From an uncultured Pelagibacteraceae bacterium (GTDB lineage: Bacteria; Pseudomonadota; Alphaproteobacteria; Pelagibacterales; Pelagibacteraceae): a stretch of DNA of 64,000 bases. Position 1 is the stretch's first letter; each line of letters starts with the position of its first letter. Below, in pieces: positions 1-64,000 of the stretch. The DNA lies in NCBI GenBank assembly GCA_902534735.1, contig CACARD010000002.1, positions 62,001 to 126,000 on the forward strand, written 5' to 3'. The position numbers and the translations under genes were made by a program. Under the pieces are notes generated by a model. The model saw only the letters and a program-made list of their open reading frames with translations, was not told the DNA's origin and ran no database searches.

Positions 1-257
1 CCTGTATATAAATCTTTTCCTGCTGGAGAATTAGCTACTGCCATTCCCATTAAAATAAACATTGGTATTGAAAGTAGGACAAACGAATTTAATCCTGCAT
101 AGAAAGTTTCGGCAAAAACATCTAACATTTGAAAACCTTCGAATGCAACTAAAAGAGCTATTGATACAAAGCTTAAACCAAAAGCAATTGGTATTCCGGA
201 AAATAATACTATCAAAGTAAAAACAGCAACGATTATTGCAATTATTAATGGATCCAT
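1..257 (-). CDS. TRAP transporter large permease (DctM-like), N-terminal part, truncated by window edge
   Basis: Reverse-strand reading from ATG at 257 gives MDPLIIAIIVAVFTLIVLFSGIPIAFG..., typical DctM N-terminus; start overlaps the stop of the DctQ gene (TAATG). Confidence 0.8.
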   Translation of the reverse strand, partial: MDPLIIAIIVAVFTLIVLFSGIPIAFGLSFVSIALLVAFEGFQMLDVFAETFYAGLNSFVLLSIPMFILMGMAVANSPAGKDLYT

Positions 258-751
258 TAGTTAGTATCCTTTTCGTCTGTAAGCTTAATAATCTCTGCTA
301 TATATTGTAAAATCATTAATGCTGCACCTATCATCATTGAAGAATATGGTACCCACAAAGGAGGGTCCCAAACTGTTCCTGTTGAGTAATTTTTAGTAAA
401 CGCTTCCTCAACCATTAAAAAACCAAAATAAAATAAAATTAAAAAGAATAATAAACTGACTAATGAGGTAAAAATTTTAAGTCTTAAGATATTTTTTTTT
501 GATAGGAAATCATAGATCCACTCCATACTCACGTGTGCTTTTTCACTCAAAACATATGCGCTTCCTATAAATGTTGAAGCAACGAGAAGCATTGTGACAA
601 GTTCTGTTTGCCATGTTATTGCTCTTTGAAAAAAGTATCTTTCAAAAACTAATTCTACAATTACAAGAATTGATAACAGTAAAGCTAGAACTGCAAAAGC
701 TCCGCAAGCTCTTGCAACATAATCACAGAATTTTAAGTATTTTTCTTTCAT
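257..751 (-). CDS. TRAP transporter small permease (DctQ-like)
   Basis: 164 aa, four hydrophobic segments, W-x-x-E-L-V motif; lies between DctM and DctP genes. Confidence 0.85.
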   Translation of the reverse strand: MKEKYLKFCDYVARACGAFAVLALLLSILVIVELVFERYFFQRAITWQTELVTMLLVASTFIGSAYVLSEKAHVSMEWIYDFLSKKNILRLKIFTSLVSLLFFLILFYFGFLMVEEAFTKNYSTGTVWDPPLWVPYSSMMIGAALMILQYIAEIIKLTDEKDTN

Positions 752-801
752 AAAAAAACCCCTACCTATAGAGAATAAATAGGGGTTCTTTATATATTAT
801 T

Positions 802-1812
802 TTATTTAACTGCTAAAGCCATTTCCATTAGCTTATCGCCACCTGGAACTTTTTCAGCAAAAGCTTTGTGAGATGATTTTATTGCAATATCAACCCATGC
901 AGCGTGATCCTTAGCATCCATATATACTAATTTAACACCTGCAGCTTTGTACGCTTCCTCAAACTTTTTATCTAAGTTTTCTACTTGAGCTGTCATATAT
1001 TTCTCAGCAACTTTTCCAGCTTTCATTAAAGCCACTTGTTGGCTTGAATTTAAAGCATTGTAGCTTTTCTTAGACATTAAAATTGGCTCATACATAAACC
1101 ATAAACCAAATTTTCCTGGAGGAGTTGCACATTTTACTTGTTCGTAAATTTTATAACTCACAAAACTTCCTGAACTAGTATTTGCACCTGTTAATACACC
1201 AGTTTGTAAACCAGTATAAATTTCAGATGATGGCATACTTTGAATACCTGCACCAGCAGCCTCTAACATTTGGTTGAAAGCTTTTCCTGCAGCTCTCATC
1301 ACTTGTCCTTTAGCATCACTTGGATTTTTGATACATTTAGTTTTTGATGCGAAACCACCACCTAACCATGCATCAGACAGTACCACAACACCAGCATCAC
1401 TGATTATTTTTTTAATCTCTGTCATCATTGGACCCTTGTTAAATCTCAATGCATGCTCATGATTTTTTACAGTTCCTGGCATTAAAGTAGCATCAAACTC
1501 TGGATGGAATTTTGATGCATAAGCTAATGGGAAAGCAGAAATATCTAATTGACCTGTAGTCATAGGTTTCCACTGTTCTTTTGGCTTATAAAGTGATTTA
1601 GCTGGATAAATTCTAATTTCTAAATCAACGTTTGCTTTTTTTACTTCATCAGCAATAATTTGTACCATTTCATGACGTGGGTCAAAAGAACCATCCGCTC
1701 TTGGTGTACCTGGCCATTGGTGACTTGCTTTTAATGTAACTGCATATGCAGATCCTACTATTGAAAAAGCTATAATTATTGAAGACAAATATAATGTTAT
1801 TTTTCTTAACAT
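802..1812 (-). CDS. TRAP transporter substrate-binding protein (DctP-like)
   Basis: Signal peptide then DctP-type sequence (SHQWPGTPRADGSFDPRHEMVQ...); adjacent to DctQM. Confidence 0.88.
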   Translation of the reverse strand: MLRKITLYLSSIIIAFSIVGSAYAVTLKASHQWPGTPRADGSFDPRHEMVQIIADEVKKANVDLEIRIYPAKSLYKPKEQWKPMTTGQLDISAFPLAYASKFHPEFDATLMPGTVKNHEHALRFNKGPMMTEIKKIISDAGVVVLSDAWLGGGFASKTKCIKNPSDAKGQVMRAAGKAFNQMLEAAGAGIQSMPSSEIYTGLQTGVLTGANTSSGSFVSYKIYEQVKCATPPGKFGLWFMYEPILMSKKSYNALNSSQQVALMKAGKVAEKYMTAQVENLDKKFEEAYKAAGVKLVYMDAKDHAAWVDIAIKSSHKAFAEKVPGGDKLMEMALAVK

Positions 1813-1894
1813 AGTTTTCCCCTTTTTATTTATAATGGTGATATTAAATTGAACTTAAGCAGAAGAGTCAATATAAGGAAATGACGTACTTATT

Positions 1895-3037
1895 ATGGAT
1901 GGTCCTTTAAAAAATTTATTAGTTATTGATCTTACTAGGGTTTTAGTAGGTCCATATTGCACAATGATCTTATCTGATCTCGGTGCACGTGTAATTAAAG
2001 TAGAAGCGCCAGAAATTGGTGATGATTCAAGAAAGTTTGGACCATTTGTAAAAGACTATTCAGCATATTTTATGTCACTTAACAGAGGAAAAGAAAGCAT
2101 TGCGCTTAATTTAAAAAATGAAGATGACAAAAAAATCTTTGATAAAATTTTAGCAAAGGCAGATATTTTAGTAGAAAATTTTAAACCAGGTACTTTAGAA
2201 AAATGGGGATTTGGTTGGAAAGATGTAAGTAAAAAATATCCAAAATTAATATATGCATCTGCATCTGGTTTCGGCCAGACTGGTCCTTTAAAAGAATTAC
2301 CTGCTTATGACATGGTAGTTCAAGGAATGGGTGGACTGATGAGTGTTACTGGCCATCCAAATAGTGAACCAACAAGAGTTGGAACATCAATTGGTGATAT
2401 TACAGCAGGTCTTTTTACTGCAATTGGAATTAATGCGGCTTTATATGATAGACAAAAAACAGGTAAGGGAATGTTTATAGATGTTTCTATGTTAGACTGT
2501 CAAATTGCAATTTTGGAAAATGCAATCGCAAGATATTTATCTAAAAATGAAATTCCTAAACCTATGGGATCTAGACATCCTTCAATCGCTCCGTTTGAAG
2601 CATTTAAAACAAAAGATAGTTATATTATCATTGCTGCAGGTAACGATAAATTATATGAAAAGCTTTGTGAAGTATTAGGTATACCTGAAATAGTCAGTGA
2701 TAAAAGATTTAATACCAATTCACTCAGATGTGAAAATATGAATGAACTAAAATCAATTTTTGAAGATAAACTTTCTTCAAAAAATACTTCTGAATGGGTA
2801 AGTGAAATGGAAAAATTAAAGATACCTTGTGGACCGATATTTAATATTAAAGAAGCAGTAGAAAATCCTCAAGTCGAGGCAAGAAATATGATTGTTAAAG
2901 CCTATCATAAAGTAGTTGGTGATTTTAGATTAGCAGGCAATCCAATAAAAATGTCTTCATATGAAGATAAAAGTACTAGAGGAGACATCCCTGATCTTGA
3001 CGAACACAGGGAACAAATATTAAAAGAGTTTTCTTAA
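1895..3037 (+). CDS. CaiB/BaiF family (type III) CoA-transferase
   Basis: MDGPLKNLLVIDLTRVLVGPYCTMILSDLGARVIKVE...NLKNEDDKKIF...YDMVVQGMGGLMSVTG motifs. Confidence 0.92.
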   Translation: MDGPLKNLLVIDLTRVLVGPYCTMILSDLGARVIKVEAPEIGDDSRKFGPFVKDYSAYFMSLNRGKESIALNLKNEDDKKIFDKILAKADILVENFKPGTLEKWGFGWKDVSKKYPKLIYASASGFGQTGPLKELPAYDMVVQGMGGLMSVTGHPNSEPTRVGTSIGDITAGLFTAIGINAALYDRQKTGKGMFIDVSMLDCQIAILENAIARYLSKNEIPKPMGSRHPSIAPFEAFKTKDSYIIIAAGNDKLYEKLCEVLGIPEIVSDKRFNTNSLRCENMNELKSIFEDKLSSKNTSEWVSEMEKLKIPCGPIFNIKEAVENPQVEARNMIVKAYHKVVGDFRLAGNPIKMSSYEDKSTRGDIPDLDEHREQILKEFS

Positions 3038-3565
3038 TTAAGAATTATTTTCTTCGTCGCTTACGTTATCTGAAACTTGTTCTTCTGCTTCAGAAACTTG
3101 ATCTAGTGAAACGTCATCATTTTCTTCAGCCTCACTTGGAGCTTCTACATTAACATCAGGTTGAGCTGATGGTGATAATTCAGCAAGATCTTCTTTTGAA
3201 ACTTGAATTTTTTCAGGGATTTTTCTAGCTCTTTTAGAAGGAAGAATTGGTACACCACTTTTTGAAATTTCACCTTTGTACAAATTCTCAAAATCATCTC
3301 CAATATCTTCATCTTCTTCAGCAGTATCGTCAATTTGTTCTACATGTTTTCTTAGTTTGTAAACTGCAGCTTCAGTTAAATCTGGAACTTTAATTGTTTC
3401 TTCAGCTATTTCTCTTAAAGCAATAACTGTGTGCTTGTCGTTATCTCTATCTAGTGTAGGTTCAATTCCTGAATTAAGTTGAGTAGCTCTTTCTTTAGCA
3501 ACCAAAACTAATTCATAAGGGCTATCTACTTTGTCTATACAGTCTTCAACGGTAACTCTTGCCAT
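3038..3565 (-). CDS. rpoZ: DNA-directed RNA polymerase omega subunit with long acidic C-terminal extension
   Basis: [33 protein letters not shown]...[14 protein letters not shown] is the omega signature; C-terminus rich in E/D. Confidence 0.92.
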
Positions 3566-3607
3566 GGGCGATTAAATATACTCCAAGATAAACAAAATCA
3601 AGTATTT

Positions 3608-4816
3608 TTATACTAAAATTGGATTTAATTTTTTTCTAACTAAAAAAAGAAGAATAAAAGAAATAAGTATATAAAGTGCAGATATTATAGCAATTTTCTC
3701 AATTGAAAACCCAATATCAATTAAAATTCCAAAAAGAGCAGTTCCAAAAGCAGTTGAAAAAACCATGAGAGCAGTAGTTAGAGCTTTAATAGATCCAATA
3801 TGCTTTACACCATAAACTTCAGCCCAAGTAGAAGATCCCAATACGTTTGCTAAACCATTTGATATTCCAATTAAACCTAAAAATATAAATGCAGTAAATT
3901 GTGCATCAAAATAAATAATTACAAAAGTCGATAGAAACAAAGGAATATTCATAAAAATTAAAAGTTTTCGACTTGTGAATTTGTCAATTAAAAAACCAGA
4001 TATTAAAAGTGTAATTACTGAAAATATTGAATAAGACATAAAAGACTGCGCAATTACAAATGGTCCCCAGTTTTTTGACTCAGTAATAAATGATTGATAA
4101 ACAAATACACCAGTTGCAATCCAAGGCATGGCCAGCATATTCATGCTAACTATATAAAATTTATAATCTTTTATTACTTCAATTCTTTTCCATTGCTTAA
4201 TATTTTCCTCTTTAAATTCTTCACCTTCAGTGCTTTCTCTTGTATCAAGTTTAACAGTTTGAACTAAAAAGAATGATGCAATCGGTAAAAATATTAAAAT
4301 TAATAATGCAATTACAGTCCAAATATTTTGCCAAGTTGTTAATGACAACAAAAATACCATTAAAACAGGTAAGATAAATTCAGCACTAGATAAACCAAAC
4401 CAACAAATGCTTAATGCCCTACCCCTTGATTTTGTGAAATATCTCGAAACTGTTGTTGTTGCAGTATGAGACATCATTCCTTGACCTGAAAATCTCATTA
4501 AAAAAATTGCAATGAATAAAAAAACTAAGGATGAAATTTTTGAAAAGAAAAAACAAGAAAATGATAAAAGTAATGTTACATAGATTGCAAATCGAAATAT
4601 ATTTATATCATCAATTTTCTTTCCAACCCATATAAGTAGTAAACTACTGCACAGTGTTGCAGATGCATATATTGAGCCAAATTGTCCATGAGTTATCGAG
4701 AGTGTCTCTCTTATACTTGTATTGAATATTCCTAGAAAAAAACTCTGTCCAAAGCTTGAAAAAAATGTAAATATGAATCCAAATACAATTACTTTTAAAC
4801 TTAAATTTTTAAACAT
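3608..4816 (-). CDS. MFS transporter
   Basis: 402 aa, ~12 hydrophobic segments, MFS-type arrangement. Confidence 0.8.
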   Translation of the reverse strand: MFKNLSLKVIVFGFIFTFFSSFGQSFFLGIFNTSIRETLSITHGQFGSIYASATLCSSLLLIWVGKKIDDINIFRFAIYVTLLLSFSCFFFSKISSLVFLFIAIFLMRFSGQGMMSHTATTTVSRYFTKSRGRALSICWFGLSSAEFILPVLMVFLLSLTTWQNIWTVIALLILIFLPIASFFLVQTVKLDTRESTEGEEFKEENIKQWKRIEVIKDYKFYIVSMNMLAMPWIATGVFVYQSFITESKNWGPFVIAQSFMSYSIFSVITLLISGFLIDKFTSRKLLIFMNIPLFLSTFVIIYFDAQFTAFIFLGLIGISNGLANVLGSSTWAEVYGVKHIGSIKALTTALMVFSTAFGTALFGILIDIGFSIEKIAIISALYILISFILLFLVRKKLNPILV

Positions 4817-4824
4817 AAAAAAAT

Positions 4825-5700
4825 ATGACTTCTAAAGTTGCTTTCATAGGTCTTGGTGTAATGGGTTATCCAATGGCAGGATATATATCAAAAGCAGGAC
4901 ATAATGTAACTGTTTTTAACAGAACAAAATCAAAAGCAGAAAAATGGATTAGTGAATATAAAGGTAAGATGGCCGCGACTCCAAAAGATGCATCAAAAGA
5001 TGCAGACTTTGTTTTTACTTGTGTTGGCAATGATAATGACTTGTCTGAAGTTACAATTGGAAAAGATGGTATCTATAATATTATAAAAAAAGGAGCTATA
5101 CACATAGATAACACAACATCTTCAGCAGATATTGCTAGAAAACTTTATAAATCTTCGATAGCTCATGGATGGCAATTTTTAGATGCACCAATTTCTGGAG
5201 GTCAGTCTGGTGCTGAAAGTGGTTCATTAACTGTAATGGTTGGGGGAGATGAAGAAGCATTTAAAAAGGCAAAACCTTTAATAGATTGCTACAGTAAAAA
5301 AGTAAATTTGATTGGCCCATCAGGCAGTGGACAATTAACAAAAATGGTTAATCAAATGTGTATAGGTGGTTTAGTTCAAGGTTTATCTGAGGCAGTTAAT
5401 TTTGGAATTAATGCAGGTTTAGATATGGACAAAGTTATGGAAACTATTTCTAAAGGTGCAGCTCAATCTTGGCAAATGGAAAATAGATATAAAACTATGG
5501 TAGCTGATAAATTTGATTATGGATTTGCTGTAGATTGGATGAGAAAAGATTTAAAAATTTGTATTGAAGAAGCAAAAAGAAATGGTTCACCAGTTCCAGT
5601 AACAGAAATTGTTGATGGTTATTATGCAGAAGTTCAGAAAATGGGTGGAAATCGTTGGGATAGCTCTAGCTTGATTGCTAGATTAAAAAAGAAAAAATAA
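4825..5700 (+). CDS. NAD(P)-dependent beta-hydroxyacid dehydrogenase (3-hydroxyisobutyrate / 2-hydroxy-3-oxopropionate reductase family)
   Basis: GLGVMGYPMAGYISKAGH Rossmann motif, DAPISGGQSGAESGSLTVMVGG, GSGQLTKMVNQ. Confidence 0.9.
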   Translation: MTSKVAFIGLGVMGYPMAGYISKAGHNVTVFNRTKSKAEKWISEYKGKMAATPKDASKDADFVFTCVGNDNDLSEVTIGKDGIYNIIKKGAIHIDNTTSSADIARKLYKSSIAHGWQFLDAPISGGQSGAESGSLTVMVGGDEEAFKKAKPLIDCYSKKVNLIGPSGSGQLTKMVNQMCIGGLVQGLSEAVNFGINAGLDMDKVMETISKGAAQSWQMENRYKTMVADKFDYGFAVDWMRKDLKICIEEAKRNGSPVPVTEIVDGYYAEVQKMGGNRWDSSSLIARLKKKK

Positions 5701-5702
5701 TT

Positions 5703-6308
5703 GTGTCTAACACTGTTCCCTACTACGAGGATTTTTCCGAAATAAAAAAAAAAATTTGGTTAATGCTAACTGAAGCGGTTACTAATAGATCATCTCCTTT
5801 TAGAATACCTGTTTTTTCTTGTGGAACTGAGAACGATATCGAAAGTAGAATTGTTGTTCTTAGAAAATCAGATGAACAAAATAATTTAGTACAATTTCAC
5901 AGTGACATAAGATCTGATAAAATTAAAATATTAGAAAAAAATCCAAATTCATCGATGTTATTTTATGATAAAGATGAAAAAATACAGGTTAGATTAAAAG
6001 TTGAAGCAATTATCAATCATAATAACGATATAACAAAACAATCTTGGGAAAAAACTCAACATATAAGTCGTAAATGTTACTTAGTAGATAATGGACCAGG
6101 TACAGAGTCTGATTTTCCAACATCTGGTTTAAAACCTGAATTAGATAATTTTGATTATACAAAAGAACAAAGCGAAGAAGGATATAAAAACTTTACTGTT
6201 ATACAGTGTAAAATTAAATCTATTGAGTGGTTGTATTTAGCTGCAAAAGGTCATCGAAGAGCTAGATTTGACATTAATAATAGTAAAGATACTTGGTTGG
6301 TGCCATAA
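5703..6308 (+). CDS. Pyridoxamine 5'-phosphate oxidase-like FMN-binding protein
   Basis: RIVVLRKSD...FHSDIRSDKIKILEKNPNSSMLFYDKDEKIQVRLKVEA resembles the PNPOx-like split-barrel family; GTG/TTG start possible. Confidence 0.7.
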   Translation: MSNTVPYYEDFSEIKKKIWLMLTEAVTNRSSPFRIPVFSCGTENDIESRIVVLRKSDEQNNLVQFHSDIRSDKIKILEKNPNSSMLFYDKDEKIQVRLKVEAIINHNNDITKQSWEKTQHISRKCYLVDNGPGTESDFPTSGLKPELDNFDYTKEQSEEGYKNFTVIQCKIKSIEWLYLAAKGHRRARFDINNSKDTWLVP

Positions 6309-6703
6309 TGAAAAAATATGAAGCTATGGTTTTGTCATGTATGGATCCAAGGTTTCAGCCAAAAGTTTTTAATTACTTAAAAAAAAAGAAATTAACTGGA
6401 AAATATAGCTCATTTACTATTGCTGGAGCGGCCATTGGTGTAACTTCTAAAAAATTTAAAAAATGGCAATCAACCTTTTTGGATAATTTATCAACTTCGA
6501 TAAAGTTGCATAATATTGATAAATTAATAGTTATTAATCACGAAGATTGTGGTGCAGCTAAAATAGTGAATGAAAAGAAAGAATTTAATTCAACTATTGA
6601 AAAGAAAATTCACAAGGATTCTTTTAAAAAAATTAAATTAATTATAGATAAAAAATTCCCAGAGTTGAAAATAAATTTTAAAATTTTGTCGCTAAAAGAT
6701 TAA
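6308..6703 (+). CDS. Short beta-carbonic-anhydrase-like protein
   Basis: SCMDPRF (C-x-D-x-R) and INHEDCGAAK (H-x-x-C) match beta-CA zinc ligand positions; the ATG at 6308 gives MKKYEAMVLSCMDPRF; the ORF-track start at 6293 is less likely. Confidence 0.6.
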   Translation: MKKYEAMVLSCMDPRFQPKVFNYLKKKKLTGKYSSFTIAGAAIGVTSKKFKKWQSTFLDNLSTSIKLHNIDKLIVINHEDCGAAKIVNEKKEFNSTIEKKIHKDSFKKIKLIIDKKFPELKINFKILSLKD

Positions 6704-6707
6704 TCTT

Positions 6708-6998
6708 TCAAAGTCCCTTAATTATTATATTTGTCCCCTCAGCATTATCCAATCTTATTTGTTTTATTGGTTTATATTCTTCCGAATTATACCATTCCAA
6801 AGCCCTCTCATAACTTGGAAATTTTAAAACTATTATTCTTGGAAATTTAGTTTCACCATCAAATATTTGATACTCACCATTTCTAACCAAAAACTCTCCA
6901 TCAAATTTTTTTACAATTGGATTAACTTTTTCAATGTACTCTTTATAATTTTCTGGATTAGTTACTCTTAATTGTGCAATTACATACCCAGCTGGCAT
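6708..6998 (-). CDS. DUF1330 family protein
   Basis: MPAGYVIAQLRVTNPENYKEYIEKV...RIIVLKFPSYERALEWYNSEEYKPIK is typical of DUF1330. Confidence 0.85.
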   Translation of the reverse strand: MPAGYVIAQLRVTNPENYKEYIEKVNPIVKKFDGEFLVRNGEYQIFDGETKFPRIIVLKFPSYERALEWYNSEEYKPIKQIRLDNAEGTNIIIKGL

Positions 6999-6999
6999 A

Positions 7000-7512
7000 T
7001 TAAAAAACAGTTTTTACGTATCTTTTCCAATTATCTTGGTAATGTTTTGCGTTCTCAGTAATTTTACCTATTTCTTCGTCAGTAAGTTTTCTTACTACTC
7101 TACCAGGTGCTCCAACTACTAATGAGTTATCTGGGATCTCTTTATTTTCAGTTATTAATGCTTTAGCACCAATGATGCAGTTTTTACCTATTTTTGCATT
7201 ATTTAAAATGACAGCTCCAATACCAATTAAACTATTATCTCCAATTGTACATCCATGGAGCATAACGATGTGACCGATGGTTACGTCTTTACCAATTCTT
7301 AAAGGGCATCCTGGGTCAGTATGCAAAACGCTTCCGTCTTGAACATTTGAACCTTCTCCGACATGAATATTTTCATTATCACCTCTAATTACAGCATTAA
7401 ACCATACACTAGAGTTTTTTTCTAATGTGACATCTCCAATAATAGTTGCATTTGGTGCTACCCAATTTTCGCCAGAGTTTTTTGGTTTTTTATCTTCCAA
7501 ATCGTAAAACAT
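7000..7512 (-). CDS. Gamma-carbonic anhydrase family / left-handed beta-helix hexapeptide protein
   Basis: VWFNAVIRGDNENIHVGEGSNVQDGSVLHTD...IGHIVMLHGCTIGDNSLIGIGAVI. Confidence 0.9.
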   Translation of the reverse strand: MFYDLEDKKPKNSGENWVAPNATIIGDVTLEKNSSVWFNAVIRGDNENIHVGEGSNVQDGSVLHTDPGCPLRIGKDVTIGHIVMLHGCTIGDNSLIGIGAVILNNAKIGKNCIIGAKALITENKEIPDNSLVVGAPGRVVRKLTDEEIGKITENAKHYQDNWKRYVKTVF

Positions 7513-7532
7513 AATTTATATATTATTACATT

Positions 7533-8087
7533 ATGCCTATTAAAACACCAGTATGTGATTTTGGAAAAAAAGCAGAAAACTTTGAATTAAAATCTACAGA
7601 GAACAAATTAATATCTTTAAATGATATCAAAGGTGAAAATGGAACTTTGGTAATGTTTATTTGTAATCATTGTCCATATGTAAAAGCAATTATTAGAGAT
7701 GTAGTGGAGGACTGTACAAAGCTTAGTGATTTAGGAATAAATTCAGTTGCAATATGTTCTAATGATCCAATTAATTATCCGGAAGACTCTTTTGAAAAAA
7801 TGATAGAGTTTGCAATTAAACATAAGTTTAATTTTCCATACCTAATTGATGAAACCCAAGATATTGCAAGAAAATATGATGCTGTATGTACTCCAGATTT
7901 TTTTGGTTATGATAAAGATTTTGGTCTTCAATATAGAGGAAGAATAAGAGAATTAAGAGAACTAAAGCCTGTGAGATCTGGAGATAGTGATTTATTTTTT
8001 GCTATGAAACAAGTTTCAGAAACAGGTAAAGGTCCTGAAGAACAATTTCCAAGTATGGGTTGCGGTATTAAGTGGTCATCTAATTAA
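7533..8087 (+). CDS. Thioredoxin-like/redoxin family protein
   Basis: FICNHCPYVKAI redox motif and AhpC/TSA-like fold pattern. Confidence 0.88.
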   Translation: MPIKTPVCDFGKKAENFELKSTENKLISLNDIKGENGTLVMFICNHCPYVKAIIRDVVEDCTKLSDLGINSVAICSNDPINYPEDSFEKMIEFAIKHKFNFPYLIDETQDIARKYDAVCTPDFFGYDKDFGLQYRGRIRELRELKPVRSGDSDLFFAMKQVSETGKGPEEQFPSMGCGIKWSSN

Positions 8088-9169
8088 TGTATTTAATAAT
8101 AACTAGAACTTTCCCACCCGACATTGGTGGTATGCAAAATCTGATGTGGGGATTAGCAAGATCTTTATCAAAGTTAGATATGGTTAAAGTTTTTGCAGAT
8201 TACCACGAAGATCATAAAAAATTTGATGAGAAAGTTTCATTTACAATAGAAAGAGTTAGTGGAGTTAAATTATTAAGAAAATACAGAAAATCTCTACTAA
8301 TAAACGAATATTTAAATGAAAATAAAAATGTAAATTGTATTATTGCAGATCACTGGAAAAGTTTAGAACTTATAAAATCTTCAAAAAAGAAAATATGTTT
8401 AATTCACTCTAAAGAAATTAATCATCCTAAAGGATCTAGACTTAACAAAAAAGTTCTGGAGGTTTTAAATAATGTTGACCATGTGGTGGCAAACTCAAAC
8501 TTTACGAAAAATTTAGCGGTTAGTCTTGGAATTGAAGAAAAAAGATTAACAGTCATAAATCCAGGTGTAGATCCCGTTGAAGAAATTCCAAAAGATGATC
8601 TTAAACAAGCAGAAGAAATGTTAAAAGGAAAAAAACAAAGGCTAATTACTGTCTCAAGGTTTGATAAAAGAAAAAATCATGAAAAAGTTATAATGGCTAT
8701 TAGGAATTTAAAAGAGAAATATCCTGATATTACTTACACCTGTATAGGATACGGAGATGAAGAAGAAAATTTAAAAAAATTAGTGATAGAATTAAAACTT
8801 GATGAATATGTAAATTTTTTAAGCGATATATCTAATGAATTAAAAAATGCACTAATTGTAAAATCAAATATTTTTATAATGCCATCAATAATTCACAAAA
8901 CTTCAGTTGAGGGTTTTGGAATTTCTTTTATTGAAGCTGCGCAATATGGGATTCCATCTATAGGTGGTAAAGATGGTGGTGCTTCTGATGCAATTGTTCA
9001 TAATAAAACGGGATTGATTTGTGATGGTAATAGTCTAAATGAAATTTATTCAAGTATAGATAGTTTATTTGAAGGTAATAAATATATTGAGTTTGGAAAA
9101 GAGTGCAAAAGTCATTCTGAAAATTTTCTTTGGGATAAGATAATTGAAAACTATAAAAGAATCTTATAA
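8087..9169 (+). CDS. Group 1 glycosyltransferase (GT4-like)
   Basis: TRTFPPDIGGMQNLMWGLARSLSK...VSRFDKRKNHEKVI...EGFGISFIEAAQYGIPSIGG. Confidence 0.88.
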   Translation: MYLIITRTFPPDIGGMQNLMWGLARSLSKLDMVKVFADYHEDHKKFDEKVSFTIERVSGVKLLRKYRKSLLINEYLNENKNVNCIIADHWKSLELIKSSKKKICLIHSKEINHPKGSRLNKKVLEVLNNVDHVVANSNFTKNLAVSLGIEEKRLTVINPGVDPVEEIPKDDLKQAEEMLKGKKQRLITVSRFDKRKNHEKVIMAIRNLKEKYPDITYTCIGYGDEEENLKKLVIELKLDEYVNFLSDISNELKNALIVKSNIFIMPSIIHKTSVEGFGISFIEAAQYGIPSIGGKDGGASDAIVHNKTGLICDGNSLNEIYSSIDSLFEGNKYIEFGKECKSHSENFLWDKIIENYKRIL

Positions 9170-9178
9170 AGTTAAAAT

Positions 9179-9595
9179 ATGTTAGATAAATTTAATGGAA
9201 TAATTTATTTAAGTATTTTTATTTTACATTTTATTGTTTACGCCGTTTATGCTTTCAGAACAGTTGTTGCAACAAAGTCATTTTTAGATCAATACAATAT
9301 AGATCACTCTGCAGCTGTGATGGTTAGATTTTTTGGAGCTCCATTTATTGCATCAGTTTTAGTAGCACTATACATAATGTTTATTAAAGCAGATGGTTTG
9401 GCAGGAACATGGGGTTTCTTTACATTAATTTTTGCACAAAACGTTTTATATTTTTTAATTGGGATATATACAATTTATATCAATAAGCTTGGACATAACG
9501 AAAAAACAAATAGCGAAGGGGTAATTGCCTCAGGAATTTTGACAGTTTTAAGTGGGATTCTTTGTTACGGTCTAGCTGATAAAATTTATATTTAA
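9179..9595 (+). CDS. Hypothetical membrane protein
   Basis: 138 aa with four predicted hydrophobic stretches. Confidence 0.6.
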   Translation: MLDKFNGIIYLSIFILHFIVYAVYAFRTVVATKSFLDQYNIDHSAAVMVRFFGAPFIASVLVALYIMFIKADGLAGTWGFFTLIFAQNVLYFLIGIYTIYINKLGHNEKTNSEGVIASGILTVLSGILCYGLADKIYI

Positions 9596-11091
9596 TTTTT
9601 TTTTCTAAAAGTTGAAAATATTTGCCACCCAACAATTGTGATTGTAATCAATAATATTATTAGAGTTATTGGTCTATCCCATAAAAAATTAGGTGACCCA
9701 TCGCTTATTAAAAGTGATCTTCTCAATGTTTCCTCCATTAGTCCTCCAAGTACAAAAGCTAATATTAAAGGTGGCATGGGAAAATCGTAGAGCCTTAAAA
9801 AAGTTGCAACCACTGCAATACCTATCATTAAAAAAATATCAAAATTATTAAATGACATTAAATAAATTCCTGTTACTGAGAAAAATAAAATTAAAGGTAT
9901 TAAGTAATTTCTAGGTACCGCTAAAATTCTAGCGATATAGGGAATTAATGGCAAATTTAAAATTAAAAGTACAACCATACCAATATACATTGACATGATA
10001 ACCGACCAAAAAATTTCAGGGTTTGTCTGATAAAGTCTTGGCCCTGGCTGAATACCAAATCCTAAAAGAGCTCCAAGCATCACAGCTGTTGTACCACTTC
10101 CAGGAATTCCTAATGTTAGTAATGGAACAAATGATCCAGAGCAAGCTGCATTGTTAGCAGTTTCTGGTGCGGATAAACCATGAACACTACCTTTTCCAAA
10201 TTTTTGTTTTTCTTCTTCATTCACATAATTTCTTTCCATTCCATAAGCTAAGAAAGATGCTATAGTTGCGCCTGCTCCAGGTAAAACACCTATCAAAAAA
10301 CCCAATATAGATGACCTAGGTATCGTTTTAACCATTTTAATCGTTTCTTCTTTATTTACTTTAATTGAACCTAGTTCTGTTAATGAAATTTGCTTTGCAG
10401 CTCTATTTGGATCTTTTCCTCTAAAAATAATTGTAAGTGCTTCACTCATTGCAAATGTAGCCATGACGATTAATACAAAGCTAATTCCATCAGTTAGATT
10501 CATATTATTAAATGTGAACCTTGTGATATCTGACAACGAGTCTTGTCCTACAGTTGCTAACATTAATCCTAAAACTACCATCATCATTGCTTTTAAAAAC
10601 TGTCCTTTAGATGAGAATGCAGAAATTGCAGTTAAACCTAAAATCATTAGTGCAAAATAGTCAGGTGACCTAAAAGCTAAACTTACTTTTGACAAACTAG
10701 GAGCTGCAACTAATAAAAATATTGCAGAAATTGTTCCACCAGCAAATGAACTATAAGCGGCGATTGCTAAAGCTTTACCTGCTTTACCTTGTTGTGCCAT
10801 TGGATAGCCATCAAATGCAGTAGCAACAGTTCCTGGTATTCCAGGTGCATTTAACAAAATTGAAGATGTAGATCCTCCAAATACCGCACCATAGTATACA
10901 CCAGCCATCAAAATTAAACCTGTTGATGGATCAAAGCCATAAGTAATTGGTATCATTAATGCTATTGCAGTCATTGGTCCAAGTCCAGGCAACATACCAA
11001 TTATTGTTCCGGCGAAACAACCAACCATTACCATTAAAATATTTGTTAATGATAATGCTGTTGATAATCCGATAAGTATTCCTTCGATCAT
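9592..11091 (-). CDS. tctA: Tripartite tricarboxylate transporter large membrane subunit (TctA)
   Basis: GCFAGTIIGMLPGLGPMTAIALMIPITYG...GVYYGAVFGGSTSSILLNAPG. Confidence 0.93.
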   Translation of the reverse strand: MIEGILIGLSTALSLTNILMVMVGCFAGTIIGMLPGLGPMTAIALMIPITYGFDPSTGLILMAGVYYGAVFGGSTSSILLNAPGIPGTVATAFDGYPMAQQGKAGKALAIAAYSSFAGGTISAIFLLVAAPSLSKVSLAFRSPDYFALMILGLTAISAFSSKGQFLKAMMMVVLGLMLATVGQDSLSDITRFTFNNMNLTDGISFVLIVMATFAMSEALTIIFRGKDPNRAAKQISLTELGSIKVNKEETIKMVKTIPRSSILGFLIGVLPGAGATIASFLAYGMERNYVNEEEKQKFGKGSVHGLSAPETANNAACSGSFVPLLTLGIPGSGTTAVMLGALLGFGIQPGPRLYQTNPEIFWSVIMSMYIGMVVLLILNLPLIPYIARILAVPRNYLIPLILFFSVTGIYLMSFNNFDIFLMIGIAVVATFLRLYDFPMPPLILAFVLGGLMEETLRRSLLISDGSPNFLWDRPITLIILLITITIVGWQIFSTFRKKN

Positions 11092-11558
11092 CCCATAACT
11101 CCAATATATTTTAAAAATGGATCACGAAGATAAATATTTAATAAACCATGCAACAAATACATAAATGCAGCAACAAATGGAAAAGACAAAATAAACATCA
11201 GTCCCCATCTTCTTTCACCTAAGAAATAATAGGATGCAAAAAGAAATAAAGAAGTTGATATAAAATATCCAATTTTTAAAATTACAGCTGCATATATTAG
11301 TGAGATAATTATTAGATAGATTATACTTTTATAATCTAAATGTTTATGATTTACCTCTGTAGTAACTTTCTCAGGTAAAATAATTTTTAAACTCGATAAA
11401 ATTATTCCTGCCCAACCTAAATATATTGGAAAAGTCCTAGCATTGAATGGTGCACTCTCATCAAATGCAAATACTTGAATATTGTAAGCTGTATATAGAT
11501 AGAATACAGATAAGACTAAAAAAAGCAGTGAGATAAATTTTGTAGGGCTTATTCTCAC
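11088..11558 (-). CDS. tctB: Tripartite tricarboxylate transporter small membrane subunit (TctB)
   Basis: 156 aa, four hydrophobic helices, 4-nt overlap with tctA. Confidence 0.85.
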   Translation of the reverse strand: MRISPTKFISLLFLVLSVFYLYTAYNIQVFAFDESAPFNARTFPIYLGWAGIILSSLKIILPEKVTTEVNHKHLDYKSIIYLIIISLIYAAVILKIGYFISTSLFLFASYYFLGERRWGLMFILSFPFVAAFMYLLHGLLNIYLRDPFLKYIGVMG

Positions 11559-11588
11559 TGCTTTACATTCTTTAATAATCTATAAAGA

Positions 11589-12563
11589 TTATATTACTCC
11601 AAGTTTTTTCATCAGAGCTGTCATTTCAACTGTTTGCTTTTCTAAAAACGCATCAAATTTAGAACCTGGGTTATAAATATTTACCCATGCATTTCTTTTT
11701 CTAACAGCTTCCCACTCTGGTGTTTTTTGAACATCGCCAAGCATTTTAGAGATTTTGTTATAGTCACTCATGCTCATGCTTTTTGGTGCAAAGAAACCTC
11801 TCCAGTTAACAAACTGAACATCATATCCTTGCTCTTTTAATGTTGGAGCTTCTGGCGCATCGCTTACTCTTTCAGGAGCTGTAATACCAATTATTCTAAC
11901 TTGGTCTCTAGCACCCATTACTTCACCTAAACCTGTTGAAAGTATTTGAGTTTCTCCAGATAAAAGTCCAGCAAGTGCTTTTCCACCAGCATCATATGGA
12001 ACATAAATTACATCGTTTGGATTTGCTCCAGCTGCTTGGAAAGCTAAAGCACCAATTAAGTGGTCCATACTTCCTCTTACAGATCCACCAGCCATTTTTA
12101 TTGACTTTGGATCTTTTTGATATTGATCAACTGCATCTTTGAAATTTTTTATAGGTGAATTTTTTGCAACAACTATTGCACCATAATCTCCAATTACACC
12201 CGCAATTGGTTTAACATCTTTATAAGATAATGTTCCAGTACCTTTTACATAACCTTTGTGTCTAGTAATAGATCTTAACACCAATGGTGTTGACTGAACT
12301 AAAACTGTATCTTTTGGAGCGTTATTGATTAGGTAAGCCAAAGCCTTACCACCTCCACCACCTGACATATTTTCAAATGATGCGCTTTTCAAAAAACCAG
12401 CTTTTGTTAATGCTTCTCCAGTACCTCTAGCGGTTCCATCCCAACCACCACCAGCACCACCTCCAATTAAAAAATGTAATTTTTCAACTGCAAATGAACT
12501 TGTTGATGAAAATAGAAGGAAAGCAGAGAATAAAACTGAAATAAAAGTTTTAATTAGTTTCAT
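11589..12563 (-). CDS. tctC: Tripartite tricarboxylate transporter substrate-binding protein (TctC)
   Basis: Signal peptide MKLIKTFISVLFSAFLLFSSTSSFA then HFLIGGGAGGGWDGTARGTGEAL; the internal ATG is a better start than the ORF-track start at 12605. Confidence 0.88.
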   Translation of the reverse strand: MKLIKTFISVLFSAFLLFSSTSSFAVEKLHFLIGGGAGGGWDGTARGTGEALTKAGFLKSASFENMSGGGGGKALAYLINNAPKDTVLVQSTPLVLRSITRHKGYVKGTGTLSYKDVKPIAGVIGDYGAIVVAKNSPIKNFKDAVDQYQKDPKSIKMAGGSVRGSMDHLIGALAFQAAGANPNDVIYVPYDAGGKALAGLLSGETQILSTGLGEVMGARDQVRIIGITAPERVSDAPEAPTLKEQGYDVQFVNWRGFFAPKSMSMSDYNKISKMLGDVQKTPEWEAVRKRNAWVNIYNPGSKFDAFLEKQTVEMTALMKKLGVI

Positions 12564-12624
12564 TATTTCCTCTCTTATTATATTTATGAAATCATCATTA
12601 AACATAAGTTATAAATTTTAGTCA

Positions 12625-13704
12625 ATGCTCAAATATAATATTTCCAAAAACATAAAAGAATATATTTTAGCTTTAGTAGGTAGTTATAAAGCTTTATTTA
12701 TAGGACTTGTTGGTGGATACTTAGGTACTTTAATTAATATACCTTTACCCTGGTTATTAGGATCTCTAGGTTTAAATTTATGTTTCGCATTTACAAATTT
12801 TAAAATAGTTTTTCCAACTAAATTATTAAATCCTATATTTTTAATTGTTGGTATAATTCTAGGTGGGACTTTAAATGTAACATTATTGTATAAAATTCAT
12901 CTATGGATTTTTTCATCATTAGCGATGTTAATCTGCACAATAGTAAGTACTATTCTTGCTGGTTATTATTTTTTTAAAGTTTGTAAATTTAGTAAGTTCA
13001 TTTCAGTTTTGGCAGCTCTTCCAGGTGCATTTGTTCCAATATCTGCAGCTTTATTAGAATTTGGTAAATCAAAAAATGATAAAGGTGTTTTGATACCTCA
13101 GGCTACTAGGGTGATATTTATTGTAAGTTTTGTTCCGATTTTTTTTATTAATAATTTAGGTTTCTCAGAAATGACCGGTTACAATTACGAAAATATCTAT
13201 AATGAAAGATATTTTTTAGAAATATTATTTTTATTAATAATCTGTTTCATTTTTGCAAACATTTTAAAAAATTATAAAATTCCATCACCTACTTTGGTTG
13301 GTGCGATGGCTTTATCTGGTGCTTTTTATACCTTTGAAATAATTAATGCCAGATTTCCAGATGCATTTATAAATATTGCATTTATATTTCTAGGCACCGC
13401 TTTAGGTACCAGATTAAACGGATTAAAAATAAAAGAATTATTATTTTTTATTTTTCATGGAATAGTTGTTAGTTCAATTTTGGTAATTGTTGCAATGATA
13501 ACTGCTTATTTGCTTACTTATATAGGGTTTGAATTTATCCCAACTTTTTTAAGTTTTGCTCCTGGAGGTATTCATGAAATGGTTGTTATTAGTGTTGCTT
13601 ATAACATTGATCCAATATTTGTGAGCTACCATCATTTTTTAAGAATTTTCATAATAGTTTTATTTTTGCCTTTTTTATTATCAAAATTTAAAGAAACTAA
13701 CTAA
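12625..13704 (+). CDS. AbrB family membrane protein
   Basis: Duplicated hydrophobic core with P-x-P-x-L-G and APGGIHEMVVIS motifs. Confidence 0.82.
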   Translation: MLKYNISKNIKEYILALVGSYKALFIGLVGGYLGTLINIPLPWLLGSLGLNLCFAFTNFKIVFPTKLLNPIFLIVGIILGGTLNVTLLYKIHLWIFSSLAMLICTIVSTILAGYYFFKVCKFSKFISVLAALPGAFVPISAALLEFGKSKNDKGVLIPQATRVIFIVSFVPIFFINNLGFSEMTGYNYENIYNERYFLEILFLLIICFIFANILKNYKIPSPTLVGAMALSGAFYTFEIINARFPDAFINIAFIFLGTALGTRLNGLKIKELLFFIFHGIVVSSILVIVAMITAYLLTYIGFEFIPTFLSFAPGGIHEMVVISVAYNIDPIFVSYHHFLRIFIIVLFLPFLLSKFKETN

Positions 13705-14638
13705 AAGCTTCTTTCATTCTTTGAAAAACCTTATCTGCTGAAAGTTTAGTTAAATCTGCAACTTGAATTGCTTTGAAATGTTCTCTTTCAATACTCACTT
13801 TTTTAGCTGTAGTGTGTGATCCAAATAATACTAGACCTCTTACATTTAAATGAGCCGCCATATGTGCTGGACCTGTATCATTAGAAATAACAAAATAACT
13901 ATCTTTTATTAATGAGGAAAGTTGTGAAATATTGAGTGCTTTATTATTATATAAAATAATATTAGCATCAATATCATTAGCTAATTTGATTTCATTTGGA
14001 CCTGGAGCAATTAAAATTTGAATTTCATCTTTAAAAGTAGATTTAATTTTTTTTATCAATTCATTGTAATATGGCCATCTTTTTATAGTTAAGTGAGATG
14101 ATGAAAAAGGGAATAAAATTATATATTTGTTTAAATTGTATCTTTTCTTAATTTCTGAAATATCTTCACAACTCCATGAAAAATCAGGTTTGGTCACTTT
14201 ATTAGTCTTTATACCAGACACATTTAACTGATGTTTAAAACGATTTAGAACAGTGTCTTTGTCAAATTCTGTCTTATTTGTTCCCTCTGGAAGAGTTGTT
14301 TCTGTTGAAGACCAAACGTCTGATGAAGCTTTTGGAAAGAGAATTTTTTTATAAAAAATGGTTCTTTTAGAATTCTGAAGATCATAAACTTTAACAAATT
14401 TATATTTTTTAATTTTTCTCATTAATAAATATAAATAAATTAAGTTAAATCTAGAGAGGCGTTTATCTAAAATGATATCTGTTACATTTGGGTTTTTTTT
14501 CAATAAATCAAAATAAGGTTTAGTCGATAGTACATAAAGATCATCATTTGGATGATTATCAGATATATCTTGAATTGCGCCACTTGCTTGGGCTATATCA
14601 CCTAAAGATCCGTGTTTTATAATAAGTATATTAGACAT
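13697..14638 (-). CDS. Glycosyltransferase family 9 (heptosyltransferase-like)
   Basis: NILIIKHGSLGDIAQASGAI...SNDTGPAHMAAHLNVRGLVLFG. Confidence 0.9.
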   Translation of the reverse strand: MSNILIIKHGSLGDIAQASGAIQDISDNHPNDDLYVLSTKPYFDLLKKNPNVTDIILDKRLSRFNLIYLYLLMRKIKKYKFVKVYDLQNSKRTIFYKKILFPKASSDVWSSTETTLPEGTNKTEFDKDTVLNRFKHQLNVSGIKTNKVTKPDFSWSCEDISEIKKRYNLNKYIILFPFSSSHLTIKRWPYYNELIKKIKSTFKDEIQILIAPGPNEIKLANDIDANIILYNNKALNISQLSSLIKDSYFVISNDTGPAHMAAHLNVRGLVLFGSHTTAKKVSIEREHFKAIQVADLTKLSADKVFQRMKEAFS

Positions 14639-14670
14639 ATTTTTAACAACTTAACATAATATAAATTTAT

Positions 14671-15060
14671 ATGAATAAAATTTTAGTAGAGGTATCAGTT
14701 GGAGAATTGCTAGATAAAATTTCAATTTTAGAAATTAAATCCGAAAAGATTAAAGATCCTGATAAACTAAATTTTATAAATGATGAATATAAAATTTTGA
14801 AAGATCAATTAAATAGCAATATAAAAAATTATAGTAAAATTGAAAGTTTATATAATTCTCTAAAAGAAATTAATTTAAAGCTTTGGGTTATAGAGGATAA
14901 CAAAAGACTTTGTGAAAAAAACTCAGACTTTGGGGAAAAATTTATTAAATTATCAAGAGATGTTCACTTCTTGAATGATGAGCGGGCAAAGTTAAAACTA
15001 GAAATAAATAATAAAACTGGCTCTAAAATCAAAGAAATTAAAGAATACACAAAATATTAA
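14671..15060 (+). CDS. DUF6165-like protein
   Basis: MNKILVEVSVGELLDKISILEIKSEKI; follows a divergent GT9 gene. Confidence 0.6.
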   Translation: MNKILVEVSVGELLDKISILEIKSEKIKDPDKLNFINDEYKILKDQLNSNIKNYSKIESLYNSLKEINLKLWVIEDNKRLCEKNSDFGEKFIKLSRDVHFLNDERAKLKLEINNKTGSKIKEIKEYTKY

Positions 15061-15061
15061 T

Positions 15062-15784
15062 TTATTCCCAGTCAAACCTTTGAAAAGAATCAAATATCTT
15101 AAAGATACCTTGCGACCATTGATTACAAACTTTAGAAAATTCAGGGTCATTCATATTTAAACATTTAAGAGATGCTATTTTAATTTCATCTTTTTTGATA
15201 ACAGCAAAATCTATAGGTGGACCAACTGTTAAATCACTTTTTAATGTCGAGTCCATTGATATCAGTGCACATCTTGATGCATCTCCAATTGAAACTTTTG
15301 GTGTGATTACTCTATCTAAAATAGGTTTTCCATATTTTACTTCTCCTATAACTAAATATGGTTTGCTATCTGCTGGACGAATATAATTGCCTTGAGGGTA
15401 AACTAAATATAATTCTGGTGGCTGATCTTTTATTTGACCACCAACAATAAATGTTGAACCTAGTAAAACGCTATCAGTATTGATTCCTTGTGGAGACGAA
15501 TGTTCAATATTAAGAGAACCTATATAGGAGGCAATTTGCTCAAAATCACTGCAGGTGTTTAAATTCATAATTCCAGTCTCACTTTTTAAATCTTTTTTAA
15601 TTGAATTATAGACTGCTTGAGAAGTTCCAAGATTTCCTGAAGTAACAATTATAATTGTTCTATCTCCAACATCGTGGGTAAGCATTTTAGAATATATATT
15701 TACATTATCTAATCCTGCATTTGTTCTAGAGTCAGATGCGAAAACTAAACCTGTCTCTGTTTTAATACCAATACAATAAGTCAT
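15062..15784 (-). CDS. Proteasome-type protease, Anbu/HslV-like
   Basis: MTYCIGIKTETGLVFASDSRTNAGLDNVNIYSKM: Thr at position 2 and an N-terminus typical of Anbu peptidases. Confidence 0.9.
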   Translation of the reverse strand: MTYCIGIKTETGLVFASDSRTNAGLDNVNIYSKMLTHDVGDRTIIIVTSGNLGTSQAVYNSIKKDLKSETGIMNLNTCSDFEQIASYIGSLNIEHSSPQGINTDSVLLGSTFIVGGQIKDQPPELYLVYPQGNYIRPADSKPYLVIGEVKYGKPILDRVITPKVSIGDASRCALISMDSTLKSDLTVGPPIDFAVIKKDEIKIASLKCLNMNDPEFSKVCNQWSQGIFKIFDSFQRFDWE

Positions 15785-15899
15785 AATAAAATTAACTGTT
15801 TAAATTATATGTGATTACAATAAAACCCATTTATTTCATATCAGATATCTAATTTAATCATTTGCTTATTGTAGTCTTATGTAAAAAAATTGAATTAAT

Positions 15900-17348
15900 A
15901 TGTCTGATTTTTGGAAAAATTACGATTCAAAATCAACTTTTGATGGATATATCAGCAAAGAGAAGAAGCTTAGAAGTCATGCTAAGATCATTGCGGGAAT
16001 ACTTGAAAAATACGGAAAAAAAAAATTACAAGAAATAGAAAAAAATTGTCAAAGTACAATAAGTGCTAGAGGAATAAATTTTCGAGTGTATGCAGCAAAT
16101 AATAGAGCTGAAGAAAAAAAATGGCCTTTAGATATTATTCCAAGAATAATTCCAAAAAGTCAATGGTTAAAAGTTGCAAAAGGACTTGCGCAAAGAGTTA
16201 AAGCTCTGAATTTATTTATCGATGATGTATACAATTCAAAAAAAATATTCAAAGATAAAGTAATACCTAAAGAGTTAATTTTTAATTCACCATTATATCT
16301 AAAAGAATGTGAAGGTTTTTCCCCAAAGCATAAGGCTTGGTCAAATATATCTGGCATAGATCTTATAAAAAATATAGATGGAGATTTTTTAGTTCTTGAA
16401 GATAATTTAAGAGTTCCATCTGGTGTTTCATATATGTTAGAAAATAGAATGGTTATGAGAGATATTTTTCCAGAATTATTTACAAGATATAAAGTTTCTT
16501 CAGTTCATCAATATGCGAATAAATTATATAATTGTATGACAGAATGCATTCCTAAAAAAACAAACAACCCACACATGGTTTTGTTAACACCTGGTATCTA
16601 TAACTCTGCATATTTTGAACATTCTTTTTTAGCAGAGCAAATGGGAATAGCGTTGGTAGAAGGTAAAGATTTATTTGTAGAAAATGATAACGTTTACATG
16701 AAAACAGTCAAAGGTCCGTTAAAAGTTGATTGTATATATCGTCGTATAGATGACAATTTTATGGATCCTAAGGTTTTTTTTAAAGGATCCCTATTAGGTG
16801 TTCCTGGTGTTTTTAAATCTTGGAGAAAAGGGAACGTTGGGATAATTAATGCTTTAGGAACTGGAGTAGCAGATGATAAGGCAGTTTATTCTTATGTTAA
16901 TAAAATGATAATTTACTACCTGGGTGAACAACCGATCATTGATCAAGTGGAAACCCTTCTTTGTAGTGATAAAAAAAATAGAGATCACGTAATTGATAAT
17001 ATTTCAAAATATGTAGTTAAACCTTCAAATGCTTCTGGTGGTTATGGAATTATGATTGGTCCAAAAGCGTCAAAAACGGAAAAAGAAGAAATGATAAAAA
17101 ATATAAAAAAAAATCCAAGAAATTACATAGCTCAGCCATTAGAGATATTATCTACTGTGCCTACGATAACACCTGATAACATAGAGCCAAGACATTTAGA
17201 TTTAAGACCTTTTATTTTAACAGGCAAATCAACTTATGTAACAACTGGTGGACTAACTAGAGTTGCTCTAAAAAAAGGGAGTACAATTGTTAATAGTTCA
17301 CAAGGAGGAGGTTCTAAAGATACATTAATTGTAGATAGTAAAAATTAA
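15900..17348 (+). CDS. Circularly permuted ATP-grasp protein (DUF404/DUF407 type)
   Basis: NISGIDLIKNIDGDFLVLEDNLRVPSGVSYMLENR...LTPGIYNSAYFEHSFLAEQMGI...YVVKPSNASGGYGIMIGP...GGLTRVALKKGSTIVNSSQGGGSKDT. Confidence 0.92.
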   Translation: MSDFWKNYDSKSTFDGYISKEKKLRSHAKIIAGILEKYGKKKLQEIEKNCQSTISARGINFRVYAANNRAEEKKWPLDIIPRIIPKSQWLKVAKGLAQRVKALNLFIDDVYNSKKIFKDKVIPKELIFNSPLYLKECEGFSPKHKAWSNISGIDLIKNIDGDFLVLEDNLRVPSGVSYMLENRMVMRDIFPELFTRYKVSSVHQYANKLYNCMTECIPKKTNNPHMVLLTPGIYNSAYFEHSFLAEQMGIALVEGKDLFVENDNVYMKTVKGPLKVDCIYRRIDDNFMDPKVFFKGSLLGVPGVFKSWRKGNVGIINALGTGVADDKAVYSYVNKMIIYYLGEQPIIDQVETLLCSDKKNRDHVIDNISKYVVKPSNASGGYGIMIGPKASKTEKEEMIKNIKKNPRNYIAQPLEILSTVPTITPDNIEPRHLDLRPFILTGKSTYVTTGGLTRVALKKGSTIVNSSQGGGSKDTLIVDSKN

Positions 17349-17351
17349 AAA

Positions 17352-18809
17352 CTATCTTCTTTGCGATAAACTAGCATGTTTATTTAACACTTCAGCTGAA
17401 ATAATTTTTGCTTCTGTTGTTTTCTTTACATTCCAGATTTTTTCTTTTGCAATTTTTGTTGATATTTTATTATCAACTATTGGTGAAGGATAATCTTTAC
17501 CAATTTCTAAATTTATACCCTTTTGTTCAATGAATGTTAATTTCCATGGTTCATGAACTAATTTTCCTGGAACATTTTTTAATTCTGGAACCCATTTTTT
17601 TATAAAATCTCCTGTAGGATCTTGATCAATTGATTGTTTAATTGGATTGTAAATTCTTATTGAATTTATGCCTGTTGTTCCTGATTGCATTTGAAATTGT
17701 GAATAATGAATACCTGGCTCATAATCTGTAAATAATTTTGCTAAATGTTTTGATGTTTTTTTCCAATCTAGCCACAATTGATAAGAGGCAAATGAAACTA
17801 ACATTGCTCTCATTCTAAAATTAATCCATCCGTTAGTTCTAAGGTACCTCATGCAAGCATCAACAAATGGATAACCTGTAGTTCCATTTTTCCATGCTAA
17901 ATTATAATCTTCATTAAAATCATTTTCTCTTATTCCATTATAAGCACTATTCATATTTCTAAATTCAATTTCAGGTTCATCATATAACTTTTGGATAAAA
18001 TGACAGTGCCAGGCTAATCTGCTTTTAAAAGCAATTAAGGATTTCTTTTTTGAAAAAGATAAATTGGATTTTAACTTGTCATTAGTCTTTTTAAAAATTT
18101 CCTTAATAGAAATATTTCCGAATGCAATATGAGGGCTTAATCTAGAACAAGAAGTTTCTCCTGTTATCGGCGAAGACATTTCTTTCTGGTAATTTTCTGA
18201 TCTGTCATTAAGGAAAGAAACTAAAAGTTGAAGTGCGTTTTGTCTTCCACCAATTTGAATTTTTCCATTTTCTAAATTATTTGTTTCTATTTTTGATAAA
18301 ACCCCCACATAATTATCTGAAATAAACTCACAATTTAAATTTGATTTTGCGCTTTCACTATCTATAAATTTATTCCAATTATATGACCATTTATTTCTAA
18401 TTCTATGATTTAGTTGAACGCCAAATTGATTTGATAATTTCCAATTAATATTTTTTTCTTTAAATAAAAAACTAACTTCTTTATCTAAGTTAGTTATATA
18501 CATGTTCTTGAATATTATATTTGAATAAACCTCATTTATTTTAAATTTATCAGTTAAATGACTTAATATTTCTAATGTATCTCCATAATATATATTGAGT
18601 TTAGCATTATATTTTTCACTCAATGTTTTTTTTAAGTCTTCTAATGATGATTTTAAAAAATCGAGATGGAATGAGCTTGATGTAGGTAATTTGTGATATT
18701 CTTTATCAAATATGTAAATTGGTAAAATCTTTCCCGATTTTGCAGCTTCGTTGAATGCATCATTATTAGATACACGTAGATCGTTCCTGAACCACACGAT
18801 TTTGTTCAT
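17352..18809 (-). CDS. phr: Deoxyribodipyrimidine photolyase / cryptochrome family
   Basis: IVWFRNDLRVSNNDAF...WKNGTTGYPFVDACMRYLRTNGWINFRMRAMLVSF. Confidence 0.93.
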   Translation of the reverse strand: MNKIVWFRNDLRVSNNDAFNEAAKSGKILPIYIFDKEYHKLPTSSSFHLDFLKSSLEDLKKTLSEKYNAKLNIYYGDTLEILSHLTDKFKINEVYSNIIFKNMYITNLDKEVSFLFKEKNINWKLSNQFGVQLNHRIRNKWSYNWNKFIDSESAKSNLNCEFISDNYVGVLSKIETNNLENGKIQIGGRQNALQLLVSFLNDRSENYQKEMSSPITGETSCSRLSPHIAFGNISIKEIFKKTNDKLKSNLSFSKKKSLIAFKSRLAWHCHFIQKLYDEPEIEFRNMNSAYNGIRENDFNEDYNLAWKNGTTGYPFVDACMRYLRTNGWINFRMRAMLVSFASYQLWLDWKKTSKHLAKLFTDYEPGIHYSQFQMQSGTTGINSIRIYNPIKQSIDQDPTGDFIKKWVPELKNVPGKLVHEPWKLTFIEQKGINLEIGKDYPSPIVDNKISTKIAKEKIWNVKKTTEAKIISAEVLNKHASLSQRR

Positions 18810-18818
18810 TTTTAATAA

Positions 18819-19010
18819 TTAAAGACTGATTTTGAAAGTTCTTGAAGTTTTGTCGTCTGATACTTTTAAAATTTTAAATTTTGAAGTTTTTTCAAGTTTT
18901 TGTCCTTTGTTTGTAACAAAAGATTTCATTTTCTTAACTTCACCCTCAGGCATTTTTCTTGTGTATTTCAGAGTATGTTTTTTTGATCCAATAATAAATA
19001 TCGTTTTCAT
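18819..19010 (-). CDS. Hypothetical small protein
   Basis: 63 aa ORF co-oriented with and just upstream of the photolyase; the antisense ORF at 18832..19020 is judged less likely. Confidence 0.45.
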   Translation of the reverse strand: MKTIFIIGSKKHTLKYTRKMPEGEVKKMKSFVTNKGQKLEKTSKFKILKVSDDKTSRTFKISL

Positions 19011-19212
19011 GAGATTTTAACTACAAATATATTTATTGTCTGTCTCTGTGACATAAGTTTCATTTAAGAGGTTGGGAATATTTTGATTATTTTGATATCG
19101 AGAATCTACTAAAGAGACAGGTTGTATTCAAATAATATATTAATAAAAAATAGAAATAAATTTGTTGAATACAACCTACCTAAAACTTATTTTATAAGTG
19201 AAGGAGGTGCAA

Positions 19213-19242
19213 ATGCTTAGAATAACGCCACCTGACACTTAG
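19213..19242 (+). other. 9-codon micro-ORF (MLRITPPDT) preceded by strong Shine-Dalgarno AAGGAGGTG
   Basis: aaggaggtgcaaATGCTTAGAATAACGCCACCTGACACTTAG; SD at 19201-19209. Confidence 0.35.
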
Positions 19243-19313
19243 CTGGTGAGATATCACATATTAAAAATAACACAAACTAAATCCATTTGATGGATTTGGC
19301 CAAAATGGCATAA

Positions 19314-19359
19314 AAAAGGGGAGCTCTTTTGGTAATTACCAATTGAGCTGACCCCTTTT
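19314..19359 (-). terminator. Long palindromic intrinsic terminator, possibly bidirectional
   Basis: AAAAGGGGAGCTCTTTTGGTAATTACCAATTGAGCTGACCCCTTTT; T tract on the minus strand after CCCC; T-rich on the plus strand too. Confidence 0.75.
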
Positions 19360-20506
19360 AATAATTTTTAGACATAAAATCTTTAATTCTCTTGGCACCT
19401 TCAATTATATCTTTTGTGCTTCTAGCGTATGAGAATCGGATAGTAGAATTTCCTCTTTTTTGATCAAAATCTATTCCTGGTGTTATCGCAACATTTGCTT
19501 CATCTAAAACTTTTTTACAAAAAGCTAAGCTATCATTTGAATATTCAGAAATATCAACATAGATGTAAAAAGCTCCATCAGGTGGTGAAAACTTTTTTAA
19601 TCCTGCTTTTGGTAATTCTTCTAAAAGTATCTCTCTGTTTTTTTTATATACCTCGACATTCGATTGTAACTCTTCATTTGCATCTAATGAAGCAAGAGCT
19701 GTAACTTGACTTGCATGCGGAGGACAAACAAACAAATTTTGCGAAAGTCTTTCTACTTGTCTGACATGATCTTCTGGTACAACCATCCACCCTATTCGCC
19801 AACCAGTCATTGAAAAGTATTTTGAAAAAGAATTAATTACATAGCAATTATCTGTAATCTCTAGAGCTGATGTTGGATTATTTTCATATTGAATTCCATG
19901 ATAAATTTCATCACTAATAAAACTTACATTATTCTCATTTGCGGTATTAATTAGATTTTCTAAAGATTGTTTATCTAACATGGACCCAGTTGGATTTGCA
20001 GGTGAAGCTACAAGAATTCCATTTAAATTATTATTTGTAATATCTTCTGGAACAGGTTGAAATCTATTTTGAAGTTTAGTTTGAATATCTACAGTTTCCA
20101 AACTTAGTGATTTTAGTATTTGTCTATAGCTAGGATAACTTGGAGAACCAATTCCAACTCTGTCTCCACTATCAAATAGTGCAGAAAAGGATAAGATAAA
20201 AGCTCCAGAAGAGCCTGTTGTAACTACTATTCTATTTGGATTTAAATCTAAATTGTACCAATCTCCATATAGTTTTGAAATTTTTGTTCTTAAAGCAGGT
20301 AGACCAAGTGATACTGTGTAACCTAGATTATTTTTGTTTATCTCATTAGTAATATAATCTTTTGCGATCTTGGGTGCTGGTGTTCCTGGCTGCCCTACCT
20401 CCATATGAATTATATCTTTACCTTTTTCTTCAGCAATTCTTGCTGATTCCATCACATCCATGACAATAAATGGATCAACATCTGATCTTTTTGATTTTTT
20501 CATCAT
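19358..20506 (-). CDS. Pyridoxal-phosphate-dependent aminotransferase, class I/II
   Basis: VASPANPTGSMLDKQSLENL...SFSKYFSMTGWRIGWMVVP. Confidence 0.92.
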   Translation of the reverse strand: MMKKSKRSDVDPFIVMDVMESARIAEEKGKDIIHMEVGQPGTPAPKIAKDYITNEINKNNLGYTVSLGLPALRTKISKLYGDWYNLDLNPNRIVVTTGSSGAFILSFSALFDSGDRVGIGSPSYPSYRQILKSLSLETVDIQTKLQNRFQPVPEDITNNNLNGILVASPANPTGSMLDKQSLENLINTANENNVSFISDEIYHGIQYENNPTSALEITDNCYVINSFSKYFSMTGWRIGWMVVPEDHVRQVERLSQNLFVCPPHASQVTALASLDANEELQSNVEVYKKNREILLEELPKAGLKKFSPPDGAFYIYVDISEYSNDSLAFCKKVLDEANVAITPGIDFDQKRGNSTIRFSYARSTKDIIEGAKRIKDFMSKNY

Positions 20507-20709
20507 TTTATTTGATCTTCACAAAATTTTTTAATCTCATCAGCGGAAAGTCTTTCGCTTTCAGGTTTATTTGAGTCTAAATCAGCTTTTCCAATTATAC
20601 ACGCTTTAATAGTTTTGCTTTTATTAAAACCTGAATAATACTGAGTTGATATATACAATGCTATAACTCCAAGTATTATAATTATTGAAACTTTTAAATT
20701 ATTACTCAT
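20503..20709 (-). CDS. Small membrane-anchored hypothetical protein
   Basis: 68 aa, N-terminal hydrophobic helix, 4-nt overlap with the aminotransferase gene. Confidence 0.55.
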   Translation of the reverse strand: MSNNLKVSIIIILGVIALYISTQYYSGFNKSKTIKACIIGKADLDSNKPESERLSADEIKKFCEDQIK

Positions 20710-20746
20710 AGGTAAGTTAAATTTTTATAATGAAATTTTACTAATC

Positions 20747-22531
20747 TCAACTAACAAGAGACTTTTGGGGCTTCATATCACTCTTGCTTATACCAGCTAC
20801 TTTAACTGGTTTTTTCATAGCATCTCTTCTGAATGGCTCACCTAATTCTTGATTTAGAATTATTTCGATAAATGTTGTAATACCTTTTTTCTGATCTTCA
20901 CACGATTGTTTAATAGCTTTTGTAGTTTCTTCCATTGTATTTGCGATAACACCTTTTAATCCACATGCATTAGCAACTTTTGCATAACTTAATTCTGGAT
21001 CTAACTCTGTTCCAACAAAGTTATCATCAAACCACAATATTGAATTTCTTTTTTCAGCGCCCCATTGATAATTTCTAAAAATTACCATTGTTATTGCAGG
21101 CCACTCTTCTCTAGCACAAGAACTCATTTCATTCATACTTATTCCAAATGCTCCATCACCAGCAAAACCTATAACTGGAGTATCTGGACACCCAATTTTT
21201 GCTCCAAGAATAGATGGAAATCCATAACCACATGGTCCAAATAAACCAGGTGCCAAATATTTTCTTGGTTTTTCAAATGTTGGGTATGCATTACCAATTG
21301 CACAATTATTTCCAATATCACTTGAGATTATAACATCTTCTGGCATTCCAGCTTGAATAGCTCTCCATGCTTGTCTTGGAGACATTCTATCTTTATCTCT
21401 TTCTCTTGCTTCTTTATTCCAAACAGTTCCTGGATCATCATCCTCATGATCTAAACTTGTAAGAGTTTGCAACCATGCAGATTTTGTTTGATGAATTAAA
21501 TTTTTTCTATCTTCTCTACCATTATCTCCAGCATTTGATGAAAGTTTTTCTAATATTTGTTGAGCCACCATTTTAGCATCACCACAAATACCAACTGTAA
21601 CTTTCTTAGTTAAACCAATACGATCAGGGTTCATATCTACTTGAATAATTGTTGCATCTTTTGGCCAATAATCAATTCCATATCCTGGTAATGTTGAAAA
21701 AGGATTTAATCTTGTTCCTAATGCTAAAACTACATCAGCTTTTGAAATTAATTCCATTGCAGCCTTAGATCCATTATAACCTAATGGTCCAACAGCTAAT
21801 GGATGGCTTCCTGGAAAACTATCGTTGTGTTGATATCCATTACATACAGGTGCATCAAGCTTTTCTGCTAATTTTTTACAATCATCAATCGCATCACCTA
21901 TAACAACTCCTGCCCCAGATAAAATTACTGGGAATTTTGCTTCTGATAATAATTTCGCGGCTCTATCAACAGCATCTTTTCCTCCACCTTGTCTTTCAAA
22001 TCTTACAATTGGAGGTAACTCTATATCTATAACTTGTGTCCAAAAATCTCTTGGCACATTTATTTGTGCGGGCGCTGAACCTCTAAATGCTTTTTCTATT
22101 ACTCTGTTTAAAACTTCTGCCATTCTTGATGGGTCTCTAACTTCTTCTTGATAACACACCATGTCTTTAAATAAATTCATTTGCTCTACTTCTTGAAAAC
22201 CACCTTGGCCCATAGTTTTGTTTGCAGCTTGTGGTGTAACTAATAGTAACGGAGTATGATTCCAGTAAGCAGTTTTTATTGGTGTAACAAGTCCTGTAAT
22301 ACCCGGACCATTTTGAGCAATCACCATTGACATCTTTCCAGTTGCTCTCGTATAACCATCAGCAATCAATCCACCATTTGTTTCATGAGCAACGTCCCAA
22401 AAAGTTATTCCAGCTTCTGGGAAAAGATCGGAAATAGGCATGAATGCAGAACCAATAATACCAAACGAATGTTCGATACCATGCATTTGTAAAACTTTTA
22501 CAAAAGCTTCTTCGGTTGTCATTTTAGCCAT
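20747..22531 (-). CDS. xsc: Sulfoacetaldehyde acetyltransferase (ThDP-dependent)
   Basis: MAKMTTEEAFVKVLQMHGIEHSFGIIGSAFMPISDLFPEAGITFWDVAHETNGGLIADGYTRATGKMSMVIAQNGPGITG; adjacent sulfonate genes. Confidence 0.92.
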   Translation of the reverse strand: MAKMTTEEAFVKVLQMHGIEHSFGIIGSAFMPISDLFPEAGITFWDVAHETNGGLIADGYTRATGKMSMVIAQNGPGITGLVTPIKTAYWNHTPLLLVTPQAANKTMGQGGFQEVEQMNLFKDMVCYQEEVRDPSRMAEVLNRVIEKAFRGSAPAQINVPRDFWTQVIDIELPPIVRFERQGGGKDAVDRAAKLLSEAKFPVILSGAGVVIGDAIDDCKKLAEKLDAPVCNGYQHNDSFPGSHPLAVGPLGYNGSKAAMELISKADVVLALGTRLNPFSTLPGYGIDYWPKDATIIQVDMNPDRIGLTKKVTVGICGDAKMVAQQILEKLSSNAGDNGREDRKNLIHQTKSAWLQTLTSLDHEDDDPGTVWNKEARERDKDRMSPRQAWRAIQAGMPEDVIISSDIGNNCAIGNAYPTFEKPRKYLAPGLFGPCGYGFPSILGAKIGCPDTPVIGFAGDGAFGISMNEMSSCAREEWPAITMVIFRNYQWGAEKRNSILWFDDNFVGTELDPELSYAKVANACGLKGVIANTMEETTKAIKQSCEDQKKGITTFIEIILNQELGEPFRRDAMKKPVKVAGISKSDMKPQKSLVS

Positions 22532-22621
22532 ATTAAATCCTTCTTAATTCTATTTTTTAATTGTCAAAGTGCCCAATTCATATATAAATTGGTTCGAATT
22601 TCAAACAAAGAAATCGTCACA

Positions 22622-22909
22622 ATGGCTGGCACAGATATTATAATACACGATGAAAAAGACAATGTAGGTGTTGTAGTTATTGAAAAAATTACTCCTAAAC
22701 AAGACTGTGATTGCTGGATTATGGAAAATGATAAATCAGTAAAAATTCAATCGATGGATGAAATACCTTTGGGTCATAAAATTGCTATGACTGATCTTAA
22801 CGAGGGAGATACAATATTAAAATACGGACATGATATTGGCAAAGTAGTTAAATCAATTAAAAAAGGTGAGCATGTACATGTTCACAACGTAAAAACTAAA
22901 AAGTGGTAA
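22622..22909 (+). CDS. suyA: SAF-domain small subunit, (2R)-sulfolactate sulfo-lyase subunit alpha-like
   Basis: [23 protein letters not shown]...[31 protein letters not shown] at 22622 preferred; pairs with suyB-like gene. Confidence 0.82.
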
Positions 22910-22910
22910 A

Positions 22911-24077
22911 ATGGAAATTCCAAAAACGTTTTTAGGATATAAAAGAGAAGATGGAAGAACAGGCACAAGAAATCACGTAATAATTCTACCTGTTGATGAT
23001 ATTTCAAATGCTTGTGCTGAAGCTGTAGCTAATAATATTAAAGGTACGATTGCACTTCCACATTCTTATGGAAGATTACAATTTGGAGCAGACCTAGAGC
23101 TTCATTTTAGAACAATGATTGGAACCGGAAAAAATCCAAATGTAGCAGCAGTTATCGTAATTGGTATTGAGCCTAAATGGACAAAAAGAATTGTTGATGC
23201 AATTGCAACGACTGGAAAACCAGTTGAAGGTTTTAGTATAGAAGGTGTAGGAGATATAGACACTATCGCAAGAGTTTCAAAGAAAGCTCAAGAATTTTCC
23301 ATTTGGGCATCTGAGAAACAAAGAGAAGAACGTCCTATAAGTGATTTATGGATTTCAGTTAAATGTGGAGAATCTGATACAACATCAGGATTAGCATCAA
23401 ATCCGACAGTTGGAAATTTAATGGATAAATTTGAGCCCCTTGGTGTTCATTTATGTTTTGGTGAAACATCTGAGCTAACAGGTGCTGAAACTGTATGTGA
23501 AAAAAGAGGAAAAACTCCTGAAGCTCAAGAAAAATTTAGAAAAACATGGAGTTCGTATAATGATTTCATCTTAAATGAAGCAACAGATGATCTTTCCGAA
23601 AGTCAACCAACAGCTGGAAATATAGCTGGAGGACTTACTACAATTGAAGAAAAAGCATTTGGAAACTTTCAAAAAATTGGGGGATGTAAATTTATTGATG
23701 TACTAGAGCCTGCAGAAGAACCAACCAAAGGTCCAGGCTTATACTTTATGGATACATCATCAGCTGCTGCAGAATGTGTTACTTTACAAGCTGCAGGAGG
23801 ATTTAATCTTCACCTATTTCCAACTGGACAAGGAAATATAATTGGAAACCCAATTGAACCAGTAGTAAAATTAACTGCTAATCCTTTAACTGCTAGAACC
23901 ATGAGTGAACATATTGATGTTGATGTTTCTAAAATCTTATCAAGAGAAATGAATTTAGATGAAGCAGGTGATGAATTAATTAAAGCTACGATAAGAGTTG
24001 CAAATGGAAGATTAACTTGTGCTGAAGCACTTGGTCATAGAGAATTTGTTATGACTAAATTATACAGAAGTGCTTAA
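22911..24077 (+). CDS. suyB: UxaA-family large subunit, (2R)-sulfolactate sulfo-lyase subunit beta-like
   Basis: [67 protein letters not shown]; divergent from xsc. Confidence 0.83.
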
Positions 24078-25159
24078 GCTTTAAGCTTAGCTTCTCTAGC
24101 TTTGTTCCACTTAGAAATATAATTTCTTAAAATTGCAGCTCCAATTCCAAGAACTACTGCTAATACAACTGATGTAAGTCCATAAAACACAGGAAGGTCT
24201 TTTGAATAATCTAAAATAAACTGTGCAATGTTACCAAGGTTTTTAGTTCCATTAACTACTGTTTCAACTATTACATTTTCTTTAATAAAAGTGTCATAAG
24301 CAATTGCAATTCCAACTAATAATAAAAGTACCGCTAAGATTGTTTTAAATTCTGAGCTATCAACTTTTTCACCAATTTTTTGACCAAACTGAACGCCAAT
24401 AATTGAGCCAAGTATAAGTACAAAAACTAAAACAAGATCAATTGTTCCATAATTAAAAGCATGAAGAACGGTTACGATTGCACTTACAAATATTGTAACA
24501 AACAAAGATGTACCAGGAATTAGTTTGGTTGGCATTCCAATAATATAAATCATTGCAGGAACCAAAATAAATGCACCTCCCACTCCCATAATTGCTGCAA
24601 TATAACCAACAATTAAACCAATAATAATTGGAGTAAATGCACTTTCATAAACCTTTGATTTTTTAAAACGCATTCTAAAAGGTAGTCCATGTATCCAATA
24701 GTGAGTATGTAATTTTTTTCTAACAACAATTTTTTTTCTAGCTTTATCAATCTCTGATACTCCTTGAATAAGCATTAAAGTTCCAAGTATAGCTAAGATG
24801 TACATGTAGGCTAAAGAGATAACGATGTTTATTTTTCCAATATCTTGAAAATAAGAAAAAGTTAAGATCCCAAGTAAAGTTCCAATAGTTCCTCCGACTA
24901 CAATCATCAATCCCATTTTATAATCTAAAGTACCTTTTAAATAATGAGTAGTTGAACCTGATACCGATGTACCTAAAATATTGCTTGCTTCATTTGGAAC
25001 TGCATAAGCAGGTGGAATACCTAAAAATATTAAAAACGGTGTCATTAAAAATCCTCCGCCTACACCAAATAATCCTGAAAGAATACCAACTGCTAAACTT
25101 AAACCAAATATAAAGAGTATGTTAATCTCGACTTGAGCTATTGGAAGAAAATATTCCAT
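24074..25159 (-). CDS. Sulfite exporter TauE/SafE (TSUP) family permease
   Basis: [50 protein letters not shown]; second repeat [21 protein letters not shown]. Confidence 0.9.
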
Positions 25160-25210
25160 ATAATCTAACTATTCCTCTCATAATCTAAAGTCAATGATTA
25201 TAAGAATAAA

Positions 25211-25357
25211 TTAAATAAAATTTTGAAATGTTCCTAGTATTATAATTGCCCAAGTAAAAAATATAAAAAGATAAAGAAAAGATTTAATTATTTTTGAAAG
25301 CTGATTTGAAACTAATAAAGGGATTTTCTTAATATTTTGATTAAAAGCTTGAAGCAT
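25211..25357 (-). CDS. 48-aa small membrane protein, not in the supplied ORF track
   Basis: Reverse strand: MLQAFNQNIKKIPLLVSNQLSKIIKSFLYLFIFFTWAIIILGTFQNFI-stop; one hydrophobic helix; fills an otherwise empty gap. Confidence 0.5.
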   Translation of the reverse strand: MLQAFNQNIKKIPLLVSNQLSKIIKSFLYLFIFFTWAIIILGTFQNFI

Positions 25358-25408
25358 ACCCGCGAAATACCACAAGTTTTATTAAATGCAAATAATATTT
25401 AATTAAAT

Positions 25409-25759
25409 TTAAAAAATAGTTGCCCCGAAGACTTTGACCTCATCTCCCTCTTCTCCAAGGACAAGTCGACCTAAAAAGTCTCCTGGTATCTCTGTACTGT
25501 TTTGTTTATAGATAACAGTTACGTACAAGCCTCTTCTTAGACAGCCTATAGCCTTACACCCCTCTTTAAGGCTTGAGATTAGTTTATTGCTTGCCCATTG
25601 CTTGCCAAGCTCTACTTCGTTAGCCCCGTAAAGCATTTGTGATGATAAATCCCTGGTAAAACCACCATAATCTTTCATGTTGGAACATCTAACCATGTTA
25701 TCCCAGATAGGATCAGCAATTTTAATGATTTCTTCGTCTGATTTGTCGACAATACTCAT
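25409..25759 (-). CDS. Conserved hypothetical protein in the apr operon (NTF2/SnoaL-like by eye)
   Basis: 116 aa ORF, 9 nt downstream of aprA, same strand. Confidence 0.7.
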   Translation of the reverse strand: MSIVDKSDEEIIKIADPIWDNMVRCSNMKDYGGFTRDLSSQMLYGANEVELGKQWASNKLISSLKEGCKAIGCLRRGLYVTVIYKQNSTEIPGDFLGRLVLGEEGDEVKVFGATIF

Positions 25760-25768
25760 CTAAAATGG

Positions 25769-27628
25769 TTAGGAAGCTTGCTTCTTCTCTTTATCATCAA
25801 CGATATGATAAACAGGCTTTTTCTCCATTTCAAATTTTCCAGTTTCAGGATCTCTTCTAGAAACAGTCAAGCAGTGCCAGTTTTCATCATCAAGTTTCAT
25901 ATGATCGCCTCTATAATAATAGCCTGGCCAACGTGTTTCTTCTCTAAATAACGTATGATGAGCAACACATTCTGATGTTACAGCTCTGTGCTTAAGTTCC
26001 CATGCTCTCATCAATTGGTGATAATCTTCAGCTCCAACATGATCTAAGTCTTCTTGAAGTAATTGTAGCTGTTCTAAGCCTTTTTTAAGTAGATTATCGT
26101 TTGTCATGTAATTATTTGTTAATCCACCACAATATTCATCCATAATTTTTTGGAGTCTTTGTAGTCCTTGTATAGGTAAAATATAGCTTGGAGAAACAGT
26201 TCCTCCAGTAATTTCATTTCGTCCCACAGTATAGTTCTCAATTGGCTTGAATATTTCTTCTTTAAGTTTCTCTAATTGTGCATCAGAAACTTCAATATCA
26301 TCAGCTTTTTTATCTTGAATATATTTAACAGCAGCTTTAGACGCTAACCTTCCTTCAGTGAATGAACCAGATGAAAATTTATGAGCACTTCCACCAACTG
26401 CATCTCCTGCTCCAAATAATCCATCGATAGTCATCATTCTATTGTATCCCCAAAAATATTCATCAGGTGCTATATCTTCTGGTCCACTAACCCATGCTCC
26501 TGAACATGTAGCATGAGATCCCATTACATATGGCTCCGAAGTTGTTAATTCAGGATTTGTGTATTTTGGATCAATATTTTGAGAAGCCCATACAACAGCT
26601 TGTCCAACTGTCATTCCTAAGAAATTTTCCCATCCAACTGTTTCTAAGTGCGGGTCTTGGAATGCTTCTTTTGTAACCATGTGAATTGGTCCACCACCTG
26701 CAGCTGTTTCTTGAATGAATGCATGATTTCTTAAACAAGTTGGTGTTGGATGATGGTCTATATATTCTCCAACTAATTCTTTAGTAGCATCATACCATTT
26801 CTTCTCATAGTTTTCGCCATTAGCATTTTGAGTATAAGTTTTTAAATGCAAGAAATATGCTCCAACTGGACCATAACCATCTTTAAATCTACATAGTACA
26901 ATTCTATTTTCCATTTGAGTCATTTTAGCACCTGCTTGAATAGGTAATGCATAAGCAGATCCATTACTCCAAGGCGCATACCATGTTCTACCCATACCTT
27001 CACCGACTGCTCTTGGTTTAAATATGTGTGATGCTCCTCCTGCAGAAACAACTACTGTTCTAGATTTAAATACGTGAAAATTTCCAGTTCTAACATTAAA
27101 TCCAACTGCACCAGCTATTCGATTTGGATTTTTTTCATCTTTTAAAAGATGGGTAATCATTATTCTGTTATAAATTTTATCAGCAGATTTTTTTGCAGCT
27201 TCAGCTACAATTGGTTTGTAACTTTCACCGTGTATCATAATTTGCCACTTACCTTCTCTTTGATATCTTCCAGTTTCTTTGTTTTTCATCATTGGAAGAC
27301 CCCATTCATCAAACATGTGAACAGTTGAGTCTACATGACGTGCCATGTCATAACCTAAATCTTCTCTAACAAGACCCATTAAATCATTTCTAGCGTACCG
27401 TACATGGTCCTCTGGCATATTCTCGCCCCACTGCATTCCCATATAACAGTTAATAGCGTAAAGACCTTGTGCAACAGCACCACTTCTATCTATATTTGCT
27501 TTTTCTACACAGATTATTTTTAAATCTCTTCCCCAGTGTCTTGCCTCAAAGGTAGCCCCTGTTCCAGCCATACCTCCACCGACAACTAGTACATCACATT
27601 CTTCAATGATTGTTTTGTGCTTAGCCAT
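25769..27628 (-). CDS. aprA: Adenylylsulfate (APS) reductase alpha subunit
   Basis: CDVLVVGGGMAGTGATFEARHWGRDLKIICVEKANIDRSGAVAQGLYAINCYMG...YFLHLKTYTQNANGENYE. Confidence 0.95.
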   Translation of the reverse strand: MAKHKTIIEECDVLVVGGGMAGTGATFEARHWGRDLKIICVEKANIDRSGAVAQGLYAINCYMGMQWGENMPEDHVRYARNDLMGLVREDLGYDMARHVDSTVHMFDEWGLPMMKNKETGRYQREGKWQIMIHGESYKPIVAEAAKKSADKIYNRIMITHLLKDEKNPNRIAGAVGFNVRTGNFHVFKSRTVVVSAGGASHIFKPRAVGEGMGRTWYAPWSNGSAYALPIQAGAKMTQMENRIVLCRFKDGYGPVGAYFLHLKTYTQNANGENYEKKWYDATKELVGEYIDHHPTPTCLRNHAFIQETAAGGGPIHMVTKEAFQDPHLETVGWENFLGMTVGQAVVWASQNIDPKYTNPELTTSEPYVMGSHATCSGAWVSGPEDIAPDEYFWGYNRMMTIDGLFGAGDAVGGSAHKFSSGSFTEGRLASKAAVKYIQDKKADDIEVSDAQLEKLKEEIFKPIENYTVGRNEITGGTVSPSYILPIQGLQRLQKIMDEYCGGLTNNYMTNDNLLKKGLEQLQLLQEDLDHVGAEDYHQLMRAWELKHRAVTSECVAHHTLFREETRWPGYYYRGDHMKLDDENWHCLTVSRRDPETGKFEMEKKPVYHIVDDKEKKQAS

Positions 27629-28098
27629 TAATAATAAACGCCTTGCTTAAATGAATTCTTATCTAAAGTTGGTAAATCTTTTTCAGTATTTAAACCATGT
27701 GGCTCGTTATATAAAATTTGTGAATTAATCTCTCCCTGATTAGGAGTATCGGCTTCAGCTAATTTTGGTATGAATTTTCCCCAAGGTTTTGTTGTTATCG
27801 GTGATACAAAATTTTTCTCTGTTCCATTTCTAAATTTAATTCTCCAAGAAATAGTTCCTTTTTCTTCTTCTCTTCTAACTCTAACACTATGACCCATTGG
27901 AGCAAAGTCAGCATATCCTCTTACATCAATTGCATGATTAGGACATGCCTTAACGCATGAATAGCATTCCCAACAAAAATTTGGTTCTATATTTTTTGCT
28001 CTTCTAATAGTTTCGTCTATGTGCATGATATCTGATGGACATATATCTACGCAATGACCGCATCCATCACATCTCGTCATGTATACAAAAGTTGACAT
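27628..28098 (-). CDS. aprB: Adenylylsulfate reductase beta (Fe-S) subunit
   Basis: CDGCGHCVDICPSDIMHID and CWECYSCVKACPNHAIDVRGYADFAPMG. Confidence 0.95.
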   Translation of the reverse strand: MSTFVYMTRCDGCGHCVDICPSDIMHIDETIRRAKNIEPNFCWECYSCVKACPNHAIDVRGYADFAPMGHSVRVRREEEKGTISWRIKFRNGTEKNFVSPITTKPWGKFIPKLAEADTPNQGEINSQILYNEPHGLNTEKDLPTLDKNSFKQGVYY

Positions 28099-28137
28099 AT
28101 CTACTTATTACCTTTCTTTAAAATTTTATCAATCATA

Positions 28138-28932
28138 TTAATAGTGCTTTGGTGCCTCACGTTTAATTCCAAGTCCAAATTGTTCTGGAGCATCTGCAGG
28201 TGGAGGTAAATTATCTCTAGAACCATCTGCTTCTGCTAAATTTTTTTGGATTGCAGCACCAGGTTTATAGAACATATGAGCAAATTTAGACCAGTAAACT
28301 CCTCCAAATAAAACTATGTTAGCAACCGCAAACAAAATTAAAAATAAAATACTTAAACCAGTAGATCCTGAATATTGGAAATACGACCAAGCTAAACCAA
28401 ACGTAGACGATAATACTAAAGCTAAAACAAATAAATCTGCTTTTATGATTCTAAAAACTGAGTGAGCTTCAGCAGATACATCTACTCTTAAAAAAAACCA
28501 AAACCAATAAGCTCCAAGGCAAGTTAAAATTGCACCAGCATGCCAAATGATTGGCCATATAGTTGGAGTTACAGCATTAGGAGAAGAATATCCAAATATC
28601 ATAACGCCTGAACCAATCCAAAATAATATTGTTCCATACATTCCTAATACATGTGCAAATCTTCTTTTACCCAAACCTAATTCAGATGTAGTTCCAATAT
28701 CATGTACTACAGTTTTAGAAATTATCGCTGTTTTCTCGCCAAGACTTAATTCTCTACTTGCTGCTTTTTTTGCTTTTTTAGCATTATTAAAAAAATATTT
28801 TACATTCTTCTTATGAATAATATCCATCAGTGTTCCAATCACTACTAACGCTAACATCAACAAAACAAATGCTTGCAAAGCAATTGAAGGAACTGTTGAA
28901 GAAAGAACAGCAAATGGATTGGTTGTGAACAT
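28138..28932 (-). CDS. aprM: APS reductase membrane anchor (AprM-like)
   Basis: 264-aa membrane protein upstream of aprBA; gene order aprM-aprB-aprA. Confidence 0.8.
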   Translation of the reverse strand: MFTTNPFAVLSSTVPSIALQAFVLLMLALVVIGTLMDIIHKKNVKYFFNNAKKAKKAASRELSLGEKTAIISKTVVHDIGTTSELGLGKRRFAHVLGMYGTILFWIGSGVMIFGYSSPNAVTPTIWPIIWHAGAILTCLGAYWFWFFLRVDVSAEAHSVFRIIKADLFVLALVLSSTFGLAWSYFQYSGSTGLSILFLILFAVANIVLFGGVYWSKFAHMFYKPGAAIQKNLAEADGSRDNLPPPADAPEQFGLGIKREAPKHY

Positions 28933-29038
28933 ATTATTATCTCCGCTAAATATAATACTAATCTAAGCTCTTAATCTATAAAAAATATTAGTTCAACTGA
29001 CTAATAATCTCATCTCAATAAAAAAATGTTAATAAAAG

Positions 29039-29437
29039 TTACTTTTTCCTCACATAATGCTGTTTAGCAGAAATTACAGCTCGAACACCACCTTGAGGAT
29101 TTTTAACATCATTTTTTCGTCTTGGAATCAGATGAATGTGACAATGATTAATAGATTGTCCAGCAACCTTGCCCGAATTGGTACCAATATTAAAACCTTT
29201 TACAGATTTATCTTTCATTTCAATTTTTTTTTTTAGTTTCTTTATTAATTTATTGCACGCTAAGATTTCTTTTGAGGTTAGATCAAAATAATTTTTAACA
29301 CACCGCTTTGGAATTATAAGTGAATGAAATTTTGATACAGGGTACGTGTCAGTAGTTGCATAAGCTAGTTCGTTTTCAAAAAGATATTCCTTTTTCTTTG
29401 TAAAACAGAATATGCATGGATTATTAGGATTTCTCAT
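29039..29437 (-). CDS. HIT family protein
   Basis: PCIFCFTKKKEYLFENELAYATTDTYPVSKFHSLIIPKR...NHCHIHLIPR (HxHxH-like). Confidence 0.92.
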   Translation of the reverse strand: MRNPNNPCIFCFTKKKEYLFENELAYATTDTYPVSKFHSLIIPKRCVKNYFDLTSKEILACNKLIKKLKKKIEMKDKSVKGFNIGTNSGKVAGQSINHCHIHLIPRRKNDVKNPQGGVRAVISAKQHYVRKK

Positions 29438-30210
29438 AAATAATTACTCAATTTTTTTTGTTTAAGTATTTGAGTTTTATATTTACTTACAAAAGTTTCA
29501 TAGGATTTATATTTTTTTCTATTCCAGTTTTTTTCTTTTATAGATGAAACTGTGGAAACTCCTTTTCCAGATCCGATTAGAAGTATTTCCTCATATTGAT
29601 TTAAATTATTAATATTAATATTGGTTTTTTTTATACTAAAATTTTTTTCAAAAAACTTAAGATTAACTCCTCGATAAAATTTTCTTATAGGTGAATAGTA
29701 TTTATTATCTTTAATGAAAATAATATTTGAAGTGCCTGTTTCTAGAATTTTTCCATTTGAGCAAAGAGCAATATCAGATTTTGTATTATCCATTTTAGAT
29801 AAACTTTTTAAAATAAATTTATACTTCAGATTTTTATGCTCAGGCTTAATTCTATTATAATTTACTAACTTTAACTGGAGATTTTTTTTAATTTTTAATT
29901 TATCTCTCAAAGAAATAGAAATTAAACTTTTGGTAACCGCAATTCTCAATAAATGATTATAATTTTTTTGTTTATTTAAATTCGATTTAATTATTTTAAA
30001 TATATTTCTTTTTAAATTTCGATCATAAATTTTATAATTTTTAGTAGACTTAATTAGATTTGTTATGTGTTCTTTAAAAAATAAAATCTTTTGAGGCTTT
30101 CCATAGATCCACATAGTTGTGAAAACCCCGTGGGCATTCCATAGATCTTTAAATTCTTTTTCTTTAAGATCTTTTCGACTGTAAGATTTTTTTAATAAGA
30201 ATTTTACCAT
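29434..30210 (-). CDS. pabC: Class IV aminotransferase, likely aminodeoxychorismate lyase
   Basis: ALCSNGKILETGTSNIIFIKDNKYYSP; next to pabA and pabB. Confidence 0.78.
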   Translation of the reverse strand: MVKFLLKKSYSRKDLKEKEFKDLWNAHGVFTTMWIYGKPQKILFFKEHITNLIKSTKNYKIYDRNLKRNIFKIIKSNLNKQKNYNHLLRIAVTKSLISISLRDKLKIKKNLQLKLVNYNRIKPEHKNLKYKFILKSLSKMDNTKSDIALCSNGKILETGTSNIIFIKDNKYYSPIRKFYRGVNLKFFEKNFSIKKTNININNLNQYEEILLIGSGKGVSTVSSIKEKNWNRKKYKSYETFVSKYKTQILKQKKLSNYL

Positions 30211-30730
30211 TTGTTGTTAAAAAAGATTCTGGATGAAATTGAAAACCATATACATCATCTCTTTTGTTTTCGAAAGCCATAGCAATATTAGTTTTAGCGC
30301 ATCTCATAGTAATATCAAAATTTTCTTTAATAAATGGCTCTTGAAGCTTAAGTGAATGATATCTTCCGACTTTAAATTTAGAATTCTTTCTAAAGATGGA
30401 TTTATTCGAAACAACTTTTACTTCAGATTGATAGCCATGGAATATTCTCCTTTGTTGAATAATTTTGGCATTTTCACAATGTAATATTTGCTGGTACCCT
30501 AAGCAAATTCCTATAATTTTTTTTCTTCCTTTAAATTTATTATAAATTTTTGAAGTATTTGGATAATCTTTGGGTGAACCGGGTCCAGGAGATAATACAA
30601 TCGTATTAGATTTATTTAATAAACTGTTATTTATTTCAAAATAATTTGAACAATAAACTTTATCAAACTGAGAGAATTGATGAACTACATTCCATGTGAA
30701 TGAATCCTGGTGGTCTATTATATAAATCAT
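30164..30730 (-). CDS. pabA: Glutamine amidotransferase component (PabA/TrpG type)
   Basis: IYIIDHQDSFTWNVVHQF...LSPGPGSPKDYPNTS...GICLGYQQI...YGFQFHPESFLT. Confidence 0.88.
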   Translation of the reverse strand: MIYIIDHQDSFTWNVVHQFSQFDKVYCSNYFEINNSLLNKSNTIVLSPGPGSPKDYPNTSKIYNKFKGRKKIIGICLGYQQILHCENAKIIQQRRIFHGYQSEVKVVSNKSIFRKNSKFKVGRYHSLKLQEPFIKENFDITMRCAKTNIAMAFENKRDDVYGFQFHPESFLTTNGKILIKKILQSKRS

Positions 30731-31941
30731 TTAAATAATTCTAATAATGATTTTGCTTTGATAAAATTTTCATTAAATTCTTTTTTTGCTGCACTATCTA
30801 ATACAACACCAGATGCTGCAGATATTTCAGATGTATTTTTATAATTTAATATAGATCTTATTATTATGTTAAATCTCATATCTTTATTAAATTTTATATA
30901 GCCAAAACTACCTGTAAAAATATTTCTATTCTCTTTTTCTTGTTGATTTAACAATTCCAAAGTTCGTACTTTTGGACAGCCTATGACTGATCCACCAGGC
31001 ATCATAGATTTGATAATATTTTTTATAGTCATATCTTTTAATAGGCTTCCAGATATGGTTGTAACATAATGAAATAGGTGTCTGTATTCCTCAACATATT
31101 TTTCTTTATCAATTTTTACTGTTCCTGGAATACAAACTCTGGATAAATCACTTCTTTCCATATCAACAATCATATTATGTTCTTTAGTCTCTTTAATGTT
31201 ATTTCTAAAAAACTTTAAGGCACTAGATCTGTTAGATTTTTTACTTTTTCTTAATGTGCCAGCAATAGGCTTGGTAATGATTTTGTTACCTTTTTTTAAT
31301 AATAAAGTTTCAGGTGAGCAGCTTACAATAGAATAATTTTTATCTCTTATCATAAAAGATTCTGGAGAAGCATTTGACTTCATTAATCTCCAGAAAAAAT
31401 TAATTGGATTTATTGAAGATTTATTACGATATTTTGTACAAATTTTTATTTGATATGTTTCTCCTTGTCTTATTTTTTTTGAAAAAATATCAAATATTTT
31501 TTTGTATTTTTGATATTTAATATTTAACTTAAAAGGTGATAAAATTTTAGTTGGTTTAAAATAATTATTAAATTCGTGCTTTTTTTTATTTGAAAATATT
31601 GAAATATTATCTCTTATTTTAATGATTGTTTCTGGTTTGTAAAAAACTCCTTTATAAAAATCATTTTTAGACTGTTTGCTAATTTTAATACCAAGTAAAT
31701 AATTTAAAATTTCATATCCAAAAAAACCAACATATTGATCAGTTTCTTTTTTATATTTCGTTCTTTCAAAAGAGTTTAAAAATTTATGTATATTTTTTTT
31801 TGTTAAATTTATTTTTTTAGAAAAATCTGTATAAATGTCATAACCATTATCAACTTTGTAGATTATCAGTGGCTTATCCGACTGATAAAGTTTTTCTAAA
31901 TACGGGTTAAATTTAAGTTTATGCGATTTGCGGTCTTTCAA
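30727..31941 (-). CDS. pabB: Aminodeoxychorismate synthase component I
   Basis: GETYQIKICTKYRNKSSINPINFFWRL...IAGTLRKSKKSNRSS...MMPGGSVIGCPKVRTLELLN. Confidence 0.88.
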   Translation of the reverse strand: MKDRKSHKLKFNPYLEKLYQSDKPLIIYKVDNGYDIYTDFSKKINLTKKNIHKFLNSFERTKYKKETDQYVGFFGYEILNYLLGIKISKQSKNDFYKGVFYKPETIIKIRDNISIFSNKKKHEFNNYFKPTKILSPFKLNIKYQKYKKIFDIFSKKIRQGETYQIKICTKYRNKSSINPINFFWRLMKSNASPESFMIRDKNYSIVSCSPETLLLKKGNKIITKPIAGTLRKSKKSNRSSALKFFRNNIKETKEHNMIVDMERSDLSRVCIPGTVKIDKEKYVEEYRHLFHYVTTISGSLLKDMTIKNIIKSMMPGGSVIGCPKVRTLELLNQQEKENRNIFTGSFGYIKFNKDMRFNIIIRSILNYKNTSEISAASGVVLDSAAKKEFNENFIKAKSLLELFK

Positions 31942-33139
31942 TTGGCTTCTCTTTTATAGGTAAATGTATCAAACCAGCAAAAATAGATAATGCGATAGAT
32001 ATGTACCAAGCATAATCAAAATTGCCGTTAAGTTCGTAGAAAACTCCACTCAAATAAGCTCCTAAAAAAGATCCAATTTGATGACTTACAAAAACAATTC
32101 CATATAATAATCCGATATACTTGGTTCCAAATACCTTGCCTATTATTCCATTTGTTGGGGGAACTGTTGATAGCCACAACATTCCAAATGTTATTCCAAA
32201 GATTACTGAATTAAAAACACTTGGTGGTAGGAATATGAAATAAATAATTGATACTCCTCTTAGTAGATAAATTGCACTTAATAAAATTTTTTGACTGTAT
32301 CTAGTTGCAAGATATCCACTTGTAATTGTTCCAACCATATTAAAAAGTCCAATTAAAGCCAATACCATCGCTGCACACCAATCTGGTAATCCTTTATCAA
32401 TCATGTAAGTGGGTATATGAGTTGCAACTAAAGCAATATGCCAACCGCATACAAAGAAACCTAATGTAAGATAGATATAACTTTTATTTGAAAAAGCCTC
32501 TTTTAAAGCTTCTCTAGCTGTTTGATTGTTATTTTGATTTGTACCAACAGGTATTTTTGGTGTTGAAACAAATAATGCTACTATTAATCCTAGACCTAAA
32601 AAGAAACAGAAAAATAGCATTGTATTTTCCCACCCATGTTCAACAAGTGAATATCTAGTGATTAATGGTGATATAAAATATCCAAAAGATCCTGCTGAGG
32701 TTACTATTCCTGTTGCTATTGTTCTGCTTGATACTGGAAAATGTTTTGCAACAACTGAAACAGGTATACTGATAGCTGTAGATCCCAGTCCAACACCAAC
32801 TAATATTCCAATTGTTATAGTAAAATAATAACCAGTATTAAAACCTGAATAAAACAATAAAATTGCTAACAAATAAAAAACAAAACCAATAAAGATTGCA
32901 ATATTACCACCATACTTATCCGTAATAATTCCAAACATAGGACTGAAAACACCCCACAATAAGAGCTGTAATCCCATTGTAAAGCCGAACTGTGTTATGG
33001 TGATATCTAAATCAGTTGCAAAATCAAAATAAAACATTCCAAAAGTTTGTCTTATTCCTAATGCAATAATAACAACAGCAGATGCAGCTATTACAGTAAC
33101 TAATGCTTTTTTTGTTGGAAAAAATTTGGTGTCATTCAT
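31919..33139 (-). CDS. MFS transporter
   Basis: 406 aa, IRQTFGMFYFDFATDLDITITQFGFTMGLQLLLWGVFSPMFG; 12 TM pattern. Confidence 0.88.
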   Translation of the reverse strand: MNDTKFFPTKKALVTVIAASAVVIIALGIRQTFGMFYFDFATDLDITITQFGFTMGLQLLLWGVFSPMFGIITDKYGGNIAIFIGFVFYLLAILLFYSGFNTGYYFTITIGILVGVGLGSTAISIPVSVVAKHFPVSSRTIATGIVTSAGSFGYFISPLITRYSLVEHGWENTMLFFCFFLGLGLIVALFVSTPKIPVGTNQNNNQTAREALKEAFSNKSYIYLTLGFFVCGWHIALVATHIPTYMIDKGLPDWCAAMVLALIGLFNMVGTITSGYLATRYSQKILLSAIYLLRGVSIIYFIFLPPSVFNSVIFGITFGMLWLSTVPPTNGIIGKVFGTKYIGLLYGIVFVSHQIGSFLGAYLSGVFYELNGNFDYAWYISIALSIFAGLIHLPIKEKPIERPQIA

Positions 33140-34314
33140 CTTACAGATTTAATAGCCTGTTTAATGTCAGCAATCAAATCATTTGGGTCTTCTAAACCAA
33201 TATGCAATCTTATAATATGTTCGTTATTACTCAGCTTTGTGTAGCTCCTATTACCCAGTGCCAATTTGTCTTGATATAAAGCAAGACTTTCAAATCCACC
33301 CCAGCTGTAACCATGGGCAAATAATTTTAGTTTATTCAAAAATTTAATTACAGAGTTTTTATTTTTAGAAATAATTTTTACACCCATTAACCCAGAAGAT
33401 CCTGAGTAATACTTTTTCCACATTTTGTATTGTTTAATATTTTTTTTAATTGGGTAAAAAACCTCTTTAATTTTTTTTTGTTTGCTCAAAAAATTAGCTA
33501 CCTTGATGGTATTTTCTTGATGCTTGTCTAGCCTAATATCTAATGTTCTTAGTCCCCTCATAATTAAATAGGCATCATCAGGGCTTAGTCTTAAACCAAC
33601 AGCTTTTTGACTTAATTCCACTTCTTTAAAAAGTCTTTTTTTAATAGCTAAACTGCCACCCATAACATCTGAATGACCAGAATAATATTTTGTCGCTGAA
33701 ACTATAGACATATCAAAACCTAAGTCTAAAGGCTTGATTAAATAAGGTGTTCCCCAGGTGTTATCAATAGCTGTATAAATATTCTTATTCTTAGCAAAAG
33801 ATAATATTTTTTTTAAATCTTGAAATTCAAACGTGTTACTTCCTGGGTTTTCAACAAAAATAAGTTTAGTCTTATTTGTAATTTTTTTTTTTAAGTCATC
33901 TAAGTTTTTTGGATCATAAAATACTGCTTTAATATTGAATTTTTTTAAATAGTCTTCGGTTAAAAATCTTGTGGGAGAGTAGACTGAGTCCGTTATAATT
34001 ATTTCATCACCAGGTCTTACAACACTAATCACTCCAAGAAAAACTGCACCAAATCCTGTTGGTGTTAAATAAACTTGATAAGCATTTTCAATTTTTCTTA
34101 ATAGTTCTTGTAGTGCAAAAGTTGTTGATGTTCCTTTTCTACCATAATCAAAATTTTTGCTTAAGGGATTTTTTTTATAATTATTTTGTGTTTTCTTTAT
34201 ATCTTGAAGAGTTTTAAATATTATTGTTGAAGCTCTTACTACTGGCGGATTAACTGACTGATTTTGATAATCTTTTCCTACTTGTTTTAAAAAAGTTTTA
34301 ACTGAATTAACCAT
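33136..34314 (-). CDS. metC: Cystathionine beta-lyase (Cys/Met metabolism PLP enzyme)
   Basis: YGRKGTSTTFALQELLRKIENAYQVYLTPTGFGAV...SATKYYSGHSDVMGGSLAIK. Confidence 0.9.
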   Translation of the reverse strand: MVNSVKTFLKQVGKDYQNQSVNPPVVRASTIIFKTLQDIKKTQNNYKKNPLSKNFDYGRKGTSTTFALQELLRKIENAYQVYLTPTGFGAVFLGVISVVRPGDEIIITDSVYSPTRFLTEDYLKKFNIKAVFYDPKNLDDLKKKITNKTKLIFVENPGSNTFEFQDLKKILSFAKNKNIYTAIDNTWGTPYLIKPLDLGFDMSIVSATKYYSGHSDVMGGSLAIKKRLFKEVELSQKAVGLRLSPDDAYLIMRGLRTLDIRLDKHQENTIKVANFLSKQKKIKEVFYPIKKNIKQYKMWKKYYSGSSGLMGVKIISKNKNSVIKFLNKLKLFAHGYSWGGFESLALYQDKLALGNRSYTKLSNNEHIIRLHIGLEDPNDLIADIKQAIKSVR

Positions 34315-34389
34315 AAAAAAATTGATTAGTTATATTGACAATGCTATATCCCTCAAATAAGTCAATAAAATTGTAAAACTAAGGAGATT

Positions 34390-34473
34390 ATGGGATACCC
34401 TAAAAAGCATAGAGGCCGAAGAAAAATGGGCTCTAAAAAAAGAAGAGCAAGAAAAAAGAATAAGAAAAAGTAA
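34390..34473 (+). CDS. 27-aa highly basic micro-protein, AURKAIP1/COX24 (bS22)-like candidate; not in the ORF track
   Basis: aaggagattATGGGATACCCTAAAAAGCATAGAGGC... = MGYPKKHRGRRKMGSKKRRARKKNKKK-stop, perfect SD AAGGAG. Confidence 0.6.
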   Translation: MGYPKKHRGRRKMGSKKRRARKKNKKK

Positions 34474-34479
34474 AATTAA

Positions 34480-35598
34480 TTATTCTTTAATCCAACCACC
34501 ACCAAGAACTTTGTGACCATATTGGTCTTTTTTATAAAAGACACATGCTTGTCCAGGTGAAATACCATCTTCAGAATTATCTAAATTTACCTCAGCATCA
34601 TTCTTGTTTATAAAATTTACATTGGCGCTTAATAACTTTCCTGTAGACCTAACTTTGACTAATATATTTTCATTTAATTCGTTTTTATCGGATAATAGAT
34701 TAATATTTTTTAAATTAATTTTCTTTTTTCCCAGATGTTCTCTTCCTCCAACAATTATCTCATTATTTTCTGCATCAATTTTAATTACATATAATGCCTC
34801 TTTGTCAGATACTTTAATTCCTTTTCTTTGACCAATAGTAAAATTTATAATTCCATCATGAACGCCTATTACTTCACCATTTAGATTTTTAATATTGCCT
34901 TTTTTCAAAGAATCTGGCTTAAACTTTTTTATTACTGATGAATAGTCTCCGTTAGGAACAAAACATATATCTTGACTGTCTGGCTTATCTGCAACATTTA
35001 AATTTAGTTTTTTAGCAATTTCTCTAGTTTCATTTTTTAACATTCGACCTAATGGAAATCGTAAATAATTTAATTGCTCTCTTGTAGTATTAAATAGAAA
35101 ATAACTTTGATCTCTATTTTCATCTACTGCTCTATACATATTATTTTTTTCATTTATTGTTATATTTTTAACATAATGACCTGTAATCAAAGCATCGGCA
35201 TTTAAATCTTTGGCAACTTCATACAAATCTTTAAATTTGACAGTTTGATTACACTGTACGCATGGTATTGGAGTTTCTCCTTTTAAGTAACTTTCTACAA
35301 AATTATCAATAACTCCTTGCTTAAATTTATCTTGGTAATAAAGAATTTTATGATCAATATCTAATTTATGAGCAACTCTTTTTGCGTCTATAACATCTTG
35401 ACCTGAGCAACATACTTTTGATTTAACAACTTCTTTACTATCGTTGTATAGTTTTAATGTTATACCAGTTACATTATATCCTTGCATTTTCATCAAACCT
35501 GCAACTGTAGATGAGTCTACACCACCAGACATAGCTACAATTACTTTTGTATCAGACGGTTTCTTATCTAATCCAATTGAGTTTAAGTCTAAATTCAT
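34480..35598 (-). CDS. mnmA: tRNA-specific 2-thiouridylase
   Basis: [34 protein letters not shown]...GHYVKN...[15 protein letters not shown]. Confidence 0.95.
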
Positions 35599-35639
35599 GT
35601 GCTGGTATTTACACTCATTTCTAATATAAGTAAAATCAA

Positions 35640-35807
35640 ATGATTTTAGATTTTGAACCAGGTGATAAAGTTATAAATCCTAATAATAAAGATTGGGGAA
35701 TTGGACAAGTACAATCAATTATTAAAGAAAAAGTGACTGTGAATTTCGAAAATGTAGGAAAAAAAGTTATCAATGCTAAAAATATTGAATTAGAAAAATT
35801 AGAATAA
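35640..35807 (+). CDS. DUF3553-like small protein; not in the ORF track
   Basis: [55 protein letters not shown]-stop; stop/start separated by 0 nt from the next gene. Confidence 0.8.
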
Positions 35808-36578
35808 ATGAAACAAATCGAAATAAAGGCAGCTATTGAAAAACTGATTGACACTTTTTTATACGCAGGAAAAGTTTCAATAGAATTAAGAGAAAAAGGA
35901 TTAAAAAAAGAAATTAAGGAAGATAACACACCTGTTAGCAATGGTGATCTTGAAGTTAATAGAATTTTAACTGAAAAAATAAATGACTTAACTCCTCAAA
36001 TACCGATTGTATCAGAAGAAACTAGTCATAATAAATCCAAGAAAGATTTAAAAAATTTTTGGCTAATAGATCCAATTGATGGTACTTATGATTACATTAA
36101 TGATCTTGACGAATTTACTCTAAATGCTGGTTTAATAATTAATAATCGAGCAGTAGCAGGTATAATATATGCACCCGCTAAAAATAGATTATTTTATTCT
36201 TATGATAAAGGTTGTTCATTTGAAATAATTAATAGTAAACATGTAAAATTAGACTGTTCAAAAATTTCAAATAATAAACTTAAATTTGTATCATATTCAA
36301 ATAAACTAAAACCTGAAATTAGCAAAATATATCAAACAATGAATGTTAGTGAATTTAAAAGGATGAAAAGTTCTTTAAAATTTTGTGTAATAGCTTCAAA
36401 TGAATACGATGGATATGTTGCAGAGCCTAGAGCATGTGAATGGGATATAGCAGCTGGACATGCTATTCTTGAAAATGCAGGGGGTATAGTTACAGATTTT
36501 GATGGAAATGAAATACTTTACGGAAAAGAAAATTTTAAAAATCCTAGTATAATTTTGAAAAGAAATAAAAATATATAA
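35808..36578 (+). CDS. cysQ: 3'(2'),5'-bisphosphate nucleotidase / inositol monophosphatase family
   Basis: VSNGDLEVNRILTEKI...IVSEET...FWLIDPIDGTYDYIND...CEWDIAAGHAILENAGG. Confidence 0.9.
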   Translation: MKQIEIKAAIEKLIDTFLYAGKVSIELREKGLKKEIKEDNTPVSNGDLEVNRILTEKINDLTPQIPIVSEETSHNKSKKDLKNFWLIDPIDGTYDYINDLDEFTLNAGLIINNRAVAGIIYAPAKNRLFYSYDKGCSFEIINSKHVKLDCSKISNNKLKFVSYSNKLKPEISKIYQTMNVSEFKRMKSSLKFCVIASNEYDGYVAEPRACEWDIAAGHAILENAGGIVTDFDGNEILYGKENFKNPSIILKRNKNI

Positions 36579-36727
36579 TGAGTGAGCAATTAAGAATAAT
36601 ATTAATTATAATAGTTTCTGTATCAATTTTTGGATTGATAGTATTTGTGATGGTAAAAAACTATATCAAAAGCAAAATTCAGTATTATTTAGAAGAAAAA
36701 AATAAAAAGTCTAAAGAAGATTTATAA
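36578..36727 (+). CDS. 49-aa small membrane protein; not in the ORF track
   Basis: MSEQLRIILIIIVSVSIFGLIVFVMVKNYIKSKIQYYLEEKNKKSKEDL-stop; TAATG coupling with cysQ. Confidence 0.65.
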   Translation: MSEQLRIILIIIVSVSIFGLIVFVMVKNYIKSKIQYYLEEKNKKSKEDL

Positions 36728-37313
36728 TTTTCAAATATTCCTCTTTATCTAGTTCCATTACTCTTCTGGAAACTTCAAAATCAAATCCAGATCTTGCTAA
36801 TATACCAATATCTTTTTTATAGAATAATGGTCTATTATCTTCAGTTCTTGAAGGACCAATTCTTTTTTTTTTACAAACTTTTATGGCTGAAAAAAAATCT
36901 TGATCTTCATTATTTTCATTAATTTGTTCAATTGTATTTTTAATATATTTTTCTCCAACCCCTTTACTTATTAAATAATTTCTAATCTTATTTATTGATG
37001 AACCTCTTTGGATTAGACTTTTTGCTTTTGTTTCTGAATAAAATTTATCATTTATAAATTTAGATTTTTCTAAATCTTCAGCTACAATCTCGATTAGATC
37101 TGAAATATTGCTTCTTTTAACGTTATCAACTTTAGATCTTAAATATTTCTTTAAAAGATATGTTTTTAGCTGTTGTTTTGATGGTGCAAATTTTTCTACA
37201 TAATTAAGTGCAAAGTTGCGCATTTCATCAATTGTCGCTTCTAAGTTTTTTTTTTTATTTTTTATAGGAATCATTATTGCATTTAATATAATATAACCCT
37301 GATGATTGAACAA
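36711..37313 (-). CDS. recX: Regulatory protein RecX-like
   Basis: FALNYVEKFAPSKQQLKTYLLKK...DLEKSKFINDKFYSETKAKSLIQRGSSINKIRNYLISKGV. Confidence 0.82.
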   Translation of the reverse strand: MFNHQGYIILNAIMIPIKNKKKNLEATIDEMRNFALNYVEKFAPSKQQLKTYLLKKYLRSKVDNVKRSNISDLIEIVAEDLEKSKFINDKFYSETKAKSLIQRGSSINKIRNYLISKGVGEKYIKNTIEQINENNEDQDFFSAIKVCKKKRIGPSRTEDNRPLFYKKDIGILARSGFDFEVSRRVMELDKEEYLKIINLL

Positions 37314-37775
37314 ATATCTGCATTTTTTACAGTAGAAATGATCTATATGTGGTTGAATATAGGTGTAATACCTTTTTGGTTAATGCTTATTATTTTTCCA
37401 CAAACTAAAGTTTGTGGTTTATTTGTTACATCAATAATTCCAACATTTATTTTGGCAAGTGTTTATGTTTATCTATTATATATATTTTTTTTCGCAGGAT
37501 ATGATTTTGATAAAAACTTTATTTTATATTTAAGTTTTTATGATCTTGCTGAGCTTTTTGAGAATAATGAGTTTTTAATTTTATTTTGGACGCACTTCTT
37601 AGCTATAAATTTGTTTTGTGGATCTTGGATTGTTAGAGATAGCCAGAGGTTTTACATGTCAAAAATTCTAGTCTTTTTTCCTTTAATAATCACATATTTT
37701 ATTGGTCCTTTAGGATTATTTATATACTGGGTGATAAGAATTTTTTTCGCAAAGAGAATAAGTTTATTTGATTAA
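37302..37775 (+). CDS. ABA4-like/DUF4281 family membrane protein
   Basis: MYMWLNIGVIPFWLMLIIFPQ...WTHFLAINLFCGSWIVRDSQRF...GPLGLFIYWVIR. Confidence 0.65.
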   Translation: MIEQISAFFTVEMIYMWLNIGVIPFWLMLIIFPQTKVCGLFVTSIIPTFILASVYVYLLYIFFFAGYDFDKNFILYLSFYDLAELFENNEFLILFWTHFLAINLFCGSWIVRDSQRFYMSKILVFFPLIITYFIGPLGLFIYWVIRIFFAKRISLFD

Positions 37776-37778
37776 TTT

Positions 37779-38165
37779 TTATTTCTCTACTTTAAAGCCA
37801 CTGCTCTTCATTTGAGAAAAGCCACCATCTATATGTGAAATTTTTTCAAACCCCATATCTTTCAATGATTTTGTAGCTAGTGCAGATCTTAGTCCACCTG
37901 CACAAAATAAAACCATTTCTTTGTTCATATCTATCTTGCCTTCTTTAAAGTAAGGACTATCTGGATCCATCCAAAACTCTAACATTCCTCTAGGAATGTG
38001 ATGAGAATTTTCTATTCTTCCCATTTTCTCAAGTTCTCGAATATCTCTTATGTCAATTAAATTGCATTTATCACTGTTTACCATCTCTAATGCTTCTGCT
38101 GGGGAAAGTGTCTTGATTTCTGTCAAAGCTTCTGCGACTAATGTTTGTGCTGATTTAATGCTCAT
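37779..38165 (-). CDS. Rhodanese-like domain protein
   Basis: LIDIRDIRELEKMGRIENSHHIPRGMLEFW...VLFCAGGLRSALA (Cys active-site loop). Confidence 0.93.
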   Translation of the reverse strand: MSIKSAQTLVAEALTEIKTLSPAEALEMVNSDKCNLIDIRDIRELEKMGRIENSHHIPRGMLEFWMDPDSPYFKEGKIDMNKEMVLFCAGGLRSALATKSLKDMGFEKISHIDGGFSQMKSSGFKVEK

Positions 38166-38208
38166 AAAGGTTTAATACATCATTATAAATTTTAATCTAC
38201 GAAAAAAT

Positions 38209-38658
38209 ATGCCAAATAAAGCTCCTAATTTCAAAATCCCATCAACCAATTCAAAACTTTTAGAGCTAAAGAAAATCAAAAGTAAATATAAAGTTTTATA
38301 TTTCTATCCAAAAGATAATACACCAGGCTGCACAGTTGAAACAAAAGACTTCAATTCTCTACTTTCACAATTTAAAAAATTAGACTGTGAAGTTATTGGT
38401 ATTTCTAAAGATAGTATGGAAAGTCATGAAAAATTTAGAGATAAATTTAAAATTAAGTTTGATTTGGTAGCAGACGTAAAAAAAGAGGCCATTAAAGCAT
38501 ACAAAGTTTGGGGTAAAAAAAAATTCATGGGTAGAGAATTTATGGGATTAATAAGAAGTACATTTTTATTAAAAGATGACAAAATTATTAAAGAGTGGCG
38601 TTCAGTAAAAGTTAAAGACCACGCAAAAGAAGTGTTAGAATTTTTAAAAACAGTTTAA
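38209..38658 (+). CDS. bcp: Peroxiredoxin, Bcp/PrxQ family
   Basis: YFYPKDNTPGCTVETKDF...VIGISKDSMESHEKF. Confidence 0.93.
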   Translation: MPNKAPNFKIPSTNSKLLELKKIKSKYKVLYFYPKDNTPGCTVETKDFNSLLSQFKKLDCEVIGISKDSMESHEKFRDKFKIKFDLVADVKKEAIKAYKVWGKKKFMGREFMGLIRSTFLLKDDKIIKEWRSVKVKDHAKEVLEFLKTV

Positions 38659-38660
38659 TA

Positions 38661-38689
38661 AAAAAAGGCCCCATTTACGGGGCCTTTTT
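38661..38689 (+). terminator. Intrinsic terminator
   Basis: aaaaaaGGCCCCatttacGGGGCCttttta between convergent bcp and amt genes. Confidence 0.9.
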
Positions 38690-38716
38690 AGTTTAACTTA
38701 AGGGAGGGAGTTAAAT

Positions 38717-40018
38717 TTAGTCTCTTATAGCGTAAGCTATTACACCAGTTTCAGTTACGTCTGTACCTTTCAGTTCAGCCTCTTTACTTAATCTGATACC
38801 CATAGTGTTTTTCATAATTGCCCATACAATGTATGATACTACAAAAACAAATGCGTTGATCGAGATTACACCGATTAACTGTGCACTAAAATTTGCGTCA
38901 GAGTTTGTTAGTGGAACAGCTAATGTTCCCCAAACTCCAGCAAATAAGTGAGCTGGTATTGCACCAACAACATCATCAATCTTAAATGAGAATAATAGTT
39001 TTGTTCCAAACACTACTATTAATCCACCGATTGCACCGATGAATATTGCTGCTATAGGTGCTGGCGCTAATGGTTCAGCTGTTATTGCAACTAATCCACC
39101 AATCGCACCGTTAAGCATTTGAACTACATCAGTTTTACCATACATTAATCTAGTAATTACTGCTGCTGCTAAAACACCACCACACGCTGCTAAGTTTGTA
39201 TTAATAAATATGTTTGATACAGCTACTGCATCATCGAAAGTTCCCATAGCAAGCTGTGAACCACCGTTGAAACCGAACCAACCTAACCATAAAATAAATA
39301 CTCCAACTGTTACCAAAGGTATAGAAGAAGCTGCAAATGGTCTCATTGGCTTAGCTGCACCTGATTTATCAAATCTTCCTGTTCTTGCACCTAACAACAT
39401 AGCACCTGCTAAAGCTGCAGCACCACCAGTTGAGTGTACAAGAGTTGAACCAGCAAAATCAGAGAAACCTAAAGCGGCTAACCAGCCACCACCCCACTGC
39501 CATCCCATGACAATTGGATAAATGATTCCTGATAAAATTGCTGCAAATAAGAAGAAAGGCCATAATTTAATTCTTTCTGCTAACGTACCAGATACAATTG
39601 ATACTGTTGTTGCACAGAATACCATTTGGAAATACCAATCTGAACCATCTGCATATCCTGTATCAACAGCACTTGCATCAGACCACGGAGTGAATGTTCC
39701 TATATAGCCACCTTCTGGAATTCCATATGCTAGATTATAACCTACCATCCAGAACATAATTCCAGCGATTGAAAATAATCCTATATTTTTTGCACAAATT
39801 ACAGATACACTTTTTGAAGTTACCATTCCTGATTCTAGCATCGCAAATCCGCAAGCCATAAACATGACAAGAAAACCACAAACTAAAAATAGAAATGTAT
39901 TAAAAATAAATCCAACTTCTGCAGAGACTGTAGATTCGGCATAACCTACACTTGTCATATTCAGTAAGAAAAACAAACTTACTAAAGGACCGACAAGTTT
40001 TTTTAAATGTTTAGTCAT
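38717..40018 (-). CDS. amt: Ammonium transporter
   Basis: Signal-like N-terminus then FLVCGFLVMFMACGFAMLESGMV...GWFGFNGGSQLA...HLFAGVWGTLAV. Confidence 0.95.
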   Translation of the reverse strand: MTKHLKKLVGPLVSLFFLLNMTSVGYAESTVSAEVGFIFNTFLFLVCGFLVMFMACGFAMLESGMVTSKSVSVICAKNIGLFSIAGIMFWMVGYNLAYGIPEGGYIGTFTPWSDASAVDTGYADGSDWYFQMVFCATTVSIVSGTLAERIKLWPFFLFAAILSGIIYPIVMGWQWGGGWLAALGFSDFAGSTLVHSTGGAAALAGAMLLGARTGRFDKSGAAKPMRPFAASSIPLVTVGVFILWLGWFGFNGGSQLAMGTFDDAVAVSNIFINTNLAACGGVLAAAVITRLMYGKTDVVQMLNGAIGGLVAITAEPLAPAPIAAIFIGAIGGLIVVFGTKLLFSFKIDDVVGAIPAHLFAGVWGTLAVPLTNSDANFSAQLIGVISINAFVFVVSYIVWAIMKNTMGIRLSKEAELKGTDVTETGVIAYAIRD

Positions 40019-40114
40019 TTAACCTCCATTGTTAAAAAGAGGTTCTTATAATTTTAAAATAAATAAAAACTAATGATTGTTGTTAAAAATAGATATGCAG
40101 TTTTTGCATGTAGA

Positions 40115-40158
40115 AACAGCCTTTATCAAGAATTTTAGCATTCCTGATAAAGGCTGTT
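40115..40158 (-). terminator. Long inverted repeat downstream of the HU gene
   Basis: AACAGCCTTTATCAaGAATtttagcATTCcTGATAAAGGCTGTT: 14 + 4 bp stem with a single mismatch. Confidence 0.6.
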
Positions 40159-40167
40159 AAATAAGAT

Positions 40168-40443
40168 TTACTTGTTAAATACTTCTTTAAGTGCTTTAGC
40201 AGGTAAAAACTTTACCTTTTGAGAAGCAGCGATTTGAATTTGCTCTCCAGTTCTTGGATTACGTCCAATTCGGGCTTTTCTTTTAGCCACTTTATATGTA
40301 CCAAAACCTGCAATCTTTACAGAATCGTCGTTTTTCAACGCATCTAGTATAGTATTCGTAATAGTATCAAAAGTACGCTCTGCATCAGCTTTACTTTGAT
40401 TTAACGAACCAGCTAGCTTTGCTACTAATTGTTTTTTGTTCAT
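40168..40443 (-). CDS. hup: HU family DNA-binding protein
   Basis: MNKKQLVAKLAGSLNQSKADAERTFDTI...VKIAGFGTYKVAKRKARIGRNPRTGEQIQI. Confidence 0.96.
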   Translation of the reverse strand: MNKKQLVAKLAGSLNQSKADAERTFDTITNTILDALKNDDSVKIAGFGTYKVAKRKARIGRNPRTGEQIQIAASQKVKFLPAKALKEVFNK

Positions 40444-40596
40444 TTTAGCTCCGGTTTTAAAGGTTTATGGAACTATACTTAACAAAATCATTGATAATTC
40501 AAGCTTTTTTTTAGTATATATTTTTTTTTGAACAACAATATATAGTGGTAAAAAAAGTCAATAAATACAATGTTTTTTTTAGCTATTAAAAAAGCC

Positions 40597-41706
40597 TTAA
40601 AATAAGCCTAAATCTTTAAGGTCATTAAATGTTGCGAAAAACATTAAAGATAACAACAAAAACATTCCGATTCGAAAAAAACCTTCCTGTGTTTTTTGAC
40701 TTAAAGGACGACCTAAAACTTTTTCAAATGCGTAAAACATGAGATGTCCTCCGTCTAATAAAGGTATGGGAAACAAGTTAATTAATCCTAAACTTATTGA
40801 AATATAAGCCATCATACTGACAAAAGGTATAATTCCAAATTCTGCAACTTGGCCAGAAATTTTAGCAATTCTAATTGGACCACCCAATTGAGAGCTGTCA
40901 CCTGCTCCTGTAAACATTGATCCAAGATATTTAAGTGATGAAGTTGTTACAAAATAAACTTCATTAAATGATTGAAGTAAAGCTTGTGCAGGTCCAAGTT
41001 TTTTGTGGGTTATTTGATTGTTATAAGGACTAAGTTTAATACCAACCATCCTTTTCTTTAGTTTGTTTCCTAATTCATCAACGCTATCAACAAAATTTGG
41101 CTTTACTTTTAAAATTATCTCCTGGTCATATCTTGAAACTTTAAAATCGATAAATTCTGATGTTGACATTGCTATTAATTTAGAAACATCAAGAATACTC
41201 TCTACTTTTGAATTATCTATTTCAATAATAACATCATTTTTTTGCATTCCAGCAACTTCTGCTGGGCTATCTTTTAATACTTCATCAATTACAGCTGGTG
41301 TAAAATCTTTACCTGCAAACATGTATATGAAAGTAAAAATGACTAAAGCTAATATAAAATTAGCCAATGGTCCTCCAGCAACAATTAATGCTCTTTGGTA
41401 AAGAGGTTTTGTTACAAACAATTTATGTTGGTCTTCTTTGCTATATTTTTTTAGTAGTTCCTCTTGATCTGCTTGTGAGAATACATTCCTATCTCCGAAA
41501 AATTTTACATAACCGCCTAGTGGTATCCAACAAACTTTCCATCTTGTCCCTGATTTATCGTTCCATCCAAATAATTCTCGACCAAAACCTATCGAAAAAT
41601 CTGTTACACCAACACCATATCTTTTTGCAAAATAGTAATGTCCATATTCATGAATGAAAACAACAACAACGATTAATACAATAAATGGTAATATAAAATT
41701 GAGCAT
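40597..41706 (-). CDS. rseP: RIP metalloprotease RseP (site-2 protease)
   Basis: VFIHEYGHYYFAKRYGV (HExxH), PDZ-like region, NLFPIPLLDGGHL. Confidence 0.95.
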   Translation of the reverse strand: MLNFILPFIVLIVVVVFIHEYGHYYFAKRYGVGVTDFSIGFGRELFGWNDKSGTRWKVCWIPLGGYVKFFGDRNVFSQADQEELLKKYSKEDQHKLFVTKPLYQRALIVAGGPLANFILALVIFTFIYMFAGKDFTPAVIDEVLKDSPAEVAGMQKNDVIIEIDNSKVESILDVSKLIAMSTSEFIDFKVSRYDQEIILKVKPNFVDSVDELGNKLKKRMVGIKLSPYNNQITHKKLGPAQALLQSFNEVYFVTTSSLKYLGSMFTGAGDSSQLGGPIRIAKISGQVAEFGIIPFVSMMAYISISLGLINLFPIPLLDGGHLMFYAFEKVLGRPLSQKTQEGFFRIGMFLLLSLMFFATFNDLKDLGLF

Positions 41707-41747
41707 TTATTAAATTATACAATAATTAGGTTTTTAATAAACATCAA

Positions 41748-43178
41748 TTATTTCAATTTCCATGCAATTATTGGTGATAAAGTTGCCGCAATAAATGAAC
41801 AAAATAAAAGAGATTGAGAAATATACGATGGTGCTAAATCCATTGGCAAAATTATGCCAAATAGTATTGATTTAGAAAAATCAGGGCTTGGAAAAAATAA
41901 TAGTCCTGCAATTAATCCTATTAATATAGAAACATATGCATTTTTTTCATCATAAGATTTTGAATAAAAAGTATAAAAAACACTTAAAACAGCCGCACAA
42001 CAAAATAAATCTGCTATTAAGAATAAATAAAGAATACTAAATCCTTTTGATGCAACAAAAAAAGCTATGACCGAAAGAAAAATAACAAATTGTTTTGAGA
42101 TATTTAAATGATTATTTTTTAAATTTAATACTTTATCTACATCGACTATTACCAAACTTGAAATAGCATTTATTAAAGTATCAATACTACTTATTGTTAA
42201 AGAGATAGCCAAAATTATTACAATGACTGAAAATATTATTAAATTTTCTTTTAACAAAATTGAGAAAAATGCAAGATCAGGTATGACACTAGTATCTTGA
42301 GAGACAGCCACCAAACCGCTAAATCCCATAAAAAAGACTATTGGTAATATTATTAAAAATGAAAATATTAAACTTTTTTTTAAAACTTCGTAATTTTTTG
42401 CAGCATAAACTCTCTGCCAATTACCTTGATGAAAAAGATTAGTTGCAGCTACAGCTATAAAGAAAGTTAAGCCGGCAGTATAATTTGGAAGATAACTAAA
42501 ACTTAACAAATGCGGATTATTATTTTTAATAATTTCAAAATTAAATTCGTTTGTTTCAATTGAGGTAATAAAAATTAAACTAATTATTAAAAGTGCTGTA
42601 AATACAAAAAATTGAATGTTATCTGTGATTAAGGATGCTCTTAACCCTCCATATAATGTGTAAAGTAACGAACATGATATTACTATTAAAGAGGTGATCC
42701 ACAATTCAGTACCAGATATGTAATTAATTAAAAAAGCTACAGCAGTAACTTCAGCAATTAAAAAGATTGTCATATAAAAAATAGAAAAAACTAAAATAAG
42801 TTTATAAAGATTTGGTCCAAACCTTAGTCTTATTATTTCAATAATACTTTTGCCTTGCGGATAACTAGTTCTAAATTTTTTACTAAGATAAATTAAAATA
42901 AAAAGCGGAAATGCAGTTCCTAGTGAATAGCCAATCACTGCACCAATTCCTCCCCATGTTGCTGCTGATGCGGGTCCAAATAAAATCCAAGCACCAAGTG
43001 CTGAAGCAACAAGACTTGTTGTTAAGGATAAAGTTCCAATCGAACGGTTTGCAACTAAATAATTATTAAGTCCTTGAAATTTTTTTGAAAAATAAATTCC
43101 AACAAAAACAAATATTAAAGAAATTGAAATAATTAATATTATTGCTGATGATTGATTGATTATATTTAAATTATTCAT
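41748..43178 (-). CDS. thiV: Sodium:solute symporter, probable thiamin-precursor (HMP) transporter ThiV
   Basis: SSS family sequence (SLVASALGAWILFGPASAATWGGIGAVIGYSLGTAFPL) and TPP riboswitch directly upstream. Confidence 0.85.
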   Translation of the reverse strand: MNNLNIINQSSAIILIISISLIFVFVGIYFSKKFQGLNNYLVANRSIGTLSLTTSLVASALGAWILFGPASAATWGGIGAVIGYSLGTAFPLFILIYLSKKFRTSYPQGKSIIEIIRLRFGPNLYKLILVFSIFYMTIFLIAEVTAVAFLINYISGTELWITSLIVISCSLLYTLYGGLRASLITDNIQFFVFTALLIISLIFITSIETNEFNFEIIKNNNPHLLSFSYLPNYTAGLTFFIAVAATNLFHQGNWQRVYAAKNYEVLKKSLIFSFLIILPIVFFMGFSGLVAVSQDTSVIPDLAFFSILLKENLIIFSVIVIILAISLTISSIDTLINAISSLVIVDVDKVLNLKNNHLNISKQFVIFLSVIAFFVASKGFSILYLFLIADLFCCAAVLSVFYTFYSKSYDEKNAYVSILIGLIAGLLFFPSPDFSKSILFGIILPMDLAPSYISQSLLFCSFIAATLSPIIAWKLK

Positions 43179-43181
43179 TTT

Positions 43182-43237
43182 CCCTTTCTGAATTACCGGA
43201 CAGGTTCTAAGGGTATTTCTCAGCCTTTTGGCACCCC
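43182..43237 (-). promoter_or_regulatory. TPP (thiamin pyrophosphate) riboswitch
   Basis: Reverse strand GGGGTGCCAAAAGGCTGAGAAATACCCTTAGAACCTGTCCGGTAATTCAGAAAGGGA matches the conserved TPP core (CTGAGAAATACCC, ACCTG, AAAGGGA), just upstream of the ATG at 43178. Confidence 0.93.
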
Positions 43238-43258
43238 ATTTACAACTTATTTCAAAGA

Positions 43259-44002
43259 TTAAATGAAATCAATTATTAACTTAGCGCTACTAACAAGAAT
43301 TAAAGCGTAAATGATATTATAAAATAAATTTTCCTCAATTATTTTAAGTAATTTGTAACCTATAAAAATTCCAATAAGTGCTAGGGGAAAGAGAGTAACT
43401 GATTGATATAAAGTATCAAAATTCATCATAGATAAATAAACATACAGAGGAAGCTTAATTAGATTAACACAACTAAAAAAAATAATTCTTGTGCCAACAT
43501 AAATTTCTTTTTTCATTCTTAGTGGAAGCAAATAAAGACTTGTAGGAGTTCCTCCCGCATGAACACAAAAACTTGAAAAACCAGCAATGGATGAACAAAT
43601 AGCCCCTTTAAAAAAGTTTTTTTTTGCCGGTATAGTTTTTTCTTTTTTAAATAAAAAATAATGACCAGAAAATAAAAAACCCATTATTCCAACTATTAAC
43701 TTAAGCAAATCCTCAGAAAAATAAGTAAATGTAAATGAGCCAATTATTATTCCAATAGCTGCAAATGGAACTATTAATTTAAGTGTTCCAAAATCAAACT
43801 CTCTTCTAAATCTATAAACTGCAATAATGTCTGAAAAAATTAATATTGGTAAAATAATTGCAAGTGCTTGATTTAATGACATTACTACTGTCATTAATGG
43901 AACTGAAATTAATGATATTGATCCACCTAAACCTGATTTAGCAATTCCATATAATACGATAGCTGGAACAACGCTAACAAAGAATAATAAATTTATCTCC
44001 AT
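43259..44002 (-). CDS. TSUP (TauE/SafE) family permease
   Basis: YGIAKSGLGGSISLISVPLMTVVMSLNQALAIILPILIFSDIIAVYRFRREFD. Confidence 0.88.
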   Translation of the reverse strand: MEINLLFFVSVVPAIVLYGIAKSGLGGSISLISVPLMTVVMSLNQALAIILPILIFSDIIAVYRFRREFDFGTLKLIVPFAAIGIIIGSFTFTYFSEDLLKLIVGIMGFLFSGHYFLFKKEKTIPAKKNFFKGAICSSIAGFSSFCVHAGGTPTSLYLLPLRMKKEIYVGTRIIFFSCVNLIKLPLYVYLSMMNFDTLYQSVTLFPLALIGIFIGYKLLKIIEENLFYNIIYALILVSSAKLIIDFI

Positions 44003-44008
44003 TATAAA

Positions 44009-44173
44009 TTAGAAATATAGTAATAAAGATAAAACCACTAATATTAAAACTAATATGATGACAGCTATGTAATTGAGTTTAATTTTAAATTTGCTTAATA
44101 AAAATTCATTAATTTTTTCCCAGAAAATAATAATTAAAATTAATAGTACTGCTGGAAGAATAAATTTAATCAT
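44009..44173 (-). CDS. Small membrane protein
   Basis: MIKFILPAVLLILIIIFWEKINEFLLSKFKIKLNYIAVIILVLILVVLSLLLYF; start at 44173 preferred over the ORF-track start at 44233. Confidence 0.5.
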   Translation of the reverse strand: MIKFILPAVLLILIIIFWEKINEFLLSKFKIKLNYIAVIILVLILVVLSLLLYF

Positions 44174-44181
44174 AAATCTAT

Positions 44182-44349
44182 TTACATCAAAAAATACATC
44201 AATCCAAATATAACAAGTATAATTATTATCCAAATTGAAAAATTAGATATCAATTGTTTAATATTTGAGTTTGATCTGAGAAAATTAGGTAGAACTAATA
44301 TTAAGACTAATATTAAAAATATTGCAGGAATTATCTGATCAACAGTCAA
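44182..44349 (-). CDS. Small membrane protein with TTG start; not in the ORF track
   Basis: Reverse strand TTG at 44349: (M)TVDQIIPAIFLILVLILVLPNFLRSNSNIKQLISNFSIWIIIILVIFGLMYFLM-stop, directly after the ABC permease stop. Confidence 0.45.
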   Translation of the reverse strand: MTVDQIIPAIFLILVLILVLPNFLRSNSNIKQLISNFSIWIIIILVIFGLMYFLM

Positions 44350-44350
44350 A

Positions 44351-45118
44351 TTAATTTTTTATATTATAACCTTTTTTAAGTATAATTGAGACAAGAGTTA
44401 CACATACAATTAAAAATATAAACATTGTTGAAATACTTATCCAAATATCAAAATCAGAAACTCCATAAAATGCAAACCTCAGCCCATTAATTAAATATAC
44501 TACAGGATTAAAATAAGTGACTGTTTGCCAGAAACTTGGAAGCATATCTAGCGAATACAAACTTCCACCTAAGAATACCATTGGTGTTATGACAATTGTT
44601 GGTATTATAGACATTTGCTCGAAATTTTTACTAAGAAGTCCAATTAAAAACCCAAATAAAGCAAAAGTAAAAGCAACTAGAATTAATAAGAAAATCATTA
44701 GTAAAGGAAACTTTACATTTACTTCTGCAAAGAAAAGTGAAGTGCAGAAAATTACTGCAGCAACAATTAAGGTTTTAGTTGCACCTGCACCAACATAAGC
44801 AATTACAATTTCTACAGTAGAAATTGGAGCTGCTAAAATTTCATAAATTGTTCCATTAAATTTAGGAAAAAAAATTCCAAAAGAAGTATTACTGATAGAT
44901 TGCGTTAATAATGTTAACATCAATAATCCTGGAACTATATAAGAGCCATAACTAATGCCATCAATTTTTTGTACATAATCCCCGATTACCGAGCCGAATA
45001 CTATAAAGTATAGTGAAGTAGATAAAACTGGAGAAAGAAGAGATTGTATTAATGTTCTTCTAAATCTATCCATTTCATGAAAATAAATTGCTCTTAATGC
45101 GTAAAAATTAATCCTCAT
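44351..45118 (-). CDS. ABC-2 type transporter permease
   Basis: FHEMDRFRRTLIQSLLSPVLSTSLYFIVFGSVIG...NGTIYEILAAPIS...TPMVFLGGSLYSLDMLP. Confidence 0.92.
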   Translation of the reverse strand: MRINFYALRAIYFHEMDRFRRTLIQSLLSPVLSTSLYFIVFGSVIGDYVQKIDGISYGSYIVPGLLMLTLLTQSISNTSFGIFFPKFNGTIYEILAAPISTVEIVIAYVGAGATKTLIVAAVIFCTSLFFAEVNVKFPLLMIFLLILVAFTFALFGFLIGLLSKNFEQMSIIPTIVITPMVFLGGSLYSLDMLPSFWQTVTYFNPVVYLINGLRFAFYGVSDFDIWISISTMFIFLIVCVTLVSIILKKGYNIKN

Positions 45119-46043
45119 TATTTTCCTTTACCAATGTCACAAAAATCTTTTCAAGATTATTTTGCTCTGTTTTTAAGTCTCTCATCCTCAAACCTGCATT
45201 TTTTAAATCTTGAAGCATCTTTGTAATACCTGTTCTTTCAGCATGTAAGTTATAGTTGTAAATTAATGAATAATTATCATTAGAGATTGATAGATTATAT
45301 TCATCAAGTTCTGATGGAATTTTTTCAACTTTATCCTGCAACTCAATAGTTAATTTTTTATGACCCATCTTTTTTAATAAATCTATTTTATTATCAACAA
45401 CAATGATTTCTCCTTGATTAATTACAGCAACTCGGTCTGCGATTGCCTCTGCTTCTTCAATATAGTGTGTTGTTAAAATTATAGTTACTCCAGTTTTCCT
45501 TAATCCCTCTACAACTTTCCACATATCTTTTCTCAATTCTACATCTACGCCTGCCGTTGGTTCATCAAGAAATAATATCGAAGGTTCATGAGATAATGCT
45601 TTTGCTATCATTACACGTCTTTTCATTCCCCCTGAAAGCTGATTTAATCTTAAATCTTTTTTATCCCATAAACTAAAATCTTTTAGAACTTTTTCTATAT
45701 GTTGGGGGTTTGGCTTTTTTCCATATAAGCCTCTTGAATATGAAACATTGTTAAAAACTGTTTCAAATTGTTCTAGTGAAATTTCTTGGGGGACCAGTCC
45801 TATTCTTGATCTTGTTTCTCTATAATCTTTTATAATATCAAAACCATCTACTGTAATTACTCCAGAAGTTGGTTTAACTATACCACATACAATACTTATC
45901 AGTGTAGTTTTGCCAGCTCCATTTGGTCCAAGCATAGCAATAATTTCACCTTGCTTTATATTTAGATTAACAGTTTTTAAAGCGTTAAATCCATTATCGT
46001 ATACCTTTGAAAGGCCATCAATTGTTATTAAATCTTTAGTCAT
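45108..46043 (-). CDS. ABC transporter ATP-binding protein (ABC-2 type)
   Basis: Walker A LGPNGAGKTTLIS, signature LSGGMKRRV, Walker B ILFLDEPTAGVD. Confidence 0.95.
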   Translation of the reverse strand: MTKDLITIDGLSKVYDNGFNALKTVNLNIKQGEIIAMLGPNGAGKTTLISIVCGIVKPTSGVITVDGFDIIKDYRETRSRIGLVPQEISLEQFETVFNNVSYSRGLYGKKPNPQHIEKVLKDFSLWDKKDLRLNQLSGGMKRRVMIAKALSHEPSILFLDEPTAGVDVELRKDMWKVVEGLRKTGVTIILTTHYIEEAEAIADRVAVINQGEIIVVDNKIDLLKKMGHKKLTIELQDKVEKIPSELDEYNLSISNDNYSLIYNYNLHAERTGITKMLQDLKNAGLRMRDLKTEQNNLEKIFVTLVKENNED

Positions 46044-46076
46044 TATCTGAGGTCTTAATTTGATATAGAGATGTTT

Positions 46077-46520
46077 TTAGTGACAAGCAATATTATATTT
46101 TTTTAATCTCCAATAATTGTATGGCCATGGAGTTAAAAATCCAACTAAAAGCATTATTGGTACTACCCACCAATTTAAAATAGCTCCACCTGTTAAAATT
46201 ACATCTGTGAGGTTCATGGCTATTTCCATACTGACCATTGATATAAAGCTCATACCAAGCGCAGTCTTTAATGCTTTGGAAAAATCAAGTTTTTGTCTTA
46301 GTAAAATTATAGTTTCTAAAATAATACTTGTAATCAAACCATTTATAATTGCTAAAGTCATGATGGCTAAAACAGGCCAGGGAATTCCTGTTATCTGAAA
46401 ATACAATATAGTTCCAAAGTCACCAATTGCACAGCCTAGTAAACACCAAGCAGTATTTTTTGCGCTTCTTTTCCAAGTATGCTTGCATGACCAATTAAAA
46501 TTAATTGCTTCTGAACTCAT
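46077..46520 (-). CDS. DUF4396-like membrane protein
   Basis: HTWKRSAKNTAWCLLGCAIGDFGTILYFQ...MSFISMVSMEIAMNLTD. Confidence 0.75.
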   Translation of the reverse strand: MSSEAINFNWSCKHTWKRSAKNTAWCLLGCAIGDFGTILYFQITGIPWPVLAIMTLAIINGLITSIILETIILLRQKLDFSKALKTALGMSFISMVSMEIAMNLTDVILTGGAILNWWVVPIMLLVGFLTPWPYNYWRLKKYNIACH

Positions 46521-46945
46521 TGTTTGCTCATTTCTAAATGATATTCATAAATATCATCTTTCCAATAAGATTTAATGTACGAAAGAATGTTATCAATACC
46601 TTCATCACTTATTTTATCACCAAAACCCATCATCTTGCCTTCATAATTTTTTATCAATTTAGCAAATCCATACTTTATCATTCTATGTAGTAACTCATCT
46701 GTATGATGCCAAGTATGACCAGTTCCATTTAAAGGGGGTGCTTTTCTATGCCCATCTTCATCTAAACCTTGCCAATTTGTAGCTCCAGCTAAATTTGCTT
46801 GGTGACAAGAAACACAATATTGATTGTATAATATCTTGCCATTTTTAATTGCTTCTAATGAATCTCTTGTTATGGGGTAGTGCGAATGAGAGAAAGCAGT
46901 ATCTGCGTAAAATAAAACAATAAGAATAAAAAAATACTTTTTCAT
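46517..46945 (-). CDS. c-type cytochrome (class I)
   Basis: Signal peptide, CVSCH haem motif, MMGFGDKISDEGIDNILSYIKSYW. Confidence 0.88.
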   Translation of the reverse strand: MKKYFFILIVLFYADTAFSHSHYPITRDSLEAIKNGKILYNQYCVSCHQANLAGATNWQGLDEDGHRKAPPLNGTGHTWHHTDELLHRMIKYGFAKLIKNYEGKMMGFGDKISDEGIDNILSYIKSYWKDDIYEYHLEMSKQ

Positions 46946-47409
46946 TAGTGTGGAGCCCTATATCTGCTATGACAAGCTTTACAGCTCGACCACATATATT
47001 GTTTCAAAGCTGCTCTAAAATCATCTTGGTCTTCTATAATTGAGGCTAGTTTTATCATTTGATCAGATGATTTTTTCATTAGAGCATTAAATTCATCTTT
47101 TTCTTCCCAAATAATTGGTAAAGCCTCTGTTCCATGTCCCTCTTTTGTATTTTCTGGAAATAAATTTAGTAATTCTAAATAATTATCACTCATCCTAATC
47201 ATTAGTTTTTTTGAGTCCTCAATTTCAACTTCGTTAAGCAAAATACTAATTCTTTTTGCTAGTTTATAATTTTGACTGAATAAAGATTTTCTTTTCTTTA
47301 TAATGTCTTTTGCACTTTCTTCTGATAAAACATTAGAGTTAAATGAAAAAGAAAGTGCTACAATAAACATTATTTTGAAAATATTATTTATTTTTATAAA
47401 ATAGCTCAT
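46945..47409 (-). CDS. c-type cytochrome (c'/c556-like, C-terminal CxxCH)
   Basis: C-terminal CKACHSRYR; start taken at 47409 or the internal Met at ~47370. Confidence 0.75.
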   Translation of the reverse strand: MSYFIKINNIFKIMFIVALSFSFNSNVLSEESAKDIIKKRKSLFSQNYKLAKRISILLNEVEIEDSKKLMIRMSDNYLELLNLFPENTKEGHGTEALPIIWEEKDEFNALMKKSSDQMIKLASIIEDQDDFRAALKQYMWSSCKACHSRYRAPH

Positions 47410-47935
47410 GTCGAATAGTATAGCATTACAATATAGTTGGTTAGCTAAATTTTTCCATTGGTTCACTTTGCTCCTTCTAATTGCTCAGATACCAATGGGG
47501 TTTATTTTAGTCAGATTGGATTTTTCGGATTTAAGAATAACTATAGAAAATGTGCACGTAATTGTTGGAATATCTATATTTTACATAACTTTATTTAGGT
47601 TAATTTATAAATTTTTTAGCAAGTCCCCAAAACTAATGCCTGAGGCATTCTTTGGACAAAACTTGATTGCGAAATTGAATCATTTCGCTCTTTATGTCGC
47701 ACTTTTAACAATAACAACATCAGGAATTTTAAAAAAGCTATTTAATGGTGAAAAACTAAATTTTTTTATTTTTAAATTAAGGATTGAAGATAACTTTGAT
47801 TTAGCAGATCAATTTTATAATGTTCACGTTATTTCAAATTATACATTAATAGTTTTAATCTCATTGCATATTTTTGCAGTTTTGTTTCATCAAATATTTT
47901 TGAAAGAAAACATCTTGAAAAGAATGACCAGATAA
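47408..47935 (+). CDS. Cytochrome b561 family membrane protein
   Basis: YSWLAKFFHWFTLLLLIAQIPMGF...NVHVIVGISIFYITLFRLIYKF; conserved His residues. Confidence 0.85.
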   Translation: MSNSIALQYSWLAKFFHWFTLLLLIAQIPMGFILVRLDFSDLRITIENVHVIVGISIFYITLFRLIYKFFSKSPKLMPEAFFGQNLIAKLNHFALYVALLTITTSGILKKLFNGEKLNFFIFKLRIEDNFDLADQFYNVHVISNYTLIVLISLHIFAVLFHQIFLKENILKRMTR

Positions 47936-47948
47936 TTAAATAGAGCTC

Positions 47949-48323
47949 ATGAAAAAATATTTTGTCTTTTTTATTTTATTCTTGATACCAAATATCTCAT
48001 TTGGTTTTGAAAAAACCACAAACTTTGATCTGAAAAAATTATTTGAAATTCAAAAATCTGGTAAAACAATTGTTATTAATTCTTGGAATGAATATTGTTC
48101 AACTTGCGCAGCACAAACAAAAGTTTTCGATCAAGCAATGAAAGACTTTAAGGATGTAGAATTTTTATTCTATGAGCAAACAGAACATGAAGATATTGCT
48201 AAAGCTTTAGGTGTAAATTATTGGACTACAATAGTAGTTTTTAAAGGTGAAAGTGAAGTAGCAAGAGAAATTGGTTTAACTGACAAAGACCAAATATATA
48301 ATTTAATAAACAAAGGGATATAA
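47949..48323 (+). CDS. Thioredoxin-like periplasmic protein
   Basis: Signal peptide, NSWNEYCSTCAAQTKVFDQAMKDF (C-x-x-C-type motif). Confidence 0.78.
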   Translation: MKKYFVFFILFLIPNISFGFEKTTNFDLKKLFEIQKSGKTIVINSWNEYCSTCAAQTKVFDQAMKDFKDVEFLFYEQTEHEDIAKALGVNYWTTIVVFKGESEVAREIGLTDKDQIYNLINKGI

Positions 48324-48478
48324 TTCCTTTTTACCTCCCCTTTCGAGGAGGTGAATTCAACAAAAAAGAGAGAAATAAATGAATGTTAAATTCAGGAATA
48401 ATTTTTTAAATTATGACTGCTATATAGAATTAATTTTTTTTTTGTCAATTTATGAAAAAGCAAGAAAAATTAGGGATT

Positions 48479-49597
48479 TTAATTAAGCAATGCCTTTTGA
48501 GCTGGTAAATAATCATGACCAAATACATCAGCAACAGCTTTATGAGTAACACCTCCTTTAAATACATTTAATCCTGCTTGAAAATTTTGATCATCATTTA
48601 AAGCTTTTAAGTACCCATCTTTTGCTAGTTTAGATAAAAAAGGAAGAGTTGCTTTATTCAATGCAATTGTTGATGTTCTAGGAACACCACCGGGCATATT
48701 TGCAACACAATAATGAATTATATCATCTATTATAAAAGTTGGTTCTGCAAAAGTAGTCGGTTTACTGGTTTCAACACATCCTCCTTGATCAATTGCAACA
48801 TCTACAATTACTGATCCCCTTTTCATTTTTTTTAACATATTCTTTGTAACTAATTTTGGTGCCTCAGCACCTGGTATCAAAACTCCACCTACTAACAAAT
48901 CACATTCAGAAATTAATTTTTCTAAATCAGTTTTGTCGCTTAAGTTGGGAATTATTTTGTCTCCAAATATTTGGGAAAGTTCGTTTAATCTTTTTTCAGA
49001 TTTATCTACAATATTAACCTTGGCTTTCATGCCTGTTGCAATTATAGCAGCATTTTCTCCTACTACTCCACCTCCAAGTATAACTACATTTCCAGGCTCT
49101 ACACCAGGAGCTCCTCCTAACAAAAGACCACGGCCTTTTTGATTTTTTTCTAAACAATGTGCACCTGCTTGAACTGACATTCTTCCTGCTACTGCACTCA
49201 TTGGTGCTAGCAAAGGAAGTCTTCCGTTGTTATCTGTGACTGTTTCATAAGCGATGCATATTGATTTGCTGTCTATTAAGCCTTGTGTCAGTTCCTTAGC
49301 TGCAGCAAGATGAAGATATGTGAAGACAACTTGATTTTCTCTTATCATTTTTACTTCACTAGATTGTGGCTCTTTAACTTTAACGATGATGTCAGAGTCG
49401 TTAAATATATCTTCAGCTGTATTAACTATTTTTGCTCCGCTTGATACGTAATGATCGTTTTCAAATCCTGCTTCAAAACCTCCATTATTTTCAATTAAAA
49501 CTTCATGGCCATTAGAGGTTAATGCCTTTACACTTTCGGGAGTGAGTCCAATTCTATTTTCTTGAGGCTTTATTTCTTTTGGAACCCCGATTTTCAT
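48479..49597 (-). CDS. ald: Alanine dehydrogenase
   Basis: MKIGVPKEIKPQENRIGLTPESVKALTSNGHEVLIENNGGFEAGF...GGRLPLLAPMSAVAGRMSVQAGAHCLE. Confidence 0.96.
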   Translation of the reverse strand: MKIGVPKEIKPQENRIGLTPESVKALTSNGHEVLIENNGGFEAGFENDHYVSSGAKIVNTAEDIFNDSDIIVKVKEPQSSEVKMIRENQVVFTYLHLAAAKELTQGLIDSKSICIAYETVTDNNGRLPLLAPMSAVAGRMSVQAGAHCLEKNQKGRGLLLGGAPGVEPGNVVILGGGVVGENAAIIATGMKAKVNIVDKSEKRLNELSQIFGDKIIPNLSDKTDLEKLISECDLLVGGVLIPGAEAPKLVTKNMLKKMKRGSVIVDVAIDQGGCVETSKPTTFAEPTFIIDDIIHYCVANMPGGVPRTSTIALNKATLPFLSKLAKDGYLKALNDDQNFQAGLNVFKGGVTHKAVADVFGHDYLPAQKALLN

Positions 49598-49606
49598 AGA
49601 ATTAAA

Positions 49607-50968
49607 TTAATTTTTTTTGCTTTTTGAATAGTTGGTAATACCAGTTCTTAGTTTCTCTATTATTTCATCAATATGTTTTTTTTCACAGATAAACATTGGA
49701 GCAATAATTAAACAATCTCCAGTCGCTTTAAAGTTAACTCCTGCATCATAACAGTGTTTGAAACATGTAAATCCTGCTGCGCCAGGTTTTTTATGCATTT
49801 TAATATCAATACCACCCATCATTCCATAACCTCTTATGTTATCAACAACATCAATATCTTTTAAAGACATTAAACCTTCTTGGAAATATGGAGATAAATT
49901 TTTTGCTCTATTAAAGATATCATCTTTTTCAAAAATATCTTGAACCGCTAAGCCTGCAGCTACTGAGACAGGAATTCCAGAGTAAGTGTAACCATGAAAT
50001 AATTCTATTGTTCCTTTTGGAGATCCATCCATAACTGTGTCATAAATTTCTTCTTTACACGCAACTGCACCTAAAGGACTTATTCCATTTGTTGTAGCTT
50101 TAGCCATTGTTATAATATCAGGTGTAACTCCGTATTCTTGAGATGCAAAAGGCGAACCAGTTCTTCCCCAACCTGTAATAACTTCGTCAAAAACTAATAA
50201 AATACCATGCTTATCGCAAATTTCTCTTAGTCTTTGTAAATATCCTTTTGGTGGAACTAAAGTTCCTGTTGATCCAGCAATTGGTTCAACAATGCAAGCT
50301 GCAATATTTTCTGAACCAAAATTTGTACAAATTCTCTCAAGATCTTCTGCCATCTCTGCGCCAGTTTCAGGTTGACCTGAAACAAATTTATGCTCTGGTA
50401 AATGTGTATGTCTCATGTGAAGAACACCTGGCATCAAAACATTGGCAAATGTTTTCACGTTGTTAATCATTCCGCCAACAGAAGTAGCTCCAATATTCAT
50501 TCCATGATAGCCTCTTTCTCTTCCAACAAACCTAAATCTATGTCCTTCACCTCTTGCTTTATGATATGCAACTGCAATTTTAATTGCTGTTTCAACAGCG
50601 GTAGATCCACAAATTGTATAAAAAATTCTATTTAAATTTCCTGGTGTATGTTTAGAAATTTTTGTTGCAAGTTCAAATGAACCACCAAAACCTTGTTGAA
50701 ATGGTTGAGCATAATCTAATTTTTTTAACTGATTTGTAATTGCATTAATTATTTCTTCTCTTCCGTGTCCTAATGGATTGCAAAATAATCCTGAGCTTGC
50801 ATCTATCTGAGTTTGGCCTTGATGATTTTTTAAATAAACACCTTTTGCTTCTACAATTAATCTTGGAGACTCTTTAAAATCTCTATTAGATGTAAATGGC
50901 ATCCAATGTTCATTTAAAGAATTTGGTATTTGAGGTTTTTCTGAACTCATAATTATGTTCCGATTCAT
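49607..50968 (-). CDS. tpa: Class III aminotransferase, probable taurine:pyruvate aminotransferase
   Basis: EHWMPFTSNRDFKESPRLIVEAKGVYLKNHQGQTQIDASSGLFCNPLGHGR...LVFDEVITGWGRTG; flanked by ald and divergent tauABC. Confidence 0.8.
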   Translation of the reverse strand: MNRNIIMSSEKPQIPNSLNEHWMPFTSNRDFKESPRLIVEAKGVYLKNHQGQTQIDASSGLFCNPLGHGREEIINAITNQLKKLDYAQPFQQGFGGSFELATKISKHTPGNLNRIFYTICGSTAVETAIKIAVAYHKARGEGHRFRFVGRERGYHGMNIGATSVGGMINNVKTFANVLMPGVLHMRHTHLPEHKFVSGQPETGAEMAEDLERICTNFGSENIAACIVEPIAGSTGTLVPPKGYLQRLREICDKHGILLVFDEVITGWGRTGSPFASQEYGVTPDIITMAKATTNGISPLGAVACKEEIYDTVMDGSPKGTIELFHGYTYSGIPVSVAAGLAVQDIFEKDDIFNRAKNLSPYFQEGLMSLKDIDVVDNIRGYGMMGGIDIKMHKKPGAAGFTCFKHCYDAGVNFKATGDCLIIAPMFICEKKHIDEIIEKLRTGITNYSKSKKN

Positions 50969-51141
50969 AGACTAATTATATAAATTAACCAGTAAATTTT
51001 AGTCATACTTGCTATGTTAAATGACCGCAACTATAGGTTGTAAGTTATGACTTTTGAAGCCTGTGTAATTTATTCATCATTTACTTAAAAGAAAATTTAA
51101 ACTTAAATATCGATAATTAAATTTAATTAACAGGAGATGAA

Positions 51142-52083
51142 ATGAAAAAAATAATTAGTTTCATTTTAGGAAGTTTATTTGCTCTAAACTTAACAATCAC
51201 AGCAGCAAACTCTGCTGCGAACGAGGTTAGAGTTGCATACTTTCTAGAGTGGCCAAGTCCAAATTTAGAGGACATGCAAAAAAAGAATTTTGCTAAAGCT
51301 TTAGGAGTTCCAGTAAAATGGACAAACTTCACAAATGGTGGGGCAATGACAGATGCTATGTTAGCAGGAGATATTGATATTTCTTACTCACAAGGTTTAG
51401 TACCATTTATTAATGCTGTAAAATCAAATGCACCTATCAAATTAGTTGATATTGCAATGGAGTACGGAATGGGTGGAACAACTTGTGTAACATCTAATGC
51501 TTCAGGAATAACAAAAGCTAATGCAACAGAATTAGAAGGTAAAAAAGTTGCTGTTCCGTTAGGTACTATGGCTGAGTACGTTTTCGACGAAAGTATGAAA
51601 GTTGTCGGAGCTGACAGAAGCAAAATGGATATAATTCAAATGGACCCTGAAGAAGGTGCGGCTGCATTAGTAAGTGGAGATGTAGTAATGGCATGTCTAT
51701 TTGGTGGTAATTCTATCAAAGCTGCAGTTGCTGTAGGATCAAGACTTTTAACTGTTCAAGAAGCAAGAGATGCAGGTATTTTAGGAATAGATATTACTTC
51801 TGTAACAGACAAGTTTATGAAGGAAAATCCTGGAATGTTGAGAACTTTTATTGAAGTAACTCATGAAGCAAATGAAAGATATAGAAATGGAAAAAGTGAT
51901 ATGAATTCTATGTCAAAAGCTTCAGAGATGAAAATTGCTGATATGAAAGACACTTTAAGTGGTTTTAAATTCTTAACTCCAGAAGAAACTAAAAAATCTA
52001 TGGAAAGCGGAAACTTAGATGCATTCTTAAAAGGAATGGGAACTCCAGGTGGAGCAGTAGACACTAGTTTCTTACCTTTATAA
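51142..52083 (+). CDS. tauA: Taurine ABC transporter substrate-binding protein
   Basis: Signal peptide, VRVAYFLEWPSPNLEDMQKKNFAKALGVPVKWTNFTNGGAMTDAMLAGDIDISYSQGLVPFINAVKSNAPI. Confidence 0.88.
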   Translation: MKKIISFILGSLFALNLTITAANSAANEVRVAYFLEWPSPNLEDMQKKNFAKALGVPVKWTNFTNGGAMTDAMLAGDIDISYSQGLVPFINAVKSNAPIKLVDIAMEYGMGGTTCVTSNASGITKANATELEGKKVAVPLGTMAEYVFDESMKVVGADRSKMDIIQMDPEEGAAALVSGDVVMACLFGGNSIKAAVAVGSRLLTVQEARDAGILGIDITSVTDKFMKENPGMLRTFIEVTHEANERYRNGKSDMNSMSKASEMKIADMKDTLSGFKFLTPEETKKSMESGNLDAFLKGMGTPGGAVDTSFLPL

Positions 52084-52103
52084 TTTAAAGATTAGAATAA
52101 TTA

Positions 52104-52137
52104 AATAGGCGCCAATTTTATTGGTGCCTATTTTTTT
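52104..52137 (+). terminator. Intergenic terminator-like hairpin between tauA and tauB
   Basis: AATAGGCGCCAAttttaTTGGTGCCTATTTTTTT: 11-bp stem with one G-U and T7 tract. Confidence 0.85.
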
Positions 52138-52165
52138 AAGTAAATATTTTATATAAAGTCAGCTA

Positions 52166-52963
52166 ATGAGTGATTTGATATCTCAAAATCTAAACATGAT
52201 TTTCAAAACTCCAAAAGGAGAGACTGTTCATGCTTTAAAAGATTTAAATTTCAAATTAAAAAAAGGAGAACTTCTAACAGTTCTTGGGCCTTCTGGTTGT
52301 GGAAAAACAACTTTGTTAAATATTGCAGCTGGTTTCTTAAGACCAACATCTGGAAATATAACTTTGAATGGTAAAGAAATTGATGGACCTGGAGTTGAAA
52401 GAGGCATGGTTTTTCAACAAGGTGCATTATTTGAATGGTTGACTGTTGCAGAGAACGTAAACTTTGGTCTCAGAATGAAAAAAAAAGATCCTATAGAAAC
52501 TTCAAAAAAAGTTGATGAGTGGCTAGAGATTGTTGGCTTAAAAGGATTTGGAAATACCCCAACATATCAATTGTCTGGAGGAATGCAGCAAAGAGTAGCT
52601 CTTGCAAGGTGTTTAATCAATGATCCTGATTTGATTTTAATGGATGAGCCTTTAGGTGCTCTTGATGCTCTAACAAGAGAAAAAATGCAATCTTTAGTTT
52701 TGAAAATTTGGAAAGAAACTGGAAAAACAATTATTTTAATTACACACTCGGTTGAGGAAGCACTACTGCTTGGTGAAAGGTTGTACGTAATGGCACCAAG
52801 ACCAGGTAGGATACATAAAGAATATAATCTTCCATTTGCAGAGATGGGTTTAAAAGAAGATTTAAGAGAAATAAAAAAAAATAAAGATTTTTCGTCAAAA
52901 AGAGAAGAAATTTTATCCATGATTTGGAACATGGAGGAAGAAATTATGGGAAAAGAAAATTAA
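52166..52963 (+). CDS. tauB: Taurine ABC transporter ATP-binding protein
   Basis: Walker A LGPSGCGKTTLLN, signature LSGGMQQRV, LILMDEPLGALDALTRE. Confidence 0.92.
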   Translation: MSDLISQNLNMIFKTPKGETVHALKDLNFKLKKGELLTVLGPSGCGKTTLLNIAAGFLRPTSGNITLNGKEIDGPGVERGMVFQQGALFEWLTVAENVNFGLRMKKKDPIETSKKVDEWLEIVGLKGFGNTPTYQLSGGMQQRVALARCLINDPDLILMDEPLGALDALTREKMQSLVLKIWKETGKTIILITHSVEEALLLGERLYVMAPRPGRIHKEYNLPFAEMGLKEDLREIKKNKDFSSKREEILSMIWNMEEEIMGKEN

Positions 52964-54889
52964 ATGTTTACTCAAATAATAACAATATTAATTGTCGTAT
53001 CAATTATCGGGTGCATACTTTATGGAAGACGTTTAATAAAAACTGAAAAAGTTGATGCAGTTTTTGGAAATCCAGAAAGAGCAAAAGGTGGAACTCATTG
53101 GATAATTGTCGGAAGCAGTGCAATATTGTTAGTTTGGCTTTATTATTCTTGGGATATTGCAAAAGGATTTTATCCAAAATCAGCAAATGAATTATGTCAG
53201 GTCGCAAAAATAAATGAGTCTTTATTAGGATTAAAATATCAATTTCCAATTGAAGAAAGAGAATTCAAAAGTACTTCAATAATAAAAATAGAAAATAAAA
53301 ATCTTAAAAAAATAAGTTTAGAAATTCAAAATTCGCCAGATTTAAGCAACATACAGAAAACTGCATTAGTTGGTTTTATTAATAAAACAAACAAATTAAT
53401 TCCATTACTTACTAACGATAATCTAATGGAGATTAACACAAAAATTAAAATAGATGAGATGACTGATGAAATTAGATTGTTAAGCAATAATTTTCAAAAG
53501 AAAGATTATCCATTTGAAACACCAGAGCAAAAAAATGAAAGACAAAAAGCAATTGCTGAGCAAGGAAGCTGGGGCATAGTAACTGTAAGTGCCGGAACAG
53601 GATCAATAGAAAATACTATTGAAGTGCCTTTAGTGCCTGAAACAGATAGAGGATTAAAATTTCACGCTGCAGCTGAACAATTAAAAAAAATTAACGATAA
53701 ATTTTTTAAATTAAGAAACCATAATCCTCAATTCAAAAATGCAATAAAAGAACTTAAATCAGAGATAAAATTATATAGAAAAAATTTAGATGACACTGAG
53801 GAAGTGGCATCTACTTACGCAAAAAACATTGTAAAAATTGCAAGAAGAATTGAATTTGCAAGTATTTATCCACCAAATGCTCTTAATGAAATGCAAAATG
53901 CAATTATTGAATTTGATAATCTTCAAAAAACTGAGCAAGGGGGTTTAAGATTAATTGACATTCTTTTATTCCCTGCAGGAACTATAGTTGCAAGTGGTCC
54001 TAGTTGTTCTGAGCAAGGTTCAGGTAGATGGTTACCAAAACCCTCAGATACACTTAATAAATTTATTTTAATGTCTAAGCCAAGTGTAGGTTACAAAAAT
54101 ATCCCACTTCTTTGGATTGATATGATGGATGTAAGCCAGATAATTGGCTTTATATTGCCGGATTGGATAGCCGATGTTTTACCTGGAGAATATCCGGTTC
54201 ACACTAAAGACGGTGTGGTTAAGCAAAATTTTAAAGGTAAAGTTTTAAAAATTGTTACTGGTGATTTTAAATTATTTAAAATCCCTGTTCCTTATGGTCA
54301 TATTTGGGATTCATTTTTAAGAGTTTTTCTTGGATTAGTTTTTGGAATATTGATTGGTGTACCATTAGGACTTTTCATGGGCTTAAATAGATTTGCTAAA
54401 GGTTTCTTTGATCCATTAATTGAACTTTATAGACCAGTACCTCCTCTTGCGTGGGCTCCTTTAATAATCTCGGTTTTAGGGATTGATAATACAGGAAAAG
54501 TATTTTTATTATTTATGGTTTCATTATCTATAATGATTATTTCAGCAAGAGCTGGAGCATCAGGTACACAGTTATCTAAAATACATGCAGCGCATTCTCT
54601 TGGTGCTTCTAAAAGACAAATACTTAGATATGTTATTTTTCCAAATTCTTTACCTGAAATTTTAACAGGTATTAGAGTAGCGGTTGGTATGTGCTGGGGC
54701 ACTTTAGTTGCAGCTGAATTTTTAGCAGGTACAACTGGAATTGGATTTGTTGAAAATGTTGCCAAAAAGTATTTTCAATATGAAGTAATTTGGATCACAA
54801 TTTTTATAATGGGTATGTTGGGTCTTCTTTTTGACGTAACTTTGAGAAAAATTATAGATAAGACGATACCTTGGAGAGGTAAAGGTTAA
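52964..54889 (+). CDS. tauC: Taurine ABC transporter permease with long N-terminal extension
   Basis: C-terminal ~220 aa is TauC/SsuC-like (YRPVPPLAWAPLIISVLGI...AAHSLGASKRQILRYVIFPNSLPEILTGIRVAVGMCWGTLVAAEF); N-terminal ~400 aa extra. Confidence 0.88.
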   Translation: MFTQIITILIVVSIIGCILYGRRLIKTEKVDAVFGNPERAKGGTHWIIVGSSAILLVWLYYSWDIAKGFYPKSANELCQVAKINESLLGLKYQFPIEEREFKSTSIIKIENKNLKKISLEIQNSPDLSNIQKTALVGFINKTNKLIPLLTNDNLMEINTKIKIDEMTDEIRLLSNNFQKKDYPFETPEQKNERQKAIAEQGSWGIVTVSAGTGSIENTIEVPLVPETDRGLKFHAAAEQLKKINDKFFKLRNHNPQFKNAIKELKSEIKLYRKNLDDTEEVASTYAKNIVKIARRIEFASIYPPNALNEMQNAIIEFDNLQKTEQGGLRLIDILLFPAGTIVASGPSCSEQGSGRWLPKPSDTLNKFILMSKPSVGYKNIPLLWIDMMDVSQIIGFILPDWIADVLPGEYPVHTKDGVVKQNFKGKVLKIVTGDFKLFKIPVPYGHIWDSFLRVFLGLVFGILIGVPLGLFMGLNRFAKGFFDPLIELYRPVPPLAWAPLIISVLGIDNTGKVFLLFMVSLSIMIISARAGASGTQLSKIHAAHSLGASKRQILRYVIFPNSLPEILTGIRVAVGMCWGTLVAAEFLAGTTGIGFVENVAKKYFQYEVIWITIFIMGMLGLLFDVTLRKIIDKTIPWRGKG

Positions 54890-54892
54890 TCC

Positions 54893-55948
54893 TTAATCGT
54901 CAAGTAACCGTAATTCTTTTTCGTCGAATTTTAAATAAACGTTTTCTCCAACATTAAATATTTCATTTGTATCGCTAGAAACTACGTAAATCTTTCCGAC
55001 TTTTGAATTTACTATATACTGATAACTATTTCCAACGAATGACGCATTATTAACAGATGCATGTATTGAGTTTTCTTCAGGACTTTTTGAAATAGTTATT
55101 TTTTCTGGTCTTAAAGAAACGGAAACTGAACTTTCTAATTTTTGATCACTTTCTATATTAATTTTCATTTCTGCTAATTGGATCTCGTAAGTATTATTAT
55201 TTTGATTAATGATTTCAGCTTTAACAACATTTGCGTCTCCTATGAAATTAGCTACAAATTTAGTTTTAGGAAAGTTATACAATTCTTTTGGGCTTCCTTG
55301 TTGAGCAATAATAGCATTGTTCATTACAATTACTTTGTCAGAAATTGCTAATGCTTCCTCTTGATCGTGAGTTACATAAATTGTAGTTACTCCAAGTTTT
55401 TGTTGAATTTCTCTAATATCCTCTCTTACTTGTCTTCTTAATTTTGCATCTAAATTAGATAAAGGCTCGTCAAAGAGTAGAACCTTAGGTTTCAGTACAA
55501 TTGCTCTTGCAACAGCTACTCTTTGTTGTTGACCTCCAGATAACTCTGAGGGCATCCTATTTTCATAACCTTCTAAATTAACTAACTTAAGAGTTTCTAA
55601 CGACTTTTCTGTAAATTCTTCTTTTGGAACATTTATCATCTTCAAACCATAAGATACATTTTCAAGCACACTCATATGTGGGAACAAAGCATAAGATTGG
55701 AATACCATAGATACATCTCTATCTGTTGCTGGTAATAATGTTACATCTTCATTTTCTACTAATATTCTGCCACTGGTAGCTCTTTCTAAACCAGCAATAA
55801 TTCTTAAAGAAGTAGTTTTTCCACATCCAGAGGGACCTAATAATGTAGTCAGTGTTCCTGCTTCAAAAGTACAACTCACATTATCAACAGCAACGGTCTC
55901 ATTAAATTTTTTTGTAATATTTTCAAATTTTACTTCTGCTTTTTTCAT
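54893..55948 (-). CDS. ABC transporter ATP-binding protein (Fe3+/polyamine-type, FbpC-like)
   Basis: Walker A LGPSGCGKTTSLR, LSGGQQQRVAVARAIVLKPKVLLFDEPLSNLDAKLR, TOBE-like C-terminus. Confidence 0.93.
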   Translation of the reverse strand: MKKAEVKFENITKKFNETVAVDNVSCTFEAGTLTTLLGPSGCGKTTSLRIIAGLERATSGRILVENEDVTLLPATDRDVSMVFQSYALFPHMSVLENVSYGLKMINVPKEEFTEKSLETLKLVNLEGYENRMPSELSGGQQQRVAVARAIVLKPKVLLFDEPLSNLDAKLRRQVREDIREIQQKLGVTTIYVTHDQEEALAISDKVIVMNNAIIAQQGSPKELYNFPKTKFVANFIGDANVVKAEIINQNNNTYEIQLAEMKINIESDQKLESSVSVSLRPEKITISKSPEENSIHASVNNASFVGNSYQYIVNSKVGKIYVVSSDTNEIFNVGENVYLKFDEKELRLLDD

Positions 55949-58146
55949 TATCCAAAATTTCCTTGTAATATTCCTGCTGTTTCTTCTCTTCTTCCTAATT
56001 TTCGTTTACCTATTATTAATTGCATTAATGTTATTGTAAATAACATAACAACAATTAATGCAGATGAGTAAACAATTGCTAGACCATAATCATTGTTTTC
56101 TAATCTTCCTAATATATATGAGACAGCTAAATCATAATTAGCACTAACAAGGAATATAACAGCACTAATTGCCGTCATTGCTCTAACAAAACTAAAAACT
56201 AAAGAAGCAGTAATTGCAGGTTTAAGCAATGGAAGAATTACATTTCTAAATGTTTGAGAACTAGATGCATTCAATGTTGATGATGCTTCATCTAAATGAG
56301 GATCTAATTGATTCATTGAAGCTATACCTGCCCTAACCCCAACCGGCATATTTCTAAATACAAAAGCGATTACCAAAATAATTCCTGTTCCTGTAAGTTC
56401 AAGTGGCGGAACATTAAACGCAAAAACGTAACTCACACCAATAACACTTCCAGGTATTGCAAAACTTAACATTGTACCGAATTCGAAAGCATTTTTTCCT
56501 TTAAACTTGTGTCTTGTAAGAAGATATGCTGTTAAAATACCTATTGCAGCAGTAGGAAATGATGAAATTAATGCTATCGCAAAAGTAGTGTTAAAAGAAT
56601 TCCACGCAGTACCAGTCCACAAAATTCCTCTTTCTTTAACCCATTCAACACTAAATGCTTCAACATAATGTCTTAACGTAAAACTGTGATCGACACCCCA
56701 CATCTCTACAAATCCACCAAACATAATCATAATATAAATTATAAATGTAAGGAGCGCCCAAGGTAGAACAGTTGAGTAAATTATCCACTTAGTATTATTT
56801 GGTAATTCAGGATGAACTCCACTATCACCTTTCCCAGAAATTGAAATATAGGATTTTTTTCCCAACCATTGATTCTGAAGATAAAATACTACCAGAACAA
56901 CGGTTAATAAAATCATTGCTAATATTGCAGCTTTAGTTTCATCATACTGTGCACCTACAATTGCAAAGAATATTTCTGTAGATAAAACATCATATTCGGC
57001 ACCTAGTACAAGTGGATTTCCAAAATCAGCTAAGCTTTCAATAAACCCAAGCAAAAATGCATTTGCAATTCCAGGTCTCATTAAAGGTAATGTAACAGTT
57101 TTAAAAACTTGCCATTTTGAAGCTCTCAATGTTTGTGAAGCCTCTTCCATTGCAGGACTTACACTTTCAACAACTCCTATCAAAACTAAAAAAGCAATAG
57201 GTGTAAAAGCAAGAGTTTGTGCAAACCATATTCCTGGTAAACCATAAATCCATCTCGAGGGCTCAATCTCAAATGCCCATTCAAGAAAAGAACTTACAAC
57301 TCCCGTTCTACCGAATAATATTATTATTGCTAAACCGATTACAAATGGAGGTGTTATGATTGGTAAAACAGATAAAATTCTAATCGTTTTTTTAAATTTA
57401 AAACTTGTTCTTGCAATTAATAAAGCAAAACCTAAACCCAAAATTGTTGATGAGAAAGCTGTAAGTGTTCCCATAGTAACAGTGTTCCAAAAAACACCAC
57501 ATGCATAATCACTATATAGACAATCAAGACCCCAAATTCCTTTATTAAATATTTTGGTTGAAAAATTACTAATTTCATATCCACCTTCCGTGCCTTTAAA
57601 GGCAACAGCAAACATTCTAAAAATAGGAAAAAAAACGAAAGTTGAAACTAAAATAATTATGCTTCCTATACTGCCTACAATAAAATTATCTCCATTCAAC
57701 CAGCCTCGTGAGGATAGCCCGTGTGTAATATAAAAAATAAATGTAGAGCATAAAAGAACTGCACCAGACCCTACTCCAAATTGATTTTCTACATCGCCAA
57801 AAATCGATCGAAAGATTTCAAAATTCCACCCTCTTATACCAATCGAAAACCCCTGAAGAATAAAATAAAAAATGCCAAACAATCCTGAGTACAAGAAAAT
57901 TTTGGAATAAATGGGATTACTCTGATTTAATTTTAAAGTTGATAATGGAAAAAATAAAGGAACAACTAAAGGAAGAAGCCAATATTTTTTATTTATAAAT
58001 ACCTGCGGTAATACAGAACCGTAATCTTCTAAAGAATATTCTAAAATCCAGTTTATTGAGAAAAACCCGTCACCTGTTACATACCATGGAAATATTAGGA
58101 AACCCAATACTCCGATGAGCATCCAACAGATAACGAGCCCTCTCAT
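55948..58146 (-). CDS. ABC transporter fused permease (FbpB-like, two permease domains)
   Basis: 732 aa; EAA-like loops ASQTLRASKWQVFKTVTLPLMRPGIANAF and ASSTLNASSSQTFRNVILPLLKPAITASL. Confidence 0.93.
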   Translation of the reverse strand: MRGLVICWMLIGVLGFLIFPWYVTGDGFFSINWILEYSLEDYGSVLPQVFINKKYWLLPLVVPLFFPLSTLKLNQSNPIYSKIFLYSGLFGIFYFILQGFSIGIRGWNFEIFRSIFGDVENQFGVGSGAVLLCSTFIFYITHGLSSRGWLNGDNFIVGSIGSIIILVSTFVFFPIFRMFAVAFKGTEGGYEISNFSTKIFNKGIWGLDCLYSDYACGVFWNTVTMGTLTAFSSTILGLGFALLIARTSFKFKKTIRILSVLPIITPPFVIGLAIIILFGRTGVVSSFLEWAFEIEPSRWIYGLPGIWFAQTLAFTPIAFLVLIGVVESVSPAMEEASQTLRASKWQVFKTVTLPLMRPGIANAFLLGFIESLADFGNPLVLGAEYDVLSTEIFFAIVGAQYDETKAAILAMILLTVVLVVFYLQNQWLGKKSYISISGKGDSGVHPELPNNTKWIIYSTVLPWALLTFIIYIMIMFGGFVEMWGVDHSFTLRHYVEAFSVEWVKERGILWTGTAWNSFNTTFAIALISSFPTAAIGILTAYLLTRHKFKGKNAFEFGTMLSFAIPGSVIGVSYVFAFNVPPLELTGTGIILVIAFVFRNMPVGVRAGIASMNQLDPHLDEASSTLNASSSQTFRNVILPLLKPAITASLVFSFVRAMTAISAVIFLVSANYDLAVSYILGRLENNDYGLAIVYSSALIVVMLFTITLMQLIIGKRKLGRREETAGILQGNFG

Positions 58147-58154
58147 TTAATTCC

Positions 58155-59192
58155 TTATCTAGGAATTACAGAAACATCGTTATCCCATTTGGATAACAAA
58201 CTCGCTCTAGTACTTTTATCTCCATAAACTTTAAAATTATAATCAATTAAGTTTATTGTTGATAAGTCTGGAGCATCAGGATCAGCTTTTGCTTTAGTAT
58301 TAGATGGCACTTGCAAAGATTTTCCTGAAGTGAAGACCATAGTTTGAATAGCAGGACTTAAAGCCCAGTCATAAAACTTTTTAGCTTCCTTCATATTTCT
58401 TGCACCTGCAATAATACTCATAGATCCAACTTCATATCCAGTTCCTTCAGCTGGAGAGACCGTAACAACCGGCAAACCTTTTTTTGTTTGTTTCACACCA
58501 TCATGTTGGAAACAAATACCAATTAAGTTTTCACCTCTACCAGTTGCCTTAATTGGTGCAGAACCAGATTTAGTATATGTATTTATGTTTGCATGAAGTT
58601 TTTTCATGTAATCCCAACCTTTATCTTCTCCAAATATTTGAAGAATAGTGGCTAAGGTAGTGTAAGCAGTTCCAGATGAGTTTGGATTTGCTACTTGTAT
58701 TTCGCCTTTATATATTGGTTTTGTTAAATCCATCCATGATTTTGGAGCTGGAAGACCTTTTTTTGCTAAAAGATCTTTGTTATATCCAAAACCTAATGCA
58801 CCAACATAAATTCCTACTGATTTAAAATCAGCATTTTTTGCTTGGTTCTGAGCTGCAGGTAATAAATCATTAAAATGAACAGATTTATATTTCTCAGTTA
58901 AATTTTCTTGTGCTGCAGTTAAATGTGGATCACCTGTTCCACCAAACCAAACATCTCCTTTTGGATTTGATGCTTCTGCTTTTATTTTCGCAAAAGTTTC
59001 ACCACTACTTGCTCTTGTCATAGCAACTTTTGTTCCAGTTTCTTTTTCATAAGCTTGTTCAAGCATTTCACAAACGTCTATTTCAACACTGCAATATAAA
59101 GTTAGTTTTGCAGCTGAAGCTTTATTTGTGATACCGAAAAGTGTTAATGAAAGAACTAGAGCCATAGAAGCTACTTTAAGTATATTTTTCAT
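58155..59192 (-). CDS. ABC transporter substrate-binding protein (FbpA/AfuA-like)
   Basis: Signal peptide; LTLYCSVEIDVCEMLEQAYEKETGTKVAMTRASSGETFAKIKAEASNPKGDVWFGGTGDPHL. Confidence 0.9.
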   Translation of the reverse strand: MKNILKVASMALVLSLTLFGITNKASAAKLTLYCSVEIDVCEMLEQAYEKETGTKVAMTRASSGETFAKIKAEASNPKGDVWFGGTGDPHLTAAQENLTEKYKSVHFNDLLPAAQNQAKNADFKSVGIYVGALGFGYNKDLLAKKGLPAPKSWMDLTKPIYKGEIQVANPNSSGTAYTTLATILQIFGEDKGWDYMKKLHANINTYTKSGSAPIKATGRGENLIGICFQHDGVKQTKKGLPVVTVSPAEGTGYEVGSMSIIAGARNMKEAKKFYDWALSPAIQTMVFTSGKSLQVPSNTKAKADPDAPDLSTINLIDYNFKVYGDKSTRASLLSKWDNDVSVIPR

Positions 59193-59342
59193 ATATCCCT
59201 CACTTTTTTATTAGTTAATGATAATAAATTTAAATGATTAATGTTAATCTTTTGTTACTTCAAATTTAAAGATAATTTTAATAAATAAAAAAAATATTCA
59301 ATTTATAGTTTAATTTTGAATTCAATTATGTTTACATAAATC

Positions 59343-60347
59343 ATGAATGAAAAAGAGCTTAAAAATTTAATTATTAAAATTTTTACTAATTTTAAATTAA
59401 GCAGAAAACATTCTGTAGTTTGTGCAAATGCAATTATCAATGCGGAACTTGTAGGTGCACCTTCACACGGATTGTCTCGTTTAAAAATGTATTGTGAAAG
59501 AATCTCAAAAAAAGTAATTAATCCGAGACCTAAAATAACTGTAAAAAATATATCAAAATCTATATCAATAATTGATGCTGATAATTCTATTGGTTTTGTT
59601 GCAGCAGATGAGGCTATTAAAAAAACTATTCAAAATGCAAAAAAAACAGGTATTGGGTTAGTTGCTGTAAAAAACAGCGGACATTATGGTCTATCTGGAT
59701 ACTACGTCGAGCAAGCGGTTAAAAAAAATTTAATAACATTCGCATTTACAAATGCTCCTCCAGCTATTGCGCCTTTTGGTGGGAAAAAATCAGTCTTTGG
59801 AACTAATCCAATATGTTTTGGAACTCAAACTAATAGCAAGGTTCCATTTATACTAGATACATCAATGTCTATGATTAATAGAGGTAAAATTAGGATTGCA
59901 GAAAAGTTAGGAAAAAAAATACCATATGGAGTTGCTTTAAACAAATTTGGTAAATCAACTACAAATGCAAAAGAAGCTCTAGCTGGGGTACAACTTCCAA
60001 TAGCTGGATTTCGGGGATCTGGATTAGCTTGGATGGTAGATATTTTAACTGGAGTATTTGTTGGTAGTAATCATGGTGGCAAAGTAAAAGACCCATTTGA
60101 TGATTTCTCTGGGCCGCAAAATATCGGTCACTTATTTTTAGCATTTAAAGACAATCTATTTGTTAAAGATTATAAAAAAGAGATAAAAAAAAATATTAAA
60201 AGAATAAAAAAAATACCTAATTTAAAAGGACAAAGAATCTTTTATCCTGGCGAGCAAAAGTTTTTAAGAACAAAAACAAACTCTAAAAAATCTATAAAAA
60301 TTCCAAAAAATATTAAAAAGGATTTAGATATTCTCTTAGCTAGTTAA
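59343..60347 (+). CDS. LDH2/MDH2-family oxidoreductase (malate/L-lactate or sulfolactate dehydrogenase-like)
   Basis: GAPSHGLSRLKMYCERI...NSGHYGLSGYYVEQAVKKNLITFAFTNAPPAIAPFGGKKSVFGTNPICFG. Confidence 0.9.
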   Translation: MNEKELKNLIIKIFTNFKLSRKHSVVCANAIINAELVGAPSHGLSRLKMYCERISKKVINPRPKITVKNISKSISIIDADNSIGFVAADEAIKKTIQNAKKTGIGLVAVKNSGHYGLSGYYVEQAVKKNLITFAFTNAPPAIAPFGGKKSVFGTNPICFGTQTNSKVPFILDTSMSMINRGKIRIAEKLGKKIPYGVALNKFGKSTTNAKEALAGVQLPIAGFRGSGLAWMVDILTGVFVGSNHGGKVKDPFDDFSGPQNIGHLFLAFKDNLFVKDYKKEIKKNIKRIKKIPNLKGQRIFYPGEQKFLRTKTNSKKSIKIPKNIKKDLDILLAS

Positions 60348-60550
60348 CCTGCAAAATAACCTAGTATTCCGATAGATAAACAGACTGAAAGTATTATTAT
60401 TTTTGACTGAAGTGCCTCTTTTTTCTTTTCAGTGATTACTCGTTTCTTTAGAACATCTATATTTACTTTACGAGGGGACATTCGAATTACTCTCTGTTTT
60501 TTTTCAGGTATTTCAATATTAGATGTTCTGTTTAAGCTTTCAGTACTCAT
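60344..60550 (-). CDS. Small basic protein with C-terminal membrane helix
   Basis: 68 aa; MSPRKVNIDVLKKRVITEKKKEALQSKIIILSVCLSIGILGYFAG. Confidence 0.6.
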   Translation of the reverse strand: MSTESLNRTSNIEIPEKKQRVIRMSPRKVNIDVLKKRVITEKKKEALQSKIIILSVCLSIGILGYFAG

Positions 60551-60651
60551 AAAATTATTAAATCATATAGTAAAAAAATTTTACAGAATTTAACTGTTCA
60601 AAATGGGTTGACTCAAGTTTTAAAATTGTTCAAATTGGGTTTTGATACATT

Positions 60652-61614
60652 ATGAAGCAGCTACCAAGCGTAAATTCCGAACTAGATGATGAGCTTATCG
60701 ATAAAATTTTCAAAAATCATTTTGATATTTTAAGTCCTTTTTTTTTAAAACTTATGTCTGAATGGACAATCGGTGCTTATAAAGTGTTCAAAGATATAGA
60801 TACTTACACAATTTTAATTTATTTGATTAGTAAGCAGTTTGATTTTTACAGACGAAATAATTTAAATATTACTTTTAATAATTTTTATAAGGATAAATCA
60901 TTAGAAATTGAGAAAATTAACCTTATAAGAATATCAAAGGATCTTCAAATACCAAAAGAAAGTGTCAGAAGAAAAATTATATCCCTAGAAAAAAAAGGAA
61001 TAATTAAAAAAAAAGGCAAGAAGATTACAATAGATAGAAGTGCTTACAATTCAACACAGCCAAATGATACATTAAAAAATATATGCGCACTTTTATCTGT
61101 TTTTAGTCAAATTTTAAAAGAAGAAAAAGTTATAAAAAATGAAATGTCCAGTAATGAAATTAATAACTTAATAAAACATAATTTCTCATTTTGCTGGTAT
61201 CAATTTTATAAATTTTTATTCCCTTACTGCTTAAGGTGGAAAAATTATTTTGGTGATATGGAAATATTTACTATTTTAGCAACTATAATTCTGAATAATA
61301 ATTCAAAAATTGGAAGGCAGCTTAAAGGAATAGATAGTTATTTAGATAAATGGAGAGATAAAATTATTAATAAAAAAATAAAAGGAATTAATGCAATGTC
61401 TATTTCTGAAATAACAGGAATACCAAGACCAACAGTAGTAAGAAAAATCAAGAAATTAACTAAAAATAAATTTATTTCTATAGACAAAAATAAATTGATA
61501 AATTTTGATGTCAGCAAACAAAATTTTAAAGATATGTCAATAATCCAGGATGAAAATTTAAAATCAATAAATGTTTTTATAAAAAGAACCTATAATCAAA
61601 TAAATCTTAATTAG
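60652..61614 (+). CDS. Putative regulator with two winged-helix-like halves
   Basis: ISKDLQIPKESVRRKIISLEKKGIIKKKGKKITI and ISEITGIPRPTVVRKIKKLTKNKFISIDKNKLI. Confidence 0.7.
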   Translation: MKQLPSVNSELDDELIDKIFKNHFDILSPFFLKLMSEWTIGAYKVFKDIDTYTILIYLISKQFDFYRRNNLNITFNNFYKDKSLEIEKINLIRISKDLQIPKESVRRKIISLEKKGIIKKKGKKITIDRSAYNSTQPNDTLKNICALLSVFSQILKEEKVIKNEMSSNEINNLIKHNFSFCWYQFYKFLFPYCLRWKNYFGDMEIFTILATIILNNNSKIGRQLKGIDSYLDKWRDKIINKKIKGINAMSISEITGIPRPTVVRKIKKLTKNKFISIDKNKLINFDVSKQNFKDMSIIQDENLKSINVFIKRTYNQINLN

Positions 61615-62455
61615 AATTTTTAAGAATATATATAAATATAAATCCAGTTATATACATTATTAATGCGTAAGCAGCTGTGGGAACCATGTAAGAGACATCA
61701 TTGAAAATTTGTGTTGCTACAAATACAGCTAAAGTTCCATTTTGTAATCCACATTCTAAAGAAATACATTTTCTCTGTGGTATTCCAGTTGCAAAACCTT
61801 TTGCAATGTAAAATGCCAAAGTCATCATGACTACGTTTAATATTAAAACAGCTAAACCCGCTTGACCTAAGTATGATATTATATTTTCTCTTTCCTCAAT
61901 CCATATTGCTGCAAATACAACAATAAATAAAATACCTGTAATTCTATTTACAATATTAATGTTAGATGAAATAAAGTTTTCAGCGAATCTTCTAATTATC
62001 ATTCCAAGAATTACTGGCACAGTTACAACTAGTGCCATTTTAAGAGCAATACCAGTCATCGTAATATCTGAGGATAAATCAGTTACACCTAATAATTTGG
62101 CTGAAGAAAAAACAATAAATGGAACAGAAAAAATACTAATTAAACTACCTATTGCTGTTAACGAAATAGATAATGCAACATCTCCATTTGCAAATTTTGT
62201 TAAGACATTTGATGTTACTCCTCCAGGAGCAGCAGCAATAATCATTAATCCTAAAGCTAATTCAACTGGTAATCTTAATATTAAAAGTAAAATATAAGCG
62301 ACGATTGGGAGAAGGATTAATTGACAAATTATTCCGACTGTAAAATCTTTTGGATTATTTATAACTCTTAAAAAATCTCTGGTTGATAAGCCCAATCCCA
62401 GACCTAACATTATAAGTGCTAACGCTATAGGTGCAATTTTTGTAACTATCTCCAT
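61607..62455 (-). CDS. Bile acid:sodium symporter (BASS) family transporter
   Basis: LALIMLGLGLGLSTRDFLRVINNPKDFTVGIICQLILLPIVAYIL...AAAPGGVTSNVLTKFANGDVALSISLTAIGS. Confidence 0.92.
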   Translation of the reverse strand: MEIVTKIAPIALALIMLGLGLGLSTRDFLRVINNPKDFTVGIICQLILLPIVAYILLLILRLPVELALGLMIIAAAPGGVTSNVLTKFANGDVALSISLTAIGSLISIFSVPFIVFSSAKLLGVTDLSSDITMTGIALKMALVVTVPVILGMIIRRFAENFISSNINIVNRITGILFIVVFAAIWIEERENIISYLGQAGLAVLILNVVMMTLAFYIAKGFATGIPQRKCISLECGLQNGTLAVFVATQIFNDVSYMVPTAAYALIMYITGFIFIYILKNSN

Positions 62456-62539
62456 CGTTTATTCAATTTTAAACTATTTTTATATCGAACGTAATAAAAA
62501 ATATTGATATTTAGAACCATAACAAATATTTAAACTCAT

Positions 62540-63451
62540 ATGTTATCTGATAAATCTACAGTTTGCCCTGTTAATCTACTTAATATAGCCCATCAAAAAA
62601 GAGGTGTAAAAGCAGCCATTGTAAATGCAGGCAAAAAATTACCAATGATGTCGGTAATGGATGCTGTCTCTGAAAAATTGATCACCCCAATATTAATAGG
62701 TGATAAACAAAAAATACAAGAATGCGCAGATGAGCTTAAATTTGATATATCAAATTTTGAAATAATTAATGAGCCAGTTGAAAATAATACAGCAGGTATT
62801 GCAACAAAACTTGCATCGGAAGATAAAGTAAAAATTATTGTAAAAGGACACATTCATACTGATATATTGATGAAAGAAGTTCTTAAAAGAGAATATAAAT
62901 TAATTGGAAAAACAAGACTAAGTCATATTTGGCATATGACATTACAAAAAGATGATAAGCCATTAATCATAACCGATGGAGCGTTGAATGTCTCTCCTAA
63001 CCTAAAAACTAAAATGCATATTTTAAGAAATGTTATAGATTTTAGTCATAGAATTAATATTCCAAGACCAAAGATTTCTATCCTTTCAGCAACAGAAGAA
63101 GTTATTGATAGTGTACAGAGTTCGGTTGAAGCAAAAGAATTAACTGAATTAGCAAGTAAAGAAAATTTTAATGCTGATATTTTTGGACCTTTGGCATTTG
63201 ATAATAGTATTTCAAAAAAATCTGCTTCAATTAAGGGAATTGAGAATATAGTTGCTGGAGAAGCCGATGTATTATTAGTTCCAAATGTCGAAACGGGGAA
63301 TGCACTTGTAAAAATGATGATTTATTTTATGGGAGCATGTGCAGCAGGTGTAGTTGTTGGAGGTAAAGTGCCTGTTGTTATAACAAGTAGATCAGATGAT
63401 GCGACAGCAAGACTTGCTTCTATAGCTGCAGCTGTTGTTGCTTTAGATTAA
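62540..63451 (+). CDS. Phosphate acetyl/butyryltransferase family protein
   Basis: ISILSATEEV...DGALNVSPNLKTK...FGPLAFDNSIS...ADVLLVPNVETGNALVKMMIYFMGACAAGVVVGGKVPVVITSRSD. Confidence 0.88.
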   Translation: MLSDKSTVCPVNLLNIAHQKRGVKAAIVNAGKKLPMMSVMDAVSEKLITPILIGDKQKIQECADELKFDISNFEIINEPVENNTAGIATKLASEDKVKIIVKGHIHTDILMKEVLKREYKLIGKTRLSHIWHMTLQKDDKPLIITDGALNVSPNLKTKMHILRNVIDFSHRINIPRPKISILSATEEVIDSVQSSVEAKELTELASKENFNADIFGPLAFDNSISKKSASIKGIENIVAGEADVLLVPNVETGNALVKMMIYFMGACAAGVVVGGKVPVVITSRSDDATARLASIAAAVVALD

Positions 63452-63507
63452 ACTTCTGTTGAATAAACATCTTTTATAATTTAAACATTTATAAAATAGG
63501 AAAGATA

Positions 63508-64000
63508 ATGGCAATTACTTATATAAAAAAAGCTGAAAAAACTGCATTTACAGGTGAAGATGAAACAAGAACTAAAGTAAGTTCAATTTTAAAAGATTTA
63601 GAAAAAACAAAGGACCAAGGGGTTAAAGATATTTTAAAAAAATTTGATGATTATGAAGGTGATATAATTGTTAGCAAAGAAAAAATTGAAGAAATAAATA
63701 AAACTTTAGATCAAAAGATTAAAGACGATATTCAGTTTTCTCATGAAAGAGTTAGGAAGTTTGCAGAACACCAGCTTGAAAATCTTGGAAAAGACTCAGA
63801 AGTTGAATTATCACCTGGTTTAATAGCGGGACAAAAATTAATACCTGTAAATACTGTTGGGTGTTACGTTCCTGGTGGAAGATACAATAATATCGCCTCT
63901 GCTATAATGAGTGTGACAACTGCAAAAGTTGCAGGAGTAAAGAATGTAATTGCAACAAGTCCACCAAAAGATTCAAATGGTGCAAACCCAATTATAATTT
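63508..64000 (+). CDS. Histidinol dehydrogenase family protein, truncated by window edge; HpsN-like candidate
   Basis: MAITYIKKAEKTAFTGEDETRTKVSSILKDLEKTKDQGVKDILKKFDDYEG...LIPVNTVGCYVPGGRYNNIASAIMSVTTAKVAGVKNVIATSPP. Confidence 0.8.
   Translation, partial: MAITYIKKAEKTAFTGEDETRTKVSSILKDLEKTKDQGVKDILKKFDDYEGDIIVSKEKIEEINKTLDQKIKDDIQFSHERVRKFAEHQLENLGKDSEVELSPGLIAGQKLIPVNTVGCYVPGGRYNNIASAIMSVTTAKVAGVKNVIATSPPKDSNGANPIII

Follow-up and report, generated by a model that had tools for sequence, protein, structure and literature searches.

The dual-function small RNAs VcdRP, SgrS/SgrT, and AzuCR are free-standing structured RNAs, each with a promoter of its own and an ORF that is short and translated, comprising 29 residues in the case of VcdP (PMC8672173), and the arrest leader peptides of the TnaC type combine a short ORF, a conserved C-terminus beside the stop codon, a proline motif, and downstream hairpins (PMC8429421). 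In SAR11 bacteria, the rhtB, pntA, bablM, and SAR11_0636 RNAs described by Meyer et al (2009) are rare structured intergenic regions of AT-rich genomes, and the SAR11_0636 element is thought to be separately transcribed (PMC2704228). A survey of strain HIMB5 by Stav et al (2019) gave, in its general account, at least three sORFs of unknown function together with other candidates (PMC6429828). The locus analyzed here lies in a 64,000-nucleotide stretch of DNA (the window) from a member of the same organisms, the host genome being 1.15 Mb in 28 contigs. An earlier note had proposed that an intergenic region of ~340 bp in the window encodes an sRNA, a micro-peptide mRNA, or a leader-type attenuator. 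We consider it highly likely that the region holds a free-standing translated micro-gene of SAR11 (Pelagibacter-like) bacteria, so that the micro-peptide mRNA and its free-standing nature were retained from the proposal and the attenuator was not. Comparison among relatives shows an independent gene in which the frame, the peptide C-terminus, and the hairpins are conserved. The micro-gene resembles the dual-function sRNAs in its general plan, but its ORF has only 6–9 codons, no pairing region conserved across genera was found in it, it has no terminator T-run, and it was found only in the sampled SAR11 family. Judging from its sequence, it would function in the manner of a stand-alone sORF gene or of a dual-function RNA, although it is only a candidate member of the dual-function sRNAs. 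It differs from the TnaC type in having no downstream gene in cis and a shorter peptide, with arrest being only proposed here, and it lacks the defining feature of leader-peptide attenuators. The loci and structures of the four elements of Meyer et al (2009) also differ from those of the micro-gene.

The features are compiled in Table 1. The promoter would produce an RNA of ~160 nt that starts almost at the Shine-Dalgarno (SD) sequence and is thus near-leaderless, ribosomes would translate its 6–9 codons ending with Pro-Pro-Asp/Glu-Thr/Ile-stop, and three conserved hairpins would form its tail. The perfect SD, the ORF, the CACCT, and the two small hairpins described in the earlier note were all found in the window at the positions it gave, as was a 13-bp perfect inverted repeat (19119–19131 with 19165–19177).

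Table 1. Coordinates of the micro-gene, its predicted elements, and adjoining genes in the window.
Feature	Position	Strand	Remarks
Outward promoter	19103..19131	minus	Predicted from sequence; -35 TTGAAT (19131-19126), 17 bp, -10 TAGATT (19108-19103), then TCTCGATATC
Micro-gene promoter	19165..19193	plus	Predicted; -35 TTGAAT (19165-19170), 17 bp, -10 TATTTT (19188-19193)
Conserved A/T tract AAATAAATT	ahead of -10 of micro-gene promoter	plus	
Transcription start of micro-gene	about 19200	plus	Predicted
Shine-Dalgarno AAGGAGGTG	19201..19209	plus	3 bases ahead of ATG
Micro-ORF ATGCTTAGAATAACGCCACCTGACACTTAG	19213..19242	plus	MLRITPPDT and stop, 9 codons
CACCT	19229-19233	plus	
Small hairpin GTGA-GATA-TCAC	19246..19257	plus	Directly 3' of stop codon; predicted fold, weak
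Hairpin A	19278..19298	plus	Covariation
Hairpin B (GCC...GGC)	19299..19309	plus	Covariation
Hairpin C	19316..19357	plus	Long stem, end of element; adjoins stop codon of convergent gene
Class I/II aminotransferase	19358..20506	minus (convergent)	Outside element; PF00155, E 1.5e-54
63-aa protein	18819..19010	minus (divergent)	Outside element; no Pfam match
DNA photolyase	17352-18809		Beyond 63-aa gene; PF03441, E 2.8e-68

The reading frame was examined in 82 distinct copies of the element. Every copy had GGAGG, and the first ATG after it was in frame with the C-terminal core in all 82, the distance from the SD to the ATG being free to vary from 3 to 11 nt. The ORF measured 18, 21, 24, or 27 nt without the stop codon, and the residues N-terminal to the core varied widely (MLRIT, MNQM, MLKL, MNLS, MQNKT, and MS), whereas the peptide ended with PPDT in 69 copies, PPET in 6, PPEI in 2, and LPDT in 5. 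The first core codon was CCA (72), CCG (5), or TTG (5, the LPDT clade), the second was CCT in 81 copies and CCA in 1, the acidic codon was GAC (54), GAT (20), or GAA (8), and the last was ACT (72), ACA (8), or ATT (2), followed by the stop codon TAG (67), TAA (10), or TGA (5). The sole residue change at the acidic position was from Asp to Glu, which occurred between genera and kept the PP-acidic motif. When the 12 sites in the sense codons of the PPDT core were compared, 4 of 4 third positions varied as opposed to 1 of 8 other positions, giving a Fisher p of about 0.01 in a hand count that leaves out the LPDT clade. Such a focus of the changes on synonymous third positions and stop codons is the pattern expected of a translated peptide. 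Because third positions and the stop codon vary while the residues stay, and because the length shifts by whole codons, the micro-ORF appears to be translated and selected at the peptide level. The survival of the frame, the SD, and the C-terminal residues through such changes in three genera strongly supports the micro-peptide mRNA of the earlier note. Since the core was itself part of the patterns and models used to gather the copies, those that had lost it are under-represented, for which the divergent copies found by the models are a partial guard. In the main genus, the core was tighter than coding demands (CCT in 81/82, TAG in 67/82, and CTG after most stop codons), and therefore some constraint at the RNA level coexists with coding there. 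In the LPDT clade (L127, L128, L129, L136, and L137), the peptide reads MLKLPDT or MLNLPDT with one proline codon lost, and the pairing there is instead between CCUGAC of the ORF and a GUCAGG located 5' of the SD. In one further copy (L131, G111:C6:25791-25939), only CGGGGT is left of the SD and an ATG in frame is missing, with CTACCAGACACATAG (LPDT and stop) and the outline of the hairpins remaining, and this copy may be decaying.

The fold of the region was also far from random. The plus strand of 19021–19360 had a predicted energy of −88.5 kcal/mol compared with −59.9 ± 4.5 kcal/mol for shuffled sequences (z −6.35), and the ~160-nt transcript alone had a z of −4.68 against shuffles. In an alignment of 38 sequences from three genera, 15 of the 28 model pairs had changed on both sides, with 111 doubly changed cells compared with 26.7 in shuffles and with 96.1% of the cells pairing, where the alignment was fitted to the model and hence favors structure. 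This covariation signal was abolished by sliding the pairing partners, and the first MAFFT alignment had already given hairpins B and C in RNAalifold. Double changes were found in 6/6 model pairs of hairpin A (99.1% of cells paired), in 2/3 pairs of hairpin B (98.2% paired), and in 7/13 pairs of hairpin C. Thus, the check by covariation suggested in the earlier note was positive for all three hairpins, including its two small ones, and the SD helix was without double changes. The loop of hairpin B is a GNRA-type GAAA in genus g4, and at the site of the small post-stop hairpin, other clades form different small hairpins as judged by eye. Hairpin C has a conserved asymmetric internal loop, in which A stands opposite GAA, GAC, GUU, or UGA; a word akin to this hairpin, GAGCTCTTTTAG, is present at 10062–10073 on the minus strand. 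The earlier note had read hairpin C as a long terminator palindrome. The palindrome is there, but it has no T-run and was not scored as an intrinsic terminator, and no terminator-like site, including a U-tract terminator, was found in 18950–19450. Hairpin C could be a protein-binding site or a bidirectional end signal. Furthermore, Rfam 15 gave no match above the gathering cut-off for the window or for three homologous loci, the best sub-threshold matches being irrelevant snoRNA and miRNA models, and no tRNA or tmRNA was found in the window.

The earlier note had also drawn attention to the pairing of the SD with the CACCT as a competing stem. In the minimum-energy fold, the SD is indeed paired with the Pro codons (CACCT), and it was sequestered with a probability above 0.5 in 92% of 62 distinct copies. 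However, synonymous recoding of the core, with assumed codon weights, gave an SD pairing of 0.73 ± 0.03 compared with the 0.67 observed. We therefore rejected a selected switch between the SD and an anti-SD, since the pairing is retained after recoding and the helix is without double changes. Because recoded cores retain the pairing equally well, it seems to be an incidental result of having Pro codons opposite an SD, as far as the modeled folds indicate.

As for the 13-bp inverted repeat, its interpretation as an RNA stem was replaced by one in which the repeat is best explained, from its sequence and conservation, as a pair of −35 boxes that face each other and belong to two divergent promoters, both of which precede the transcript. 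The plus-strand copy, TTGAATACAACC, is followed after 17 bp by TATTTT, which ends just ahead of the SD, and the facing copy is followed after 17 bp by TAGATT on the minus strand. A −10-like TAnnnT at 16–18 bp was present on both sides in most relatives, the spacing at the micro-gene promoter being 16–17 bp in most of them. The two −35 boxes were identified together in 137 loci and were 33 or 30 bp apart in 136 of these. Because the plus-strand −35 and −10 boxes were below the threshold of a simple consensus scan, the promoter of the micro-gene was deduced from this conservation. With the promoter so placed, the 5' end of the transcript would be within a few bases of the SD. At the outward promoter, most relatives keep a −10 of the form TAnnnT and its distance from the −35, with a conserved CYCGATA after it, whatever gene adjoins. 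This outward block, TTGAATACAACCTN4-5TTTAGTAGATTCYCGATA (19090–19131 in the window), is kept even where there is no minus-strand gene and is conserved more strictly than the −35 of the micro-gene itself; on this side, the sequence ceases to be conserved after roughly the first ten bases of the predicted minus transcript.

The element was next compared for its distribution. The region matched 117 of 201 congeneric genomes, and its 16-mer core, CCACCTGAYACTTAGC, occurred once per genome in 76 of the 201, in which the reversed 16-mer as a control had no match. When 298 genomes of the order were scanned with a covariance model (R1), 113 were found to carry the element, consisting of 111 of 198 from the same genus and 2 from genus g4, and a second model (R2) detected it in 6/6 genomes of g4 and 2/2 tested genomes of g2. 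The element was always present as a single copy and its presence was patchy, with carriers representing about 56% of the sampled genomes of its own genus, and R2 found no convincing copy in 16 well-sequenced congeneric genomes. Since many near-complete genomes of the same genus are without it, the micro-gene is apparently dispensable. It was not found outside the family in the sampled Alphaproteobacteria, where the class-wide filters were stricter and may miss distant relatives.

We take one relative genome (G211) to be that of 'Candidatus Pelagibacter ubique' HTCC1062; another (G213) looks like HTCC7211, and a carrier of the micro-gene (G012) is apparently strain HIMB5. The element of G211, at 762691–762863 on the minus strand, lies inside a region (762678–763012) that Table 1 of Meyer et al (2009) places between SAR11_0785 and qacH, with 76 BLAST hits and no RNA assigned (PMC2704228). 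The neighbors agree with this placement: SAR11_0785 is annotated as DUF952 (PMC2864753), and at L126, the convergent gene is DUF952 and the other neighbor looks like a transporter of the small multidrug-resistance type, which is what qacH should be. The micro-gene may be one of the sORFs counted in the HIMB5 survey, the motifs of which are itemized in its Table S1 (PMC6429828). In the full texts searched on small RNAs and small proteins of SAR11, no description of the micro-gene was found.

Several other explanations were weighed against these results. An SD, a short Pro-Pro ORF, a downstream stem, and a possible SD-sequestering hairpin resemble the features of an attenuator that controls transcription of a neighboring gene, or of a leader peptide acting in cis, but the nearest 3' gene ran in the opposite direction at 31/31 loci and varied among lineages, amounting to a dozen different genes. 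These neighbors include the aminotransferase, a solute/sodium symporter-like permease, a small cytochrome-like protein, and DUF952, as well as gamma-carbonic-anhydrase-like, major-facilitator, FolD-like, and other proteins, their names beyond the Pfam-matched ones being a by-eye reading of the sequences. Because the 3' gene is convergent, the gene arrangement implies that no downstream gene is controlled in cis, which rules out an attenuator and leaves the gene free-standing. With the last hairpin not being called an intrinsic terminator either, we rejected the attenuator of the earlier note and regard a cis-acting leader as extremely improbable. On the other side of the element, the divergent 63-aa protein before the photolyase is basic, and at L144, L133, L125, L020, and other loci, the divergent gene encodes a membrane protein of 59–60 aa, IIAGFAGADYTFTNGEAFIIWILMAILVNN, with no Pfam match. 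The patchy presence in the genus, with absence from near-complete genomes, and the many different loci might instead fit a selfish or toxic minigene that moves between genomes, such as a drop-off minigene or an addiction-type element. However, the element never exceeds one copy, the loci read have no adjoining repeats or recombinase, and a soluble peptide of 6–9 residues is unlike the known type I toxins. Among phage records, no match covers the element; a phage origin was dropped, as the matches obtained were short and partial, were confined to three Prevotella Lak phages, and in no case covered 80%. A selfish element is thus very unlikely in our estimate.

An RNA that pairs with target mRNAs, as a dual-function or antisense sRNA in which the short ORF is secondary or regulatory, deserves more weight and is a possibility that we nevertheless doubt. 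It would agree with a free-standing, structured, single-copy RNA of ~160 nt and with an 18-nt stretch, CCACCTGAYACTTAGCTG, that is nearly invariant in the main genus. What the genera have in common, however, is the SD, the C-terminal residues, and the hairpin structure, with no unpaired stretch outside the ORF, and for this reason, we lean toward an action through translation rather than through antisense pairing. The strong fold and covariation could belong to a pure structured RNA or protein-binding element with an incidental ORF. Such an ORF would not retain its frame, SD, and residues through stop swaps, whole-codon length changes, and the change from Asp to Glu, and this explanation is very improbable. 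Taken together, a free-standing micro-gene with a translation-dependent output and a hairpin tail is the best explanation as a whole, for which we would put the chances at about even, and it is very probable that either the peptide of 6–9 residues or its production is of importance to the host cells.

If the micro-gene acts through translation, our best guess is that the ribosome is slowed at the Pro-Pro-Asp/Glu step, just ahead of termination. Where efp was deleted in E. coli, all PPD and PPN occurrences fell among the pausing PPX sites, and PPE pauses were also listed (PMC4140641). Pro-Pro-Asp is thus a strong EF-P–dependent pause motif, and the change from Asp to Glu would keep this property. 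PPD or PPE was present in 77 of the 82 copies and LPD in 5, and the single-proline LPDT clade weakens Pro-Pro pausing and argues against a strict Pro-Pro requirement. EF-P was found in 17 of 17 SAR11 genomes tested, with or without the micro-gene, and hence does not discriminate. A complementarity of CUUAGCUG to 23S rRNA (8 bp, determined by hand) was dropped as being at chance level. On an ORF of nine codons, a ribosome slowed two codons before the stop would occlude the SD and prevent re-initiation, the hairpins would protect the short RNA, and the RNA–ribosome complex or the released C-terminus could act in trans, for example, as a monitor of translation capacity. Programmed pausing specifically is a tentative guess, and a trans-acting arrest-peptide device, in which the free-standing gene yields nothing but a ribosome paused on its peptide of 6–9 residues, is unlikely on present evidence.

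SAR11 genomes are extremely compact, and therefore an intergenic region of ~340 bp that persists in them needs a reason. Annotation pipelines omit reading frames of 6–9 codons by rule, and to our knowledge, very few conserved stand-alone reading frames of this size have been documented. If the arrest-peptide device were true, it would be one that acts in trans, not in cis, in a very abundant group of ocean bacteria. More generally, should the peptide or the act of translating it have a function, the micro-gene would represent a genetic unit of very small size in an organism that is both abundant and available in culture, and would provide a clean case of a translation-dependent RNA that is no leader.
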